Of a stretch of 64,000 bases of DNA, positions 1 to 64,000 are shown in pieces. This DNA is from Candidatus Gastranaerophilales bacterium (GTDB lineage: Bacteria; Cyanobacteriota; Vampirovibrionia; Gastranaerophilales; Gastranaerophilaceae), in the NCBI GenBank assembly GCA_944325605.1, contig CALVAX010000004.1, positions 62,001-126,000 on the forward strand, read 5' to 3'. The notes beneath the pieces are model-generated. The model saw only the letters and a list, made by a program, of their open reading frames with translations. It ran no database searches and was not told the origin of the DNA. Both the position numbers and the translations under genes were made by a program. Every line of letters begins with the position of its first letter. Position 1 is the first letter of the stretch.

Positions 1-1
1 A

Positions 2-1801
2 ACAAACGACGCTGCCGCGGCAAAAACTGAAACGACAAATACAGCAGACGAGACCGTAGACTTTAACGACATAACTCCGATTGCAGCTTCAGACTCAACA
101 CCTGCCGCTCAGAAACAAGATATTCCGCAGGAAACTCTAAGCTTTGATGAAATTCCGGCAGATAATACAAAAACAGACGCACAAAATACGCAGGAAATTT
201 CAGATGCTCCTGTTCAGGAACTGGAAGATTTTGACAATCTTTCAATCCCCAATGCCAATAATATATCACAGGGAGCTGCTGACACTGAACTTGCACTTGG
301 AGATGACCTTGTTGATATAAACAACGAATTAACCTCCGAACCTGAAATGACACTGGCAGAACCTTTGCAAGAACTTTCATTTGATGATGAAAGCCTTTCA
401 CTGGAAGAACCTCTTCTTGATGTTTCCGATACGCAGGCGGACACACCGGTTAGCAAATCAACTGCCGGAGCAAACAATACATCAGATCTGGGTGACTTTG
501 AAACTATGCTTCTGGAAGATGCACAAACTCACAATCTGGAAGATACAAACACCAAAACTTCCGCAGAGCAATCCGCCCTGCCTGAAATTTCACAAGAAGA
601 TATGGAGCTTGACAGAATGCTTGCTTCCGAAAATATTACACCGGAAATGACGGCAGACACTTTTGAACTGGAAGCTCTTGTAAGCGATGACAACACCGGC
701 AATAAAGTATTAAATGACACAGTTCCGCCCGCGGAACCGGTTCAGCAAACAGCACCGGATTTAGAAAATGCGGAAGATACAATAACAGACCTGAATCTTG
801 AAGCTGAGGAAATAGAAAAATCAGTTTCAACAGATGATATTGCAGGAATAGGAGAAATATCCGAATTAAATAACAACACAGACATTTCAACCAATGATTT
901 GATATCCCAAATTGATGATCTTCTCGGCACAGAAGAGTCCGCATCCGGCCAGCCGGCGCAATCGCAGGATTCCGACACTGAAGACAAACTTGGTATGCTT
1001 TTCAACACAAATGCAAACGCTAATGCTGAAGATTCCGAAAATGCAGACTTTATTGATGAAGATGAAAACAGTCAATATCCGGGACAAAAATTGCAGCAGC
1101 AGTCATTTGCACCGGAAAAAGGGAAGAAAGCTGTGCTTGCAGCAGCCGCAATTGTAGCTGTACTGGCCATTGCAGGCGGAGCAGGGTTATTCCTGAAGAG
1201 CAAAGGCTCCTCAGATCTTCTGGCTCAAAATCCAATTGAATCTGACACTGCAAATCTTCCGACCCCAGCAGGTGAAGATAATACTAACCTTATGACAAAT
1301 GCACCGGATTCAATACCACCGGCAACTGCACCGGCAACTGCGCAGCAAAAACCGGTCGAACAGGCAAAACAAACAAAACAGCCGAAACAGACAAAAGCTA
1401 ACCAGCAAGCCGCACCAAAACAAACTTCAGCGCAAAAGCCGTCAGGAACTCCGCTCCCGTACATAACAGTCAGAAGCGTTGCTTGGGAAGTTCCGGATTA
1501 TCTGTCATACAGCGATAAAGTAAAAAAATACCTTCAAACAGCCGGCAAAAGTATTAGACTGACACTTTCAAGTGATCTTCTATTAACTAATGAATATGCC
1601 TACTCAAATCAGGTAAAAGTTGAATTGAAACTCAAGAACGACGGAACAATTCAGGATGCACAAATTACAAAATCCAGCGGTTCAAATCAGATAAATGACA
1701 TTGTGTTACGAACTGTTAAAGACACCCTGAAGGTGGTAAAACCAGCACCAGGAGAGATTCCGACACCTGATTTTAAGTTAGGGCTTATCATTAATTTGTA
1801 G
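2..1801 (+). CDS. TonB-like envelope protein, 5' end missing
   Basis: The frame is open from base 2, so the gene starts before the window; 599 residues are visible. About 370 residues are very acidic and low in complexity (Asp, Glu, Ala, Asn, Thr). One membrane helix follows, encoded at about 1122-1200, then a Lys/Gln/Pro/Ala linker (about 1300-1440), then a C-terminal domain of about 115 residues. That last domain has the look of a TonB/TolA C-terminal domain: a strand-rich segment containing KLKNDGTIQDAQITKSSGS and a terminal hydrophobic strand. By analogy it could couple inner membrane and periplasm, but no ExbB/ExbD is nearby. The acidic part would be cytoplasmic and the TonB-like part periplasmic. 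An internal ATG at 347 is in frame, but the upstream codons have the same composition, so it is not the real start. Confidence 0.7.
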   Translation, partial: TNDAAAAKTETTNTADETVDFNDITPIAASDSTPAAQKQDIPQETLSFDEIPADNTKTDAQNTQEISDAPVQELEDFDNLSIPNANNISQGAADTELALGDDLVDINNELTSEPEMTLAEPLQELSFDDESLSLEEPLLDVSDTQADTPVSKSTAGANNTSDLGDFETMLLEDAQTHNLEDTNTKTSAEQSALPEISQEDMELDRMLASENITPEMTADTFELEALVSDDNTGNKVLNDTVPPAEPVQQTAPDLENAEDTITDLNLEAEEIEKSVSTDDIAGIGEISELNNNTDISTNDLISQIDDLLGTEESASGQPAQSQDSDTEDKLGMLFNTNANANAEDSENADFIDEDENSQYPGQKLQQQSFAPEKGKKAVLAAAAIVAVLAIAGGAGLFLKSKGSSDLLAQNPIESDTANLPTPAGEDNTNLMTNAPDSIPPATAPATAQQKPVEQAKQTKQPKQTKANQQAAPKQTSAQKPSGTPLPYITVRSVAWEVPDYLSYSDKVKKYLQTAGKSIRLTLSSDLLLTNEYAYSNQVKVELKLKNDGTIQDAQITKSSGSNQINDIVLRTVKDTLKVVKPAPGEIPTPDFKLGLIINL

Positions 1802-1813
1802 TTATGTTATAAT
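1785..1813 (+). promoter_or_regulatory. Promoter for the sigma-like gene
   Basis: TTATCA (1785-1790), a 17-bp spacer and a perfect TATAAT (1808-1813) straddle the stop codon of the upstream gene. The expected transcription start is near 1820, just before the Shine-Dalgarno of the next gene. Confidence 0.45.
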
Positions 1814-1841
1814 ACCATTAGTTATAAAAGGATTATTGTTA

Positions 1842-2405
1842 GTGGAATTTACACAAGATAAAATAGACTTAATAGAGAGAATAATTAAAAACGACCGGAA
1901 ATTTGCAAATAATGAAGATTTATATGATGATTTCTTCAACGAAACCTGCAAAAGATCCGTCAATATTGTTAAAACAATAACTTCAGACGCAACATTGGAG
2001 GCATATTTAAAGAAAATTGCCACAACATCAATCCTTAATGTATTGAAGGATTCCGGCAGACTACGCCGAACCAGAGAAGGATTTACGCCAACAGGAGAAA
2101 TATCTCTTGATGAGCATACAGATTCAAACAACTATGCAAATGCAAGGATTGTATATGAACCTGTAGATACTGACAATACACCGGAAGATGAACTCGTCAG
2201 AAAAGAGATTTTACAGCATGTTATGAATTCGCTGGAAAAAATAGATAAGGAAACTCCGGACAAAAACTATTTACAAATCTTTAAATTGCGTTATGATAAT
2301 GGTATGACACAAAAAGAGATTGCTGAAGAATTAAATCTCTCCCAGTCAGAAATCTCTAAACGTTTGTTCAAAATGATGGAAAAGATTAAACAAGCGTTCA
2401 ATTAA
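1842..2405 (+). CDS. Small sigma-70-family-like factor
   Basis: This is a 187-residue protein. Its C-terminal 60 residues form a sigma region 4-type helix-turn-helix, with FKLRYDNGMTQKEIAEELNL followed by a recognition helix and a basic tail. The N-terminal half is helical and could act as region 2, but I do not see a canonical region 2 signature. The GTG at 1842 lies 9 nt after AAAAGGA, which is better than the TTG at 1836. It is followed 15 bp later by the zinc-ribbon/AAA/TPR gene, so the two probably form an operon. It may be a divergent alternative sigma factor or a stand-alone region 4-like regulator. Confidence 0.65.
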   Translation: MEFTQDKIDLIERIIKNDRKFANNEDLYDDFFNETCKRSVNIVKTITSDATLEAYLKKIATTSILNVLKDSGRLRRTREGFTPTGEISLDEHTDSNNYANARIVYEPVDTDNTPEDELVRKEILQHVMNSLEKIDKETPDKNYLQIFKLRYDNGMTQKEIAEELNLSQSEISKRLFKMMEKIKQAFN

Positions 2406-2420
2406 TCAGGATTGAATAGA

Positions 2421-5402
2421 ATGAAATGTCCTATTTGCAAAAAAACTATTCCGGACGACGCACTAAAGTGTCCTTATTGCAAGACAAGAACCGGTTTAGT
2501 TTGTAAAAATTGCAACACTGTTAATACCATTTTTGATTTAGTTTGTAAAAATTGCGGCCAAGAAATTTTAAAAATTTGCCCGCAATGTAAAAGTGTAAAT
2601 TTTCCAAACGCACTCAACTGCCGGAAATGCAAATATCCTTTCCCTCAAAAGGAAGACCCGAAAGATAACAAGCCAAATCTTTTTGAATTTGCGACACAAA
2701 ATCTTGTTGCGCAGCAGAGTGCCAAAAATATTCTCGTAAAAAGTATTCAGTCAGAAGACAAAAAAATATTTTCTCTAAGCGGTGCCAAAGGTACAGGAAA
2801 AACTCTTGTCATTTCTCATGTTATTCAGGAGCTTAGCGAAAACAATTATGTATGGTTTTACGGAAATTGTACGCCTATAACACAACTAACACCCGGCGGC
2901 CTGCTGCAGGATATAATTATGAACCTTTTCAATCTGCCGAACTTCTGCATAAATAATAACAAGTTCAGAAAAGACGCCACAAAATACTTCCAGAATGAAT
3001 TTCCGTATCTTGAACCCTCTGAAGTCGGGGATTTGCTGAACTTCTTATATCCGACAAAAAACGGAACTTTTGAAACAATGTTTGCCGGCAAAACAAGACA
3101 TTTAGAACTCTTAACAAAAATTTTTGATAAAATCATCCAATACAGCCGTTTTGTAATTGTCGTTAATAATTTTGAATACATTGACGGTTTTTCTTATGAA
3201 TTTTTGAATAATTACATCAAAAAAGATGACGTATTCGGTGATTTGAAACTTTTGATAGTATACAACGAACATAAACCGGCAAAAGGCTTTTTCTATTTTC
3301 CGGAGAACAAAGCGGAAGGAATATTCACAGATGTTTATCTTGCGCCTCTTGATGCAAAACAAATGTTTATATTTGCAGACACAAAAGAAGCCGAAGACGG
3401 GTTCCCTAAAATTGATGACACAACAAAACGCAAGATATTCCTGCAAAGCAACGGCAACCCAGCGTATTTAGAACAAGTCCTTGAACTTTACAAAGAAGAA
3501 CTTTCAAAAGTAAAAACCCAGGGGTTTGTCATTCCCCAGACATATACAAACATCCTCGAAAGACGCCTTTCTGTTCTAAAAAAACACAACCTGAGAGCTT
3601 ATGTTACTCTCATGGGCTGCGCAATGATAGGCGACAAAATCAATCTGAACCTTATTAAACAAATATTCCAGTACAGAGATGAAGATTTTAGCGATGTGAT
3701 AGCCTATCTTCAGCAGAGAAACTACATTGAACCAATGAACGATATTTATTATCGTTTCAAGAGTCTGTACCTGTGGGAAACTATTGTCAAAATTGTTAAA
3801 ACTGATGATAAGTATGAAGATATTAATAAACAAATTTTCACATCAATAACAGGATTTACAATGAATTCAACGGCAATTCTCGGGATTATTGCACAAAACC
3901 TCAGACACCCCAAGCTTGCACTTGATATCTGGACAAAAAACACAAGACTTGCCTCATACATAGGCGACACTAATTTGTATGCAATTTCTCAAAAGCAGTG
4001 CCTTGCGCTTATCAACGAACTTGATGACACTGCAACGCTTAAAATCAGATACAATATTTGCGAAAGACTCGGCAAACTTCTTGCGGATTTCACACCTAAA
4101 GAAGCTATGGATTATCTGCCGGATGCAATTTCAAATGCCAGAAATCTCGGTGATACCCCCAGAGAAATCGAACTTCTTGGCTATATGGCAAGCTGCTGCA
4201 GAAAAACAGGAACATATTTCGGCGAAGTTGAATGCACTGACGCTGTATTAGAAAAAATGGATCCGGAAAATAAACTTGAAATTGCTCTTGTCAGATCAAC
4301 AAAATTAAATGCACTTCTTAATATCGGCAACTGCGGACAGATAATAAATCTTATTGATAACGATATCATGCCTGCATTTGACGAATTTTTGAGCAAAAAC
4401 GAACCGCATCCGACAATTCCGATGGATATAATTGCCGAAACCTGGATTAAGACCTATCTGGTTCTTGCTAATGCGCTTGTAATTCAGGGAAACAACAGGT
4501 GTTTTGAAATCCTGACAATTCTGTTTGATATCTTGGAAAGAAATCACGTAGAAGATACCAATCTTATTTGCAAAGCACATCTTGCACTTGCCTTTGCAAA
4601 TACAATGAAAGGAGATATACCGGAATCCGAAAAAATTCTTGAAGAAATCCAAAAAACTTACCAGTCAAAATCAATGGATTCTGAAAGTGTAATCAGATGG
4701 AATTTCATAAACATAATCAACAATTTCTTAAGAAAAAGATACAACGGGCTGCAGGAAGACCTGTTTCAGGTTGTAACTTTTGCAAATAACAACGGTGACA
4801 ACTTCACCAAAAACATGCTTAAAACCATGCTCGGGATTATTTTTAGAAATAATGATCAGACAAATCAAGCTATGGATATTTATAATGATCAAATTTCTTA
4901 TTTCTCAAAAGAGAAAATGGCTCTCGGTGCGCTTTTAACATGGTATTTGATAGCAGATGCCACAATAATTACTGAAGGTCCCCAGCAGGCGCTTGATATT
5001 GCATCTCAGGCACTTGACGTTGCACAGAACCCGAAAATCAACAACCATTTCTTTGCAATCCTTCTCTTGTCTGTGATGGCAAAAGCGACACTGGCACTTT
5101 CGGATTTTGAAAGCACAAAAATCCACCTTGAAAATGCAATCATTACCGCACGCCAGTATGGATTAAATGATATACTTTCAAGGCTTTACCTGCAGTATGG
5201 AAGATACTTTCAGGAACTCGGGCTTATTAAATCGGGGCGCCAGAAAGATTACCTTGCCGCAGCGGCAAAAGTGTACGAAAAAGCATCAAGCATAGTCAAA
5301 ACAACTAAAAACAACAGCGTTCATCAGGAAATTCAAAAAGCAAAAGCTGTTTTAAAAACTTTCTGCCACCTGAACAAAATTCCGATTGAAATTAAGAAAT
5401 AA
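2421..5402 (+). CDS. Zinc-ribbon / AAA ATPase / TPR signalling protein
   Basis: This 993-residue protein has three parts. The N-terminal 75 residues hold about four CxxC pairs, that is two or three zinc ribbons. Next is a P-loop ATPase with Walker A GAKGTGKT (about residues 123-130) and a degenerate Walker B (VIVVNNFEYID). The long remainder is all-helical and reads as TPR-like repeats. This layout resembles STAND-type ATPases, in which the helical repeats sense a signal and nucleotide binding drives a switch; the family assignment is by architecture only. The start was set at ATG 2421, 10 nt after AGGA; the TTG at 2412 is too close to that site. It follows the sigma-like gene and may share its transcript. 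Confidence 0.65.
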   Translation: MKCPICKKTIPDDALKCPYCKTRTGLVCKNCNTVNTIFDLVCKNCGQEILKICPQCKSVNFPNALNCRKCKYPFPQKEDPKDNKPNLFEFATQNLVAQQSAKNILVKSIQSEDKKIFSLSGAKGTGKTLVISHVIQELSENNYVWFYGNCTPITQLTPGGLLQDIIMNLFNLPNFCINNNKFRKDATKYFQNEFPYLEPSEVGDLLNFLYPTKNGTFETMFAGKTRHLELLTKIFDKIIQYSRFVIVVNNFEYIDGFSYEFLNNYIKKDDVFGDLKLLIVYNEHKPAKGFFYFPENKAEGIFTDVYLAPLDAKQMFIFADTKEAEDGFPKIDDTTKRKIFLQSNGNPAYLEQVLELYKEELSKVKTQGFVIPQTYTNILERRLSVLKKHNLRAYVTLMGCAMIGDKINLNLIKQIFQYRDEDFSDVIAYLQQRNYIEPMNDIYYRFKSLYLWETIVKIVKTDDKYEDINKQIFTSITGFTMNSTAILGIIAQNLRHPKLALDIWTKNTRLASYIGDTNLYAISQKQCLALINELDDTATLKIRYNICERLGKLLADFTPKEAMDYLPDAISNARNLGDTPREIELLGYMASCCRKTGTYFGEVECTDAVLEKMDPENKLEIALVRSTKLNALLNIGNCGQIINLIDNDIMPAFDEFLSKNEPHPTIPMDIIAETWIKTYLVLANALVIQGNNRCFEILTILFDILERNHVEDTNLICKAHLALAFANTMKGDIPESEKILEEIQKTYQSKSMDSESVIRWNFINIINNFLRKRYNGLQEDLFQVVTFANNNGDNFTKNMLKTMLGIIFRNNDQTNQAMDIYNDQISYFSKEKMALGALLTWYLIADATIITEGPQQALDIASQALDVAQNPKINNHFFAILLLSVMAKATLALSDFESTKIHLENAIITARQYGLNDILSRLYLQYGRYFQELGLIKSGRQKDYLAAAAKVYEKASSIVKTTKNNSVHQEIQKAKAVLKTFCHLNKIPIEIKK

Positions 5403-5570
5403 CGATATTTTTTAAACCTTTACTTGATAAAGCAATGTTTTTGTCATATTATTTTTAAAGAGGTTCTTAATCTTTTGTGACACTTGGACAGCCAGAATTG
5501 CAAACAAGATACATAAGCCGGAGAATCTCACTATAATAGGCTTAGAAAACAATAGCTTTAAGGAGAAAAT

Positions 5571-7034
5571 ATGAACGAGGTTTTAAAAAAATCAGCAGCC
5601 GAACAGAGTAAAGCTTTAAAAAATAAAGAAATTTCAGCCGTTGAATTGACCAGCGCTGCATTTAAAAGAATAGAAGAACTGGACGAAAAACTCGGTGCAT
5701 TCAATTCTTTGACAAAAGAATCCGCACTTGAAACGGCAAAAAAAGTTGACGAAAAAATTGCAAAAGGAGAAGACCTTCCGCTTCTTGCCGGAATTCCTCT
5801 TGCCCTGAAAGATAATATGAATATGAAGGGTTCAAAAACAACCGCATCAAGCAAAATTCTTGAAAACTTTGTATCGCCTTTCAATGCAACAGTTACGGAA
5901 AAACTTATAAACAACCTTGTTCCAATTGTCGGAAAAGCCAATTTGGATGAATTTGCGATGGGTTCTTCAAACGAAAACTCGGCATTCAAAAAAGTTCACA
6001 ACCCGTGGGACTTAAATAAAGTTCCGGGAGGATCGTCAGGCGGGTCAGCAGCAAGTGTTTCAGCCTGTGAAGCTACTCTTGCACTCGGTTCTGACACAGG
6101 CGGTTCAATCAGACTTCCGGCATCTTTCTGCGGAATTGTCGGGATGAAGCCGACTTACGGAAGAGTTTCAAGATACGGACTTATCGCTTTTGCATCATCT
6201 CTCGACCAGATAGGCCCGTTTGCAAGAACGGTTGAAGATGCCGCAAATCTTCTTGAAGTGATCTCAGGTCATGACACCAAAGACAGTACTTCGCTTAACC
6301 TTCCCGTAGAACACTATGCAGAAGACCTGAATAAAGATATCAAAGGTATGAAAGTCGGAGTTATTAAAGAATTAATGTCAGAAGGACTTTCAGATGATGT
6401 TCAAAAAGCTATGCAGAAAGCGATTGAAGATTACAAAAAACTCGGCGCAGAAATCGTTGAAATTTCTCTTCCGCGACTTAAATATTCAATCGGTATTTAT
6501 TATATTTTAGCAACAGCGGAATGCTCATCAAACCTTGCAAGATTTGACGGTGTAAAATACGGCTACAGAACACCTGATGCCAAAAATCTTCTGGAAATGT
6601 ACACCAAAACAAGAGCAGAAGGTTTCGGGCCGGAAGTCAAACGCCGTATAATGCTTGGGACTTATGCATTATCTTCAGGCTATTATGACGCTTATTATAA
6701 AAAAGCACAGCAGATGAGAGCACTGGTCACTCAGGACTTTATTGAAGCATTCAAAAAAGCCGACATTCTCATCTCTCCAACCTGCCCGAATACAGCATTT
6801 GAACTCGGCGCAAAATCAAGCGATCCGCTTGCAATGTATTTGACTGATATTGCGACAATTTCCGCGAACCTTGCAGGAATCCCCGGGATGAGTATTCCTG
6901 CAGGATTTGACAAAGACGGCATGCCGATAGGACTTCAAATTCTTGCTCCCCAATTGCAGGAAAAGAAACTATTTAATGCAGCGCATAAATTTGAACGGAA
7001 TAACGATTATTATTTGCAGCTTGCAAAAATATAA
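5571..7034 (+). CDS. gatA: Asp-tRNA(Asn)/Glu-tRNA(Gln) amidotransferase subunit A
   Basis: GatA hydrolyses glutamine and passes ammonia to GatB, which amidates misacylated Glu-tRNA(Gln) or Asp-tRNA(Asn) in the cytoplasm. The 487-residue length is normal for the family. The amidase-signature triad is visible: Lys80 in ALKDNMNMKG, the cis-Ser155 in GGSSGGSA, and Ser179 in GSDTGGSIRLP. A strong Shine-Dalgarno (TAAGGAG) precedes the ATG. A TATAAT at 5532-5537 is a likely -10 box. gatB and gatC are not adjacent, so the complex is encoded at separate loci. Confidence 0.97.
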   Translation: MNEVLKKSAAEQSKALKNKEISAVELTSAAFKRIEELDEKLGAFNSLTKESALETAKKVDEKIAKGEDLPLLAGIPLALKDNMNMKGSKTTASSKILENFVSPFNATVTEKLINNLVPIVGKANLDEFAMGSSNENSAFKKVHNPWDLNKVPGGSSGGSAASVSACEATLALGSDTGGSIRLPASFCGIVGMKPTYGRVSRYGLIAFASSLDQIGPFARTVEDAANLLEVISGHDTKDSTSLNLPVEHYAEDLNKDIKGMKVGVIKELMSEGLSDDVQKAMQKAIEDYKKLGAEIVEISLPRLKYSIGIYYILATAECSSNLARFDGVKYGYRTPDAKNLLEMYTKTRAEGFGPEVKRRIMLGTYALSSGYYDAYYKKAQQMRALVTQDFIEAFKKADILISPTCPNTAFELGAKSSDPLAMYLTDIATISANLAGIPGMSIPAGFDKDGMPIGLQILAPQLQEKKLFNAAHKFERNNDYYLQLAKI

Positions 7035-7040
7035 ATTTTA

Positions 7041-7069
7041 AGGCGGGTTAAAACCCGCCTTATTTTTTA
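7041..7069 (+). terminator. Terminator of gatA
   Basis: The stem AGGCGGGTT/AACCCGCCT is followed by TATTTTTT, right after the gatA stop. Confidence 0.9.
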
Positions 7070-7100
7070 AAACTTTAAAACTGCTGCCAAATCTCAAATT

Positions 7101-7718
7101 TTATATTGAAACAAGATTTCTGAAAAAATTCACAATTGCGGTTGCAATACCTATCACAATAATAACCAATATTAACAAATACCAGATATAATCAGGCACG
7201 CCTTCATTTAAAAGTTCTTCATTTTGAATTCTGCAAGGTTTGCCAAGTCCTCTGATTACTTCAACTAATCTAAAAACATCTTTTCTGAACTGCATTGGAA
7301 CAACGGTATTTGTTTTGGTTTCCAGCCTGAAAATAACTTCGCAGTTTACAATGCTTGTATATTGCGCTCCCAGACCCAAAAGCCAGAACAATCTCGGTCT
7401 TTCATCAACTTCAATTCTTACACGTTCTATATTATCTATTTTTAACTTTACCCTGTCATCAAAAATTATAAGACCAGCGTTTGTATCAACGACCATTTTT
7501 TGAAATCCGCCCATGTCCCACTCTCTGATGGTTGGCTTATACAAAAAAATATTATACAAAACCAGAATAAAAAACGGAATAAAAACAAACGTATCGGTAT
7601 GGTAAACAAACAACGCTGTTGCCGCCCATATAAAAGATGCAGCTATAATCCAGTCCATTAATCTTTCGCTATACAATAACGACGATTTTATTTGTGTATA
7701 AAATACGTGTCGTGCCAT
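7101..7718 (-). CDS. Membrane protein with a PH-like domain
   Basis: This 205-residue protein has two membrane helices near the N terminus (SFIWAATALFVYH and FVFIPFFILVLYNIFLY regions). A soluble beta-rich middle of about 110 residues follows, then one C-terminal helix (WYLLILVIIVIGIATAIV). The middle part resembles bacterial PH-like (bPH) domains found between membrane helices, though no specific family is certain. The ATG at 7718 sits 7 nt after a good promoter -10 box and has no Shine-Dalgarno, suggesting a leaderless mRNA. A longer TTG start at 7775 would lie inside a palindrome and upstream of the promoter, so it was rejected. The substrate or partner is unknown. Confidence 0.6.
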   Translation of the reverse strand: MARHVFYTQIKSSLLYSERLMDWIIAASFIWAATALFVYHTDTFVFIPFFILVLYNIFLYKPTIREWDMGGFQKMVVDTNAGLIIFDDRVKLKIDNIERVRIEVDERPRLFWLLGLGAQYTSIVNCEVIFRLETKTNTVVPMQFRKDVFRLVEVIRGLGKPCRIQNEELLNEGVPDYIWYLLILVIIVIGIATAIVNFFRNLVSI

Positions 7719-7725
7719 AAATAAT

Positions 7726-7754
7726 AGCATAGCGACTTTCTTTGAAAATGTCAA
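7726..7754 (-). promoter_or_regulatory. Promoter of the PH-like membrane gene
   Basis: On the minus strand there is a perfect TTGACA (7754-7749), a 17-bp spacer and TATGCT (7731-7726), then 7 nt to the ATG at 7718. The -35 box overlaps the edge of a 36-bp perfect palindrome, so access may be controlled by a dimeric regulator. Confidence 0.6.
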
Positions 7755-7788
7755 CAAGCTTTTGATTGTTAACAATCAAAAGCTTGTT
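7753..7788. repeat. 36-bp perfect palindrome (operator or hairpin)
   Basis: The half-site AACAAGCTTTTGATTGTT is followed directly by its exact reverse complement, with GTTAAC at the centre and no loop. It lies between the stop of the LysM-like gene and the -35 box of the membrane-protein gene, both on the minus strand. On the plus strand it is followed by TTAC rather than a long T run, so it is a weak terminator; an operator is at least as likely. Confidence 0.7.
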
Positions 7789-7817
7789 TTACACACGTAA
7801 GGAGAAGAATTTGAAAT

Positions 7818-8117
7818 CTATACAGCATTTAATCTGAAATTTCTGATATCAACATTTTTTTCGAAATCCAGCTTAAATTCTTTATTTCCGAGTTTGATAG
7901 TCTGCGGAAGCTTCATAATATCCGGCTGAATAATCAATGAGAAGGTATTTATACCGTTAAATTCTTTCAGGTCTTTTACAATTGCTTTTGCTTCTTCGCT
8001 GTCAGCGCCGTATTTTGCAGAAACAATACTGTACCAGTATTCACCGCTTTTAGGTTCATATTCTTCATACCTGTCGGACAAAATTACTTTTGTGTCATCT
8101 TTCTTTAAATCTGCCAT
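7818..8117 (-). CDS. Small LysM-like protein
   Basis: This 99-residue protein has no signal peptide. The stretch around GEYWYSIVSAKYG, an internal helix containing VKDLKEFNGI, and the ending IIQPDIMKLPQTIKL follow the LysM pattern (a short repeat ending in a Pro-x-x-Leu-Pro motif). The match is divergent, with an insertion in the middle. LysM domains bind peptidoglycan or chitin, but without an export signal this one may have another role. It has a good Shine-Dalgarno (AAGGAG). Confidence 0.55.
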   Translation of the reverse strand: MADLKKDDTKVILSDRYEEYEPKSGEYWYSIVSAKYGADSEEAKAIVKDLKEFNGINTFSLIIQPDIMKLPQTIKLGNKEFKLDFEKNVDIRNFRLNAV

Positions 8118-8194
8118 ATCATACTCCTTAACTATTTGGGGTCAAATTAATTTATAATATGCCACGGTCTGAATAAAATATAACATGTGTAATT

Positions 8195-8383
8195 TTAAGT
8201 TTTGACAGTAAAACCTTTTTCTTCAGGCGGAACATCTTCTGCTGCGGATGTCCTGAAACCAAATCCGAATAATGAAAATTTCGGTTTTCGCTCTGCCTGA
8301 GCAGGCTCGGTATTTGAATTTCTTGCTTCTGCCAGTTTGTTAAGATCTGCAAGTGCCCTTAATGCGCTAATATTTGATGACAT
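8195..8383 (-). CDS. Small hypothetical protein (62 aa)
   Basis: GAGGAG lies 8 nt before the ATG at 8383, giving a 62-residue protein that begins MSSNISALRALADL. It has a helical Ala/Leu-rich start, a KPKFSLFGFGFR motif in the middle and an acidic C-terminus. A longer ORF would start at 8467, but that start has no ribosome site. I do not recognise a family. It sits between dnaK and the LysM-like gene on the same strand and may be cotranscribed with neither, since dnaK ends in its own terminator. Confidence 0.5.
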   Translation of the reverse strand: MSSNISALRALADLNKLAEARNSNTEPAQAERKPKFSLFGFGFRTSAAEDVPPEEKGFTVKT

Positions 8384-8496
8384 GTCCGACTCCTCTCTTT
8401 GAACCTTTTGTGCAACCATTTTACTTATATTTAATATAAAAATTCCTGCGAGGCTAAATTTCGGCATGCCGTTATATTGTTACATTGCGTAACAAA

Positions 8497-8521
8497 AGGC
8501 GAAGCCTGATGGCTTCGCCTA
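8497..8521 (-). terminator. Terminator of dnaK
   Basis: On the minus strand the hairpin AGGCGAAGCC-atca-GGCTTCGCCT is followed by TTTGTT, 34 bases after the dnaK stop. Confidence 0.85.
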
Positions 8522-8554
8522 ATTTGAGCAAATAAGTATGAAATTAAATTTATT

Positions 8555-10399
<1,845 letters not shown>

Positions 10400-10650
10400 T
10401 TATAATCTCCTTTACAAGTTAATTACTCATTTCCTTATAATCCTGTTATAACATCATTTTTCTCATAACCTTAAAAAATAAACAAAAAATTAATATTTCC
10501 GCCTGCAAATCCTGTAACATTCTAAATGATATAATTTATGCCATTAAGTTTGATTTAACGCCGGCTTAGCAATTTAGAATTTGATGTCGTTTAACAATTG
10601 TTACAGATATTATTGCGACAAAACCAAAAGAGCGTTAGTTCTACAAAGAT

Positions 10651-10683
10651 TAAAGGAGCCTTTCAAAATAAAAGGCTCCTTTA
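10651..10683 (-). terminator. Bidirectional-type terminator after thrC
   Basis: The 13-bp stem TAAAGGAGCCTTT/AAAGGCTCCTTTA sits 30 bases beyond the thrC stop. On the minus strand it is followed by ATCTTTG, on the plus strand by AATACTTTTTCTTTTT. The T-run is better on the plus strand, yet the only neighbouring gene ending here is thrC. The rest of 10397-10712 holds the dnaK promoter region and no other gene that I can see. Confidence 0.7.
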
Positions 10684-10712
10684 AATACTTTTTCTTTTTA
10701 AATTATTTTGGC

Positions 10713-11765
10713 TTAAATATTCATTGCTTTCAGAATATCGTTCATATCCGAAGATGTCTTTTTAACGTTTGCATTAGAGTATTTAATTGCATTGTCCGGA
10801 TCTTTAAGCCCGTTGCCTGTCAAAATACAAACGATTTTTGAGCCTTCTTTGACCTTCTCTTTAACCTTAATCAAACCTGCAACTGATGCGGCGCTTGCTG
10901 GTTCTGCAAGAACGCCTTCGGTTGAGGCGATAAGTTTGTAGGCTTTTACGATTTCATCATCTGTTACGAAATTAATCATGCCGTTGCTTTCATCACGTGC
11001 GGCTTCTGCCTGCTTCCAGCTTGCAGGATTGCCAATACGGATGGCTGTTGCAAGAGTTTCGGGTTTCAAAATTCTTTCACCTTTTACAATTGCGGCAGCG
11101 CCTTCTGCTTCAAATCCCATCATCTTAGGAGCTTTAGAAATCTTGCCGAGATTCAGCCATTCTTTGTAGCCTTTCCAGTAAGCCGTGATATTTCCGGCGT
11201 TTCCGACAGGGATAAAGTGGTAATCCGGAGCCTGACCGAGTGCATTAATTATTTCAAACGCGCCTGTTTTCTGACCCACAATTCTGTAAGGATTTACGGA
11301 ATTGACAAGCGTAATCGGGTATTTATCTGCGATTTTGCGGACAAGCTCTAAGGCTTCATCAAAATTTCCCTGAATTGCAATTATTTCTGCGCCGTACATC
11401 ATAGCCTGCGAAAGTTTTCCTAGCGCAATGTAGCCGTCAGGAATCAGCACAAACGTTTTCAGCCCTGCTTTTGCGCCATAAGCCGCAGCAGAAGCCGAAG
11501 TGTTTCCTGTTGAAGCGCAGATGATTGCACCCGAGCCTGCTTCTTTTGCTTTTGAAACTGCCATTGTCATCCCGCGGTCTTTAAAACTTCCGGTCGGGTT
11601 GCAGCCTTCAAATTTTAAATAAATTTCAGCCTCAATCCCTATTTTTTTTGCAAGATTGTCTGCTTTGATAAGCGGAGTGTTGCCTTCATTAAGTGTTACA
11701 ACCGGCGTTTTGTCAGTTACCGGAAGATATTCTCTGAACGTGTTGATTAATCCCTGATAGTACAT
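10713..11765 (-). CDS. thrC: Threonine synthase
   Basis: ThrC converts O-phosphohomoserine to threonine with pyridoxal phosphate. It has 350 residues, the short class used by many bacteria. The PLP lysine is Lys62 in GSFKDRGMT, and the phosphate-binding loop reads [18 protein letters not shown]. It starts at ATG 11765 after AGAGGAAA. hom, the enzyme two steps earlier in the pathway, lies about 700 bp away on the same strand but with a plus-strand gene and a terminator between, so they are clustered yet separately transcribed. Confidence 0.97.
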
Positions 11766-11796
11766 AAATTTCCTCTTTTCCCTTTATGATGCCTTT

Positions 11797-11805
11797 ATTT
11801 TAGCA
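11797..11805 (-). promoter_or_regulatory. Extended -10 of thrC
   Basis: TGC followed by TAAAAT on the minus strand, 31 nt before the thrC ATG. The TGC-TAxxAT pattern recurs before other genes in the window. Confidence 0.4.
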
Positions 11806-11863
11806 CAGAATACAAATTTTTAAAACGAAAAATCAAATAATGTTTTCAATTCAACATCACACG

Positions 11864-11885
11864 TACTTGCAAGACCATGCAAGTA
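11864..11885. repeat. Short inverted repeat in a divergent gap
   Basis: TACTTGCA, six bases, TGCAAGTA: an 8-bp perfect inverted repeat between the divergent thrC and the small gene at 12031. It could be an operator; there is no T-run for a terminator. The rest of the gap is AT-rich promoter-like sequence. Confidence 0.4.
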
Positions 11886-12030
11886 TATTTTGAGAATGTA
11901 TTAATAAGTTTGTAAATTTTTTTTAAAATAATTTTCAAAAAAGCAATTATAAATTCAAAATAACGTTTATTAACATATAAATAAGAATTAATAAATGTTA
12001 AACACGGGAAATATGAAAGGGGAATGTATT

Positions 12031-12441
12031 ATGGCACTTGATGGTATTAATTCAGCAAAACAGACTGCAGGTATTAACGCAGCAGAAACAAACGCAGGAC
12101 AGCAAGAAAGAATAACTGCTGCCGGTAAAAAAGGAATGAACTCTGTTTACGGCGATGATATTAAGCCGAGAACCGAAAAAGAAGGCGAAATTTCTTATGC
12201 CCCTAAAGATCCTGAAAACAAAGAAAATACTGACAAAATGTCCCATGATGAGGCTTCAGAATGGATAAGACAATATAAAAAAGAACATGATTGTTCCAGA
12301 AAAGAAGCAAAAGCTGCATTTGAAGAAAAATTCGGCTACGAATGCCCGATGAGCGGATGGGCAAAAACTATACGAACTATATTGTTGAACGGCACACTTC
12401 CGGGACTTTTCTACAAAGCACACCACAAAAACAATGAATAA
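12031..12441 (+). CDS. Hypothetical acidic/basic cytoplasmic-type protein (136 aa)
   Basis: The ATG at 12031 lies after AAAGGGGAA. The protein begins MALDGINSAKQTAGINAAE, is Ala/Asn/Gln-rich for about 50 residues and Lys/Glu-rich in the middle. It ends in a compact helical part with two Cys (HDCSRKEAKAAF and YECPMSGW). There is no signal peptide or membrane helix. The N-terminal style (short, polar, Asn/Ser/Ala-rich, 'INSA') is shared with several other proteins in this window, including the EF-hand protein at 51244. The function is not recognised. Confidence 0.6.
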   Translation: MALDGINSAKQTAGINAAETNAGQQERITAAGKKGMNSVYGDDIKPRTEKEGEISYAPKDPENKENTDKMSHDEASEWIRQYKKEHDCSRKEAKAAFEEKFGYECPMSGWAKTIRTILLNGTLPGLFYKAHHKNNE

Positions 12442-12455
12442 AAAATATATACAAA

Positions 12456-12485
12456 AAAAGACCGGTGTTTGCCGGTCTTTTTTTA
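12456..12485 (+). terminator. Terminator between convergent genes
   Basis: The stem AAAAAGACCGG/CCGGTCTTTTT has A and T runs on both sides, so it can serve both the gene at 12031 and hom, which converge here. Confidence 0.9.
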
Positions 12486-12486
12486 T

Positions 12487-13764
12487 TTAAACCTGAACTC
12501 TAATCAGGCTGTTAACTTTGTTTATAAATTTGTCTTTTTCAAAAGCTTCAACTGCGCGGCGCATGTTTTTTTCTAATGCAAGTTCTGTGATTACAGTAAT
12601 ATTTGCGGTGTTGTCCTCGTCAACCCCTCTTTGCACAATGCTTTGAAGGCTTATGTCATTATCCGCGCAAATCTTGCCGATTGTTCCGATTACACCCTTG
12701 TTGTTTTTGGCGTTAATCGAGAGGTAGTATTTGTTCATTGTGTCTTTAATATTCACACAATCTGCAGTTTCTTCGTGTCTGCAGCGCATCATAGGAAGAA
12801 GATAGTCTGTCTTGCCGAGTTCTGCGGCTATGGAGAGAATATCGCCGACAACAGAGCTTGCGGTCGGGAATTCTCCGGCTCCGGGGCCTGAAAGGGTAAT
12901 ATCTCCTATCGGATGCCCTGAAAGGCTCACGGCGTTTGTGACATAATCAATATGCGCTAAGGTTGATTTCTTTGAAATCAGCATCGGATGAACCCTTACA
13001 TCTGCCTTGCCTTCTTCGTTAATTGAGGCGGAGGCTATGAGTTTAATCTTATAGCCTAAATCGTTTGCGGCATGCATATCCTGCGCGCGGATTTTCGTAA
13101 TCCCTTCGCGGTAGACATTATCAAGCTTAATCCGTTTTCTGAACGCAATCGTTGCTAAAGTCGTGATTTTGTAAGCGGCATCAAAACCTTCAACATCTCC
13201 TGTCGGGTCGGTTTCAGCGTATCCAAGTTCCTGCGCTTCTTTTAAGACATCCTCATAAGACGCGCCCTGAACATCCATTTTTGTCAGAATATAATTGGTT
13301 GTTCCGTTCAAAATGGCTTCGATTTTGTTGATTTTGTTGCCTGCCATAATTGTTTTGATAGGCATAATCAGCGGAATTCCGCCTGCGATTGCGGCTTCGT
13401 AAAGAACAACTTTGTTATGTTTTTCGGCAAAATTAAAAAGTTCTTCGCCGTGTTTTGCAAGAAGTTCTTTATTTGCTGTGACAATATGTTTGCCGTTTTT
13501 TATTGCGGTTTTGATAATGTCAAATGCCGGCTGAACTCCTCCGATGAGTTCGCATAAAACGTCAATTTCAGGATCTGCGGCAACTTCGTAGCAGTCGTCT
13601 GTAAGAATTGAGGAGTCAAAGTTTTCAATATTGCGGGGTTTATTGATGTTTTTTACCGCAATTTTTGCAACTTCAATGTCTTCAAAGGGTTCAAGCGTTT
13701 TGTAAACCCCTGTCCCTACAGTTCCAAGACCGATTAATCCAATTTTAATTTTCTTCTTTTCCAT
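12487..13764 (-). CDS. hom: Homoserine dehydrogenase
   Basis: It reduces aspartate semialdehyde to homoserine, the branch point to threonine and methionine. The 425-residue protein starts with an NAD(P)-binding motif (IGLIGLGTVGTGV). The catalytic domain contains the GDVEGFDAAYKI region. A C-terminal ACT domain (YLSINAKNNKGVIGTIGKI) implies allosteric control by an amino acid, typically threonine. ATG 13764 was chosen because the product then begins MEKKKIKIGLIG; an upstream in-frame ATG at 13842 adds a non-homologous leader and overlaps the hydrolase gene. An extended -10 box ends 6 nt before the ATG, so translation may be leaderless. Confidence 0.95.
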   Translation of the reverse strand: MEKKKIKIGLIGLGTVGTGVYKTLEPFEDIEVAKIAVKNINKPRNIENFDSSILTDDCYEVAADPEIDVLCELIGGVQPAFDIIKTAIKNGKHIVTANKELLAKHGEELFNFAEKHNKVVLYEAAIAGGIPLIMPIKTIMAGNKINKIEAILNGTTNYILTKMDVQGASYEDVLKEAQELGYAETDPTGDVEGFDAAYKITTLATIAFRKRIKLDNVYREGITKIRAQDMHAANDLGYKIKLIASASINEEGKADVRVHPMLISKKSTLAHIDYVTNAVSLSGHPIGDITLSGPGAGEFPTASSVVGDILSIAAELGKTDYLLPMMRCRHEETADCVNIKDTMNKYYLSINAKNNKGVIGTIGKICADNDISLQSIVQRGVDEDNTANITVITELALEKNMRRAVEAFEKDKFINKVNSLIRVQV

Positions 13765-13770
13765 AGATTG

Positions 13771-13779
13771 ATTGTAGCA
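13771..13779 (-). promoter_or_regulatory. Extended -10 of hom, start-proximal
   Basis: TGC-TACAAT on the minus strand, followed by CAATCT and then the hom ATG. No Shine-Dalgarno fits between them. The same TGC-TACAAT-6 nt-ATG arrangement precedes rarA. Confidence 0.5.
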
Positions 13780-13819
13780 TAAAAATAAAAAGTCTGATGT
13801 AAACTTGCAATAAGACCAT

Positions 13820-14539
13820 TTAATTTCCGGAAAGCCAGTCAAAACATAAGTTTAAAAATCTGTCAGATTCTGCCAGAAAGAGATCCTCTGCGTGAATTCC
13901 GTTTTCAAAAATTTCAAGTTTTTTTTCGCAAACAGCCTTTTCAAAAAGTTTTTCCGTATGCCACGGGCAGACCGTTACGTCATTTTTACCCGCAACAAAC
14001 AGCGTCGGAGCCTGAATTTTGTCTGCAATATCAATAGGTTTGATTTTTTTTCTTATTATTGGCGATGGTCTTACTGAAATCCATCTTTTCGGCTCGAATT
14101 TTTTCAATGTCGGAAGCCAGGCATTCGGGTGCCACATCCTGTTTTCAATTTTGTAAAAATCGCACGGCGGAGATACGGCAATAATGCGGTTTATCTCTTT
14201 GAATTCCGCCCCGAAAATCAAAACAACAGCGCCGCCTAAAGAAAATCCTGCAAGATGAACTTCACTGTAATTTTTATGCGCAAATTCCACAACAGCCTTT
14301 AAATCAAGGATTTCTTTTGATGTGAAGGTGTAAAATCCTCCGCTTCTGCCGTGTCCCCGAAAGTCCATTACAATCACATCGTATTTTTCAGACAGACCTT
14401 CAGCAAGTCTTGAAAAGGCTTTGCTGTCCTTTGTCATAAACCACCCCGGGCAAATAATCACAACACTTTTGTGCCCTGTCCTGTAAAGATTAAATGCAAT
14501 TTTTACATTATCTTCTGTCTTTACAAATAAACTCTCCAT
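13820..14539 (-). CDS. Alpha/beta hydrolase
   Basis: This 239-residue serine hydrolase has no signal peptide and is probably cytoplasmic. The oxyanion region reads HGRSGG, the nucleophile elbow is GFSLGGA, and a late acid/His pair (PTLFVAGKNDVTVCPWHTEK and NGIHAEDLF) completes the triad. This fold covers esterases, lipases and peptidases, so the substrate cannot be read from sequence. It lies just upstream of hom on the same strand, with a 55-bp gap between the two start/stop points. Confidence 0.85.
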   Translation of the reverse strand: MESLFVKTEDNVKIAFNLYRTGHKSVVIICPGWFMTKDSKAFSRLAEGLSEKYDVIVMDFRGHGRSGGFYTFTSKEILDLKAVVEFAHKNYSEVHLAGFSLGGAVVLIFGAEFKEINRIIAVSPPCDFYKIENRMWHPNAWLPTLKKFEPKRWISVRPSPIIRKKIKPIDIADKIQAPTLFVAGKNDVTVCPWHTEKLFEKAVCEKKLEIFENGIHAEDLFLAESDRFLNLCFDWLSGN

Positions 14540-14584
14540 TAGTGAAATTATTCCACTAAAATAAAGACCTGTAAAGTTTTCATT

Positions 14585-14869
14585 CTATTGATTAAAATAT
14601 TTTCTTATTTTCAGAAAAAGTTTTAAAATGTATTTTTTCAGGCTGAATTTGTATTCTTCAGGAACTTCTATTGTTTTACGATTTACAAACACATCGGATT
14701 CCTGTTTTTTGTCGAAAATGCTTTCTTCCGACAAGAATTTTTTTTCTTTTTCTTCTTCCTGGCGTTCTCTCTGCATATAACCGAGATTACCGCCTCCGCC
14801 GTCATTATTCATATTGGCGGTTTCCCTGATTACAGGCTTGACGCTCAGTACATTTGCATCGAAACTCAT
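14585..14869 (-). CDS. Hypothetical charged small protein (94 aa)
   Basis: The sequence begins MSFDANVLSVKPVIRETA. It has a Gly/Asn patch (NNDGGGG), a Glu/Lys-rich probable coiled segment (RERQEEEKEKK), and a basic C-terminal helix (SLKKYILKLFLKIRKYF) that could be amphipathic and membrane-associating. There is no signal peptide. The sequence upstream carries the AATACTTTATATA box seen at two other small-protein genes. No family is recognised. Confidence 0.55.
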   Translation of the reverse strand: MSFDANVLSVKPVIRETANMNNDGGGGNLGYMQRERQEEEKEKKFLSEESIFDKKQESDVFVNRKTIEVPEEYKFSLKKYILKLFLKIRKYFNQ

Positions 14870-14950
14870 TTTTTCACCCGAACTTACGAGTTCCCAAATT
14901 CCCTTTCGGGATTAATTCGGATTTTCGTAACCCTTTCATATTTTTCCCTT

Positions 14951-14969
14951 ATATATATAAAGTATTTTT
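14951..14969 (-). promoter_or_regulatory. AATACTTTATATA box, copy 1
   Basis: Read on the minus strand: AAAAATACTTTATATATAT, about 82 nt before the ATG of the gene at 14585. It is nearly identical to boxes at 48029 and 52826. The TATATA core could be a -10 element. Confidence 0.45.
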
Positions 14970-15022
14970 CATGAAGAAATGTTACAATTTCCCGAATTTT
15001 TGTTACAAAGCTTAATATTGTG

Positions 15023-15883
15023 TTAAACCGGCGGTAAATCGAACTTTATGACGTTAAAAAGTTTGCATTCTCGTCTTGTACTGTGATATCGGATTTTGAT
15101 TACTGTTATGCCAAGAAATTTGTATTTCTTTACTTCATGATAGTGCGCAGGTAAATTTACATTTTTAGATTTTAAAAGTTCCAGCATTCTTTTTTTAATA
15201 TGTTCGTAATCACGTTTTGCTTTTTCTGATTTGATTTTTACAATTGAAGTTACATTTGCGCGTTCGTAATTGTAATAAGTTCCCGGCACTGTAACGAGAG
15301 TGTCTGTTTCTATCAAAACTTCTATCGTAAAGCAAACATCTTCATACAGAACTCCCGGCTCAAATTCAATATGATTTTCTCCGAGTTTACTTGTTCTGTA
15401 AATACGATTCCACACGTTGCATGTTTCAGGAATATCACAAAGATAAAACTTTCTATAAATGTCAGAGGCCAATTCTTCTTCTTTGTACTTTAACATGATG
15501 TTTTTACGGTTACATTTACGCCATGCTTTTATGCTGCCGCATGCGATGTCCGCATCATACTTTTTTGCCGCAGTGTAAAGTTTTTCGTAAAAATCTAAAT
15601 CAATCCAGTCGTCGGAATCCACAAATCCAATGTATTCACCCTGTGCAATCTGCATGCCTGCATTTCTTGCGCAGGACAGACCGGCATTAGTCTGGTCTAT
15701 TATTTTTATCCTTGAATCTTTTTTAGCGTAATCATTAAGAATTTCAAGGCTGTTATCTGTCGAACCGTCGTTGATACAAATAATTTCAATATCCGCTAAA
15801 GTTTGATTAATTATACTGTCCAGACATCTGGCCAGATATTTTTCAACATTATAGACAGGAACAATTACACTTATCTTTGGCAT
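15023..15883 (-). CDS. Family 2 glycosyltransferase
   Basis: A GT-A fold transferase of 286 residues. The start ISVIVPVYNVEKYLARCLDS, the nucleotide-binding INDGSTDNS and the metal-binding DSDDW at about residue 90 are standard GT2 signatures. A basic C-terminal part follows. It probably adds a sugar to a lipid- or surface-linked glycan on the cytoplasmic side of the membrane. It stands alone: no polysaccharide cluster surrounds it. The donor and acceptor cannot be assigned. Confidence 0.93.
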   Translation of the reverse strand: MPKISVIVPVYNVEKYLARCLDSIINQTLADIEIICINDGSTDNSLEILNDYAKKDSRIKIIDQTNAGLSCARNAGMQIAQGEYIGFVDSDDWIDLDFYEKLYTAAKKYDADIACGSIKAWRKCNRKNIMLKYKEEELASDIYRKFYLCDIPETCNVWNRIYRTSKLGENHIEFEPGVLYEDVCFTIEVLIETDTLVTVPGTYYNYERANVTSIVKIKSEKAKRDYEHIKKRMLELLKSKNVNLPAHYHEVKKYKFLGITVIKIRYHSTRRECKLFNVIKFDLPPV

Positions 15884-15971
15884 TTTCTAATCCTTCTAAT
15901 TACATTATAAAAGCACTCTTATATGACAAAATTCTATATAACTGATAAAATAATGTCAATTAAATTCTTTA

Positions 15972-16109
15972 GGGACTTATATAGCAAATTCCACTAAAAA
16001 TGGATTTGTCACCCTGAACTCGTTTCAGGGTCTCGTAGTTTTGAGATGCTGAAATAAGTTCAGCATGACCGTATTACGCATATTTAGTAGAAACTTGTAT
16101 ATTATTCCC
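15972..16109. mobile_element. MITE-like element, copy 1
   Basis: The left end GGGACTTATATAGCAAATTC and the right end (reverse complement begins GGGAATAATATACAAGTTTC) form imperfect terminal inverted repeats of about 24 bp. The inside holds a further hairpin: accctgaactcgtttcag and a matching ctgaaataagttcagca. It carries no ORF. It is related to copies at 25205, 51068 and 53085. Confidence 0.7.
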
Positions 16110-16211
16110 GTTCTTTATGCTAAAGCTTGATGGCAAAAGTCCGGCGGCTTTCGGCAAAAAAGATGTTTAGTTATTTGAATACGTTTTTTGTTACGACAAG
16201 GGATAAAAAAT

Positions 16212-16614
16212 AAAGCAGCCCGTAAGCCGTGTTCTGTTTATAGATAATCATCTGTCTGGTATTACGGTTACCCGCAATCTCAAGCGATATTTCCGAAGTT
16301 GGCGGACAGCCTTTGTAACCTTCGAGTTAATCTTGCATCCTATCGGGGGTTGCCTGGCCGGTGCCTCTCGACACCGCCGGTGAGCTCTTACCTCGCCGTT
16401 GCACCATCGCTCGTACTTAAAAAAGCCGTTAGCAGTATGTTTTCTGTGGTCCTATCCACCGGCTCGCGCCGTCCGGAGTTTCTCCGGCGATCTGTCCTTG
16501 GATGCACGGACTTTCCTCACATTGTCGGCCGGCTGTAAAACTTTTACAGCCTCCTGCAGTTTAGCTTTTGTTCCAAACCGCCGCCGGCGCAATGCGCGAT
16601 TATCCGGCTGCTTT
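16212..16614 (-). ncRNA. rnpB: RNase P RNA (bacterial type A)
   Basis: RNase P RNA is the catalytic part of the enzyme that removes tRNA 5' leaders. Read on the minus strand, the conserved GAGGAAAGTCC is at the 5' side and the 3' side carries ACAGAACACGGCTTACGGG. The ends pair as P1 (AAAGCAGCC with GGCTGCTTT). The core ATAGGATGCAAGATTAACTC-type segment and the AGGCAACCCC region also fit. The ends are set by P1 and are accurate to a few bases. Protein-like ORFs on the plus strand here are artefacts. Confidence 0.95.
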
Positions 16615-16625
16615 ATTCAATATGT

Positions 16626-16655
16626 ATTATACTATAACCCGTTTGGATAATGAAA
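16626..16655 (-). promoter_or_regulatory. Promoter of rnpB
   Basis: TATAAT on the minus strand at 16631-16626, about 12 nt before the start of P1, with a weak TTTCAT-like -35 at about 16655. Confidence 0.5.
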
Positions 16656-16789
16656 ATTTTTGTAAATTTTTATTAATATCGTAGCAAAATAATTTATTTA
16701 GATGAGTTAATATACCATTGAATCATCTATACTCTAGTAAACACGTAAAATTAAAGCACATAATAAAAGTGTGGCGAGGGTGAAAAATT

Positions 16790-17170
16790 ATGGTCGATAA
16801 CAGGTCAGCAGGATTTTTCGGGATTGGCGGTTCTTTCAATTTTAAGAGCGGCGATATTTCAGGCACGGCTGCCAGAACCCAGGATGATAAAATGGGACAG
16901 GGCGGTGAATATTTCGCACAGCAGCGCCGCGAAGAGGAAGAAGAACAAAATGAATCCGAAAAATATATGGACAGAAGCGCTGTTCTTCGTGCTACTCTCA
17001 ATTCCCTTGCTATGATGAACGTCGCTAACGTTATCAACGCGAAGAAAAAACAACTCGTTTTAGACGAAAAAAATAAACAAAACAATAAAAATAATCAAAA
17101 AAAAGATGAACGCGAGGACGATATTGAGAAATCGTCAGGTTCTGCCCCGAATTCTGAAGATTCTGTTTGA
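16790..17170 (+). CDS. Hypothetical low-complexity protein (126 aa)
   Basis: Starts at ATG 16790 after GGCGAGGGTG. The N-terminal 40 residues are Gly/Phe/Ser-rich (SAGFFGIGGSFNFKSGD). The middle has a Glu/Gln-rich helix (QQRREEEEEQNESEKYM) and a short hydrophobic stretch (ATLNSLAMMNVANVI). The tail is Lys/Asn/Asp-rich. No signal peptide or known domain is visible. It belongs by style to the small polar proteins scattered in this window, and its start MVDNRSAGFF resembles none of the well-known families. Confidence 0.55.
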   Translation: MVDNRSAGFFGIGGSFNFKSGDISGTAARTQDDKMGQGGEYFAQQRREEEEEQNESEKYMDRSAVLRATLNSLAMMNVANVINAKKKQLVLDEKNKQNNKNNQKKDEREDDIEKSSGSAPNSEDSV

Positions 17171-17205
17171 TTTACAGGCAAAACCTATTTATTTAAAAGA
17201 ACAAA

Positions 17206-17712
17206 TTAGTCGAATACACTTTTGATTTCGTCAGTTTTTTCGCCTTTTTTGGAATTTTGCATCAACAATTCACCGTGATAAAAAGGATTGGAACCATTTT
17301 TATCTTTGCTTGTACTGTTGCTGATGATACTGTTGAAAGAATGAGTTTGAGCCGGTTGCGGCTGAGTGTTAACCTCATTTACAGAAATTGTCATTTTGCC
17401 TTCAACATTTTTGGCAACATTCTGCGCTGCCTGTGAATTCAAATACTGGATTGCTTTTTGTGCAGTTTCGCTTAATTGAATTTGCAATCCGCTGTTGTTC
17501 AATGCGATTTGTTTTGCAACCTGTGTATCAATGTTGCCTTTGTATAAATCTACGCCCATATCGGTAGCTTTTAAAACACTGCCGAATGAATTGTTTACCT
17601 GATACTGGCTGTTCTTCGCTTCCGCTCTTTTTAAGATTTCCTGTGATACCTGTTTAAGAACGGAAGTGTCGATGCCAAGTTTGTAGTTTTGATTGTAAAC
17701 ATTCAGAGCCAT
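17206..17712 (-). CDS. Hypothetical polar protein (168 aa)
   Basis: Begins MALNVYNQNYKLGIDTSVLK. It is mostly helical, Asn/Gln/Ser-rich, without Cys and with no signal peptide. A middle part of about 100 residues contains SETAQKAIQYLNSQAAQNVA. It is convergent with the gene at 16790, with 35 bp between stops. The composition is like secreted or surface structural proteins exported without a classical signal, but no export motif is clear. The family is unknown. Confidence 0.55.
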   Translation of the reverse strand: MALNVYNQNYKLGIDTSVLKQVSQEILKRAEAKNSQYQVNNSFGSVLKATDMGVDLYKGNIDTQVAKQIALNNSGLQIQLSETAQKAIQYLNSQAAQNVAKNVEGKMTISVNEVNTQPQPAQTHSFNSIISNSTSKDKNGSNPFYHGELLMQNSKKGEKTDEIKSVFD

Positions 17713-17887
17713 TTTTCGTATCCCTTTTTAAACATTTCCTTAACTTCTTAATCGGCATATTCAGGGATTAACTTTAATAAACCAGCGTATTTTCTTAACA
17801 TTACTTTACAAAAAACAAAATTTATGGCAATTTTTCGGGAATAATATTTTTAATATATATACAAGATATATAACAGAGAGATAAATT

Positions 17888-18346
17888 ATGGGTTTACCTG
17901 AAACAAACTACATTTTGAGTAATATTAATGCCATTCTTGGAAGCACGGCAGGAGCAATTCAGGCCAGAAACAAGGGTGTTGACCCGAGCACAGCCTCAAT
18001 GAATTTCGGATTGAATGTCATGAACGGTATATTCAGAAATTCTGTTGCATATGACATGCGTAAAGTTACTGGCAGCAACCTTGGTTTTATGGTGAATAAT
18101 CTTGCCGGTTACGGTACACCGGAGGCAAATGCTGCCGGAACAAGCGGATTAATGAACGCATCCGTTTTAAGTTCTATTGCCGGCCCGTATGCAGGATGGT
18201 ACGGTGGCGGAGTATTCGGCCCTTCTATGTTTGGCGGATGTTTTGCACCGCCCGTAATGCCGACATTCGGGTTCTTTTCATTCGGCCCGCCTATGCCGAC
18301 TCAGGTGGTTACAACTTTTCACTCACACAGACATTTTGTATGCTAA
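17888..18346 (+). CDS. Hypothetical Gly-rich protein (152 aa)
   Basis: Begins MGLPETNYILSNINAILGS. A helical N-terminal half (LNVMNGIFRNSVAY) leads into a Gly/Pro/Phe-rich C-terminal half (YGGGVFGPSMFGG, PTFGFFSFGPPMP) and the tail FHSHRHFVC, a His/Cys end that could bind a metal. It has no signal peptide. The stop overlaps by 4 bp the end of the convergent solute-binding protein gene. The function is not recognised. Confidence 0.55.
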   Translation: MGLPETNYILSNINAILGSTAGAIQARNKGVDPSTASMNFGLNVMNGIFRNSVAYDMRKVTGSNLGFMVNNLAGYGTPEANAAGTSGLMNASVLSSIAGPYAGWYGGGVFGPSMFGGCFAPPVMPTFGFFSFGPPMPTQVVTTFHSHRHFVC

Positions 18347-19572
18347 TCAATGAGAGATCTCCAATCCTTTGAAACTCTGTTCAGAATTGTTCCGGTGTCT
18401 GATTTATCCAGAAGAATTGCCTGAACCGCAGAGTTAATAAGATTGTTAATATCTTTCTGATTTCTGTTTGATTTAAGAACCGGCTCTAGCTTATTTAGTT
18501 GTTTTGCACTGATTACACGAGCCTTTGCCATTAAATCATGCCCGTCGTATTTAGTATAAAAATCATCATCCAGAGCTGATTTATTAACAGCTATTACATT
18601 TGTCAGCTTTGCAAGTTCAAGCTGGTTTTCTTTGTTCGTCAAAAACAATGCAAACTTTAAAGCTTCTTCTTTATTCTTTGCTCTCAGAGGAATTACAAAA
18701 TTCATCAGAGAAAAATCATTTTGTCCGATTTCGCCGGTCAATTGCGGAGCAACATCTGTTACAGAATATGTTTGAGGAGCGTTTTCCTTAATCATATTCA
18801 AAAAATTAGCACCTGCCTGAAACACAACTATATTTCCCGACATATATTTTTCAAGCGCTTCGCGGTGTGTCTGGGTTATACTTTCTTTCGGTATTAGATT
18901 TTTCCGGTACAACTCTCTGAACATATCAAAAACTTCGACAGACTTGTCAGAATTTATATTTTCATAAGAATTTATACCGTATTTATTTAGAATTCTAAGC
19001 ATTGTATCATTTTCGGTTATATTAGGAAGAAAAATATAAGCGTTTGTTTTTTCTCTGACAACCGGTGCTGAAAGTTTCAATTCTCCGAAAGTTTTCGGAA
19101 CGGAAATACCCGCTTTTTCAACAAGAGATTTGTTATAAATTGTAACTGCAGATGTCGCATACCACGGAACAGAATAGAGTTTGCCGTTATATTTTAATGA
19201 TTCAATAATGCCATCGTTAAATTGAGTAACTTTTTCAGCGGGGATTTCGGAAAGAGTTCCCTTCTGCGCCAGAGTTGCCGAAAAGTCCGGATTTAAATTA
19301 ATCAAATCCGGCGGATTGTCGCTCAATACAGAAGCAAGGGTTCGTTTTTCGCCTTCAGAAAACGGAACATCAATCCATCTGATTTTAATATCCGGATTTT
19401 CAATTTCAAATTCCTTAATCACAGCATTCATATACTCTGAAAAATCGCTCATCTGAAGAGTCCACAAAATAACTTCTTTTGTATTTGAATTTTTATTACT
19501 GCGGTTCAATTCCGCAGGCATTGTAAAAAGCACCAGAAATACTATGATTAAGATGTAGAAAAACTTTTTCAT
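18343..19572 (-). CDS. Extracellular solute-binding protein (ABC transporter, family 1)
   Basis: A 409-residue periplasmic binding protein of the sugar-type family 1. The N-terminal hydrophobic segment (FFYILIIVFLVLFTMPA) is a signal peptide or anchor. VPWYATSAVTIYNKSLVEKAGI is the typical motif of the hinge region, and the early VILWTLQMSDFSEYMNAVIK begins the first lobe. It probably binds a carbohydrate or other small solute. No permease or ATPase gene is next to it, so its partners are elsewhere or it acts as a sensor. ATG 19572 is preceded by AAAGG 8 nt earlier; an upstream TTG at 19578 is less likely. Confidence 0.85.
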   Translation of the reverse strand: MKKFFYILIIVFLVLFTMPAELNRSNKNSNTKEVILWTLQMSDFSEYMNAVIKEFEIENPDIKIRWIDVPFSEGEKRTLASVLSDNPPDLINLNPDFSATLAQKGTLSEIPAEKVTQFNDGIIESLKYNGKLYSVPWYATSAVTIYNKSLVEKAGISVPKTFGELKLSAPVVREKTNAYIFLPNITENDTMLRILNKYGINSYENINSDKSVEVFDMFRELYRKNLIPKESITQTHREALEKYMSGNIVVFQAGANFLNMIKENAPQTYSVTDVAPQLTGEIGQNDFSLMNFVIPLRAKNKEEALKFALFLTNKENQLELAKLTNVIAVNKSALDDDFYTKYDGHDLMAKARVISAKQLNKLEPVLKSNRNQKDINNLINSAVQAILLDKSDTGTILNRVSKDWRSLID

Positions 19573-19593
19573 TACCAAACCTTTCTATTTTAA

Positions 19594-19602
19594 TGCTACA
19601 AT
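19594..19602 (+). promoter_or_regulatory. Extended -10 of rarA, start-proximal
   Basis: TGC-TACAAT (19594-19602) then six bases and the rarA ATG at 19609. No Shine-Dalgarno is visible, as at hom. Confidence 0.5.
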
Positions 19603-19608
19603 TATACT

Positions 19609-20838
19609 ATGAATAATTTGTTTACGGAACTCGAAAATCAGAATAAACAAATTCCGCTGGCAGAAATTCTGCGCCCGAAAACTATTGAAGAATTTCTGGG
19701 CCAGAGCAATGTTGTGTCCCCGAACAGTCCGATTTTGAACCTTTTAAAAACAAACAGACTGTTTTCTATAATTCTGTGGGGCACTCCCGGATGCGGAAAG
19801 ACAACGCTTGCAAGACTTATCGCAACAAAAACCAGCGCAAATTTTATTGAGATTTCAGCCGTAACCTCAGGGGTTAAGGATATTAAAGATGCCGTTGAAA
19901 ACGCTAAAAATGCACTGAGAAGCGGGGTTAAGACAATTTTATTTATTGATGAAATTCACAGGTATTCAAAAACCCAGCAGGATGCCCTTCTTCCGCATCT
20001 TGAAAACGGAACGTTATTTTTAATAGGTTCAACAACAGAAAACCCTTCATTTCAGGTTGTTCCTGCTCTTTTGTCCAGAGTTCAGGTTATCAGACTGAAT
20101 TCCATTGATGATGAGAGCATGAAAGCTATTATTAAGAAAGGTTTTGCATATCTTGCCAAACACTATACCGCAATGGACTGCGAAAGCGGAGTACTGGATT
20201 TTATCGTAAACTTAGCAAGAGGGGACGCAAGATATGCCCTTAATGTCGTTGAAAATGCATACTTTGCAAGCGATTTGAAAGACAACCGCCGGAATTTAAC
20301 TGTTGGAATAATAGAAGAAATCTGCCAGAAACGAAACACGAGATATTCACAGCAGGAACATTATGATTGTGCATCGGCTTTTCAAAAAAGTTTGAGAGGT
20401 TCGGATCCGGATGCTGCGATTTATTATCTGGCAAAAATGATTGCTGCAGGCGAAGATCCGAGGTTTATTGCCCGCAGGCTGATTGTTTGTGCGGCGGAAG
20501 ATGTCGGGCTTGCCGATCCGAATGCCCTGAATATTGCCGTGAACGCCTACAAAGCCGTTGAACTTCTGGGACTTCCGGAAGGCAGAATTCCGCTTGCGCT
20601 TGCTGTTATCTACGTTGCCAAAGCCCCTAAAAACAATAAGGCAATTATGGCAATTGATGAGGCTTTATCCGACATTGAAAACGGTATGGATTTTCCGCCC
20701 CCGATGCACCTGAGAGATGCCCACTACAAAGATGCTAAAAAATACGGGTTTGGTATCGGTTATGTCTACACTCACGATGCGCCGGAGGTTTACCAGCAAT
20801 TCATGCCTGATGAGTTAAGAAATAAAAAATATTTATAA
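19609..20838 (+). CDS. rarA: Replication-associated recombination protein RarA (MgsA)
   Basis: A AAA+ ATPase of 409 residues acting at stalled replication forks, related to clamp-loader subunits. The RPKTIEEFLGQ start is typical. Walker A is GTPGCGKTT (about residues 59-67), Walker B is ILFIDEIHR, and the sensor motif is GSTTENPSF. The C-terminal half is the helical tetramerisation region (AIYYLAKMIAAGEDPRFIARR). There is no Shine-Dalgarno; the -10 box lies just before the ATG. Confidence 0.95.
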   Translation: MNNLFTELENQNKQIPLAEILRPKTIEEFLGQSNVVSPNSPILNLLKTNRLFSIILWGTPGCGKTTLARLIATKTSANFIEISAVTSGVKDIKDAVENAKNALRSGVKTILFIDEIHRYSKTQQDALLPHLENGTLFLIGSTTENPSFQVVPALLSRVQVIRLNSIDDESMKAIIKKGFAYLAKHYTAMDCESGVLDFIVNLARGDARYALNVVENAYFASDLKDNRRNLTVGIIEEICQKRNTRYSQQEHYDCASAFQKSLRGSDPDAAIYYLAKMIAAGEDPRFIARRLIVCAAEDVGLADPNALNIAVNAYKAVELLGLPEGRIPLALAVIYVAKAPKNNKAIMAIDEALSDIENGMDFPPPMHLRDAHYKDAKKYGFGIGYVYTHDAPEVYQQFMPDELRNKKYL

Positions 20839-20890
20839 TTGCCGCCCGTGTCCATAATGTTTTTACAGGCAAACTAAAAACGGCACTAAA

Positions 20891-20915
20891 AAAGACGCCG
20901 ATAAGCCGGCGCCTT
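20891..20915 (-). terminator. Terminator of the LysM membrane gene
   Basis: On the minus strand GGCGCCGGCTTATCGGCGTC ends in TTTTTTAG. It lies 25 bases beyond the stop of the gene at 20941 and also faces the end of rarA. Confidence 0.75.
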
Positions 20916-20940
20916 TATGCATAAATTTTAAAATTTTAAC

Positions 20941-21504
20941 CTACTGCGTAATTGGAATTGTTAACTTTTGTCCGATTGAAAGTTTATTCGGATTAGACAT
21001 ATTGTTTGCCTGCATAACAGCCGTTGCTTTAGCCGGGCTGTAGCCGCCGTAAAATCTAATCAAAATACTTTCTAAAGTATCTCCGTTCTGAACAGTATAA
21101 ACTTCTGTTGCTGCTGTTGAAGCCTCTGAAGCAGCGGCCGTTTCTGTTGTTGCCGGAATAAGATTAAGTTTTTCATTTTGAGCTTTAACTCTTCCGGGAT
21201 TAAAAATCTGATTTTCGTCAGTTGAAGCAATATGGCCGGTTGAGATATTAACGAGTCCTACAAGTATCAGCATAGCAACAGCACCGGCTATAAATCCGGT
21301 TGCAAGATATACACTTGGTGACTTTTCAACCTTCTGGCTTACTTTAAAATTCTGCCATAATACATCCAGTTCTTTTTCTTTGTTCGGTCTTACATAAACA
21401 TTTGGAGTGTTGTCGTAACTGTCCTGTCTGTACTTTGAAAGAGCTTCCAGAACAGCCATTTTCTCCTTAGATAAGTTTGATCTTCTAATTGTTGAACTTT
21501 TCAT
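20941..21504 (-). CDS. Membrane-anchored LysM protein
   Basis: A 187-residue protein. The N-terminal 75 residues are basic and cytoplasmic. One membrane helix follows (GFIAGAVAMLILVGLV, about residues 72-88), then an Ala/Thr/Glu linker and a C-terminal LysM domain (about residues 135-187). That domain runs from VYTVQNGDTLESILIRFYGG to LSIGQKLTIPI. It should hold the LysM at the periplasmic face of the inner membrane where it can bind peptidoglycan. No enzymatic domain is attached. Confidence 0.85.
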   Translation of the reverse strand: MKSSTIRRSNLSKEKMAVLEALSKYRQDSYDNTPNVYVRPNKEKELDVLWQNFKVSQKVEKSPSVYLATGFIAGAVAMLILVGLVNISTGHIASTDENQIFNPGRVKAQNEKLNLIPATTETAAASEASTAATEVYTVQNGDTLESILIRFYGGYSPAKATAVMQANNMSNPNKLSIGQKLTIPITQ

Positions 21505-21607
21505 TATTACCTCACAACCCTAATAAATTGTTCTTACCGGTATGGTATCATGAGTATTATTATTAATCAAGTTAAATGTTAAGTTTGTTCATATTTTTGA
21601 CAAAATG

Positions 21608-21636
21608 TTGCAAGTGGTAAGGCTATCGGTTATAAT
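21608..21636 (+). promoter_or_regulatory. Promoter of ruvC, leaderless
   Basis: TTGCAA (21608-21613), 17 bp, TATAAT (21631-21636), then seven bases to the ruvC ATG. The transcription start is expected at the start codon itself. Confidence 0.65.
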
Positions 21637-21643
21637 TATATGT

Positions 21644-22132
21644 ATGAGAATTCTTGGGATTGACCCCGGCATGGCAATTGTCGGTTACAGCTTAATAGAC
21701 TATGATGACGACAAAATCAGTCTTGAAACTTCAGGGTCTATTCAAACGTCAAAAGATTTAAAAGAACCGGCAAGACTTCTTGAAATTTTTAATGACATGA
21801 CAACAATTGTAAATATGTACAAACCTGATGTCTGCGCAATTGAAAAGTTGTTTTTCTTCCGGAACAGAACGACCGTTATGCCTGTAGCGCACGCCAGAGG
21901 AGTTATCCTCACAGTTCTTGAAAAATCAGGCGTTCCGATTTATGAATACACGCCCATTGAAGTTAAACAGGTTCTGACAGGATACGGAAGAGCTGATAAA
22001 AAAGAAGTTGAACAGATGGTTAAAATATCACTTGGCAATATCAACCTGCCAAAACTTGATGATACTATTGACAGTATTGCAATAGCAATCTGCCATACAC
22101 GTTCTTGCCCGTTACAGACAGTAATGGTATAA
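21644..22132 (+). CDS. ruvC: Holliday junction resolvase RuvC
   Basis: RuvC cleaves four-way DNA junctions, working with RuvAB. It is 162 residues long. The catalytic acids are visible in GIDPG (Asp near residue 6), CAIEKLFF (Glu), and the C-terminal KLDDTIDSIAIAICH. The start MRILGIDPG fits the family exactly; an in-frame ATG at 21605 would add 13 residues upstream of the promoter. The start is probably leaderless. ruvA and ruvB are not adjacent. Confidence 0.95.
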   Translation: MRILGIDPGMAIVGYSLIDYDDDKISLETSGSIQTSKDLKEPARLLEIFNDMTTIVNMYKPDVCAIEKLFFFRNRTTVMPVAHARGVILTVLEKSGVPIYEYTPIEVKQVLTGYGRADKKEVEQMVKISLGNINLPKLDDTIDSIAIAICHTRSCPLQTVMV

Positions 22133-22168
22133 TTTTTGTGAATATATAAAAGGAATGAGGATAGATTG

Positions 22169-23590
22169 ATGTATAGAAACAAAATTTTAGTAATTGCGAC
22201 AGTCTTAATTGCTTTACTTCTGGGAGTAATGATTTGGAGCGCCAATGTTGTAGCGGATCATGATGCGCAGAAAAGAAACCAGAATGCTCAGGATAATGTA
22301 ATAGGTGAAGCTATTCCGCAGGAACAGGTCAAAGATTTTGAGCCGGAAGAAGAAGAACAGGCAACCGCTCCGGAAGAAACTGAGGAAGAACAGCCCGAAG
22401 AAGAAGCCGAAGAGTCCAGTCCGCAGAATAATATTGTAATTGATAGTTCCAGAATATATCCTGAAATCTCTCCAAGAGATACCAGCATCAGCATCGGCAG
22501 AAATTATCTTGATAAAGTTAATTTTTCAGAACGTCTGATTTTGTGGAATACTACGACTTTCCCGCTCAGTGTTTATATTGAAGGTGAGGATACACTTCCG
22601 GAAAACTTCATAAACGGAATTAAAACAGCCTTCAACAACTGGCAGCTGTCAACCGATAAATTTATAACTTTTCAATACATTTCCGACCCTGATAATGCAA
22701 ATATAATCGTATATACACCGGTGAATGCTCCTGAAGGATGCCCCGGAGAAAACGGCATTGACTACAAATTTAATATCAAAAACAACAAACTTATAAACGC
22801 AAGCCTGACCGTCCCGCAGCATGCCTGCAACGGCATTCCGCTTAATGCAAGAACGATGTACGAATTAATTCAACATCCTCTGGGACATATTCTCGGCATA
22901 AGCGTTCACAGCCCGTATTCTTCAGACGTTATGTATGAGGAAACAACTAATGCAAATATTATTATTACAAGCATTGATACAGAAACGCTTAAACTTTTGT
23001 ATAATTTCGTTCCGACTATAACTAACAAATACTATTCAAGCGCGGAAATGAAAAAAATGATTAGGCTTTCGCAGGTCAAAAACCAGCAGCCAAAGGCTAT
23101 TTACGAACTGCTTAAAGAACACCTGAATGCTGCGCAGGACAAAAATGATCCGTTTATAACAAATATCAATACAGCTTATGAATACTATCAGAGAGGAAAA
23201 TACGATAAAGCAGAATCAAGTTATCTCGAAGCACTCAAAAATACAGAAGATAATCTGGAGCAAGCTTATGTAAACCGCTGTCTTTCTATAATCAATATTA
23301 AAATGAACAAATATGACAGTGCTCTGAACTATGCTACAACTACCGCCGATATATCGGCAACTCCGTCTAACAAATATCTGATAGCCTATATAAACTTTAT
23401 CTCAGGAAACGACGACGGTGCACGTCTGAGATTAGAAGAAATAATTACAAAATATCCAAAGTTCATAGCCGCATATCCTGTTCTGGCGCAAATATATACT
23501 AAACAAGGCGAGCAAGAAAAACTTGATAAACTCGTACAACAGGCAAAAGAAAACTTTTACGAAAAAAGCCCTATATATTACAAAGAATAA
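22169..23590 (+). CDS. Anchored protein with matrixin-like but inactive zinc-site, plus TPRs
   Basis: A 473-residue protein with an N-terminal signal-anchor helix (ILVIATVLIALLLGVMIWSA), then a long Glu/Pro/Gln-rich linker. A domain of about 180 residues follows, containing HPLGHILGISVHSPYSSDVMY. This resembles the matrixin HExxHxxGxxH site and Met-turn, but the catalytic glutamate is Pro, and the third His is shifted by one. The C-terminal 170 residues carry TPR-like helices (AYEYYQRGKYDKAESSYLEA). It probably has no protease activity and acts in the periplasm as a scaffold or binding protein. ATG 22169 follows GAGGA by 7 nt. Confidence 0.65.
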   Translation: MYRNKILVIATVLIALLLGVMIWSANVVADHDAQKRNQNAQDNVIGEAIPQEQVKDFEPEEEEQATAPEETEEEQPEEEAEESSPQNNIVIDSSRIYPEISPRDTSISIGRNYLDKVNFSERLILWNTTTFPLSVYIEGEDTLPENFINGIKTAFNNWQLSTDKFITFQYISDPDNANIIVYTPVNAPEGCPGENGIDYKFNIKNNKLINASLTVPQHACNGIPLNARTMYELIQHPLGHILGISVHSPYSSDVMYEETTNANIIITSIDTETLKLLYNFVPTITNKYYSSAEMKKMIRLSQVKNQQPKAIYELLKEHLNAAQDKNDPFITNINTAYEYYQRGKYDKAESSYLEALKNTEDNLEQAYVNRCLSIINIKMNKYDSALNYATTTADISATPSNKYLIAYINFISGNDDGARLRLEEIITKYPKFIAAYPVLAQIYTKQGEQEKLDKLVQQAKENFYEKSPIYYKE

Positions 23591-23616
23591 AATAATCGCA
23601 AATAACAGGGAGCTTT

Positions 23617-24105
23617 ATGAACAAATCCGTTTTTAAAATAATTTTGTTACTAAGCATATTTACGGGAATAGTCAGCGGAGTTCTGACTATTGTCCCGTAT
23701 GCCGGCGAAATTGTTTTCTGGCTTCTTATTACAATTGCAGCGCCTCTGATAATTTTATTTTTAACAAAGATGGAAGTGCTGGAAATTTCAACAGTAAGAC
23801 AGAGTGCAGTTATCGGCGGATTAATCGGATTTGTTTCATTTCTTGCATTTTGCGCGGTTTATATTCCGGCGGTAATTGTGCTTGCAAAATTTTTCAATTA
23901 TTCGGTTAATCCCGGAGTGTCAATGTTTTTGACAAATGCGACTTTCGGGCTTATGATTATGCTTGCTGTGTTTATGGGAATATTATCGGCAACCATAAAC
24001 GCATTCAGCGGGTTTGTAACTTATTATCTTATTGAATTTAACAAATCCATTGCCCCGCCGAAACAAAACAGTTTTGACCGGTATGACTTAAGAAAGCAGA
24101 GATAA
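23617..24105 (+). CDS. Hypothetical four-helix membrane protein
   Basis: 162 residues with four clear membrane helices (IILLLSIFTGIVSGVLTI, IVFWLLITIAAPLIILFL, AVIGGLIGFVSFLAFCAV, and LMIMLAVFMGILSATINAF) and a short basic C-terminal tail. The small length and lack of charged residues in the helices fit a small integral membrane protein of unknown role. The stop lies one base before the mtnA ATG, so the two are almost certainly cotranscribed. Confidence 0.7.
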   Translation: MNKSVFKIILLLSIFTGIVSGVLTIVPYAGEIVFWLLITIAAPLIILFLTKMEVLEISTVRQSAVIGGLIGFVSFLAFCAVYIPAVIVLAKFFNYSVNPGVSMFLTNATFGLMIMLAVFMGILSATINAFSGFVTYYLIEFNKSIAPPKQNSFDRYDLRKQR

Positions 24106-24106
24106 A

Positions 24107-25165
24107 ATGACAGAATTTCATTCAAAAATAAAAACAATTCAGTGGGTAGACAATTATTCAAAAATGGTAGACCAGACGGTTTTGCCTTACGAATTCAAGT
24201 ATGTAAACATAACAGGCGGACAGCAGATGTATGATGCAATCAAGACAATGATTGTAAGAGGTGCGCCGGCTATCGGAGTGGCAGGAGCCCACGGGGTTAC
24301 TCTATACGCTCAGGAACTTGCTAAAGAGAATTTATCAAGGGATGAATTTATAAAACAATTACTGCAAAAGGCTGATTATATGGCATCATCCCGCCCGACA
24401 GCGGTTAATTTGATGTGGGCGGTTGAAAAGCAGAAAAATATTATAAAGAATTCAACCTCAGACATAAAGGGCATTGTTGAAGAACTCAAGCAAAACGGAA
24501 TAAAACTTGAAGACGAAGACATTGCAATCAACAAAAAAATCGGCGACTATGGGGCAGAAGTTGTTCCAAAAGGTGCAACCATTCTCACCCACTGTAACGC
24601 CGGCGGACTTGCGACGGTCGGATACGGAACGGCTCTCGGGGTTGTAAGAAGCGCATTTGCAAAAGATAACACCATTCAGGTTTTTGCGGACGAAACAAGA
24701 CCCCGCCAGCAGGGCGCAAGGATTACGACATTAGAACTTACGATGGATGGAATTCCGACAACACTGATTACGGATGGCATGTGCTCGTATTTTATGAAAA
24801 AAGGCATGATAGATATGGTTTGTGTAGGTGCTGACAGAATTGCCGCAAACGGCGATACTGCAAATAAAATCGGGACTTACACCCTTGCGATTGCCGCAAA
24901 ATATCACAACATTCCGTTTTATATAGCTGCCCCGCTGTCTACGATTGACCCCTCAATCAAATCGGGCGACGAAATCCCTATTGAAGAAAGAGCAAGAGAA
25001 GAAGTAACCCACATTAACGGCAAAATCATCTGCGCGCCGGAGGTTAATATAATAAATCCGGGCTTTGACGTAACTCCTCACGAATTGATAACAGGAATTA
25101 TTACGGAAGCCGGAATTCTCCGTCCTGATTACAAAAACTCAATTGCGGAAGTCTTCAAAAAATAG
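24107..25165 (+). CDS. mtnA: S-methyl-5-thioribose-1-phosphate isomerase
   Basis: MtnA isomerises methylthioribose-1-phosphate to methylthioribulose-1-phosphate in the methionine salvage pathway. It is 352 residues long, the usual size. The signature MIVRGAPAIGVAGAHG, the catalytic Cys region THCNAGGLATVGYGTALGV and the Asp in VGADRIAANGDTANKIGTY are all present. It belongs to the eIF2B-alpha/beta/delta family, and the other members of that family could be confused with it, but the MtnA motifs are clear. No other salvage gene is nearby. Confidence 0.95.
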   Translation: MTEFHSKIKTIQWVDNYSKMVDQTVLPYEFKYVNITGGQQMYDAIKTMIVRGAPAIGVAGAHGVTLYAQELAKENLSRDEFIKQLLQKADYMASSRPTAVNLMWAVEKQKNIIKNSTSDIKGIVEELKQNGIKLEDEDIAINKKIGDYGAEVVPKGATILTHCNAGGLATVGYGTALGVVRSAFAKDNTIQVFADETRPRQQGARITTLELTMDGIPTTLITDGMCSYFMKKGMIDMVCVGADRIAANGDTANKIGTYTLAIAAKYHNIPFYIAAPLSTIDPSIKSGDEIPIEERAREEVTHINGKIICAPEVNIINPGFDVTPHELITGIITEAGILRPDYKNSIAEVFKK

Positions 25166-25204
25166 CCGGCCCGAAAAACTTAATGCCTGCAAACATTTTC
25201 TTTA

Positions 25205-25351
25205 GGGATTATGTAGCAAATTCCACTGATACTATAAACATCCGTCATTCTGAGGACTAAAGTCCGAAGAATCTTTTTATAGAGATACTTCGCTAACGCT
25301 CAGTATGACGCTGTTTTGAAAATTTTTGGTGGAATTTGCTATATAACTCCC
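25205..25351. mobile_element. MITE-like element, copy 2
   Basis: 147 bp with ends GGGATTATGTAGCAAATTCC and (reverse complement) GGGAGTTATATAGCAAATTC. The inside forms a long snapback hairpin, from CGTCATTCTGAGGAC to CTCAGTATGACG. It lies after mtnA and contains no ORF. Confidence 0.75.
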
Positions 25352-25393
25352 TTTCTTTACAGGCTGAATTTTTTATGCGAAAACCGGACGAAA

Positions 25394-25549
25394 TTATTTT
25401 TCGCCTTTGTATTTTCGAATTTTAAGTTCATCATTTTCAACAATGAGTTCAACCTCATCGAGAACAGGATTGATTTTGAGAAGTTCCAGAATAGCTTTCG
25501 GGATAATTATTCCCCAGCTTGTGCCCAGCGACCTTAATTTTTTATGCAT
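25394..25549 (-). CDS. SpoVT-AbrB domain small DNA-binding protein
   Basis: This 51-residue protein has an AbrB/MazE-type swapped-hairpin fold. The conserved core reads LGTSWGIIIPKAILELLKIN and then ELIVENDELKIRK. AGAGG lies 4-5 nt before the ATG at 25549. Members bind DNA as dimers and are either transition-state regulators or antitoxins. A divergent 57-residue gene starts 87 bases away on the other strand, and the 86-bp gap could hold both promoters. Confidence 0.8.
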   Translation of the reverse strand: MHKKLRSLGTSWGIIIPKAILELLKINPVLDEVELIVENDELKIRKYKGEK

Positions 25550-25635
25550 ATTTACCTCTATGCAAAATTATAATATATATTATTGACTTTTTATGATATT
25601 TTAATTACCATAAAACTGACATAAAAGAGGTATGT

Positions 25636-25809
25636 ATGGATCTTAAAGACAAAAATAACGACCTTCTGGCGCATGATATTTATGCTGCTGCTGAAATCCT
25701 GCATAACTATTGCATGGATTATCTTAATGAAAGCAGAAGGATTTGCACTATGACGGTTTTAACTGAATATTTGCTTACTCTTTCGGATGAACTGAGCAGA
25801 AGATTCTAA
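25636..25809 (+). CDS. Hypothetical small protein (57 aa), divergent to AbrB-like gene
   Basis: AGAGG is 5 nt before ATG 25636. The 57-residue product begins MDLKDKNNDLLAHDIYAAAE and is helical, with two Cys. It does not resemble MazF or other known toxins. Its stop lies 4 bp from the convergent miaB stop. The gene could encode a partner of the AbrB-like protein, but only its position supports that. Confidence 0.5.
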   Translation: MDLKDKNNDLLAHDIYAAAEILHNYCMDYLNESRRICTMTVLTEYLLTLSDELSRRF

Positions 25810-25812
25810 AAC

Positions 25813-27141
25813 TTACACGAGTTCGCCCTGAAGATACCAGGTTTTTGTGCCGGTAATCTTTGCGTTCAAAAATTCGCCTGTTCTATCGCTGTCGCAAGGA
25901 ATATGAACAATCTTATTGTTGCGGGTTCTGCCGGTAATCACGTTTTTGCCTTTATGGTTTTCAAAATTCTCAATCAAAACTTCTAACGTGCGGCCGACGT
26001 ATTTCTGGTTAGACTTAAGGCAGTTTTCACGAACTTTTTCATTAAGCCTTGCGAGGCGCTCTGTTTTTGTATCCTCGTCAATAAATTCATCAACCCATCT
26101 TGCTGCAACGGTTTTTTCACGGGGCGAATACGCCGCTGTATTTGAGTAATCAAGTTCAAACTCGTCAATTGCAGATAAAGTTTCTTCAAACTGCGCTTCG
26201 GTTTCTCCCGGAAAACCTGCGATAAAATCACTCGTAATAGTTACATCAGGAACTTTACTTCTGACTTTTTCGACTATTTTTTTGTAAGTTTCTCTGTCAT
26301 AGCGCCTGTTCATTCTTTTCAGAACTTCGCTTGAGCCTGACTGCATAGGAATGTGAAAGTATTCGCAAACCTTATCAAGTTCCACAACTGTATCAATAAG
26401 TTCATCCGTAATATCCGTCGGGTAAGAAGTTACAAAACGAATTCTGAACTGCCCGTCAATATCGTTCAATTCCCGCAGCAAATCCGCAAGTCGGTAATTT
26501 TTATCTTTAAAGTCTTTACCGTAGCTGTCAACGTTCTGCCCCAGAAGCGTAATCTCTTTAAATCCCTCATTAAGCGCCTGTTTTGCTTCTTTAATAATAA
26601 TTTCCGGAGTCCGTGAACGTTCTCTGCCTCTCGTATACGGGACAATACAATATGTACAGAAATTGTTGCAGCCTTCTGTTATCGGAATCCAGGCATTAAC
26701 GCTTTTTACACGGCTAATTTCATACTGTGCAGCCTTGTCGTCTTCTGTTGCATTTGTTTCTGTGCATTCAAGAACACGCTCGCCGTTTTGAATTTTTTTG
26801 ATAATCTCGGGAAGCGAATAAATTTTATGGGTTCCGAGAACAAAATCAACATAAGGTGCACGGCGGAAAACTTCTTTCATCTTCTGCTGTGCAACACATC
26901 CGCAAAAACCTATTTTCAAATCAGGTTTTGATGTTTTTTTCCACTGCCCCCAGACGCCAATCTGACTGAAAGCTTTATCCTCGCTTAACTGTCTTATTGA
27001 ACAGGTGTTCACCATCACAAGATCAGCATCTTTAGGATTTTTTGTTTCGTCATAACCCAGATGCTGAAGCATTCCGAACATTCTTTCACTGTCGGATTTG
27101 TTCATCTGACATCCCATTGTTTCTATATAAACTTTTTTCAT
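25813..27141 (-). CDS. miaB: tRNA-2-methylthio-N6-dimethylallyladenosine synthase
   Basis: MiaB is a radical-SAM enzyme that adds the methylthio group to i6A37 of tRNAs reading codons starting with U. It is 442 residues. It carries an N-terminal UPF0004 domain with the first Fe-S cluster cysteines (METMGCQMN region, NTCSIRQ, GFCGC). The radical-SAM CxxxCxxC is in EGCNNFCTYCIVPYTRGRE, and a C-terminal TRAM domain ends in KITGTKTWYLQGELV. An upstream AAGGA site supports ATG 27141. Its substrate is usually made by MiaA, not in this window. Confidence 0.97.
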   Translation of the reverse strand: MKKVYIETMGCQMNKSDSERMFGMLQHLGYDETKNPKDADLVMVNTCSIRQLSEDKAFSQIGVWGQWKKTSKPDLKIGFCGCVAQQKMKEVFRRAPYVDFVLGTHKIYSLPEIIKKIQNGERVLECTETNATEDDKAAQYEISRVKSVNAWIPITEGCNNFCTYCIVPYTRGRERSRTPEIIIKEAKQALNEGFKEITLLGQNVDSYGKDFKDKNYRLADLLRELNDIDGQFRIRFVTSYPTDITDELIDTVVELDKVCEYFHIPMQSGSSEVLKRMNRRYDRETYKKIVEKVRSKVPDVTITSDFIAGFPGETEAQFEETLSAIDEFELDYSNTAAYSPREKTVAARWVDEFIDEDTKTERLARLNEKVRENCLKSNQKYVGRTLEVLIENFENHKGKNVITGRTRNNKIVHIPCDSDRTGEFLNAKITGTKTWYLQGELV

Positions 27142-27435
27142 TTAAAACTTCCTTATAAATTATATTTTGCGTAATTTACGTAACGAACTTATTGCCTTAT
27201 CATCTTGCAGTCCGGAGGTTGTGGTAAATTTTAATTTACCGCAGCATGCTACTGCACATGTCATTCTGAGCGTAAGCGAAAAATCTCCGCAAGTTAATTA
27301 TAATATAAAAAAGGTGATAAGTTTTTAATAAAAAACGAATATGATTTTTATATTATAATTTTTTCTCCCTTCGCCGCACAACAGTTCAAGTTTTCACACA
27401 TTTTCATCCTTCACTCTTCTTACCCCTCACCCTAG

Positions 27436-27509
27436 CCCTCAGCCATACGGCATACAGTCTCACTCGGCTCATTCTTCGCCGGTTCGAGCTAATATCCCGT
27501 AGGGCGAGG
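27436..27509 (+). repeat. Long intergenic repeat, copy A
   Basis: 74 bp that starts CCCTCAGCCATACGGCATAC and ends in AGGGCGAGG. It is the most divergent of three copies, with nine or so differences from B and C. It lies in the 1.26-kb gap between miaB and the acyl-CoA ligase, which holds no credible gene. Confidence 0.7.
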
Positions 27510-27559
27510 AAATTTTTTGTAGTCCGTAGGTTGTATTTTAATTTCATTCAATTAAATAC

Positions 27560-27589
27560 GGTACTTTCTTGTGCCGACAAGAAAGTACC
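27560..27589. repeat. Perfect 12-bp hairpin
   Basis: GGTACTTTCTTG, six-base loop, CAAGAAAGTACC. There is no T-run, so it is not a terminator by itself. It sits at the left edge of a larger inverted repeat. Confidence 0.6.
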
Positions 27590-27595
27590 ACAAAG

Positions 27596-27744
27596 AAGCT
27601 CCCGACCTGCGCTTCGCTCACTAATCAATTGTAACCGTTTCAGATTAAGCAAGTGAACTCGTGCTTCGCACTCAAACAGCACTTGCTTTGTTGTTCTGAA
27701 ACGGAACATTGATTGTTCACTCCGCAATGGTCGGAGGGGTGCTT
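27596..27744. repeat. Long imperfect inverted repeat
   Basis: Two arms of about 60 bp: left AAGCTCCCGACCTGCGCTTC onward, right (reverse complement) AAGCACCCCTCCGACCATTG onward. Both contain the shared CCGTTTCAGA and end in AAGCAAGTG, with a small inner hairpin (GTGCTTCGCAC) between. RNA from here would fold into a large stem. Confidence 0.55.
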
Positions 27745-28000
27745 TTGCAACAATAGCGGAGCGGTAAATTCCACCCCATGTTATCTACCACTGTCATTCT
27801 GAACTTGTTTCAGAATCCCGTTGAGATACTGAGACTATCTTGGATTATTCGGGGTGCGGGCGGAGTAACGTCCGACCAGCACCTTACGGGTTCCGCTTTG
27901 CTTCACCCTACCGAAAATCCGCAAACTCAGCATAACAAAATGGGGCGGAGTTTACCCTCACTCGAATTTCTAAATTCGCTACGCTCATTAAGAAATTCTC

Positions 28001-28076
28001 CCCTCAGCCATACGGCATACAGTCTCACTCGGCTCATTCTTCGCCGGTTCAAACTAGCATCCCGCAAGGGGCGAGG
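28001..28076 (+). repeat. Long intergenic repeat, copy B
   Basis: 76 bp with core CCCTCAGCCATACGGCATAC and ACTAGCATCCCGCAAGGGGC. It is followed by a shared tail ATTTTACGAAACAAACCTTTC that is also present after copy C. Confidence 0.75.
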
Positions 28077-28178
28077 GGAAATATTTTACGAAACAAACCT
28101 TTCAACCATTCCACAGTTCAACTCTTCAACCCTATTCACCCTTCACCCCTCACTTTCCCGTCCGCCCCCTCACCCTAA

Positions 28179-28254
28179 CCCTCAGCCATACGGCATACAG
28201 TCTCACTCGGCTCATTCTTCGCCGGTTCGAACTAGCATCCCGCAAGGGGCGAGG
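28179..28254 (+). repeat. Long intergenic repeat, copy C
   Basis: 76 bp nearly identical to copy B, with the same downstream tail. Copies B and C are 178 bp apart, a pattern expected from a local duplication. An apparent 184-residue reading frame across 27778-28332 is made of these repeats and is not a gene. Confidence 0.75.
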
Positions 28255-28406
28255 GAAAATTTATTTTACGAAACAAACCTTTCAACCATTCAACTTTTCA
28301 CCCTTTCAACTCTCCTCATCCTTCACTCTTAACCACTTGACTTTTAGCGGCATAGATTATATTCTGAAAATAACGGTTTATAGTATTAATTAAGGGGTTA
28401 AGATAA

Positions 28407-30083
28407 ATGGGATTAACAAGAAAAAACGTACTTTCTTTACTCGATGAACGTACAAAAAAATACGGAGAAAGAATTGCGCTCGGCACAAAAACACCTTTAG
28501 GCTGGAAAGAATTTACCTACAAAGGTATCGGACTTTTATCCAGAAAACTTGCCTGTTATCTGATTGATGATCTTGAAGTTCAAAAGGGCGACAGAGTAGC
28601 AATCCTCTCAGAATCCAAGCCCGAATACGGTGCATGCGTTTTTGCCTCGGTTATGGCAGGAATGACAATAGTTCCTCTTGATATAAAACTCACAAAATAT
28701 GAGTTAAACAATATTTTGTCAGACTGTGAACCAAGAGTTATGCTTGTTTCAAGAGCATACCTCGATAAAGCAATAGAACTTCAAAAAGAACTTAAGTTTT
28801 TAAAAGATATTATAATTATGGATGAACCTGTTTATGCTGACAAATTTATGAGTCTGCATAATCTGCCTGAAAATTATGAAGCAAAATGGAAACCAAGGTC
28901 TTCTAAATCAACGGTCTTTATAATTTACACCTCCGGCACAACAGGTTCGCCAAAGGGCGTTGAAATATCATTCCAGAATATGATGACCCAGCTTGATGAT
29001 CTGGAAGATGTGCTGTATAAAATATTGCCTAATAAAACATCATTTAATATTCTTTCAATCCTGCCGATGAATCACCTTTTTGAAATGTCAGTCGGCTTCA
29101 GCACTTTTTTGAACTTCGGCTATAGCGTTTATTATACGCCAAGCCTCAAGCCTAAAGATATTTTAGGTATTATGCGGTCAAAAAAAGTAGACTTTATGAT
29201 AGTGGTTCCGGCATTTCTAAAACTTTTAAAATCAAGCATAGAGTCAGAAATTAACAACGGCTCGAAAAGAACTAAAATATTGTTTAAAATGATGTATGCT
29301 GCTGCAAAATTCATTCCTTCTTACAGAATAAAAAAACTTATGTTCAAGAAAATTCATGACAAATTCGGCGGACATTTCATGGGATGTATCTCCGGAGGGG
29401 CGCCTCTGGATGTTGCTGTCGGCAAATTTTTCGAAAGAATCGGAATTAAGGTTTATCAAGGCTACGGACTGACCGAAACAAGTCCGGTTGCATCGGTAAA
29501 TGTTAATAAACGCAGAGATCTTGCTTCTGTCGGACAGCCTTTAAAAAGCTTTCAGGCAAGAATTGATGCTGAAACAGGCGAACTTCAGCTTAAAGGCCCT
29601 TGCGTTATGAAAGGATACCACAACCAGCCGGAACTCACAGCACAAACAATTGATCCTGACGGCTGGCTTCACACCGGTGATATCGCAAAAATTACACCGG
29701 ACGGATATATCTATATTACAGGCCGTATCAAAAATATGATTGTACTTTCCGGAGGCAAAAAAGTCTTTCCTGAAGAAGTGGAATCTGTTCTTGAAAAAAG
29801 TTCGTATTTTTCAGAAGTGTGCGTAATAGGCTACTCTCACTCTTTCGGCGCAAAAGACGGCACGGAAGATATTGCGGCAGTGGTTGTTCCGTCTGAAGAA
29901 CTCCTTGCTAAATACGATGATACGACTATCGAAAAATTGTGCAGAGATGAAGTTAAAAGATTGTCTCAACGCTTGACACCTTACAAACGCCCTATTAATA
30001 TAGTTATCAGCAGGACTCCGCTTCCAAGAACTGCTACACGTAAAGTTAAACGAAAAGAAGTGAAAGAACTGGTAAAAGCATAA
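28407..30083 (+). CDS. Long-chain acyl-CoA ligase / AMP-binding enzyme
   Basis: A 558-residue adenylate-forming enzyme that activates a carboxylic acid with ATP and CoA. The motif IIYTSGTTGSPKGVEISF (A3), the GYGLTETSPVASVN motif (A5) and the late DGWLHTGDIAKITPDGYIYI (A7/A8) are all present. The C-terminal Lys region RTATRKVKRKEVKELV is as expected. The length and motifs suggest long-chain fatty acid activation, but related benzoate or aryl ligases are not excluded. AAGGGG precedes the ATG. The next gene starts two bases after the stop. Confidence 0.9.
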   Translation: MGLTRKNVLSLLDERTKKYGERIALGTKTPLGWKEFTYKGIGLLSRKLACYLIDDLEVQKGDRVAILSESKPEYGACVFASVMAGMTIVPLDIKLTKYELNNILSDCEPRVMLVSRAYLDKAIELQKELKFLKDIIIMDEPVYADKFMSLHNLPENYEAKWKPRSSKSTVFIIYTSGTTGSPKGVEISFQNMMTQLDDLEDVLYKILPNKTSFNILSILPMNHLFEMSVGFSTFLNFGYSVYYTPSLKPKDILGIMRSKKVDFMIVVPAFLKLLKSSIESEINNGSKRTKILFKMMYAAAKFIPSYRIKKLMFKKIHDKFGGHFMGCISGGAPLDVAVGKFFERIGIKVYQGYGLTETSPVASVNVNKRRDLASVGQPLKSFQARIDAETGELQLKGPCVMKGYHNQPELTAQTIDPDGWLHTGDIAKITPDGYIYITGRIKNMIVLSGGKKVFPEEVESVLEKSSYFSEVCVIGYSHSFGAKDGTEDIAAVVVPSEELLAKYDDTTIEKLCRDEVKRLSQRLTPYKRPINIVISRTPLPRTATRKVKRKEVKELVKA

Positions 30084-30084
30084 T

Positions 30085-30375
30085 ATGACAAAAAAAATTC
30101 TGACTGCTATTTTTATAATTACATGTCTTGGATGTTTAACTCCGGCAAATGCTGAAAGAACAGTCGGCAAACCGGGGAAAATTTCAGGATTGTCTGTAGG
30201 GGCTGCGGCTTTGTCGCTTATTATATGGCCGGGAATAGGGCAGGTTGTGCTTGATAACCCTTATGAAAAAAATTGCACACATGCTCTTCTCGGATTGACG
30301 GTTGTGTTCAGGTTCTGGTCTGCATACGACGCTTTCGTTGACAGACGCGGAGGAGTCTGGCACAATAGAATTTGA
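30085..30375 (+). CDS. Hypothetical exported protein (96 aa)
   Basis: A signal peptide (KKILTAIFIITCLGCLTPANA) with a likely cut after ANA; the LGC could also be a lipobox. A second hydrophobic stretch (VGAAALSLIIWPGIGQVVL) may cross the membrane or pack in the outer membrane. Two Cys remain after the signal. It starts two bases after the acyl-CoA ligase stop, so it is cotranscribed. Unknown function. Confidence 0.6.
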   Translation: MTKKILTAIFIITCLGCLTPANAERTVGKPGKISGLSVGAAALSLIIWPGIGQVVLDNPYEKNCTHALLGLTVVFRFWSAYDAFVDRRGGVWHNRI

Positions 30376-30386
30376 CAGGAGAGTCT

Positions 30387-30875
30387 ATGATTAAAAAAAG
30401 CTTTATACTACTTGTTTTAATGAGTATACTGATACTTCCTGCTTTCGCAGACGGCACTTCAGAAACAGGCGAAGTCGTCCTTGATGAGCTTGATACCCTT
30501 GAACTTCCGGCTTCATCAGAACAGTCTGCAATAAGGCCTGCTGCAAAATATACCGCTCAAAATATTGAAGCACCTAAATGGGAAGAATTCTGCGAATCCG
30601 GCTATGAAGATGCTAAACTCAGAGAAAAGAAAAATATTTTTAATATAATAAATTTTGTTGATGCCGAACAATCAAAAAGCAACTACTGGGCTGAAAGACG
30701 CATTAATTTTGAAAAAGCAATAGAGCATTGCAACACTTTGACAACAGAGGAAAAAAGTTTCTGCTACGAAGGCGTCAGAAATGCCGAACTTGAACGTAAC
30801 GAAATGTACGAACAGCAGCGCAAACAAATTAACTACAAAAACCGCGGTATCGTTATTGACAAACCCAACTACTGA
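30387..30875 (+). CDS. Secreted four-Cys-type small protein
   Basis: Signal peptide (KKSFILLVLMSILILPAFA), then a mature part with WEEFCESGY, NYWAERRINFEKAIEHCNTL, and FCYEGVRNAE. The spaced Cys residues and aromatic motifs are shared with the protein at 62382 on the mobile element (WNEFCPSQY, KYWQQRKKDFNKKLRYCNVL, ACYDNLRLVE). They are paralogues. The mature protein is probably periplasmic. ATG 30387 follows AGGAGAG; the ORF could extend 15 bases upstream but without a ribosome site. Partner and function are unknown. Confidence 0.7.
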   Translation: MIKKSFILLVLMSILILPAFADGTSETGEVVLDELDTLELPASSEQSAIRPAAKYTAQNIEAPKWEEFCESGYEDAKLREKKNIFNIINFVDAEQSKSNYWAERRINFEKAIEHCNTLTTEEKSFCYEGVRNAELERNEMYEQQRKQINYKNRGIVIDKPNY

Positions 30876-30929
30876 CTGGGACACAATTTTTATATCTCAA
30901 GTCATAACAGACATTTAAATAAATAACAC

Positions 30930-30962
30930 AAAGCGCCGGAGGCATAAGCCTCCGGCGCTTTC
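30930..30962. terminator. Bidirectional terminator
   Basis: AAAGCGCCGGAGGC-ataa-GCCTCCGGCGCTTT, between the secreted protein gene and rubrerythrin, which converge here. Confidence 0.85.
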
Positions 30963-30982
30963 ATATCTTTAATTTTCAAAAA

Positions 30983-31522
30983 CTATGAAAAATATCTTTT
31001 CAACAAACCGTCGAAACCTTTACCATGACGGGCTTCGTCTTTAGCCATTTCGTGAACTGTATCATGAATTGCATCATATCCGAGTTCTTTAGCTCTTTTA
31101 GCGATTGCAAGTTTACCTTCACAAGCGCCGTGTTCTGCTTCTGCGCGGAGTTCAAGGTTTTTCTTAGTTGAATTTGTAACAACTTCACCGAGAAGTTCAG
31201 CGAATTTTGCAGCGTGTTCTGCTTCTTCATAAGCGTATCTTTTGTAAGCCTCTGCAACTTCCGGATAGCCTTCTCTTTCGGCAACTCTTGCCATTGCAAG
31301 GTACATACCTACTTCAGTGCATTCACCGTTAAAGTGTGCTCTTAATCCTTCCATAACTTCTTTATCTTCAACAACGCCGTCGCCTACGTTGTGTTCACAG
31401 GCGTAAACTTTTTCGCCGCCGCCGATTTCTTTAAAAGTTGTTGCTCCGCAAAGAGGGCATCTTTCCGGCGCTTTATCAGCTTCTGTTGACCAGCCGCATA
31501 CTGTACATACAAATTTTGCCAT
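30983..31522 (-). CDS. Reverse-type rubrerythrin
   Basis: A 179-residue peroxide or oxygen-scavenging diiron protein of anaerobes. The rubredoxin-like domain comes first (FVCTVCGWS then CPLCG), and the ferritin-like diiron domain follows ([45 protein letters not shown]). The order is opposite to classical rubrerythrin, as in reverse rubrerythrins of clostridia. It works in the cytoplasm, taking electrons from NAD(P)H through partner reductases. ATG 31522 is preceded by AAAGGTGG. Confidence 0.9.
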
Positions 31523-31707
31523 TTTTACCACCTTTCTTAATTTCTCGTGAAATTATCTATCTCTTTTACATGTTTTACTATACTACACAAAATTACTTTT
31601 GTAAAGTAGGAACAATTCCTATTTTTTGTAAATTAATGTTAACTTTTTTGGTTTTATTGAATATTTGTTCTTACAAAAATTTTTATATAAAAAGAAAGAG
31701 AGTTTTT

Positions 31708-32688
31708 ATGTCAGTAAACAACGTTAATTCCAGTTCAATAAGCACTGAAAATTTAAACACGATTAAATCAAAGGCGTCAGAGATTACATCTTCATCGGAT
31801 GCCAGCATCTGGAATGAATACAAACAATTTGATGTAAACGGCAACGGAAGCATTGCAGACGATATTGATGCTATGTCAAATTCTGATTTGACAAGCCTCG
31901 GGCAGAAACTCGGGATATTAAGCGACGGCGCTATCGGTGCCACAAAACAAAGTGAACAGACAGGCGACTGTTATCTGCTAAGCAGTTTAAATGCCATGAG
32001 TGAAACATCATGGGGCAGACAGGCAATTAATGACGCGATAGAGCCGGATGGTTCGGGCGGATACAATGTTGAATTTTACAATGCAGACGGCGAGAAAGAA
32101 ACCGTTCATGTAACATCTGACGAACTTTCAGCAAACCCTGAAAAATATTCAAGCGGGGATGTTGATATGAATATTATAGAAGTTGCGGCCGAAAAATTTT
32201 ATGCAGCACACGCAGATGAAGAAGCTTACAGCTTTAAAAACGCAGACAATCCGCTTACTGAAGGTTTAATGGAGGGAAAAACTTCGCTTGCCTACATGCT
32301 TACTGGAAGCGAAGGGCACGTTTTGCAATTGAAGTCTGTTAAAATCGATAAAAGAATTCCGAAGAGTGCACTTGCCTCTGACAGAGACAAACTGACTAAT
32401 GACTCGTTGACTGAAGCACTTTTAAATATTGCGTCCTCCTCGGATCAATATGCCTCTATGTGTTCATTCAAAAAACCAGGTTTGTTCGACCAAATATTCG
32501 GAAATCCTAATATTGTTGCCGATCACGGATATTCAATATCTTCTGTTTTACAGAACAGCAGCGGCGGGATTGAAGCTGTCGTCCTTAAAAATCCATGGGA
32601 CAGTTCAAAGGAAATAATTATGCCTTTTAATGACTTTAAATCCCGAATTATGTATTTTGTCAGCCACAACAAAAATGACATCTTTTAA
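31708..32688 (+). CDS. Calpain-like cysteine protease with an EF-hand
   Basis: 326 residues. After a polar N-terminal tail (residues 1-35) an EF-hand loop (DVNGNGSIADDI, residues 42-53) is followed by a calpain-type C2 catalytic domain. The triad is visible: Cys88 in QTGDCYLLSSL, His273 in DHGYSISSV, and Asn295 in LKNPWDSS. No classical signal peptide is present. Calpain-like proteases cut proteins at sites set by their fold, and calcium could control this one through the EF-hand. The gene has an AAGAGAG-type site before ATG 31708, and its stop overlaps the convergent YkgJ gene by 4 bp. Confidence 0.85.
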   Translation: MSVNNVNSSSISTENLNTIKSKASEITSSSDASIWNEYKQFDVNGNGSIADDIDAMSNSDLTSLGQKLGILSDGAIGATKQSEQTGDCYLLSSLNAMSETSWGRQAINDAIEPDGSGGYNVEFYNADGEKETVHVTSDELSANPEKYSSGDVDMNIIEVAAEKFYAAHADEEAYSFKNADNPLTEGLMEGKTSLAYMLTGSEGHVLQLKSVKIDKRIPKSALASDRDKLTNDSLTEALLNIASSSDQYASMCSFKKPGLFDQIFGNPNIVADHGYSISSVLQNSSGGIEAVVLKNPWDSSKEIIMPFNDFKSRIMYFVSHNKNDIF

Positions 32689-33110
32689 AAAGGCAGCCTG
32701 TGATTTTTCTTTCTTGTCTTTTCTAAAACTTCAGCAAATGGAATAATCGGCTCCATTTTGTACCCGCAATCATCCGATAGCGCACCGCCCATAGAAAAAA
32801 GCTCTTCTTGAGGATAACGCCTGCATATTCCGGGGCGAGTTTTGTGAATTTTACACTTATGAGTTACAGGATCAAGGTTAGTACATTCAAAGATTAATCC
32901 TATATCGTCTTTGCCGATAACCTTAAGATATGTATAAAATCTGTGAAGAAGTTGTAATTTTTCAAACTCTTTTTCGTCCTGAATTACATGCCTGAAATGT
33001 TTTACATAAATCTGAGTACAGCATTTGCCACAAGCGTTGCACTTGCCTGTCCGGTAATATTTCCGCCTCAAAACCGTTGATAAAAACCATTTTTTAAATT
33101 TCAGAAACAT
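32685..33110 (-). CDS. YkgJ-family cysteine cluster protein
   Basis: 141 residues with the CxxCxxCC metal motif (CNACGKCCTQIY), then CTNLDPVTHKCKIHKTRPGICRRYP, typical of the YkgJ/UPF0153 family that binds zinc or an iron-sulphur cluster. It is soluble; the function of the family is not known. It overlaps the calpain-like gene's stop by 4 bp. Confidence 0.85.
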   Translation of the reverse strand: MFLKFKKWFLSTVLRRKYYRTGKCNACGKCCTQIYVKHFRHVIQDEKEFEKLQLLHRFYTYLKVIGKDDIGLIFECTNLDPVTHKCKIHKTRPGICRRYPQEELFSMGGALSDDCGYKMEPIIPFAEVLEKTRKKNHRLPF

Positions 33111-33261
33111 AACTACATGATAGCAGAGTTTTAATTTTTAAAATTATAAAGTTTTGTAAAGTTTTTGACGTTAAATTGGCAAATTATTTTTTTCAGGAGA
33201 ATTAATAAGACGTACCCCTGAATAAATAACATACTATAACATAACCAAAATAACCAACCTT

Positions 33262-33297
33262 GACCTCTGATAACCAAAATAGGAGGTCTTTTTTTTT
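33262..33297 (+). terminator. Orphan intrinsic terminator (possible small RNA end)
   Basis: GACCTC, 15-nt loop, GAGGTC and then nine T. It points along the plus strand but no plus-strand gene ends here: the nearest upstream plus gene ends at 32688. The loop repeats the sequence ATAACCAAAATA found just before the hairpin (33240 and 33270). It may close a small RNA, or be a leader attenuator for the gene at 33385. Confidence 0.6.
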
Positions 33298-33384
33298 GAG
33301 ATAAATTTTATACTTTCAGGGAATGAAAAAATATTGACTGACATTTAAGATATAGATAGTTGGATATGCGAAAGGTTGGTTAAT

Positions 33385-33708
33385 ATGAAAAAGTTGTTTT
33401 TAATTTCTGCATTAATGCTGGTGTCACTTCCGTCGTTTGCAGCATGCGCAATAAGCGGGAATTCCTGTGCCTATTCAATTGAAAAACCTCCGCTTCAGGA
33501 CAAATATCTTCCGGATCATGTGCAGGAACTTCAAAAGCCTGATGCTTTTCGGCCCAGATACATAACGCCATACTATGATGAACTTATAAATACGGAAACC
33601 GGCGCTGCAATAAGCACACAGGGCGGTCAAAACAATTACAACTCAAACTGTCAGTTCGGGGTTTGTCTACCGGGCAAAAATCCTGTTTCAGGCGAAGCTG
33701 GTGAATAG
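33385..33708 (+). CDS. Hypothetical secreted protein (107 aa)
   Basis: Signal peptide KKLFLISALMLVSLPSFAA then a small Pro/Tyr/Asn-rich mature part with Cys residues (CAISGNSCAYS and CQFGVCLPGK). ATG 33385 follows GAAAGG by 9 nt; a TTG at 33376 is less likely. It may be periplasmic with two disulphides. The family is unknown. Confidence 0.6.
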   Translation: MKKLFLISALMLVSLPSFAACAISGNSCAYSIEKPPLQDKYLPDHVQELQKPDAFRPRYITPYYDELINTETGAAISTQGGQNNYNSNCQFGVCLPGKNPVSGEAGE

Positions 33709-33719
33709 TCATTTGACAC

Positions 33720-33747
33720 GGGCGCCGGCTTATTTAAGCCGGCGCCC
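33720..33747 (+). terminator. Strong GC hairpin after the secreted protein gene
   Basis: GGGCGCCGGCTT-attt-AAGCCGGCGCCC, but followed by TCCTATC rather than a T-run. It could be a terminator or an mRNA 3' stabiliser for either of the two genes that converge here. Confidence 0.6.
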
Positions 33748-33772
33748 TCCTATCACCTAATAAATTCAAATA

Positions 33773-34363
33773 TTACAAATCGAACTTCAGCACCGTCTGG
33801 GTTTTAAATCCGATTTCAAAAAGGTCGCGTTTTCTTATTGCAGAAGCCAAATCAGGCAGATAATCCGGAGTATTAGGAGTAAGCCGGAATTCCGCAACAT
33901 TATATTTGGAATCAAAATCTATCCTGACTTTTTTAATTAAGGCAAGATGTGCTCTGTCCAACCCGTCAGCAAGTTTTACTATTCCGCCAAGACGCTTCAC
34001 AATCTTGCGTTCTCTTTTATCTAAATCAGAATAAATTTCATGCTTCTCTTTATCGGGAAGGCTTCCTCTATGGTATCTGCAAATACATGCAACAAGTTCT
34101 GTTTCCCGTTTGGTGAACCCTTTAAGCCCGTATTCAATGATTAACTTCTGGCTGTGTTTGTTATGATTTTTACATTCAACGTAATACCCGATATCGTGAA
34201 GAAGTGCAGCACTTTCAAGAAGTTTCTTTTCATTTCCGGTCATTTCATAAAGTTTATCGCTTGCTTCTTCAAATATCATCATTGAAAGACGCTTGACTTC
34301 AAAAGGATGAGAAGATGCTCCGCCTGAAAACTTTTCAAAAATTTCTTCCGTAGATAATTCCAT
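33773..34363 (-). CDS. HD-domain phosphohydrolase (Ppx/GppA C-terminal type)
   Basis: A 196-residue helical protein with the metal-binding HD motif (LLHDIGYYVE), the upstream HPFEVKRLSMMIFEEA, and later VKLADGLDRAH, all as in the C-terminal HD domain of exopolyphosphatase/GppA enzymes. The N-terminal actin-like phosphatase domain is missing, so this is a stand-alone HD protein. It may hydrolyse nucleotides or phosphate esters. It lies divergently from the diguanylate cyclase at 34434, 70 bp apart. Confidence 0.8.
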   Translation of the reverse strand: MELSTEEIFEKFSGGASSHPFEVKRLSMMIFEEASDKLYEMTGNEKKLLESAALLHDIGYYVECKNHNKHSQKLIIEYGLKGFTKRETELVACICRYHRGSLPDKEKHEIYSDLDKRERKIVKRLGGIVKLADGLDRAHLALIKKVRIDFDSKYNVAEFRLTPNTPDYLPDLASAIRKRDLFEIGFKTQTVLKFDL

Positions 34364-34403
34364 ATCAAAATTTTATCAAAAAAATGACACAGGGACAAAT
34401 TTA

Positions 34404-34412
34404 TGCTATAAT
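34404..34412 (+). promoter_or_regulatory. Extended -10 of the GGDEF gene
   Basis: TGC-TATAAT, 21 bases before the start, with a normal GAGGA Shine-Dalgarno at about 34423-34427. It is a useful contrast to the leaderless genes. Confidence 0.6.
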
Positions 34413-34433
34413 ATTTGTACGTGAGGAATAATT

Positions 34434-35093
34434 ATGGACAATATTCAGGGGCAGGGTTTTGATTTATCTCCGGAACTGCTTGACCAGATACAGGCAAATA
34501 TTGAGGAAATAATTAAAAGTTTTCCTATTTCCGAAAGTAACAAGACCGATGTTATAAAGAAAATAAACTTTATGTATTCACAGACAAGACACATGTCTGT
34601 CACTGATGCCTTAACCGGATTGTTCAACAGGCGCCATTTTGAATCCACTATTGACAGAGAATTTATGCGCGCCAAAAGATATTCCAGTGATTTAAGCATT
34701 GCTGTTTTTGATATTGATTATTTCAAAAAAATTAATGACACTTACGGACATCTTTGCGGGGATTATGTCTTGAAAGAAATAGCATACATTGCGCTTGAAA
34801 CTTTCAGAAAAACTGATATTCTTTTCCGCTATGGAGGAGAAGAATTTGTTGTAATTCTTACAGAAACCCCTATTGATAAAGCTGTAATCCCGCTCGAAAG
34901 ATTCCGGAAAACAATAGAAGATTATCCGTTTTTCTATGACAACAACAACTTGAATGTTACAGTAAGTATCGGCGTTGAAACCTTAAATCCTGAGATATTC
35001 ACATCAGCCGATTTGTTCGGGAATGCCGATAAAGCCCTCTACAATGCAAAAGAAAACGGCCGCAACAAAATTGTTACAAGCGCAATTCTTTAA
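34434..35093 (+). CDS. GGDEF-domain diguanylate cyclase
   Basis: A 219-residue protein. An N-terminal helical region of about 60 residues is followed by a GGDEF domain of normal length. The start DALTGLFNRRHFE, the metal residues FDIDYFKKINDTYGH and the active site GGEEFVVIL are intact. RKTD five residues before it matches the inhibitory site for c-di-GMP. It should make c-di-GMP from two GTP and be feedback-inhibited. There is no membrane helix or sensor domain, so input is through the N-terminal helices or expression. Confidence 0.9.
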   Translation: MDNIQGQGFDLSPELLDQIQANIEEIIKSFPISESNKTDVIKKINFMYSQTRHMSVTDALTGLFNRRHFESTIDREFMRAKRYSSDLSIAVFDIDYFKKINDTYGHLCGDYVLKEIAYIALETFRKTDILFRYGGEEFVVILTETPIDKAVIPLERFRKTIEDYPFFYDNNNLNVTVSIGVETLNPEIFTSADLFGNADKALYNAKENGRNKIVTSAIL

Positions 35094-35106
35094 TTAACGG
35101 ATTTAA

Positions 35107-36312
35107 TCATTCTTTAAAAGTTTTGTTTTCCTTTTCAATTTGTTTAAACGTAATCCATGCAGAAAGCACATGCTGAACATTATCTATTCTGATAACCTGT
35201 GATTTTTTAGGTGAGTTTATAAGCGTCCAGTATGCATCCATCGGAATTCCGCCTTTGCTGCCGCCGCCTTTTACCTGAAAACGTCCCAGAAATTCCGTTC
35301 CGAGTTTAAGAGCAAAAAGCACCTGCTGTTTCAGCATTTCATCATCCGTTATATAATAAATTCCGACAAGTCCTTCCATAATGGTGCCGATGCTGCAAAG
35401 GCGGAAATTATCAATAAAAGCGCCTCTGTAAGTATTATCTTCCTCTACAATCTGGGTCGGAATAACAACATTTGCCATCTGTTTGGCATGCTGCTGAAGA
35501 AGTAATTTTTCTTCCGGAAGCAGGTTATTATTTGGAGTTTCAAACAGTTTTCTCGTTGCAAGCATTGCCCAGTGATCAAACGGAACGTTTTTGGTCTGGT
35601 CTTTTCTTGAAGCGGCAAGATATAACAATGCTTTTTTGGCTGACGATACCCATTTATCCTGCGGATCAACCTCATTTAGATACAAAAGCCCGAGTGCAGC
35701 TTCGCCCGGATAATACAAAGAAACAAATTTTTCATCTTTCTCTTTTTTATTAACATTATATTTGGAATAGAAACTGCCGTCTTCTTTTTGCATATACAAA
35801 ACAAAATTGCCAAGACCTCTAAGAATTTCCGGATCAATTTTACCTTCAGGATAAAGATTTGAAAGTCCGATAAGGGCAAGGCCTGTACCTCCAAGCTTTG
35901 CTGTCGGTTCTTTCAGATTTTCTTCTTCCGGTTTTGAAACTACTGCATACATACCATCTTTCAAAGGTTTTACATAATTTTCAATGAAATATTTTGATGC
36001 AAGGTAGCGTTTGTCACGCAAAGAATAATTATTCAAATACTTTTCACAAAGATACATTGAATAAAGAGTTCCGGCATGTCTCAAGGCATTATATTGGACG
36101 TCATCGTATTTTATATTCGGATTTATATTTGCATTATATACAAATCTGCCGGAGGGAAGAGTTTTATCTGCCAAATACTTCATGGACAGATTGATTTCTT
36201 CATTGGGAACAAAATCCGGAATTACAGCGGCTTGCGCCGGAAGAGGATTCTTAACCGCATATACTGCTGCTATCATCATTACAAATGACATCAAAATATA
36301 AACTGATTTCAT
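35107..36312 (-). CDS. Exported alpha/alpha-toroid-type protein
   Basis: 401 residues with a signal peptide (VYILMSFVMMIAAVYAVKN, cut probably after AQA). The rest is helical with repeated pairs such as LGGTGLALIGLSNLYPEG, YYPGEAALGLLYLNE and IMEGLVGIYYITDDE, which is the pattern of alpha/alpha-toroid enzymes (glycosyl hydrolases 76/88/105-like or prenyltransferase-like). Catalytic residues cannot be placed with confidence. Probably periplasmic and active on glycans, but that is inference from the fold. Confidence 0.6.
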   Translation of the reverse strand: MKSVYILMSFVMMIAAVYAVKNPLPAQAAVIPDFVPNEEINLSMKYLADKTLPSGRFVYNANINPNIKYDDVQYNALRHAGTLYSMYLCEKYLNNYSLRDKRYLASKYFIENYVKPLKDGMYAVVSKPEEENLKEPTAKLGGTGLALIGLSNLYPEGKIDPEILRGLGNFVLYMQKEDGSFYSKYNVNKKEKDEKFVSLYYPGEAALGLLYLNEVDPQDKWVSSAKKALLYLAASRKDQTKNVPFDHWAMLATRKLFETPNNNLLPEEKLLLQQHAKQMANVVIPTQIVEEDNTYRGAFIDNFRLCSIGTIMEGLVGIYYITDDEMLKQQVLFALKLGTEFLGRFQVKGGGSKGGIPMDAYWTLINSPKKSQVIRIDNVQHVLSAWITFKQIEKENKTFKE

Positions 36313-36360
36313 AAAATACCTTTCAATTATTTTCTTCTTTAAAAAACATTATAGCAGATT

Positions 36361-37098
36361 TTACTTTAACCTCAAAATTGCACTGTGGCGGTTTGTTGTT
36401 CCGTGCTCTTTTCTGTAAGAAAAAAACAAATCATTATCGCAAACCGTGCAATACGGACAAACATCAACATTTTTAACACCGGCTTCCAACAGCTGTCTTT
36501 TGTTAATTTCTTTTAAGTCAACAAAAAATTCTCCGTTTCTCTCATCAAAAATTCCGTCCTTATCCTGAACGGTTGAGACAAGTTTTTCTAGAACATCCTC
36601 CCCGACATTGTAGCAGCAAAAAGAAATTGCAGGGCCGATTGCGGCTTTCAAATCCGCGGGATTTGAAGAATAGATTTCCGTCATTTTTTTAACCGTCAAT
36701 GCCGCAATTTTACCTGCTGTGCCGCGCCAGCCGGCATGAGAAACCGCACCGATGTTTAGTTTTTCATCATAAATTATTAAAGGAGTACAATCGGCAAAAT
36801 TTAAGAAAATTCCCTGTTCTTTATTTGCAAGAATTAAGCCGTCGCAGTCGGGATAAGAATTTCGGGAAACTTCAGCAATTTCTATATTTACAGAATGCGT
36901 CTGTGAAGGATTTATAAAATTTTCAGGTTTTAAATCTAAAACTTCACAAAACATTTTCTTATTTTCCGGAACAAGATTTTCCATATCTTTTTCTTTAGTT
37001 TTTATGATGCTTTCTCTTGTTGTAAAAAAATGGTCAACGTTATTCAGCAAATCAGATTTCATAACTGTTTTACCGTTAATTTTTTCAAAATAAAACAT
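36361..37098 (-). CDS. pgeF: Peptidoglycan editing factor PgeF / laccase-domain protein
   Basis: 245 residues of the Cu/Zn-dependent laccase-like DUF152 family (YfiH, PgeF). The metal-binding motifs are visible: TQ-like SQTHSVNIEI, FADCTPLIIYD, GAVSHAGWRGTAG, GPAISFCCYNVG. In E. coli the family edits misincorporated serine in peptidoglycan precursors; others act as purine nucleoside phosphorylases. The Cys-His-His cluster is intact. A Shine-Dalgarno (AAGGAGAG) is present. Confidence 0.92.
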   Translation of the reverse strand: MFYFEKINGKTVMKSDLLNNVDHFFTTRESIIKTKEKDMENLVPENKKMFCEVLDLKPENFINPSQTHSVNIEIAEVSRNSYPDCDGLILANKEQGIFLNFADCTPLIIYDEKLNIGAVSHAGWRGTAGKIAALTVKKMTEIYSSNPADLKAAIGPAISFCCYNVGEDVLEKLVSTVQDKDGIFDERNGEFFVDLKEINKRQLLEAGVKNVDVCPYCTVCDNDLFFSYRKEHGTTNRHSAILRLK

Positions 37099-37224
37099 AA
37101 CTCTCCTTCCGGATAAACTTTCTTCTCACCATTTTACCCCAAAAGTCTTAATCCTGCCATAGAATAGAAAGTTTTTTTATTTGATGTTAACTTGACAGGG
37201 TTTGAGTTAAAAAAGGAGAAAATA

Positions 37225-37875
37225 ATGAACTTTAGGAATTGTATTGTAGAATTTATAGGAACATTTTTTCTTGTATTTACAATAGGCTGCGTATCGCTTT
37301 TAGGAGGTGACGGCGTAATTAATGCTCTGGCCATAGGGTTTGCGCTGATGATTATGGTATACGCAGGAGGCCACATAAGCGGCGGACATTATAACCCTGC
37401 GGTTTCCCTTGCGGCAGTAATAGGAAAAGCACTTCCGGCGGTTGAATTTATACCGTATGTAATTTCCCAGCTTCTCGGTGCAGCAGGCGCCGTCATTCTT
37501 GTAAATTACTTTTCCGGTCACGTTGCAAATTATGAAGGCTGCGCATTCAATTTTCTGCCGATGATAGTCGGAGAATTTTTGTTTACATTTGCGCTTTGTT
37601 ATGTAGTATTAATGACGGCCGCAAGCAGAGAAACAAGAGGAAATTCTTATTTTGGCCTTGCCATCGGCTCAACTGTAACTGTCGGGATTTTTGCGGTCGG
37701 AAGCGTGCTTTGTTACGGAGCATTCAATCCGGCGGTTGCAATGGCTTTAGGAATGATGCATACTGCCTGCTGGCCCAGTGTCTTTGTAACTATTGTCACT
37801 AATTTGATTGCAGGTGCTATTGCCGCTTTAATTTACAACTACACAAATCCCGATAAAATTGAAATTAATCTTTAG
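37225..37875 (+). CDS. Aquaporin / glycerol channel (MIP family)
   Basis: 216 residues with about six membrane helices and the two half-pore motifs GHYNPAVSLA and GAFNPAVAMALG. Both NPA boxes are complete. It could carry water or small solutes; the first half has SGGHYNPA and the second lacks the aspartate of many GlpF channels, so an aquaporin Z-like role is plausible but not certain. ATG 37225 lies after AAAGGAG. The 3' end overlaps the convergent gene by 11 bp. Confidence 0.92.
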   Translation: MNFRNCIVEFIGTFFLVFTIGCVSLLGGDGVINALAIGFALMIMVYAGGHISGGHYNPAVSLAAVIGKALPAVEFIPYVISQLLGAAGAVILVNYFSGHVANYEGCAFNFLPMIVGEFLFTFALCYVVLMTAASRETRGNSYFGLAIGSTVTVGIFAVGSVLCYGAFNPAVAMALGMMHTACWPSVFVTIVTNLIAGAIAALIYNYTNPDKIEINL

Positions 37876-39841
37876 TATCATAATTTGTCGGAATATTAAT
37901 TTTTCCTCTGGCAAGACGGATAGCCTGTCTTGCCGCTTTTTCAGGATAATCTTCCATTTCTTTTATATGTTCCTGCTTTATTATTTTACTTATAAATTTT
38001 AAATGCTTCAGAAGATTTTCATTTATCTCAGGATGTTTTGCAGCCCAAACATCAAACGGCTTCTTCCCTTTCTGTATATTACAGAATTTACAATATCCGA
38101 CTTTGTTAAAATACTCATCAGATCCGCCTAAAGCCCGGGCTTCCGTATGATCGACGGTAAGTACTGACATCTTAAAAATATTCTGGAACATTGTCTTGAC
38201 AGGATTGCCTGATTGCTTGACCAATTCTGCCGGCGGATGAAGAATAAAATCTTCCATATAAATATCTTTTAAATCCTCTTTTGCAATATTAATAAGCTTT
38301 GTTTTATTTGCATTGTGCAAAGTTCCGATAGTATCTTCCAGCATTTTGTTATAGTTGTCATAACGAAACTCTTGTCTGTATGGCATATCTACACATTCCT
38401 GTCTGACCCAGAATATAAAATCATTTATTATTTCTTTTTCTATAAAATTAAAATCGTTATTATCAACAAAAGTTTTAATATTTTCACACACACTGTTCAT
38501 ATGTTTTGAAAGATCTTCTTTACCTGATTTTTGCAAAGCTTCCATTAATTCTTGCCCGCTGATATCAGGATTATTTCCGATAAGAGCATTAAACCTTTCA
38601 ACCAGTATCCTGAGATCCGGTGTAATATGATTGCTATTAATTTTTACAAGATTTTTGAGTTCATGAATATTCTCACATTTCTTTATCTCGTCAAAAAGTT
38701 TCAATTTCTGCTCATGGGTAATTGTTTCAGTTCCGCAGCTTGCACATGGAATTTTTTCAAATTTTTCAAAAATATAATTGCATTTTCTTTCGTAAAAAAT
38801 CTTACTCTGCACAACCCCGCTTACACTGCTCCTTTTCAACAGATTTTTATCGGAAACATTAGCTGCCTTGATAAAATCGTAAATATACTTGTTGTTGCCG
38901 GAGAGTTTATTTTCACATATTGCTGCGGAAATATCCCGTGTATATTGCTCCAGATGTTCTTTTCCAAAAGGAGATTTTCTTATGTAATTAAATGTCTTAT
39001 ACCTTGGAGCACATTCTCCGCATATTAAAAACTTAACGTTATTATCTGCCGGACTGTCGGATTTGGTTGCAAATACGTTTTTCAGAGTATTCTGCGAATA
39101 CGAAAGCATTTGTTTAACAATAAATGTCTGCGGAGAAAGTCCTTTCAATTGCTCTTTATCATAATAAAGAGCCCCGCGGCAATTGAACGCTGACATTATT
39201 GAATTGTTCACAAGAAAGGCTATCTTTTTCTTGTCTGCGAATTCCATATTATCAAAAGTTTCATGGTATTTTTCATCATAATCTTTTTTCTTCGGAAGTA
39301 AAGTTATATTATTCAAATAATCCGCAAAAGATTTTATTTTGGCTCTATCTGATTTAGAAAGATTTTCCTTTTCAAGTATTTCATTAAGATACTGACCCTG
39401 TTTGTGCATTGTGTTTACCACAAGCTTTGAGCTTCCTGTTCTGACGATTTGTAATGCGTCCGGAATAGTTTTTTCGGGAGATTTTTGGGACAGCCTGTAA
39501 ATTGCATTTATAAAAGGATGGTATTTTTTGTGAAAAAATTCCTTGTTATGAACAAGCGCTCCGGCATAATCGGTTAATGATCGCGCACAGGAAACTTTTT
39601 TTAGAATTTCACCAATTCCGGAAGAACTTACCATCTGCTCTCCGCAGCATGGGCAATGAACTCCATTCAAATCCAAAAGCTGTTTTTGCAAACTGCCGGC
39701 CGCAGCCCTGAAACAGACCGGATATGCATAAAAATTTTTGTTTCCTGAAAGAACATCTGAATAATTATCTCGATGAATTCGGGGTTGTTTTTGTAAGGAA
39801 TGTGGATAAATAATATAATTTGATACCGATAAAATTTTCAT
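37865..39841 (-). CDS. HNH-like zinc-cluster protein (658 aa)
   Basis: A large protein with three Cys pairs of the CxxC type (HCPCCGEQM, LICGECAPRY, PCASCGTET), helical linkers, and a C-terminal HNH-like motif: LTVDHTEARALGGSDEYFNK then YCKFCNIQKGKK. This resembles the HNH of homing endonucleases and phage proteins, where the His and Asp/Asn pattern cuts DNA. No signal peptide is clear. It may bind or cut nucleic acid; the long middle part is not recognised. It overlaps the aquaporin stop by 11 bp and has no other neighbour on its strand. Confidence 0.5.
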   Translation of the reverse strand: MKILSVSNYIIYPHSLQKQPRIHRDNYSDVLSGNKNFYAYPVCFRAAAGSLQKQLLDLNGVHCPCCGEQMVSSSGIGEILKKVSCARSLTDYAGALVHNKEFFHKKYHPFINAIYRLSQKSPEKTIPDALQIVRTGSSKLVVNTMHKQGQYLNEILEKENLSKSDRAKIKSFADYLNNITLLPKKKDYDEKYHETFDNMEFADKKKIAFLVNNSIMSAFNCRGALYYDKEQLKGLSPQTFIVKQMLSYSQNTLKNVFATKSDSPADNNVKFLICGECAPRYKTFNYIRKSPFGKEHLEQYTRDISAAICENKLSGNNKYIYDFIKAANVSDKNLLKRSSVSGVVQSKIFYERKCNYIFEKFEKIPCASCGTETITHEQKLKLFDEIKKCENIHELKNLVKINSNHITPDLRILVERFNALIGNNPDISGQELMEALQKSGKEDLSKHMNSVCENIKTFVDNNDFNFIEKEIINDFIFWVRQECVDMPYRQEFRYDNYNKMLEDTIGTLHNANKTKLINIAKEDLKDIYMEDFILHPPAELVKQSGNPVKTMFQNIFKMSVLTVDHTEARALGGSDEYFNKVGYCKFCNIQKGKKPFDVWAAKHPEINENLLKHLKFISKIIKQEHIKEMEDYPEKAARQAIRLARGKINIPTNYDTKD

Positions 39842-39920
39842 ATTTTTCTTATCTTATATTAAACATCAAAATATTATTTTTTTTATAGTATAATCCTGAA
39901 ACTTTACAACTGTTCATAAT

Positions 39921-39948
39921 TTGTCCGGCTGGTTATTTGTGCTAGTAT
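39921..39948 (+). promoter_or_regulatory. Promoter of the exported hydrolase-like gene, start-proximal
   Basis: TTGTCC (39921-39926), 16 bp, TAGTAT (39943-39948) and then seven bases to the ATG at 39956. No Shine-Dalgarno precedes it. Confidence 0.5.
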
Positions 39949-39955
39949 TTATGTT

Positions 39956-41119
39956 ATGAAAAAGATTTTGACGGGGATTTTAATATTTGCCGCACTCCAG
40001 AGCATAAGCTATGCCTCTGACATTAGTTTTGTTTATATTAACGGCTCTAATAACAACAATGAAAAAATGAAAAACTGGTTTGAGAAAGGAGTGAAAAAGC
40101 TTCATCCTGCAATAAAAACTCGGTTTGAAGAAGATGAACAGGTTAAACAGCTTATGCTCCAAAAAGAAATGAATATTGTTGAAGAGCCTGTAATATTTTT
40201 CTGGGGCGACAAGAGTAAAACCGACTTTGATTTTGTAACGGAAAGACTTGATTTATCAAAAGATTTCAGTCCGACTGTCGCATTTCAGGTCAGAAAACTT
40301 CTGACAGAATGCCTGCATGACGCAATATGGGTGCAAAAATTCCACCACATGCTTCCGATAATTCAGAATCTAAATGAAACAGTAAAACAAGAATACGCAA
40401 AAGGAAGAACCGTAATACTATACGGGTATTCTGCCGGAACTTTTATAACTTATGAATACCTTGTAAATACTCTTCCTTACATTAATCTGCAAGAACTGTT
40501 CCAGTATTTAAATGTTTCTGAAGATTTAAAAAAATTTATACAGGAAAACCCGAGAAAAAACACCTGCATTACAGCTCTTGAAGATGCAAAAATCGGCACA
40601 ATGACAGCTGACGGCAAGTTTGTTTCTAACAACAATGAAAACTCTGTAAAAGAACACTATCTTAATATTGACACTTCCACTGAGAAAGTTTGTTCTCCGC
40701 CGGGGGCAGTAAAAGGAGCGGTGAACTTTGCAAGCCCTCTTGTGCTTTTCTATTCAGATCTGGCGGATTCAAATTATGAACAAACTTACTTCAACAAATA
40801 TATGCTCAAATATATTATGGAAAACGGACTTTTTCTGCTTACCGTAAATTTCAGAGAAGATCCGCTGGCATTTCCGTCATCGCAAAATCTGACGTATGAA
40901 GAAATGGAAAAAATTACAGGCTTAAGTTTTGCCGATCCTAGAGGCTTTGTTTATGACAACAGCGGTGTATGGAGCTGGAGACCTTTCTTTATGGCTCATA
41001 CTTCCTACTGGTCGGCAAGAAAACAGTTTTCAAAAGCGGTTGTAAAAAGCGTTATTGAAGGTTACAGATTTCAGTATGATCCGCTTTACCGCCAAAAATT
41101 ACAATCTGACAATCTATAA
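39956..41119 (+). CDS. Exported alpha/beta-hydrolase-like protein (387 aa)
   Basis: A signal peptide (KKILTGILIFAALQSISYAS) leads a mature domain. The sequence VILYGYSAGTFITYEYLV has the GxSxG nucleophile elbow of a serine hydrolase. Elsewhere the pattern is unusual: a Cys-bearing loop (CITALEDAKIG and CSPPGAVKG) and an aromatic tail (SGVWSWRPFFMAHTSYW) with a candidate His. Probably periplasmic; substrate unknown. The start is probably leaderless. The gene at 41149 follows after 29 bp. Confidence 0.6.
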   Translation: MKKILTGILIFAALQSISYASDISFVYINGSNNNNEKMKNWFEKGVKKLHPAIKTRFEEDEQVKQLMLQKEMNIVEEPVIFFWGDKSKTDFDFVTERLDLSKDFSPTVAFQVRKLLTECLHDAIWVQKFHHMLPIIQNLNETVKQEYAKGRTVILYGYSAGTFITYEYLVNTLPYINLQELFQYLNVSEDLKKFIQENPRKNTCITALEDAKIGTMTADGKFVSNNNENSVKEHYLNIDTSTEKVCSPPGAVKGAVNFASPLVLFYSDLADSNYEQTYFNKYMLKYIMENGLFLLTVNFREDPLAFPSSQNLTYEEMEKITGLSFADPRGFVYDNSGVWSWRPFFMAHTSYWSARKQFSKAVVKSVIEGYRFQYDPLYRQKLQSDNL

Positions 41120-41148
41120 AATACTTTAATTATAAATGGAGAAGAAAA

Positions 41149-41760
41149 ATGACAGAAAAATTTGACTTTACGGAAGGCGCACAATTTGATCCGGGATTTA
41201 TCGGACATTTAAATGCTTTTGTGCCGAGCATTGAATACATTTATCAAAACCTTTACAGATTTAAAAATTTCAACCAGAAAAAGATGCAGTTTAAAATGCA
41301 GTATAATAAAATTGTTCATCTTATAGAAACTTACATCGGCTTTTATCTTGGCTGTATGCTCTGGGCTGCCTGCATTAAAGATCTCAATAAACCAGTATTG
41401 AATAACCTTTGTTACGGCGCTGATTACGACGAAAACGAAACCATCGGAGAAGCAGATTTTGTGAAAAAATACATTGAACAATTCCAAAAAGATGTTAAAT
41501 ACTATCTTGGACAGGATTACAAAATCGACGGTTTTACAATAAAAGTTCTTGATGAATATATGGAATTTTTAAAACTGAATAAAGGTTTTACTTCAGTTCA
41601 GCAAACATCTGATATCAAGCTTAACAAAGAAATGGCAGAACTTTCACAAAGCGAAAAAGCTTCTATTCTTGATACAATCGCAAATGTCGTTGAAACAGGC
41701 AATTTCAAAGAACTTTACCCGCTGAACGACAAACTTTTTGCAAAAACAGCTAACGTATAA
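41149..41760 (+). CDS. Hypothetical cytoplasmic protein (203 aa)
   Basis: Begins MTEKFDFTEGAQFDPGFIGH. It is helical and Lys/Asp-rich. A moderately hydrophobic stretch (ETYIGFYLGCMLWAACIKDL) may be a buried helix rather than a membrane segment. A good Shine-Dalgarno (GGAGAAG) precedes ATG. It sits between the exported hydrolase-like gene and nagZ in a likely operon. I do not recognise the family. Confidence 0.55.
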   Translation: MTEKFDFTEGAQFDPGFIGHLNAFVPSIEYIYQNLYRFKNFNQKKMQFKMQYNKIVHLIETYIGFYLGCMLWAACIKDLNKPVLNNLCYGADYDENETIGEADFVKKYIEQFQKDVKYYLGQDYKIDGFTIKVLDEYMEFLKLNKGFTSVQQTSDIKLNKEMAELSQSEKASILDTIANVVETGNFKELYPLNDKLFAKTANV

Positions 41761-41765
41761 AATCA

Positions 41766-42740
41766 ATGGATACAAAAGATAAAGTTTATTCAATGTTTAT
41801 CATAGGAACCGACGGAGGAGGATACGAAAAAGCACTTTCGCATCCTCTCGGCGGTTTGATATTTTTTACGCACGATATTCAGTCAAAAACACAGTTCAAA
41901 AATTTTATTGACTGTATAAAAAGCAAATCCTCAGCCCCTCTTTTTCTTTCGATAGATCAGGAAGGCGGACGGGTTGAAAGAACCGAAAACATTCATAACG
42001 GAAAAAAATATTTGTCTGCAAGGTTTGCTTATGAAAAGGGCGGAGAATTTCTGCGTAATCAGACAAAACAAATTGCGCTTGAACTTAAAAATTTCGGTAT
42101 AAATCTTAATTTTGCACCGTGCATTGATGTGAACACAAACCCGAAAAACCCGATTATCGGCGAACGCTCATTTTCTGACAATCCGGATGAAGTCATTAAG
42201 GCTCAAACTATTGTTATTAAAGAATATCAGGCAAACGGAATTCTGCCGTGCGTCAAACATTTTCCCGGGCACGGCGACGCTGACACCGACAGCCATCTGA
42301 GCCTCCCTGTCATAGATTTGCCCCTTGAAACAATGGAAAAAATTCATATTAAACCTTTCAAATCCGCAATAGAAAACGGGATTGAAATGATTATGGCGGC
42401 ACATCTTCACTGCACCTGCTTTGACAAAGAAACAATCCCTGCATCTTTAAGCAAAAATGCGCTCGGATATCTGAGGAACGTTTTGAATTATAAAGGGATA
42501 ATAATCTCCGACGATATGATTATGAAAGGGGTTTCGGCATACGGTGCTGCTGAAGCCTGCGTAAAAGGAATAAAAGCAGGATTAAATATGTTTATCTACA
42601 GAAATTCAACACCCGAAACTATTGCAGCGATTGAAAAAATCGCAGAACTTGCAAAATCGGATACAGAACTTTCAAATTGCATTGAAAACTCTTACAATCT
42701 GATTTGCAGACTTAAACAAAAGTATGAAAAAATTCTTTGA
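41766..42740 (+). CDS. nagZ: Beta-N-acetylglucosaminidase, GH3 (NagZ-like)
   Basis: NagZ removes N-acetylglucosamine from muropeptides in the cytoplasm during peptidoglycan recycling. 324 residues match the NagZ size. The motifs IDQEGGRVER, KHFPGHGDADTDSHLSLP (with the catalytic His and Asp), and ISDDMIMKGV, in which the second Asp is the nucleophile, are all seen. There is no signal peptide. It starts 5 bases after the previous stop. No anhydro-muropeptide permease or AmpD is nearby. Confidence 0.92.
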   Translation: MDTKDKVYSMFIIGTDGGGYEKALSHPLGGLIFFTHDIQSKTQFKNFIDCIKSKSSAPLFLSIDQEGGRVERTENIHNGKKYLSARFAYEKGGEFLRNQTKQIALELKNFGINLNFAPCIDVNTNPKNPIIGERSFSDNPDEVIKAQTIVIKEYQANGILPCVKHFPGHGDADTDSHLSLPVIDLPLETMEKIHIKPFKSAIENGIEMIMAAHLHCTCFDKETIPASLSKNALGYLRNVLNYKGIIISDDMIMKGVSAYGAAEACVKGIKAGLNMFIYRNSTPETIAAIEKIAELAKSDTELSNCIENSYNLICRLKQKYEKIL

Positions 42741-42854
42741 TAACCCTGAAAAATGTAAATATGGCCTTGTATAGCCAAAACCTTTTCGCAGCAATAGTTT
42801 TCATTGTATTTTAGCAGAAAATTATTGCAACATTTTTTAAGATTTCGTAACGAT

Positions 42855-42886
42855 TTGACAAGTTTTAAACATGTTTCTGGTAGTAT
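42855..42886 (+). promoter_or_regulatory. Promoter of the symporter operon
   Basis: TTGACA (42855-42860) and an extended TGG-TAGTAT (42878-42886) with a 20-bp spacer. The transcript would begin at about 42893 with a leader of more than 70 nt. Confidence 0.4.
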
Positions 42887-42893
42887 AAAAATT

Positions 42894-42949
42894 GGGTTGG
42901 TGATTTGCCCTTGTGGACACATAGCCGAAATACCTGCGAGGAATAACCC
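42894..42949 (+). promoter_or_regulatory. Structured mRNA leader of the symporter gene
   Basis: GGGTT (42894-42898) and AACCC (42945-42949) can close a stem over about 45 nt. Inside are short helices (GTGGACAC-type and CCGAAATACC), and the Shine-Dalgarno AAAGGA follows at once. The sequence does not match a glycine, SAM or other riboswitch consensus that I know. It might sense the transported amino acid. Only the pairing is seen; ligand is unknown. Confidence 0.4.
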
Positions 42950-42965
42950 GAAAGGAATTTATTTA

Positions 42966-44537
42966 ATGAACAAATTTTTAATTGTACTTTTGACACTTTT
43001 ATTAAACATTCAACAGGCAAAAGCATTTAGTATTGATACTTTTATGGACAAAAATATTGCGCCTGTATCAGATGCAATTGCGGATTTTATTTTTCATCCG
43101 ATTCACATTTTCGGAGCCGATGTTCCGATAATAATTTTCTGGATATTACTTGCGGGGGTATTTTTCACATTTTATTTAAGAGGCATAGCTGTCTGGGGAT
43201 TTAAACATGCAATTGATCTGCTTATCAAACCTAAAAAATCAGGCGACGGCTCAGGCGAAGTTTCATCATTTCAGGCTCTGATGACGGCGTTGTCCGGAAC
43301 AATAGGTTTAGGAAGTATTGCAGGTGTTGCAATCGCAATTTCCATGGGCGGGCCGGGCGCTGCATTCTGGATTATTGTAGGCTCCATTCTCGGTATGTCA
43401 TTGAAATTTGTAGAAGCAGCGCTGGCTGTTAAATACAGAAGATTTAACCTTGACGGTTCAATATCAGGAGGCCCGATGCACTATATGGCACACGGACTCA
43501 CAAGAAAAAAACTTAGATGGCTCGGACAGCCGCTTTCGATAATCTTTGCGATACTTTGTATCTGCGGCGGCATCACGGGCGGAAACATGATTCAGATAAA
43601 TCAGGCCGCTAATCAGTTTGTGAATGTTTGCGGCGGGGCTAACGGGCCTTTGCACAATTTTCACTGGATTATCGGTCTTGGCATGGCTGTTGTTGTAGGG
43701 TTAATTGTAATAGGCGGGATTAAAAATATTGTTAAAGTTACTGAAAAAATCGTTCCGCTGAAAATTTTCATTTATTTGTTTGCGGCAATGGTTGTTATTA
43801 TATGCAACTTCAAATTAATTCCGCATGCAGCATGGGTTATTGTAAAAGAAGCGTTTAAACCGGAACCTATTTACGGCGCAATGTTTGTTGCAATGATTAT
43901 GGGATTGAGAAGATCCGTTCAATCAAACGAAGCAGGTACTGGCTCTGCGCCGATTGTTTATGCAACAGTAAAGACGGATGAGCCTTTATCTCAAGGATTT
44001 GTTGCACTTCTTGATCCGTTTTTGACAGGTTTTATGTGCACGCTGACCGCTTTTGCAATTGTAATCACAGGGGTTTACCAGACTCATGCCGGTGAAACTT
44101 CAGGCATTGAAATGACTTCAGAAGCAATTTCTTCTGTTATGCCGTTCTTCCCGACTTTGCTTGCAGGTATTGTTCTTTTGTATGCACTATCAACAATCAT
44201 CAGCTGGGCATATTACGGTCAGAAATCATGGAATTTCCTCTTTGGCGAAGGAAAGAAAAGAACCCTGACATTCCAATTTATTTACTGCGCATTTATCGTA
44301 ATCGGTTCAGTGTTGAACGTAACATCCGTAATCAACATAACAGATGCGATGATGATTGCAATGTCCGTTCCGAATATCATTGCAATGTATATTCTGGCTC
44401 CGGAAGTTAAAAAAGATTTGAAAGAATACTGTATCAAGCATCAGCTTGGAAAACTCGTTAACCGTGATTGGCTGGCGTCTGCACCTGCTGCAGTTACGGC
44501 AGCGGAAGAGGAGGACAAATGTCAGACAGCCAGATAA
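42966..44537 (+). CDS. Sodium:alanine/glycine (AGCS) symporter
   Basis: 523 residues, about ten membrane helices. The AGCS signatures are present: ALSGTIGLGSIAGVAIAI, the GGPMHYMAHGL loop and GLRRSVQSNEAGTGSAPI. The first 20 residues look like a signal peptide. It imports alanine, glycine or glutamine with sodium through the inner membrane. ATG 42966 is set by AAAGGA and by the loss of homology upstream; the longer in-frame sequence is the leader RNA. The last 19 bp overlap the next gene. Confidence 0.92.
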   Translation: MNKFLIVLLTLLLNIQQAKAFSIDTFMDKNIAPVSDAIADFIFHPIHIFGADVPIIIFWILLAGVFFTFYLRGIAVWGFKHAIDLLIKPKKSGDGSGEVSSFQALMTALSGTIGLGSIAGVAIAISMGGPGAAFWIIVGSILGMSLKFVEAALAVKYRRFNLDGSISGGPMHYMAHGLTRKKLRWLGQPLSIIFAILCICGGITGGNMIQINQAANQFVNVCGGANGPLHNFHWIIGLGMAVVVGLIVIGGIKNIVKVTEKIVPLKIFIYLFAAMVVIICNFKLIPHAAWVIVKEAFKPEPIYGAMFVAMIMGLRRSVQSNEAGTGSAPIVYATVKTDEPLSQGFVALLDPFLTGFMCTLTAFAIVITGVYQTHAGETSGIEMTSEAISSVMPFFPTLLAGIVLLYALSTIISWAYYGQKSWNFLFGEGKKRTLTFQFIYCAFIVIGSVLNVTSVINITDAMMIAMSVPNIIAMYILAPEVKKDLKEYCIKHQLGKLVNRDWLASAPAAVTAAEEEDKCQTAR

Positions 44538-44797
44538 TTGTAACAGTTTCCGGAGTGGATAAAGTCGGAATTGTAGCTAAAGTGACTTCAGTTATGGCTC
44601 AATATGAAGTCAACATTGAAGACATTAAACAAACGCTTATGCAGGGACATTTTGTAATGTTTATGCTCGGCAATATCGAAAAATCAAAATTTTCCTTCAA
44701 AGAAATAAAAGAAGCGCTTGTCACAGCAGGCAAAGAACTCGGAATGGAAGTCTGGGTTCAGAGAAAAGAAATTTTCGATAATATGCATAATATTTAA
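44519..44797 (+). CDS. ACT-domain protein coupled to the symporter
   Basis: 92 residues of a single ACT domain of the UPF0237 type: VTVSGVDKVGIVAKVTSVMA and NIEDIKQTLMQGHFVMFML. ACT domains bind amino acids and control enzymes or carriers. It overlaps the symporter's 3' end by 19 bp and has its own GAGGAG site inside the symporter, so the two are made together. It may sense the transported amino acid or be the regulator of the operon. Confidence 0.88.
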   Translation: MSDSQIIVTVSGVDKVGIVAKVTSVMAQYEVNIEDIKQTLMQGHFVMFMLGNIEKSKFSFKEIKEALVTAGKELGMEVWVQRKEIFDNMHNI

Positions 44798-44831
44798 AAT
44801 TTTAACCATACCTTTCTTTTATAAACCACAC

Positions 44832-44870
44832 AAAAAGCACTGTTTCACGTAAAAATCAGCAGTGCTTTTT
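44832..44870 (+). terminator. Terminator of the symporter operon
   Basis: AAAAAGCACTG, a 16-nt loop, CAGTGCTTTTT, after the ACT gene. Confidence 0.8.
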
Positions 44871-44988
44871 ATAATTAGAGAAAAGTTTTCTGCCGGAAGA
44901 ATTTCTGACGACTTTTTATTATATAAATGATGTTTTCAAAAAATAATTTCAATGATATAATAACTACAGTCGGAGTTAAGCAAGCCCT

Positions 44989-47220
44989 ATGATGAGCCAA
45001 AACAAAAAGTTGTCCATAGCATTTTACTGGCACATGCACCAGCCGGTATATCAATTAACGCCTGACGGGGATTTTCTGATGCCATGGGTAAGGCTTCATG
45101 CCGTAAAAGATTACCTTGAAATGGTGACTCTTCTTGATAAATTCAAAAATATTAAATTGAATTTTAATCTTGTCCCCGTACTTCTTGATTCGTTAATTAA
45201 TTACGGAGAAAACGGCTTTCACGACCTTCATTCAAGGATTACAGTAAAAGAAGTTGAGGATCTGAGTGACGATGACAAGGAATTTATCCTGAACAATTTT
45301 TTTGATGCAAATTATCAAACAATGATATTTCCGTTAGAGGAATACAACAGACTTTATCAGAAAAGGATTTCAACGCCGGATTTTACGCTTGATATGTTCA
45401 CAGATCAGGAATATTCCGACCTGATGGCACTGTTCAATCTTGCCTGGTTTGATTCTTCATACAAAAACAAATATCCTGCATTAAGAAAGCTGTTTAAAAA
45501 AGGTAAAAATTACACAACAGACGACAGACGTGCGATTATAGAAATTCAACGGGATATTATCAGAAAAATTATACCTGCATACAAAAAATTCACAAAGAAA
45601 AACCGGATTGAGATTACGACAAGCCCGTATTATCATCCGATTTTGCCGATACTTCTGGACATTAACGGAATAAAAAAGAGTTTTACGGATGACCTGCCTG
45701 TCGAATTAAAGATGGAACTTGATGCAAAACTCCAGACAGAACTGGCGCTTGACAGGATTGAAGAACTTTTTGGCAAACGCCCGAAAGGCATCTGGCCTTC
45801 CGAACACTGTGTAAGCCCCAAAACTCTTGATATGCTCAAAAATATCGGTATTGAATGGACAATTTCCGATGAAGGAATTCTTTCAAACAGTATCGGATTT
45901 GAGTTCGTACGGGATTTCAAAGGATATCTGGAAGATCCGTATCATCTTTTAAAATCTTATGAATACAAAAACGGTTTGAAAATTATATTCAGAGATGCCG
46001 TAATTCCCAACCTTATAAGCTTTGAATATCCGAACCACAATGCAGAACTTGCAGCAAACGATCTTTATGACAGAATTAAGGTTATCCAGAGCAAACTTTT
46101 AACTTCCCCTGACGAAGACCATCTTCTGACAATCGCAATGGACGGCGAAAACTGCTGGGAAAATTACCCGCAAAACGGCTTTGTATTCTTAAAAACGCTG
46201 TATAAATTAATCGAAGAAGACAAATCGCTTGAAACTGTTCTTATCAGTGATTATCTTGAGAAAGAAAGGGGCAGAAAACCGCTTAAGAAAATACATTCAG
46301 GCTCATGGATAAACAGAAACTTTAAATTCTGGATAGATGAACCTTTGAAAAATCTTGCCTGGACATACCTTAAACAGGTCAGAGATGATTTTTCAAAATT
46401 TGTAAAATCAAATCCTCTGGATAAAAACATAGCAAAAGCAAAAAAAGAACTTTTCATCTGCGAAGGCAGCGACTGGTTCTGGTGGTATGGAGAACCCAAC
46501 AATTCAGGAAGAGATAATATTTTTGATTACCTGTTCAGAGAACATTTGAAAAACATTTATTATTACCTCGGGCTTGAACCTCCGGCGTATTTAAACACTC
46601 CGCTGACATCAGCAATCGCCAAACCCTCACGCTACCCGAAAGGTGAAATTACCCCTTCCATTTCAGGTATTGCAACATCGGATGACTCATGGTTAAACGC
46701 CGGCTGTATTGACATTCCTGACGGGCCGCTGCTGAGTGAATCCAAATTCTTTGACAAAATATGTTTCGGGTATGACAAAAACAATTTTTACTTAAGATTT
46801 TATATAAATGATTACATCCAAAACAATCCTGAAATAACAGACAAAACTTTCCAGATCTACATTTACATGCGAAATGCCGACAGAAAACAATCCCTGTCGC
46901 CTGTTCGGCTTATCAGCAAAACCGAAAGCATACTGCCGATTTCAAAAGAAAAATTCCATAATGAACTCCAAATTACAACGACGAAAGAAAACGTAAAACT
47001 CGTACGCCTGATTAAATCAATTCCGAATAATCTCTGGGTTTTACAACCGGTTAAAGATATCAAATGCCGGTATCAAAATGTAATAGATATGAGTGTCCCA
47101 TTTGATTTAATTGACATTTCTATGGATGAAGCTTTGGAATTCTGTTTTGTAGACGGAAATTACGGGATAAAAAATTTCTTTATTCCAAACGACATGCTTT
47201 TGACAATAAAAAGAGAATAG
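44989..47220 (+). CDS. Glycoside hydrolase family 57 (amylase/glucanotransferase type)
   Basis: 743 residues. The N-terminal catalytic barrel has family 57 motifs: FYWHMHQPVYQ, the nucleophile glutamate in GIWPSEHCVSPKTL, and the acid in AMDGENCWENYP. The C-terminal 200 residues are beta-rich and may bind glucan. No signal peptide is present, so the enzyme is probably cytoplasmic and acts on glycogen or maltodextrin. ATG 44989 or 44992 are equivalent. The neighbours show no glycogen cluster. Confidence 0.9.
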   Translation: MMSQNKKLSIAFYWHMHQPVYQLTPDGDFLMPWVRLHAVKDYLEMVTLLDKFKNIKLNFNLVPVLLDSLINYGENGFHDLHSRITVKEVEDLSDDDKEFILNNFFDANYQTMIFPLEEYNRLYQKRISTPDFTLDMFTDQEYSDLMALFNLAWFDSSYKNKYPALRKLFKKGKNYTTDDRRAIIEIQRDIIRKIIPAYKKFTKKNRIEITTSPYYHPILPILLDINGIKKSFTDDLPVELKMELDAKLQTELALDRIEELFGKRPKGIWPSEHCVSPKTLDMLKNIGIEWTISDEGILSNSIGFEFVRDFKGYLEDPYHLLKSYEYKNGLKIIFRDAVIPNLISFEYPNHNAELAANDLYDRIKVIQSKLLTSPDEDHLLTIAMDGENCWENYPQNGFVFLKTLYKLIEEDKSLETVLISDYLEKERGRKPLKKIHSGSWINRNFKFWIDEPLKNLAWTYLKQVRDDFSKFVKSNPLDKNIAKAKKELFICEGSDWFWWYGEPNNSGRDNIFDYLFREHLKNIYYYLGLEPPAYLNTPLTSAIAKPSRYPKGEITPSISGIATSDDSWLNAGCIDIPDGPLLSESKFFDKICFGYDKNNFYLRFYINDYIQNNPEITDKTFQIYIYMRNADRKQSLSPVRLISKTESILPISKEKFHNELQITTTKENVKLVRLIKSIPNNLWVLQPVKDIKCRYQNVIDMSVPFDLIDISMDEALEFCFVDGNYGIKNFFIPNDMLLTIKRE

Positions 47221-47306
47221 TTTATGAAAATTTGTAAAAATAACTTCAGATATTCTAAAGTTTATTTTTTTTCATCCGTTAAAGAATAAATATAAAAGGA
47301 TTAAAA

Positions 47307-47492
47307 ATGACAGACTTGTATTCGGATTATTCAAACAACAAAGGAACACCGGAATTACCGGACAATTACTGGAAAAACCAGACTAACAGAGGAGAAAAGC
47401 AAGAAAATTACAATGTTTTCGACAGCATGGTCAAGGCTAACTTCGGAAAAGGTCTTGAAGATTTGTCTGTTTTTAAGACAAAAAATAATTAA
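47307..47492 (+). CDS. Hypothetical small protein (61 aa)
   Basis: AAAAGGA precedes ATG 47307. It is very polar (Asn, Lys, Tyr, Gly), with [19 protein letters not shown] as the start and a short helix [16 protein letters not shown] near the end. No signal peptide, likely soluble and partly disordered. Its stop overlaps the convergent dut stop by 4 bp. Confidence 0.5.
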
Positions 47493-47929
47493 TTTCTTCC
47501 TGTAGAGCCGAACCCGCCTTCTCCGCGGACAGTTTCAGAAAGCTCTACCGTGACTTCAAGTTCAGCCCTTTCAACTTTAGCAATTACCATCTGCGCTATT
47601 CTTTCATCCGGAAGTATTGTATATTCTTCTTTTGAAAGGTTTACAACCGGCACACACACTTCGCCTCTGTAATCTTCATCAATTGTTCCGACACAGTTGA
47701 TAAGAGTTATACCATGTTTGATTGCCAATCCTGAACGGGGACGGATTTGTGCTTCATACCCGTGTTCCAGTTCAATTTTTATACCGGTCGGAATTAATGT
47801 TCTTTCAAGCGGTTTCAGGCTTATCGGGACATCGACCGCCGCACACAAATCCATACCCGCAGCCCCTTCTGTCTTGTATTCAGGCAAATTTTTATTGTTA
47901 GGAAGTCTTTCTATTTTTAATATTGTCAT
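47489..47929 (-). CDS. dut: dUTP diphosphatase
   Basis: The trimeric dUTPase hydrolyses dUTP to dUMP and keeps uracil out of DNA. It is 146 residues long with the five conserved motifs: [43 protein letters not shown], and the C-terminal GEGGFGSTG arm. An AGGAG site is at the start. Confidence 0.96.
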
Positions 47930-48028
47930 TGTTTTCTCCTTTAACCTAATATTAATACAGGTCAGTATTTTTATAAAATTATTAACTTATGTAACAAAAA
48001 ATACGTTCTTTGAAAATAGATTCTGCCC

Positions 48029-48048
48029 GAATACTTTATATATATACC
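48029..48048 (+). promoter_or_regulatory. AATACTTTATATA box, copy 2
   Basis: GAATACTTTATATATATACC, 28 nt before ATG 48076. It is the closest match to the copies at 14951 and 52826 and probably a -10 region. Confidence 0.45.
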
Positions 48049-48075
48049 GGACGATAAGAAAAGAGAGGTATATTT

Positions 48076-48306
48076 ATGTATGAGATTTTAAACAAGAAAA
48101 TCACAATTGCGGATGTTATTGTTTTTCTGGAAAAATGTTTCGCACATGGAACAACTAAAGATAAAAATACCGGAAATGTCATTTGCGATAATTTATCTAA
48201 CTTTGAATTTTTAGACATAAACATGGATATGCCTGACGTTAATCTTGAATTTCAGGATATTGTATTAGATTTTAATGATATTAAATTTGTAGAACTGGCG
48301 GCATAG
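48076..48306 (+). CDS. Hypothetical acidic small protein (76 aa)
   Basis: Begins MYEILNKKITIADVIVFLEK, with a single Cys-containing helix (EKCFAHGTTKDK) and an acidic, Asn/Asp/Leu-rich C-terminal half (NFEFLDINMDMPDVNLEF). GAGAGG precedes the ATG. No signal peptide or known family. The promoter box is shared with two other small-protein genes. Confidence 0.55.
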   Translation: MYEILNKKITIADVIVFLEKCFAHGTTKDKNTGNVICDNLSNFEFLDINMDMPDVNLEFQDIVLDFNDIKFVELAA

Positions 48307-48322
48307 AATCTCCTTTCGCCAG

Positions 48323-48355
48323 AAAAAACAGAGGTTGTGCAACCTCTGTTTTTTT
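48323..48355 (+). terminator. Terminator of the small gene at 48076
   Basis: AAAAACAGAGGTT-gtgc-AACCTCTGTTTTTTT. It is bidirectional and may also serve alaS. Confidence 0.9.
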
Positions 48356-48386
48356 GTTTTTTATCAAACCGTGAAAAATTTACTTT

Positions 48387-50990
48387 TTAATTTTTTAATT
48401 CACTTTCTATTTTTGAAAGAATTTCATCCAGTTTTGATGCGTCTTTAATTCCGCCCTGTGCAAAATTCGGACGTCCGCCTCCGTTGGCACCTGTAAATCT
48501 TGCAATTTCTCCGACAATCTTGCCGGCATTGATGCCTTTTTTCACAAAAGCATCCGAAACTTTTGCCATTACTGTTTTCGAGTTTGCAAGAACAATAACA
48601 CTTTCGCCGAATTTGTTGGACAAAAATTCAATACCGATTTTAGCGCCCAGAGGCGTAATATCTTCAATTTTTGAAATAAACAGCTTGCCGCCTTCGATTT
48701 CCTGAGCTTTTGAGGCAAATGTTGCGAATTTAGCTCTTGCATTTTCTTCCTCGAGTTTTTCTATTTTTTTTGAAAGCTCTTTATTTTCGTCAGCAAGTTT
48801 TTCGACACGTTCCACAACTTCGTTATAGTGGGCTTTGAACATTAAAGAAAGCTTATCCATTTCTTTAACTTTAGCATTCATAAACTCAAATGCCGAACGT
48901 CCGACAACGACTTCAATACGTCTTGTACCTGCGGCAATCGCGCCTTCTGTCACGATTTTGACCAGTCTTAAGTTACCTATATTTCTTGCGTGAGTGCCGG
49001 CACAAAATTCTTTTGAAATGCAGGTTTTGCCGTCAGTGATTGACACAACTCTTACAACATCGTCGTATTTTTCGCCGAAAAGTGCTGTTGCACCGGTAAG
49101 TTTTGCCTTTTCTATGTCCATAACTTCCGTCACGACATCATAGCCCTTAGAAATCCAGTTGTTCATAATGTCTTCAACCTTGAAAATTTCCTCAGGCGTC
49201 ATTGCACGGTTGAATGTAAAGTCAAATCTCATTCTGTTTTCTTCAACAAGCGAACCTGCCTGATGAACTTCGTCGCCGAGAACCTTTATCAATGCAGCCT
49301 GCAGAAGGTGGGCTGATGTGTGATGAAGCCTGATTTCTTCTCGTCTTGCAACGTCAATCATCGCCTTAACTTTTTCGCCGGTTGTGATTTCACCGTTGAT
49401 TAATTTAGCCCTGTGGACAAAAAGTTGATTGACTTTAAAAGTTGTCAGAACTTCTGCTTTCATATTTTCATTTTCAATAACGCCGCTGTCGCCGACCTGT
49501 CCGCCGCATTCTGCGTAGAAAGGTGTTTTGTCAAGAACAATATCAACATATCCGTCGCCTTCGACAGTTGCAAGAATTTTGGCATCAGCTTCGTTTTCGC
49601 TATATCCGACAAACTCTGTTGAACCGACTTCATCCTCAATTTTTGCATACTTCATATCGCCTGTAACAGAAAGTTTTGCGGTTGCTGCTTTGGCACGTTC
49701 TTTCTGCTCCTGCATTGCGGATTTGTAACCTTCTTCATCAACCTTCAGGCCGTTTTCCTGTGCGATTTCTTTTGTAAGTTCAAGCGGAAATCCGTAGGTA
49801 TCGTAAAGTTTGAAAGCATTTTCGCCGTCAATGTCTTTTTTGTTAACAATAAATTCATCAAGAAGTTTGTAGCCTCTGTCGAGAGTTTTGTTGAAGCGTT
49901 CTTCTTCTTTTTTGATTGTGTCAACAATTTTTGCTTTGTTTTTGACTAAATCCGGATAAGCCTCGCCGTAAGCGTCAACGACAACGTCAACAAGTTTGTA
50001 CAGGAACGGCAAATCCATACCGAGAATTTTACCATGGCGGAGTGCACGTCTTAAAATCATTCTCAAAACATAGCTTCTGCCTTCGTTTCCGGGGATTACA
50101 CCGTCAGAGATGAGGAAAGTTACGCATCTTGCATGGTCTGTAATTATACGGAGAGAAATGTCTGTTTTTTCCGATTTTTTATATGGAACACCGGACATTT
50201 CGCAAACTTTGTCTAAAATCGGCCTTAAAAGATCTGTTTCAAAGGTTGAAGCAACACCCTGACAAACCATTGTAATACGTTCAAGCCCCATGCCTGTATC
50301 AACGTTTTTGCTGTCTAAAGGCGACTGGTTGCCTTCTTCATCCTGATAAAGTTCCGTAAACACAAGGTTCCAGATTTCAACCCATCTGTCACATTCGCAG
50401 GTATCAATTCCGCAGCCTCTGGGATCATCGCATTTGTACTGTTCGCCTAAATCATAATGGATTTCTGAACACGGGCCACATGAGCCTGAAGCTCCCGGAG
50501 GACCCCAGAAGTTGTCTTTTTTACCTTTACGCTTAATTCTTTCTGCCGGAACACCGACACTTCTCCAGATTTCGTAAGCCTCGTCATCCGTTTCAAAAAT
50601 CGTAATCCACAGGCGGTCTTTGTCGAGTTTCAGAACCTCTGTAACAAACTCCCATGCCCACGGAATAATTTCTTTTTTATAATAATCGCCGAAAGAAAAG
50701 TTTCCGAGCATTTCAAAAAAAGTATGGTGTCTTGGAGTACGCCCGACGTTTTCAATATCACTATCTTTACCGCCGGCTCTTGCACATTTCTGGCAGGAAG
50801 CCGCACGCGGCGGATCATAAGGTGATTTTACAATCCCCAAAAATATTGGCAAAAACTGCAGCATTCCGGCTGTAGTCAAAAGCACTGTCGGGTTGTCCGG
50901 CACAAGGCTTGAACTCTCGACAATTGTGTGCTGGTGTTTGTCTTTAAAATAATTCAAATATAATTTACGAATTTCATTTCCGGTTAGCAT
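48387..50990 (-). CDS. alaS: Alanyl-tRNA synthetase
   Basis: AlaS charges tRNA-Ala. 867 residues with the class II catalytic core (TTAGMLQFLPIFLG; RTPRHHTFFEMLGNFSFG, motif 2), the tRNA-binding middle, the editing domain with its zinc site (HHTSAHLL and CAGTHARN), and the C-terminal Gly-rich domain ending in GGRPNFAQGG. AGAGGA precedes the ATG. No T-box or alanine leader is seen upstream; a MITE lies 77 bp beyond the start. Confidence 0.97.
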   Translation of the reverse strand: MLTGNEIRKLYLNYFKDKHQHTIVESSSLVPDNPTVLLTTAGMLQFLPIFLGIVKSPYDPPRAASCQKCARAGGKDSDIENVGRTPRHHTFFEMLGNFSFGDYYKKEIIPWAWEFVTEVLKLDKDRLWITIFETDDEAYEIWRSVGVPAERIKRKGKKDNFWGPPGASGSCGPCSEIHYDLGEQYKCDDPRGCGIDTCECDRWVEIWNLVFTELYQDEEGNQSPLDSKNVDTGMGLERITMVCQGVASTFETDLLRPILDKVCEMSGVPYKKSEKTDISLRIITDHARCVTFLISDGVIPGNEGRSYVLRMILRRALRHGKILGMDLPFLYKLVDVVVDAYGEAYPDLVKNKAKIVDTIKKEEERFNKTLDRGYKLLDEFIVNKKDIDGENAFKLYDTYGFPLELTKEIAQENGLKVDEEGYKSAMQEQKERAKAATAKLSVTGDMKYAKIEDEVGSTEFVGYSENEADAKILATVEGDGYVDIVLDKTPFYAECGGQVGDSGVIENENMKAEVLTTFKVNQLFVHRAKLINGEITTGEKVKAMIDVARREEIRLHHTSAHLLQAALIKVLGDEVHQAGSLVEENRMRFDFTFNRAMTPEEIFKVEDIMNNWISKGYDVVTEVMDIEKAKLTGATALFGEKYDDVVRVVSITDGKTCISKEFCAGTHARNIGNLRLVKIVTEGAIAAGTRRIEVVVGRSAFEFMNAKVKEMDKLSLMFKAHYNEVVERVEKLADENKELSKKIEKLEEENARAKFATFASKAQEIEGGKLFISKIEDITPLGAKIGIEFLSNKFGESVIVLANSKTVMAKVSDAFVKKGINAGKIVGEIARFTGANGGGRPNFAQGGIKDASKLDEILSKIESELKN

Positions 50991-51067
50991 AATTAATTCC
51001 TCTAAAATTGTTTACATTATAAAAAAATTATACAACAAAAAAACTGCAACCTTAAGGCGCAGTTTTT

Positions 51068-51216
51068 AGGATTTATATAGTAAATTCCACTAAAAACTTT
51101 AAAACTGCGTCATACTGAGCGTTAGCGAAATATCTAAATGAAAAAGATTCTTCGGGCTTTAGCCCTCAGAATGACGGGCTTTTAATAGTATCTGGGAAAT
51201 TTGCTATATAAGTCCC
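51068..51216. mobile_element. MITE-like element, copy 3
   Basis: 149 bp with ends AGGATTTATATAGTAAATTC and (reverse complement) GGGACTTATATAGCAAATTT. The inside again has GTCATACTGAGCGTTAGCG and a matching CTCAGAATGACGGGC, forming a long hairpin. It lies between alaS and the EF-hand gene. Confidence 0.75.
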
Positions 51217-51243
51217 CGGTTTTTCCGAAATGAAATTAAATTT

Positions 51244-52407
51244 TTATTTTTTGAACTGGTCAAGAAGCATATTATGTTGTTCAAGATAATTGAGCCATTT
51301 CTGTTTTTCCGGCGGAACATCCGCTCTTGTTTTGCCGTCTAAAAGCGTTTCATCTCCTGCTGTGCCGTTTAGCTCAGGTAAAATTTTGCTGAAGAAAGTT
51401 TGCGTATCTACAGACCAGTCATTGCCGTCAAAATTCTTGCCTGTTGAGCGCTCAACAATATCAATATAATCAACAATCTGCTGCACTGTCATATTGGAAG
51501 TTTTTTCAAAGTTCTGACGTGCCGCACTGTTTTCAGGTTTTAATAAGGCACGAAAATCAGAAGCTTTCATATTTCTTAACTCCTTCCACTCAGCCTGATA
51601 CATTCTGTACATCGCAGGTGACATTGCATCCGTTTCTTCTTTAGGAAGTGCCTTAAACGCTGCCCAGGCAAGCCTGTTTTTCATTTCAGAAGCGCTATTT
51701 GTATCGCTGTCGGCTTCCAATGATCCGAACACAAGTGCGCAGGAATTTTGAGGCGCCATCGGTGGCTTGGAAAGATCCCCGCCGCAGCATGAATCAGTCT
51801 GAACAGGTGTTGCAAGACGGGTGTATGCATCAAGATTCAATCTGCCGTACAGGGCATTCTCTTTAAACAACCACCTGTTTGCCTGTATTTTCATTGCATC
51901 ATACAGAAGCTGCGTTTCTTCTTCCGTCAATTCTCTGCCGTAAAATTCTTTTGCACCTGCCCTTATCCCGACCATAGGATTGTCGTCTTCAATCCAGGTT
52001 TTGCACCAGGACTCAAAGTCATCCCCTTTGTAAGTTGAATTCTTTTTAATGTTATATTTTTTGCCGAATTCTCCGGTTGTTAAATCTCCATTCAAATGCC
52101 CGCCGTCAGTATTATGATTGGTCCATTTTGCATCTTCAACATTGTCAATTTCACCGTTTCCGTCCAAATCAATTCTCATCCATTTGTTGACATTGCGCTC
52201 TGCCTTAAATATGGCATCTTCCATCGCAACCAGATCCTTACCGGTATAACCTGCCGCTTTTAATTCTTCTCGTGAAATTGAGCCATTTTTATCTTTGTCG
52301 AGTTTTGTGAAAAGACTTTCTTTTATATGAGTGTCTTTTGAATCAGTTTTTTGTGTTTTCTTATCCGAATATTGTCCTGCGCTGTTTATCGGGTTAATCT
52401 CTGTCAT
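51244..52407 (-). CDS. EF-hand protein (387 aa)
   Basis: Two complete EF-hand loops: DKDKNGSISREE (residues 37-48) and DLDGNGEIDNVE (residues 80-91), with a third degenerate loop at about residues 100-113 (NTDGGHLNGDLTTGE). A long helical C-terminal part of about 250 residues has no known domain. There is no signal peptide; the N-terminal MTEINPINSAGQYSDKK is polar. The protein should bind calcium. It probably forms an operon with the gene at 52433, 25 bp upstream on the same strand. Confidence 0.75.
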   Translation of the reverse strand: MTEINPINSAGQYSDKKTQKTDSKDTHIKESLFTKLDKDKNGSISREELKAAGYTGKDLVAMEDAIFKAERNVNKWMRIDLDGNGEIDNVEDAKWTNHNTDGGHLNGDLTTGEFGKKYNIKKNSTYKGDDFESWCKTWIEDDNPMVGIRAGAKEFYGRELTEEETQLLYDAMKIQANRWLFKENALYGRLNLDAYTRLATPVQTDSCCGGDLSKPPMAPQNSCALVFGSLEADSDTNSASEMKNRLAWAAFKALPKEETDAMSPAMYRMYQAEWKELRNMKASDFRALLKPENSAARQNFEKTSNMTVQQIVDYIDIVERSTGKNFDGNDWSVDTQTFFSKILPELNGTAGDETLLDGKTRADVPPEKQKWLNYLEQHNMLLDQFKK

Positions 52408-52432
52408 TAGTTATACTCCTCTCTGTGTTGTT

Positions 52433-52789
52433 TTATACATTTTGTGTAGTGTTTTCCTGCGCAATATCCCAAACACTTGTATCCATAGGAATGCTTGATG
52501 GTATGCCTCTGGCTTTTTTATCTGATTTGTGGGTATCGTCCTGAATTCCGGCTTCGGCACTTATCTTTTTGCCCTCTTCGCCATGAAGCATACCTGTAAA
52601 ACTTTTACCTTCCTGCTTTGCCGTAAATATTGACAACTCCCTTGCATAACCTCCGCTGTATCCCGCAATATTTGCAAGCGGAACAGTGTCGCTCCCGTCA
52701 AAATCAGTTCTGCCGTTCATCAAAGTAATCATATCTTTAGGATTAAATCCCGGAAACTGAGTGTAAATATCCCCGACAGTGATTGTCAT
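52433..52789 (-). CDS. Hypothetical protein (118 aa), partner of the EF-hand gene
   Basis: MTITVGDIYTQFPGFNPKDM starts a protein with one hydrophobic/polar middle (GYARELSIFTAKQEGKSF) and a Lys/Asp-rich C-terminal part. AAAGGAG precedes the ATG. It resembles no family that I know. It is the first gene of the pair and its promoter lies next to a 17-copy CCACA tract. Confidence 0.5.
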   Translation of the reverse strand: MTITVGDIYTQFPGFNPKDMITLMNGRTDFDGSDTVPLANIAGYSGGYARELSIFTAKQEGKSFTGMLHGEEGKKISAEAGIQDDTHKSDKKARGIPSSIPMDTSVWDIAQENTTQNV

Positions 52790-52825
52790 AATAGTGTATG
52801 CTCCTTTCTTTATATAAAATCTGTA

Positions 52826-52847
52826 TATTTATATAAAGTATTTTTGG
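52826..52847 (-). promoter_or_regulatory. AATACTTTATATA box, copy 3
   Basis: On the minus strand AAAAATACTTTATATAAATA, about 40-58 nt before the ATG of the gene at 52433, with TTGTCC just upstream as a possible -35. Confidence 0.45.
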
Positions 52848-52860
52848 ACAAATTTATTGC

Positions 52861-52945
52861 CCACACCACACCACACCACACCACACCACACCACACCACA
52901 CCACACCACACCACACCACACCACACCACACCACACCACACCACA
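52861..52945. repeat. CCACA tandem repeat, 17 copies
   Basis: Perfect 5-bp repeats, 85 bp long. It lies 72 bp upstream of the gene at 52433 and 14 bp beyond the AATACTTTATATA box, i.e. at or just upstream of the -35 region. Such tracts change length by slippage, so this may switch expression of the EF-hand operon. A small ORF across it is an artefact. Confidence 0.95.
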
Positions 52946-53084
52946 AAGCCATTGTAGCAAGAGTTTTAGATGTTTTAAATTCATATTTACATTTCGTAAC
53001 ATTCGCACATTTTAACAGCAGTTTTACAGAATAAAAACCTGAGCGCAAAGACTCAATACGTTAATTACGCACAAATTCTCCCAC

Positions 53085-53269
53085 GGGAGTTATGTAGCAA
53101 ATTCCACCAAAAATTTTCAAAATAGCGTCATACTGAGCACTCTGCCGAACAAAACGATTAAGTATCGTTTTGTGAGAGGCCGAAGTATCTCAATAAAAAA
53201 ATTCTTAGGACTTTAGTCCTCAGAATGACGGATGTTTATAGTATCTGTTGAATTTGCCACATAACTCTC
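53085..53269. mobile_element. MITE-like element, copy 4
   Basis: 185 bp with ends GGGAGTTATGTAGCAAATTC and (reverse complement) GAGAGTTATGTGGCAAATTC. It carries an extra 40-bp inner hairpin (AAAACGATTAAGTATCGTTTT) relative to the other copies. It ends about 107 bp before the tRNA-Arg gene. Confidence 0.75.
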
Positions 53270-53375
53270 GCTCCCTCCCTCTTGCATTCGAAAATTTTTA
53301 TGATAACATAATCAGCGGAGGGAATATACAGATACCCCACGAAACCAAACGTCTGTTTAGACCCTCTGGATCCAA

Positions 53376-53422
<47 letters not shown>

Positions 53423-53449
<27 letters not shown>

Positions 53450-54907
53450 AATTTTTTCAAAATCAGCCTTTTCCGCAATATAGCAGAAGGGCTTTTTATA
53501 TGTCCAGCTTAGGTTTCCGGATTTTAGTATGCAGTTCGAAAGTAGTGTTTTCAACAATTCGGCTTTGTTTTCATCCGAAACCTGCAAATACTTGTCATAT
53601 GTGTTTTCCAGAAGTTCTAAAGTTAAATTTATCTCATCCATGAACTTTTGATTTGACTTGTCTAATGCTTCTATCCGTGCTTTTAGCACAATCAACCGCT
53701 CCTGCCGAAGTTCATTTTCTTCCTGCCAACGCTCGGGAGAAATTATTCCGTCAAGTTTGTCCTGATATATCGCACGGATTTCATTCCTTATTTTTTCGGC
53801 TTCTGTATTCAGTCTTCTTAAACTTTCGGATTGAAAATCCTGTTCCTGCTTATTTAATTCTACCACTGCGTCTAAAATCCGCTGACGAATATTTTTGTCT
53901 AACTGAACGGCTTTCACTGCGTCGCCGAGCCGGTCTAACAACTCGTGTTCTTTATAGTATTTATGATTTTTGCATTTGTCTTTGCCGTATGCCCATGTAC
54001 AACGGTAGTAGATATATTTTTGTTTTTTTATTTCACCGACAATTGAACATCCGCAGTCACCGCAGGTTAGAAAATTACCAAGTAAAAATTTATGCTTATT
54101 GTAAAGCGGTTTGTTATCCTTTTTAAACGCGCTTTGAACACGCATAAACAGTTGATTTGAAATTAGCGGAGTATGCGTTCCTTGCATTAGCTGCCCTTTG
54201 AAGCGAAACATCCCTATGTAAAAAGGATTTTTCAACATATCTTCAAGAGCACCGGCGGTAATCTTAGGAGAATACGGACGGTAAGAATATCCTTCTTTTA
54301 CAAGTTGCGCTGCTGTATCTTTTACGGAAATATTGCCGCTTGAATATATTTCAAACGCTCTTTTGATAAAAGGTGCCGTAGTCTGGTTTACTTCAATAAT
54401 ACTTTTTCCCCGCTCATTTCTTACATTTTTGTAGCCGTACGGCGCACGGTTCGGAAAGATACCTTCTTCAGCTTTTTCTTTCAAACCTTTTCTTGTTTCT
54501 TCACGAAGGTTATCTATGAAATTTTTTGCCATTAAAACTTTTAATCCATGAACAAACTTTTGATGAGAGGAGGCTTCGTCATTAATAATCTCATGTTCTT
54601 TTACAAAATGAAGTTCAAATTTCCCTTCATCAATAAGTCCGTAGTCTGATGGATTTCTATACAAACGGTCTGTTTTTTCAACAAGAATTGTGTTTACATC
54701 TTTGGATTGTTTGAGAAATTTAACCATTGCATTGAACTGTTTTCGTCCGGATTTTTTAGCGGTTTCGGATTCGGTGAACTCTTTCACTATCTGAATATTA
54801 TTATTGCGTGCATAATCCTGTAACAATTTAACCTGCGCCGGTATTGAAAACCCCTGACGCTCCTGTTCATCCGATGAAACCCGCGCATACAACACAGCTT
54901 TTTTCAA
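53423..54907 (-). CDS. Large serine recombinase (integrase)
   Basis: 494 residues. The resolvase domain starts MKKAVLYARVSSDEQERQ, with catalytic Ser11. The recombinase domain follows, then a zinc ribbon (FLTCGDCGCSIVG and RCTWAYGKDKCK), a coiled-coil (about residues 360-450) and a C-terminal tail. This is the architecture of large serine integrases. TTG 54907 is chosen as start, 8 nt after AAGGAG. An in-frame TTG at 54913 is too close. The last eight codons and the stop lie inside tRNA-Arg on the other strand, so the attachment site overlaps the gene end. Confidence 0.9.
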
Positions 54908-55010
54908 AATCAATACTCCTTTTTGTTTATAATATAATTCTACATGAAATCTGCGTCCTGATAAACAGATTATTACAGAAATTTCATGAATATATGTAAA
55001 GGAATTAAAC

Positions 55011-56003
55011 ATGCCGGACATTTTTAAAAGAATTGATGACAGAACATTTTTTATTTTGTATGCACTGACAAAACAACCAGACCTTCGTGTACCGACACTT
55101 TCAGCGCTATATGGGGAAACACCATTTAACGAAATTTGTATAGAATTTGACAATCTAAAAAGGTTTGAAATTGAAACTATGCTGACCTATGCTCCAAGCG
55201 AAGCTGTTGATATGGAAACACTGGAGAAAATTAAAGAATATGAAACTGAGATAAAAGAATTTTTAACCGGAGAAGGGTTTGCGCAACAAACCTCTATTGT
55301 TGCAAGAAAATTAGTACCTTATGCTGCTGAAGCTCAATTTATCTGCAAGTCACCCGAAAGACTGCAAGAAAAAATTGATGAATATTTTACAAATTCAGAA
55401 TCAAGCCGGAAATTATACTTTTACAACTATGAAAAACATCTAAAAATCTTTGAAGAGGTAAATGAATGGGCGATTACCGGCATGACAGCACCGTATAAAA
55501 TAGGTTTTGACAGATTCCTTCAATTTATTCATGAAAAAAATATAAGTAAATATGCATTTTTTCATTTTTTATATCAGCTTGAAAAGTCAGGAAGTATTAA
55601 AATATCAGAATTATCAGTTCAAGGAGGCGTCCCGCTTATAATATTTGAAACTTTGAAGCAAAAAATCCATAAGCCTGTGAAAAAAGAAGTACCGCAGGGA
55701 AGAGAATTAGCACATTTTCAAACACTTCATTTATATGAAAACGGAATAATTGATACGGCACAAGACGGGAAATTCTTCCGGTGCGATACTATAGAAGCCC
55801 GCTTATTTGAGATGTTTTTTAGACAGCCATATCAGAATCATTCATACCGCTCAATTGAATCTAGGATAGGTGTGTACAAAGAGATGCCTAAAAGAATTTC
55901 AAAAGCCCGAATAAAACTTCAAAGAATTTTGAAAAATAATAACAAAAAATATTTTATCAATAATCAAAAAAATAAAACCTACAAATTTACACAGCCTGAT
56001 TAG
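55011..56003 (+). CDS. Hypothetical element protein, divergent to the recombinase
   Basis: 330 residues, soluble, mostly helical, with a basic C-terminal 60 residues (SKARIKLQRILKNNNKKYF) that may bind DNA. A middle part (AFFHFLYQLEKSGSIKISEL) could be a winged helix. Its position next to the integrase, divergent with a 103-bp gap, suggests a role in excision, control or replication, but no family is recognised. ATG 55011 follows AAAGGA. Confidence 0.5.
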   Translation: MPDIFKRIDDRTFFILYALTKQPDLRVPTLSALYGETPFNEICIEFDNLKRFEIETMLTYAPSEAVDMETLEKIKEYETEIKEFLTGEGFAQQTSIVARKLVPYAAEAQFICKSPERLQEKIDEYFTNSESSRKLYFYNYEKHLKIFEEVNEWAITGMTAPYKIGFDRFLQFIHEKNISKYAFFHFLYQLEKSGSIKISELSVQGGVPLIIFETLKQKIHKPVKKEVPQGRELAHFQTLHLYENGIIDTAQDGKFFRCDTIEARLFEMFFRQPYQNHSYRSIESRIGVYKEMPKRISKARIKLQRILKNNNKKYFINNQKNKTYKFTQPD

Positions 56004-56032
56004 AAAGTAATAAAAAATCTTCACACTAAAAT

Positions 56033-56066
56033 AAAATCTTCACTTTTTGTGAAGATTTTTTATTTT
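56033..56066 (+). terminator. Terminator of the gene at 55011
   Basis: AAAATCTTCAC, five-base loop, GTGAAGATTTTTTATTTT. Confidence 0.85.
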
Positions 56067-56162
56067 GCAACCAGCCCCGATTTGCTTAATTTGACGGATA
56101 AAATATTCACGAATTTTCTGCAAATCATTTTTATATTTTCAAGTGAACCATACACTTAATGT

Positions 56163-56330
56163 ATGAATTATAAAATCCAACAAGAAAAAACCTTCTGGCA
56201 AAAATACACAGATGAAAAACTCTCGGATGAGAATATCTTCGAGATTAATCAAAATCTACAAAACTTTGCCGGAGCACTTTTGAAAATACGAACAGAATTA
56301 AAAAATAAAAAGGAGAAAAGAAATGACTAA
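56163..56330 (+). CDS. Hypothetical small element protein (55 aa)
   Basis: A continuous frame from ATG 56163: MNYKIQQEKTFWQKYTDEKL then a helical, Lys/Glu-rich end. It overlaps the next ATG by 8 bp, and AAGGAG inside its 3' end serves that next gene. Short phage-like ORF; function unknown. Its own start lacks a clear Shine-Dalgarno. Confidence 0.45.
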   Translation: MNYKIQQEKTFWQKYTDEKLSDENIFEINQNLQNFAGALLKIRTELKNKKEKRND

Positions 56331-56525
56331 AAAAGAATTCTGTATTCAAATTTTATCATTTTGGATAAAAGAGACAATAAATTCTACATAGTACCACCGT
56401 TAAAGGTGACTAAGACTTTTTTAAAGTGGTTGGAAGATAATCCACAAATATTTATACAGATGATTGAAGATAATATCTTAAAAATGAAAGACGAGGAAAA
56501 TATGGAAAGAAAAATACTAACTTAA
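56323..56525 (+). pseudogene. Frameshifted small ORF A
   Basis: ATG 56323 is preceded by AAGGAG. The frame runs MTKKEFCIQ and then breaks at a T4 run (56351-56354). A -1 shift there restores a plausible protein containing IILDKRDNKFYIVPPLKVTK up to the stop at 56523. The break could be a base deletion, an assembly error in a homopolymer, or a recoding site. Confidence 0.5.
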
Positions 56526-56674
56526 TTATCGTTGATGATAAGTATGGTGTTTTTTACTTATGGGAAAATGCAAACTTAACCCCTGAGGAAATTGAAAGAT
56601 TTAAAAATTCAACAGATGAAGATTATGACAGACTTTTAGAATATTTGAGAGGGAGAGTAGATGAAAACAAATAA
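56502..56674 (+). pseudogene. Frameshifted small ORF B
   Basis: ATG 56502 opens MERK and then stops unless a -1 shift happens in the A5 run (56510-56514). After that shift the frame reads NTNLIIVDDKYGVFYLWENA up to a stop at 56672, inside the 5' end of the primase gene. It has the same kind of break as ORF A, one gene earlier. Confidence 0.45.
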
Positions 56675-59021
56675 TAATATATTAAAATTATTCAGAGCCG
56701 GATTCAAACTTGTTCAGGCTCCATACAAAAGCAAAAATCCGATTATGCGGGATTGGCGTAATAAATGGGTAAGAAGTGAAGAAGAACTTTTAACTATACT
56801 AAAAACAAATCCTGCGTTAAATTTTGTAATAATTCCACATGATGACTGGATAGTTTATGATATTGACCCTCGCAATGGTGGGCTGGAAAGTTATCAAAAA
56901 CTAAGAGAATATTTTAGCAGAACTTTCAAAGTTGCAACCGGCGGTGGAGGTTTTCATTATTACTACAGACTGCCGCAGGGCTTTGATAAGTCTTTACGGA
57001 AGGATTTAAAGGGTTATTACGGAATTGATATCAAAACATCTACAGGATGTCTTGTTGCACCGGAAAGCACTCACCCGAACGGTCAAAGGTACAGAATTGC
57101 AGATGATAGTATCAATACACTTACAGAAGTTCCGCCGGAGTTGCTTAAACTTGCAATAAAGCAAGAAGAATATCCGGAAAAAGTTCGAAACTATAATAAT
57201 AAGCAAAATCATGACATCCAAAAGGGAGGAAGAAATAATGCCGTGACATCTTACGTAGGTTCATTGTTCAGCAAGGGGCTTGAATATAAGGATGTACAAC
57301 TCTTAGCGGATGCATACAATAGTTCCTATTGTAAACCGCCGTTATCCCGTAGAGAAGTCGCAGGCATTGTTAAGAGTATAAGCCGTTACAATAATGCGCA
57401 GAGGCGCAAAAACAGGGATACAAAAATTTCTGTTGAAACAGTTATGGATGACAAAGATAAGCCCATAGGACAAATTGTAGAAGAAATCCTTACAGAAGGA
57501 AAAATGAAAACAGATATCCGTTTTCGGCTTGTGAGTGAAGTTATCATAAAGGATTTATCCGAATGCGGAAAATTCTATAAATCCAACGGTAATTATTATA
57601 TTTTTGATAACAAAACAAAAATGCTTATATCAATCAACAAAGGCAATATTAATTTAAAAACATTACTTGCAAAATACAGAATTAACGCTGCAAGAGATAT
57701 ATTTAAAATAATCTATGAAGCATTAATTGTTCATTGTCAATCCGAAGGTGAAGAAACAGAGGTTTATAAATACTCTCATTTTGATATTGACAGCGGTTGT
57801 TTATATCTGAAAAATCACAACATGATTTATAAAATCACAGAAGATGATGTTATAAAATGTGACAATGGTACTGATAGAGTGCTCTTCACAGACACTGTCG
57901 AGGTTGAACCTTATGAATATATTAATAATGTAAAAGAAGATTATTTGAAGAAGTGTTTATTAAATCTGCCAAATTATTCTCAAATGCCGTATTTGAGTAA
58001 TAATGACGCTAAAAACATAGTTGCAATCTATCTTCACGCTCTATTCATGCCGGATTTATTACAGACCAAACCGCTTATTTCTACAGTAGGTTCAAAAGGC
58101 AGCGGAAAAACTACATTGTTAAGAATGATGTTGAAGTGTATTTACGGAAAATATGCAGATGTGACTGCAATGACAAACAAAATGGAGGATTTAGACACAA
58201 TTATTGCAAAGCGTCATTTTATTGTAATAGATAACCTTGATACTTTTAAAGACAGTATTAATGACAAAATTGCCTCTTATGCAACCGGTGTTGTCAATGA
58301 AAAGCGGCGGTTATATTCTGACGGAGATGTCTATAAAGAACGTGTTGAGGCTTTTATCGGAATATCAACAAGAAATCCTGTATTTCGCCGCGACGATGTT
58401 GCACAGCGGGTTATTATTATATACTTAGAACCTTTAACAAAATTTTCAACGGAACGTCAGATTATTGAACCCGTGATGAAATATCGAAATGAAATCCTTT
58501 CTCAAATAATTCAAAAACTGCAAGGTATAATAAAACTTATTAATAGGAAAAAATTCGCAAAAACCAGTTCGAGCTTCCGTATGGCAGATTTTGCATACTT
58601 TACAGCTTTGTATCTCAATAATCATCTGAAAGCCGAAGATTTACTGCTAAGAATATCTAAAACTCAACGTGCGCTTGTCCTTGATGGAGATATTTTAATT
58701 ACATATCTTGTAAAATATGTTGCTGAAAACAGACGCACCGGTTTTCCCTCTGAATGGCTGACAGCAGCGCAGTTCTATGAACAGCTTGACGGAAGAGCTG
58801 CTGTTGAAAAAAAAGATACTCTTTTTAAGAATGAATTTAGAGAGAGATATGAAAACTCAATCAGTCTCGGGAAAAGGCTGACAAATATTAAAAGTGACAT
58901 ATCCGAATATATAAAGATTGAAATAAGAAAGAACAGCGGGAATGTGACTACATATCGTGTGTCGGCTGGCGAATGTTTTAATGAACTTTTGGAGGGGTTG
59001 CTAAAAAAACAGAAGAGTTAA
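56661..59021 (+). CDS. Primase-polymerase / SF3 helicase replication protein
   Basis: 786 residues with a full replication-initiator layout. The N-terminal prim-pol domain has the acidic pair in VYDIDPRNGG (residues 66-73), GGGGFHYYY (His99), and DIKTSTGCLVAPESTHPNG. A PriCT-type helical region follows (GGRNNAVTSYVGSLFS). The C-terminal SF3/D5-type helicase has Walker A GSKGSGKT (about residue 476) and Walker B HFIVIDNLD. Such proteins replicate plasmids and phage-like elements. GGGAGAG lies before the ATG. Confidence 0.85.
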   Translation: MKTNNNILKLFRAGFKLVQAPYKSKNPIMRDWRNKWVRSEEELLTILKTNPALNFVIIPHDDWIVYDIDPRNGGLESYQKLREYFSRTFKVATGGGGFHYYYRLPQGFDKSLRKDLKGYYGIDIKTSTGCLVAPESTHPNGQRYRIADDSINTLTEVPPELLKLAIKQEEYPEKVRNYNNKQNHDIQKGGRNNAVTSYVGSLFSKGLEYKDVQLLADAYNSSYCKPPLSRREVAGIVKSISRYNNAQRRKNRDTKISVETVMDDKDKPIGQIVEEILTEGKMKTDIRFRLVSEVIIKDLSECGKFYKSNGNYYIFDNKTKMLISINKGNINLKTLLAKYRINAARDIFKIIYEALIVHCQSEGEETEVYKYSHFDIDSGCLYLKNHNMIYKITEDDVIKCDNGTDRVLFTDTVEVEPYEYINNVKEDYLKKCLLNLPNYSQMPYLSNNDAKNIVAIYLHALFMPDLLQTKPLISTVGSKGSGKTTLLRMMLKCIYGKYADVTAMTNKMEDLDTIIAKRHFIVIDNLDTFKDSINDKIASYATGVVNEKRRLYSDGDVYKERVEAFIGISTRNPVFRRDDVAQRVIIIYLEPLTKFSTERQIIEPVMKYRNEILSQIIQKLQGIIKLINRKKFAKTSSSFRMADFAYFTALYLNNHLKAEDLLLRISKTQRALVLDGDILITYLVKYVAENRRTGFPSEWLTAAQFYEQLDGRAAVEKKDTLFKNEFRERYENSISLGKRLTNIKSDISEYIKIEIRKNSGNVTTYRVSAGECFNELLEGLLKKQKS

Positions 59022-59059
59022 GGTGGTTAGGGTTTCCTTAGCCGCCTTTTTCCTTTTTT
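59022..59059 (+). terminator. Terminator of the replication gene
   Basis: GGTGGTTAGG, loop, CCTTAGCCGCC, then TTTTTCCTTTTTT directly after the stop. Confidence 0.85.
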
Positions 59060-59193
59060 CACTTTCACTTTTTTTATAATTTTTAATTTAAAAAATAAAA
59101 ACACCTTAACCATCTTAACTTCTTTTATATGCTTACCTTCTCCGGAAAGAAAAACCTAAAACCCCCTCTTTGTTTCCCCCTATCCCGAACCCA

Positions 59194-59211
59194 CCCCGCC
59201 ACCCTGCGGGG
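59194..59211. repeat. GC-rich hairpin in the 59.0-59.6 kb gap
   Basis: CCCCGC-CACCCT-GCGGGG, inside a short C-rich patch (59155-59235) in otherwise AT-rich DNA. There is no T-run. The gap from 59060 to 59612 otherwise has no convincing gene; a 54-residue minus frame is listed separately. It could be an origin of transfer or replication. Confidence 0.4.
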
Positions 59212-59403
59212 CGAAAGGGGGGTGCATAATTCAGCCCCTGTTAAAATCGATTTCAGGGAAAAGTCTGACTAATTAAAATATAATATTCTGCAAATATTAT
59301 TTTGCATTTCTTATTTCCGTTGCTGCGTCAATAATCCGGAATTTTAATTAATTATATATTTATATAAACAATCAATTACTTTTTTTTGTCGCTTCTTCAA
59401 ACA

Positions 59404-59568
59404 CTATTGCACCAACGCATAAAAAAGCCTTTTTAATCTTTTGTTCAGACGCTGAATCCCCCTTATTTCTGACAACTCATGCATCATAGTAGCAGACAAT
59501 CCCTCATTTTCAAGGCACACTTTCAGCCTGCCGGAGGTACCGCCTTGAAAATTCACTCTTGCCTGCAT
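59404..59568 (-). CDS. Possible 54-residue protein (uncertain)
   Basis: Frame from ATG 59568 to a stop at 59404: MQARVNFQGGTSGRLKVCLE, then a helical, basic end (IQRLNKRLKRLFYALVQ). There is no Shine-Dalgarno and it faces the gene at 59613, so it could be chance. I list it because the gap is otherwise empty. Confidence 0.2.
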   Translation of the reverse strand: MQARVNFQGGTSGRLKVCLENEGLSATMMHELSEIRGIQRLNKRLKRLFYALVQ

Positions 59569-59612
59569 TGCCGAACAACATGAGTTATACAGGAATAAAG
59601 GAGGATTTTAGT

Positions 59613-59885
59613 ATGCCTGAACAAAAGAAGTTTAATCTGTTACGTTTTGTGTATGGTGAATTGTACTTGAATTCACGTACCAAAACAGTTGCCACAATTA
59701 CCGTTGAAGTATGGAAAGCCGAATCGTGGCGCAATATTCTCAACTGGTTAAACAACCGTAACCACATTACAGCTTTAAAGATTGAACGCATAAGCCCGAC
59801 GCACCGGCGTATCAGCTACATCTTTAATGACTATAACCTTATTTATCCGTCTTATATCCGCTACCTGAAAGGGTTATCCGGATGA
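59613..59885 (+). CDS. Hypothetical element protein (90 aa)
   Basis: AAAGGAGGA lies 8 nt before ATG 59613. Starts MPEQKKFNLLRFVYGELYLN and has a mixed alpha/beta pattern with a basic RISPTHRRISYIFNDYNLIY tail. No membrane segment. It precedes the ArdC-like gene by about 130 bp. An upstream in-frame ATG at 59559 is less likely. Unknown family. Confidence 0.5.
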   Translation: MPEQKKFNLLRFVYGELYLNSRTKTVATITVEVWKAESWRNILNWLNNRNHITALKIERISPTHRRISYIFNDYNLIYPSYIRYLKGLSG

Positions 59886-60014
59886 TTATACTTACATTTA
59901 AAAGTCATATTGGCTTTTAAGAGGTGCTTATTTTTTCAGGACTATTTACACCTGAAAAATATTTTACATGGCTTAAAAGCGCACACAGCAGTTAATAACA
60001 GAAAGGATTTTACT

Positions 60015-60845
60015 ATGAAAAAAGATTACAAAGAAAAAATTACAAACCAGATTATCTCTGCTCTTGAGCAGGATCAAATCCCATGGATTTCTCCGTTTGA
60101 AAAACAAATTATTCCGGTAAACTATCTGACAAAACGGCCATACAACGGTGTCAATCTGTTGTCATTATGGGTTACAGGCATGATTGAGGGTTATACAGGA
60201 AATTACTGGATTGGTTTCAGACAGGCGAATCAGCTTGGAGGAAGAGTTAAAAAGGGTGAGAAGGGCACACCTATAACAATATGTTGTCCTCTAAAGCCCA
60301 AAGATGAGGATGATATTTCAACAGGCAAAGAAATAATCCGCCATTATTACAAAACCGACTATGTCTTTAATCTATATTCACAGATTGAGGGAATTGATTT
60401 TGAAGCCGACCCGCCGACGTACCGACCGATTATAGAATTTGAAACTTTGATAAAGCGGACAGGCATGAGAATCAGACATCAGGGAGAAAGGGCTTATTAT
60501 TCTTTAAAAGAAGATTTTATCAATATGCCGTTCAAAAGCAAGTTTAAAACCCGAACAGCATATTACCAGACATTAGCGCACGAACTTATACATGCGACAA
60601 TGAAAGAGGGCAGGTGCGGACGCAACCTTTTAAAAGAAAATCCCCAGAGCGGCAGAGCATTAGAAGAACTGACTGCTGAATTAGGTTCGGCATACCTCCT
60701 TGCAGAATACGGTCTGAAAGCTGATTTACAAAACTCTGCGGCATATATTCAAAGCTGGATTAAGGCACTAAAAAGCGATACTGATTATATTTTCAAGGCT
60801 TCTAAAATGGCAAAAGACGCGCTCAAATGGCTGGTTAATCAATAG
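60015..60845 (+). CDS. ArdC-like antirestriction protein
   Basis: 276 residues with two domains. The N-terminal ssDNA-binding (DUF1738-type) domain spans ITNQIISALEQDQIPWISPF to the region GYTGNYWIGFRQANQLGGRV. The zincin-like metalloprotease domain has HELIH (residues 189-193) and ELTAELGSAYLLAEYG. ArdC proteins are carried by plasmids and conjugative elements and protect the incoming strand from restriction. GAAAGGA precedes ATG 60015. It overlaps the XRE gene end by 11 bp. Confidence 0.85.
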   Translation: MKKDYKEKITNQIISALEQDQIPWISPFEKQIIPVNYLTKRPYNGVNLLSLWVTGMIEGYTGNYWIGFRQANQLGGRVKKGEKGTPITICCPLKPKDEDDISTGKEIIRHYYKTDYVFNLYSQIEGIDFEADPPTYRPIIEFETLIKRTGMRIRHQGERAYYSLKEDFINMPFKSKFKTRTAYYQTLAHELIHATMKEGRCGRNLLKENPQSGRALEELTAELGSAYLLAEYGLKADLQNSAAYIQSWIKALKSDTDYIFKASKMAKDALKWLVNQ

Positions 60846-61074
60846 TAATGTCAACAAGTTCACTAAGACTTTTATCAAGTGCGTTTGCAAGAATAAAAAG
60901 GCAATAAATTGAAGGGCTCCTCAAGCCCTGTTCTATAGCACCTATATAAGTACGGTCAACCCCGATTTGGAAAGCAAGTGCTTCTTGAGAAATCCCCTTT
61001 GCGGTACGAAAGGTTTTAACACGAAGTCCTAAATTTTTAAGAATTTTTTTCTTAAGTCTGACTTTTGTTTTCAT
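60835..61074 (-). CDS. XRE-family regulator
   Basis: 79 residues with one helix-turn-helix of the Cro/C1 type (GLRVKTFRTAKGISQEALAF then GVDRTYIGAIEQGLRSPSIY). No other domain. It reads away from the gene at 61289, and an inverted repeat lies at 61095-61121, 20 bp upstream of its ATG, so it may control both itself and the divergent operon. It is probably the repressor that keeps the element quiet. Confidence 0.85.
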   Translation of the reverse strand: MKTKVRLKKKILKNLGLRVKTFRTAKGISQEALAFQIGVDRTYIGAIEQGLRSPSIYCLFILANALDKSLSELVDITID

Positions 61075-61094
61075 AAAACAATTATGTAACCGTT

Positions 61095-61121
61095 ACTAAT
61101 TGTCATCTACCGACAAATAGT
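61095..61121. promoter_or_regulatory. Inverted repeat, likely XRE operator
   Basis: ACTAATTGTC, seven bases, GACAAATAGT, one mismatch in ten. It sits 20 bases upstream of the XRE ATG in the divergent promoter gap. The rest of 61075-61288 holds the promoter for 61289 and no gene. Confidence 0.5.
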
Positions 61122-61162
61122 CACGTATAAAAATATGTCTGTAACATGTGTTAACAAAGGGA

Positions 61163-61190
61163 TTGAGAAAATATATAAATTTGTTATAAT
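61163..61190 (+). promoter_or_regulatory. Promoter for the 61289 operon
   Basis: TTGAGA (61163-61168), 16 bp, TATAAT (61185-61190), about 98 bp before the ATG, giving a leader of about 90 nt. Confidence 0.5.
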
Positions 61191-61288
61191 AAAAATATTA
61201 CTAACTATAAATAAATTTCAAATATACATTTTTATTTTACCCCGAAATTAATAATGCACCAATGATGCAACGCTTGAAAGGAGTTTTT

Positions 61289-61981
61289 ATGCACGAAGAC
61301 AATGAATTCAATGCTGTAATGACACAACGTGAAACTTTACCGGAACAATTTAAAATTCAAACTAGTCAAACGGATTTACTAATACCGAATTTAAAAATAA
61401 TCCAAAGCCTTTCTAATGAGCTAACCCCGAACAACGCAAAGTACAATCCTGATGTGAAAGCCGGTGATATTTATGACTCTGTTACAAAAACAATTTTTAA
61501 AAATGCCAAGGCTATTGTGTGCGGAATGTTGAAATATTATGCAGAATGGACACCACAGGTAAGGGGGCGTTTAATAAAAAAACACCCTGAAAATTCTGAA
61601 GTTGTCAAAAGGGCAATTCAGGAAGCGCAAATCCGTAACAATGACTACTCTAATATTAAATTAAAAACACCTGCCGGAAATGATTTACAAGAAAATTTCG
61701 GTGCAGTTTTAGTTATGAAAAATGAAAACGGAATAATCCTACCCGAAAAATTTACATTTTCAAAAACCAGCTTTATGGTAGGAAAAGAACTAAGCACAAT
61801 CATAGCTGTATATCAAAACGGAGGTATTCCGGAGTTTGATGTAAGTACAGTTCTTGTATCAAATGATAAAGGCTCATGGTACAAACCTTGCTTCAAATTC
61901 AGCGGATATGCAATGGATAGACGTATTATCTCCCTCGCCGCAAAATTATACGCAATCGCTGATGAAATCATTTTAGGATAA
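61289..61981 (+). CDS. Phage-type DNA-metabolism protein (possible ssDNA-binding)
   Basis: 230 residues. It begins with a polar region and then LLIPNLKIIQSLSNELTPNN and AGDIYDSVTKTIFKNAKAIV, a pattern found in phage proteins that accompany recombinases and ssDNA-binding proteins. The rest is mixed alpha/beta with RRIISLAAKLYAIADEIIL at the end. I cannot name the family with certainty. A strong Shine-Dalgarno (AAAGGAG) precedes ATG 61289. Confidence 0.5.
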   Translation: MHEDNEFNAVMTQRETLPEQFKIQTSQTDLLIPNLKIIQSLSNELTPNNAKYNPDVKAGDIYDSVTKTIFKNAKAIVCGMLKYYAEWTPQVRGRLIKKHPENSEVVKRAIQEAQIRNNDYSNIKLKTPAGNDLQENFGAVLVMKNENGIILPEKFTFSKTSFMVGKELSTIIAVYQNGGIPEFDVSTVLVSNDKGSWYKPCFKFSGYAMDRRIISLAAKLYAIADEIILG

Positions 61982-61989
61982 ATGAAATC

Positions 61990-62367
61990 GTGGAATTATA
62001 TACGATATTTATACTTTATTTGTCTTTTCTTATTTTAATACTTGTTTTGTTCAGCAACAAAAAACAATCAGCTAGCCACTATCAAAAAGACTACCCCTTA
62101 GTCGAAGTGTTTGAAGTTGCAATAAGAAACCGTTACAGAATAAAAATTCAATATGAATCCTCTCCGCTTTATAAAGACAGCGAAATAACAGAAAGAATTA
62201 TACAACCTCTTGAAATTAAGTACGGAAAAGACATCTTAGATAATTATTTTATTAAAAATTCTAAAAACAGTAAAGATAAAATATATATCAAAGCCTTTTG
62301 CGAATTGCGTCAAGACGAAAGACACTTCCGGCTTGACAGGTTACAAATTTTAAAAATACTAAAATGA
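61990..62367 (+). CDS. Membrane-anchored WYL-domain protein
   Basis: 125 residues. One membrane helix (FILYLSFLILILVLF) is followed by a single WYL-type domain: RYRIKIQYESSPLYKDSEIT, RIIQPLEIKYG, and YIKAFCELRQDERHFRLDRL. WYL domains usually sit behind a helix-turn-helix and sense nucleic-acid ligands in defence or DNA-damage control; no DNA-binding part is present here. The start is GTG 61990, with AGGA 11 nt before. It follows 8 bases after the previous stop and precedes a secreted protein gene by 14 bases. Confidence 0.65.
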   Translation: MELYTIFILYLSFLILILVLFSNKKQSASHYQKDYPLVEVFEVAIRNRYRIKIQYESSPLYKDSEITERIIQPLEIKYGKDILDNYFIKNSKNSKDKIYIKAFCELRQDERHFRLDRLQILKILK

Positions 62368-62381
62368 TAAGGAGTTTTTAT

Positions 62382-62783
62382 ATGAAAAAGTATATTATTT
62401 TGTTTATGTTATCATTGTATATTTCACCGGCTTTTGCAAATACATTTTTTGAGCCGCAGTGGAATGAATTTTGCCCGAGCCAGTATGCGAACTTAGACCT
62501 TGAAAAGGACTATATCCTTGCTGAAAAGAAATATTGGCAGCAGCGAAAAAAAGATTTTAACAAAAAACTCCGTTATTGTAATGTTCTGTCTGATAATCAG
62601 CGCGGTGCTTGTTATGACAATTTACGACTTGTAGAGAGTAACGCAACATCAACACACCTTGCGGAAGTCAGAATCAAACAGCAGGAATATGCGAATGCCG
62701 CAAGCATGACAAATGCTTTTAATTACCAGATAAACACAATGAATAATCTATTAAACAACCGCCCTTATTATTACGGATATTAG
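62382..62783 (+). CDS. Secreted small protein, paralogue of the gene at 30387
   Basis: 133 residues with a signal peptide (KKYIILFMLSLYISPAFA). The mature part has WNEFCPSQY, EKKYWQQRKKDFNKKLRYCN and RGACYDNLRL, aligned with the chromosomal protein at 30387. AAGGAG lies 8 nt before ATG 62382. It should be periplasmic with conserved Cys residues. Because a chromosomal copy exists, the element may have picked it up, or the family may serve a general role in this lineage. Confidence 0.7.
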   Translation: MKKYIILFMLSLYISPAFANTFFEPQWNEFCPSQYANLDLEKDYILAEKKYWQQRKKDFNKKLRYCNVLSDNQRGACYDNLRLVESNATSTHLAEVRIKQQEYANAASMTNAFNYQINTMNNLLNNRPYYYGY

Positions 62784-62791
62784 GAGTTTAT

Positions 62792-63226
62792 ATGAAAAAA
62801 TTATACGTCATTTTAAGTATATTTTTTACTCTTTCACTATTCACACTGCCTGCTTATTCTTCTGTATCTTTAAAAATTACTAATACTGATTTGGATTGCA
62901 GAGAAGATTATATATCAGGAGGTTTTGACTATTGTGATTTTAATGTTGATGTCCGTATAGATACTTATTCTTATGGAAAAGAATATGATTATTTAAATAA
63001 TCTAACCTACATTGTTGAATGTAAAGCTGATATAGAATACAAAACATTTAACAGGGATTTGGGGACAACATTTCCACATTGGGAACAGGTACATGAAAGA
63101 GAATATTTTTACGGTGTTAGCTGGAGTAGCAAAACAATAACATTTGATATAAATTTTTGGCATTTTGAACCTGTTATACAAGTTTTCCCGTCAAGTCTTT
63201 CTTGTCGTATTATCAATGCCTACTAG
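62792..63226 (+). CDS. Hypothetical secreted protein (144 aa)
   Basis: Signal peptide (KKLYVILSIFFTLSLFTLPAY) then a beta-rich mature part with Cys residues (DLDCREDY, FDYCDFN, VECKADI, LSCRII). TAGGAG lies before the ATG. It follows the preceding gene by 8 bp, so the two secreted proteins are made together. No family recognised. Confidence 0.6.
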   Translation: MKKLYVILSIFFTLSLFTLPAYSSVSLKITNTDLDCREDYISGGFDYCDFNVDVRIDTYSYGKEYDYLNNLTYIVECKADIEYKTFNRDLGTTFPHWEQVHEREYFYGVSWSSKTITFDINFWHFEPVIQVFPSSLSCRIINAY

Positions 63227-63372
63227 TCAGCATAGTATCCGACGGGCATGGGAGATTTTCAAAAACCTTCTCATATCCTCACCCCCTGTATCAGAGGAAT
63301 TTCAAGTATTATATGCTTACTTTTCATCTAAGAAATCTCTAAAATCCGCATGCCGGAAAAGTTATCGGGAAC

Positions 63373-63891
63373 ATGAACAAACGTTTAAAAAAATATTACA
63401 AAAGGCCGACGTCAAAACGGGCAGCCGTCAAGGTTATCAAAAGCCAAATCAACCTAATCAAAGCCCTTGCAAAAGGGCTTACTCTTAAAGCAACTGCAGG
63501 GCTGATGAGGATTTCTCACAACAATATTCAAAAAAGAACACAGCTTTTATATAAAAAATTCAATGTTCACAGCCGCACTGCTCTAATCTACAAATCACTG
63601 GAATTAAAGCTAATTCAAAGGTCTGAAATCTCCAACCTGTTCCGGCACCGTTTTTCATACAAAAAGAGAGTAAAAGTGCAGGAGCCTGAATTACAATCCG
63701 ACCTTACCGAACAAGAAATAAATTACTTGCAGCTTGCCTCCTACGGCGCCACAAAGCAGGAGATTATTAAACGTTTGAACCTTATAAATATGCATTTTTG
63801 CAACTATCTTCTTTGTGAAATCTGTGCAAAACTAAATGCCAAAAACATTACCCATGCAGCTTCAAACGCAATCCGGCTTAAAATTATCTAA
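63373..63891 (+). CDS. Protein with two LuxR-type HTH domains
   Basis: 172 residues. Both halves look like LuxR/GerE helix-turn-helix segments: QINLIKALAKGLTLKATAGL with the second helix MRISHNNIQKRTQLLYKKF, and LTEQEINYLQLASYGATKQE with RLNLINMHFCNYLLCEICAK. There is no receiver or ligand domain. It could bind DNA as a tandem-headed monomer. The ribosome site is weak (TCGGGA). It is the last gene before the window edge; the 109 bp after it show no complete gene. Confidence 0.6.
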   Translation: MNKRLKKYYKRPTSKRAAVKVIKSQINLIKALAKGLTLKATAGLMRISHNNIQKRTQLLYKKFNVHSRTALIYKSLELKLIQRSEISNLFRHRFSYKKRVKVQEPELQSDLTEQEINYLQLASYGATKQEIIKRLNLINMHFCNYLLCEICAKLNAKNITHAASNAIRLKII

Positions 63892-64000
63892 AGTAGACTT
63901 AATATGTCCTAAAATTTTAACAAAACGCTTTTCAGGCAGGCATTCCGGCCAGCACAATTTATTACTGTTTTTTCTATATATCGTAACCGTCAAACTCCGG

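Follow-up and report, generated by a model that had tools for sequence, protein, structure and literature searches.

The perfect (CCACA)17 tract at positions 52861-52945 of the window, i.e., the whole stretch of 64,000 nucleotides analyzed here, is, judging from a comparison of genomes, one expanded example of a predicted promoter class found before dozens of unrelated genes. Promoters of this class consist of an HLR1 box, the predicted binding site of the regulator RpaB, followed by TTTAAA, a spacer containing CTGAAA, TATAAT and, 4-5 nt further, an array of repeats with a period of 5. At the level of sequence, this description is firm: the feature is real, conserved and larger than the initial annotation had noted.

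On the reverse strand, which is the coding strand here, the tract reads (TGTGG)17. TRF found it with period 5, 17.0 copies and 100% matches, exactly where and as long as initially reported, and as the sole period-5 array of the 64-kb window. No other run of at least four CCACA copies is present in the 2.15-Mb genome. As a perfect short tandem repeat near a promoter, the tract resembles phase-variable simple-sequence-repeat loci. Its association with a promoter was also recognized correctly, since a conserved promoter adjoins the tract on the side away from the genes, and the orthologous loci are alike in this respect. However, the tract was assumed to lie in the -35 or upstream region, where its slippage would alter the spacing of the promoter, and neither part of this proposal can be maintained. 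All elements of the promoter are on the reverse strand and precede the tract. The HLR1 box (AATGTTACGAAATGTAAA, 52986-53003), with one mismatch to WWTGTAAMNNWWTGTAAM, is located immediately upstream of the -35 hexamer TTTAAA (52974-52979), and a 17-nt spacer with a conserved CTNAAA motif separates the latter from the -10 hexamer TACAAT (52951-52956), which is extended by a preceding TG and reads TATAAT or TATACT in most relatives. Both hexamers were identified by a promoter scan, which by itself yielded sites no more numerous than expected by chance, together with the alignment of the family. In the AT-rich stretch between the tract and the first gene, the scan gave no sigma-70-type match. The tract begins 5 nt past the -10 hexamer, at the predicted +1, and is therefore predicted to belong to the transcribed leader rather than to -35 or upstream DNA; with a start predicted 6-8 nt after the -10 hexamer, the array would be the first sequence transcribed. 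The remainder of the predicted leader (52790-52860, reverse strand) comprises GCAAT, the AT-rich TTTATATAAATATA and the ribosome-binding site GAAAGGAG, and is also found in the orthologs. As the array is positioned between the -10 hexamer and the start codon, slippage can change neither the -35/-10 spacing nor the reading frame.

Two genes follow on the reverse strand. Gene 1 (52433-52789) encodes a protein of 118 amino acids, for which no Pfam or NCBIfam family and no match in a PDB fold search were found; homologs are present in 46 of 383 genomes of the family, belonging to 13 of 41 genera. Gene 2 (51244-52407), 25 nt behind gene 1, encodes an EF-hand protein of 387 amino acids (Pfam EF-hand_1, 30.4 bits at a cut-off of 25.4). 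Its predicted structure is poor (mean pLDDT 57.6), and EF-hand stretches are the only matches of its profile in the PDB. An identity as a XopAW type III effector was rejected, as the score was 29.9 bits at a cut-off of 120 and the match (residues 5-94) covers only the EF-hand part. The EF-hand ORF that was initially noted behind gene 1 is indeed there, but the array is not peculiar to an EF-hand operon, because it is a regular constituent of a promoter class that precedes many unrelated genes. Among 21 loci examined, an EF-hand partner was found behind gene 1 in this genus and at locus L082 only; it accompanies gene 1 only in a minority of lineages. In genus g2 (L156), a homolog of gene 2 is located directly behind a class promoter of its own.

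Within the genus of the window, gene 1 has four orthologs. In three of them, the TGTGG repeat is likewise present at the corresponding place, with 13 copies in genome G009, 33 in G011 and 14 or more in G005, the latter number being a lower bound since one contig ends and another begins inside the tract. The fourth, in G002, has about five TATGG units at the orthologous place. Most of the closer homologs of gene 1 also carry a pentamer array at this position, with ATAGG, TTAGG, ATAGC, TATGT or TATGG as the unit, and beyond the array, away from the gene, they share TGTAACGAAATGTAAA, followed by TTTAAA, a CTGAAA-containing spacer of 17 nt and TATAAT. Among the homologs that lack an array are those at loci L030, L044, L045, L054, L065 and L070-L076. 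Upstream of those at L030, L044 and L045, inverted repeats such as GTAACACAAT..ATTGTGTTAC are found instead, which suggests that a different regulator took over.

The initial annotation regarded a tract of the same length everywhere as evidence against slippage. Between species and between loci, this was not what was found. Besides the difference between 13, 17, 33 and at least 14 copies among the species of the genus, the array has 4 full copies at locus L067 and 9 at L068, where the flanks show no difference over 300 nt upstream and 99.8% identity over 600 nt downstream. Similarly, L035 and L036 have 6 and 4 copies with flanks that are 96.0% and 99.7% identical, and two paralogous copies in the genome of the window have 3 and 5 array units. 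Since near-identical flanks are combined with unlike copy numbers, the arrays appear to change in length faster than their surroundings, and slippage is supported by these comparisons. All genomes compared are MAGs or species representatives, and copy numbers may therefore be affected by assembly. Contigs end in or beside an array promoter in G005 (C5/C25), G120 (C59), G125 (C16) and G056 (C35), so that long arrays may be under-reported by assemblies.

The promoter class was delineated in a census of repeats that combined pattern and model searches. A search with the core pattern, into which neither the upstream box nor the array entered, yielded 17 sites in the genome of the window as compared to 3 with a reversed-pattern control. 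Ten of these 17 sites were read, and nine have the upstream box as well as a pentamer array, before unrelated genes. A promoter model, R1, was built from 31 promoters; it includes the HLR1 box and ends before the array. In the genome of the window, the best 13 matches of R1 (E≤5e-9), with the promoter of the tract in 13th place, are each followed by a period-5 array that begins 4-5 nt past the -10 hexamer, and every weaker match in this genome lacks one. The class is present in 59 of 117 genomes of the family with a completeness of at least 95%, representing 20 of 33 genera, with 1-27 promoters per positive genome (E≤1e-6). In a class-wide sample, 68 of 194 genomes were positive, and in a phylum-wide sample 79 of 291. 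Every positive genome belongs to the family of the window; thus, in the samples searched, the class is found only in the Gastranaerophilaceae.

Since R1 ends before the array, the arrays could be evaluated in the promoters that it found. Among promoters of other genomes that were found only by R1, 74 of 82 (90%) carry an array (run ≥7), as compared to 5 of 1471 control TATAAT or TATACT sites without HLR1 in the sequences examined. A perfect run of period 5 that is 8 or longer is present in 85 of the 100 promoters with enough sequence and in 0.35% of shuffles, whilst such a run at any of the periods 3, 4 and 6-9, or in a control stretch downstream, was found in one promoter of 100 each. The array starts 4-5 nt after the -10 hexamer in 79 of 100 promoters. 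The commonest perfect run, present in 35 of 100 and across several units, has 17 matches, corresponding to 22 nt or 4.4 copies. The units vary (ATAGG, ATATG, GTATG, TTAGG, TGTGG), while position, period, modal length and the near-absence of C hold. Long arrays are exceptional; besides those with 17 copies in the window and 33 in G011, they are found at L112 (TATGG, ~15-16), L040 (TTAGG, ~16), L123 (ATAGG, ~10 in its longest perfect run) and L230 (ATATG, at least 13). The arrays of gene 1 homologs end 59-89 nt from the ATG, and their position is fixed to the -10 hexamer and not to the start codon. About 10% of the class promoters have no array or a degenerate one; hence, the array is not indispensable.

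A property shared by all units was sought. On the RNA strand, the units counted contain no C (0/460), and a TA step is present in 90 of 92 units, where 46% would be expected. However, neither property is universal, since TGTGG in the window lacks TA and ATAGC contains a C. At least three -10-like TANNNT sequences are present in 86 of 102 promoters, but TANNNT repeats as the sole principle were rejected, as they fit 90 of 92 units and not the TGTGG of the window. CsrA (GGA) sites and Shine-Dalgarno mimicry were rejected as well, because they are not common to all units. Nor could the arrays universally be read through by a leader peptide or an upstream ORF, given the TAG or TGA stop codons in ATAGG, TTAGG, ATAGC and TATGA arrays. 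A search in Rfam revealed no known RNA family, only tRNA and sub-threshold matches.

The box that precedes the core corresponds, in reverse complement, to the HLR1 consensus, (G/T)TTACA(T/A)(T/A)NN(G/T)TTACA(T/A)(T/A) (PMC11633204). Over 100 class promoters, the match to HLR1 is exact in 77 and has at most one mismatch in 96, with an offset of -47 from the -10 hexamer in 87, although the scores of promoters found with R1 are not independent because HLR1 is included in this model. Independent support comes from the nine core-pattern sites, all of which have the box even though the pattern did not contain it. An RpaB ortholog is encoded in the genome of the window (L109:1486-2235, reverse strand; NCBIfam NF045944, 361.2 bits at a cut-off of 330). 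In Cyanobacteria, RpaB binds HLR1, and activation is associated with a box that lies upstream of the core promoter (PMC6331805). The promoters of the class have their box in this position, like positively controlled cyanobacterial genes (PMC11633204, PMC6331805), and they are predicted to be RpaB targets, to which RpaB would bind. Thus, the box of a light-response regulator is present although the hosts are non-photosynthetic. That RpaA, RpaB and NblS are found in Melainabacteria has been known since 2013, and another function was suggested for them, because photosynthesis is absent in these bacteria (Di Rienzi et al., PMC3787301). At two loci (L128:1501-1600 and L129:1501-1600), HLR1-like boxes with no recognizable core or array were found before genes with similar polar N-termini. 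Possibly, these are further RpaB targets with another type of promoter.

The ORFs behind the class promoters are mostly unrelated to each other, and for most of the ones scanned, no Pfam family exceeded the cut-off; exceptions include EF-hand proteins and RHS repeats. Their polar N-termini give the impression that the products are exported, which these termini suggest rather than establish. In the genome of the window, a divergent flagellar-type export gate is encoded beside FliH-, FliF- and FliE-like genes (L234:9935-16052); the score of this FlhA/SctV-like protein reaches neither the FlhA nor the SctV cut-off. Similar-scoring FHIPEP proteins are listed for most of the Gastranaerophilales genomes tested, including ones with a second, higher-scoring FlhA-like protein. 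The presence of a type III export gate was considered as a discriminator of promoter-bearing genomes and rejected: FHIPEP proteins occur in 117 of 117 genomes and, hence, do not separate genomes with and without class promoters.

In the preferred reading, to which about even confidence is given, the tract is the expanded form of a standard element of Gastranaerophilales promoters, which RpaB activates and in which the array acts in initial transcription. RpaB would activate the promoter from the HLR1 box directly upstream of the -35 hexamer, and RNA polymerase would transcribe the array as the first ~20 nt. Normally, the array has ~4.4 copies (22 nt) at the predicted +1. Being repetitive, nearly devoid of C and provided with a TA step every 5 bp, which gives overlapping -10-like TANNNT sequences, it may set promoter escape, pausing or the choice of the start site and, thereby, output, which slippage would tune via the copy number. 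In the lineage of the window, the unit has become TGTGG and the array has grown to 13-33 copies. The constant distance from the -10 hexamer, a period of 5 bp, 22 nt as the commonest length and the turnover of the unit together argue for a role in initial transcription rather than for a sequence-specific binder. A stretch of 22 nt is about what an initiating polymerase covers downstream of +1. Somewhat less confidently, the arrays may represent a new kind of promoter element, i.e., a start-site repeat that is kept throughout a regulon by selection on period, position and length, with the sequence of its unit free to vary, and that acts on initial transcription and is tunable by slippage in a repurposed RpaB regulon of many, possibly exported proteins.

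Action at the RNA level remains the strongest rival of this reading, albeit a rather unlikely one. The repeat at the 5' end of the mRNA would be bound by a protein or small RNA (Csr, Csp, S1-like) or would protect the 5' end, thus setting translation or decay, with the copy number as the tuning device. The predicted location at the extreme 5' end of the leader fits such a role, as does the essentially C-less nature of arrays in leaders that are not unusually folded (mean z -0.22). There are also precedents (PMC4679880), including one with a tested leader repeat: uspA2 of Moraxella catarrhalis has (AGAT)n in its 5' untranslated region, with 6-23 copies depending on the strain, which affects expression (Attia and Hansen 2006, cited in PMC4679880). 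Like in uspA2, a short tandem repeat of varying copy number is located between promoter and start codon, and a placement in the transcribed leader is predicted from the position of the -10 hexamer for ~100 promoters here. In contrast to this tetranucleotide repeat of one gene, the arrays are a component of a promoter class, with unit turnover and a modal length common to many genes. The TAACTGA direct repeats found in marine Beggiatoaceae and in some Cyanobacteria form the second precedent; many of these arrays are present per genome upstream of functionally unrelated genes, with 2-6 copies in the main genome and up to 43 elsewhere (MacGregor 2015, PMC4679880). The many arrays per genome before unrelated genes are a shared feature. 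However, TAACTGA is a constant heptamer just before start codons, where canonical ribosome-binding sites are rare (PMC4679880), whereas the unit here is variable, with period 5 and a place fixed to the -10 hexamer of an HLR1 promoter. The arrays were therefore not classified as TAACTGA-type repeats, their units being variable pentamers that, in gene 1 homologs, end well before the ATG. A sequence-specific RNA binder would not readily tolerate the turnover of the unit (AUAGG, AUAUG, GUAUG, UUAGG, UGUGG, AUAGC). Moreover, the GGA core of CsrA sites is missing from many units, and the place of the array is set by the -10 hexamer and not by the start codon.

Less probable still is a contingency locus, in which slippage of the tract would make genes 1 and 2 phase-variable, as initially proposed, but by switching them on and off via the leader. 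The variation in copy number between species, the 4 and 9 copies between near-identical flanks, and the assembly break within the G005 tract would all be expected of such a locus. However, the geometry excludes a change in -35/-10 spacing, and a non-coding array offers no reading-frame switch. Furthermore, the modal length is narrow throughout the class and most arrays look length-constrained; the strong mode at ~22 nt argues for a constrained element over a free-running switch. An operator at the DNA level, where the array would be a tandem site in double-stranded DNA for a protein that blocks or helps RNA polymerase, is improbable: the fixed position, the period of 5 bp (half a helical turn) and the near-constant length of 22 bp would agree with it, but the sequence of the unit turns over and no candidate protein was found. 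A G-quadruplex in the non-template strand or the leader RNA (GGN3GGN3) is very improbable. TGTGG, TATGG and ATAGG arrays fit a two-tier motif, and 55 of 102 promoters contain one; this proportion and the several units without GG led to its rejection as a common principle, since ATATG, TTATG and ATAGC arrays cannot form the structure, which is present in the predicted minimum-energy fold of only 6 of 100 leaders. Just as improbably, the arrays could be functionless microsatellites produced by slippage at start sites; slippage plainly occurs, but arrays are nearly absent past ordinary TATAAT sites, and the period, offset and modal length hold across genera.

The class resembles the HLR1 promoters of the cyanobacterial NblS-RpaB system in having the same box and an RpaB ortholog, and it differs by its non-photosynthetic hosts and its diverse, uncharacterized targets; a fixed core with a CTGAAA spacer and a pentamer array is not mentioned in the available parts of the two cyanobacterial sources (PMC11633204, PMC6331805). 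The class represents a concrete predicted RpaB regulon of 1-27 promoters per genome, which makes the role of RpaB in Melainabacteria a testable question. For studies of promoter escape, the arrays offer naturally varied initially transcribed sequences; they may also be a tuning device for putatively exported proteins of gut bacteria. Regulons of secreted effectors, such as those of PmrA in Legionella and of the hrp box, are also defined by one conserved promoter with a regulator box before many unrelated proteins. The single promoter type before many unrelated proteins is shared with the class described here, but export is only putative in the latter, and we know of no repeat array in the former. 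To our knowledge, no tandem repeat has been described that regularly belongs to a promoter class and keeps its period and place while its unit changes, and a search of the literature, partly of titles and the beginnings of abstracts, did not reveal such repeats in Melainabacteria or Gastranaerophilales.

The gene pair is flanked by two copies (51078-51200 and 53092-53262) of a dispersed repeat whose ends are inverted (GTCATACTGAG ... CTCAGAATGAC), and pieces similar to it were found upstream of the G002 ortholog; a sub-threshold match to 'MIR6140' in Rfam (53083-53271) corresponds to this repeat. Right beside the array promoter, the ORF of a serine recombinase terminates within tRNA-Arg(tct) (53376-53449); a gene of the Prim-Pol/primase type (56661-59021) is located beyond, and the region 53376-59021 probably contains an element integrated at the tRNA. 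The alaS gene (48387-50990) is located downstream of the EF-hand gene on the same strand in the window, whereas in G009, G011 and G005 it is divergent and has its start immediately upstream of the array promoter, which indicates a relocation or an inversion of the gene pair.
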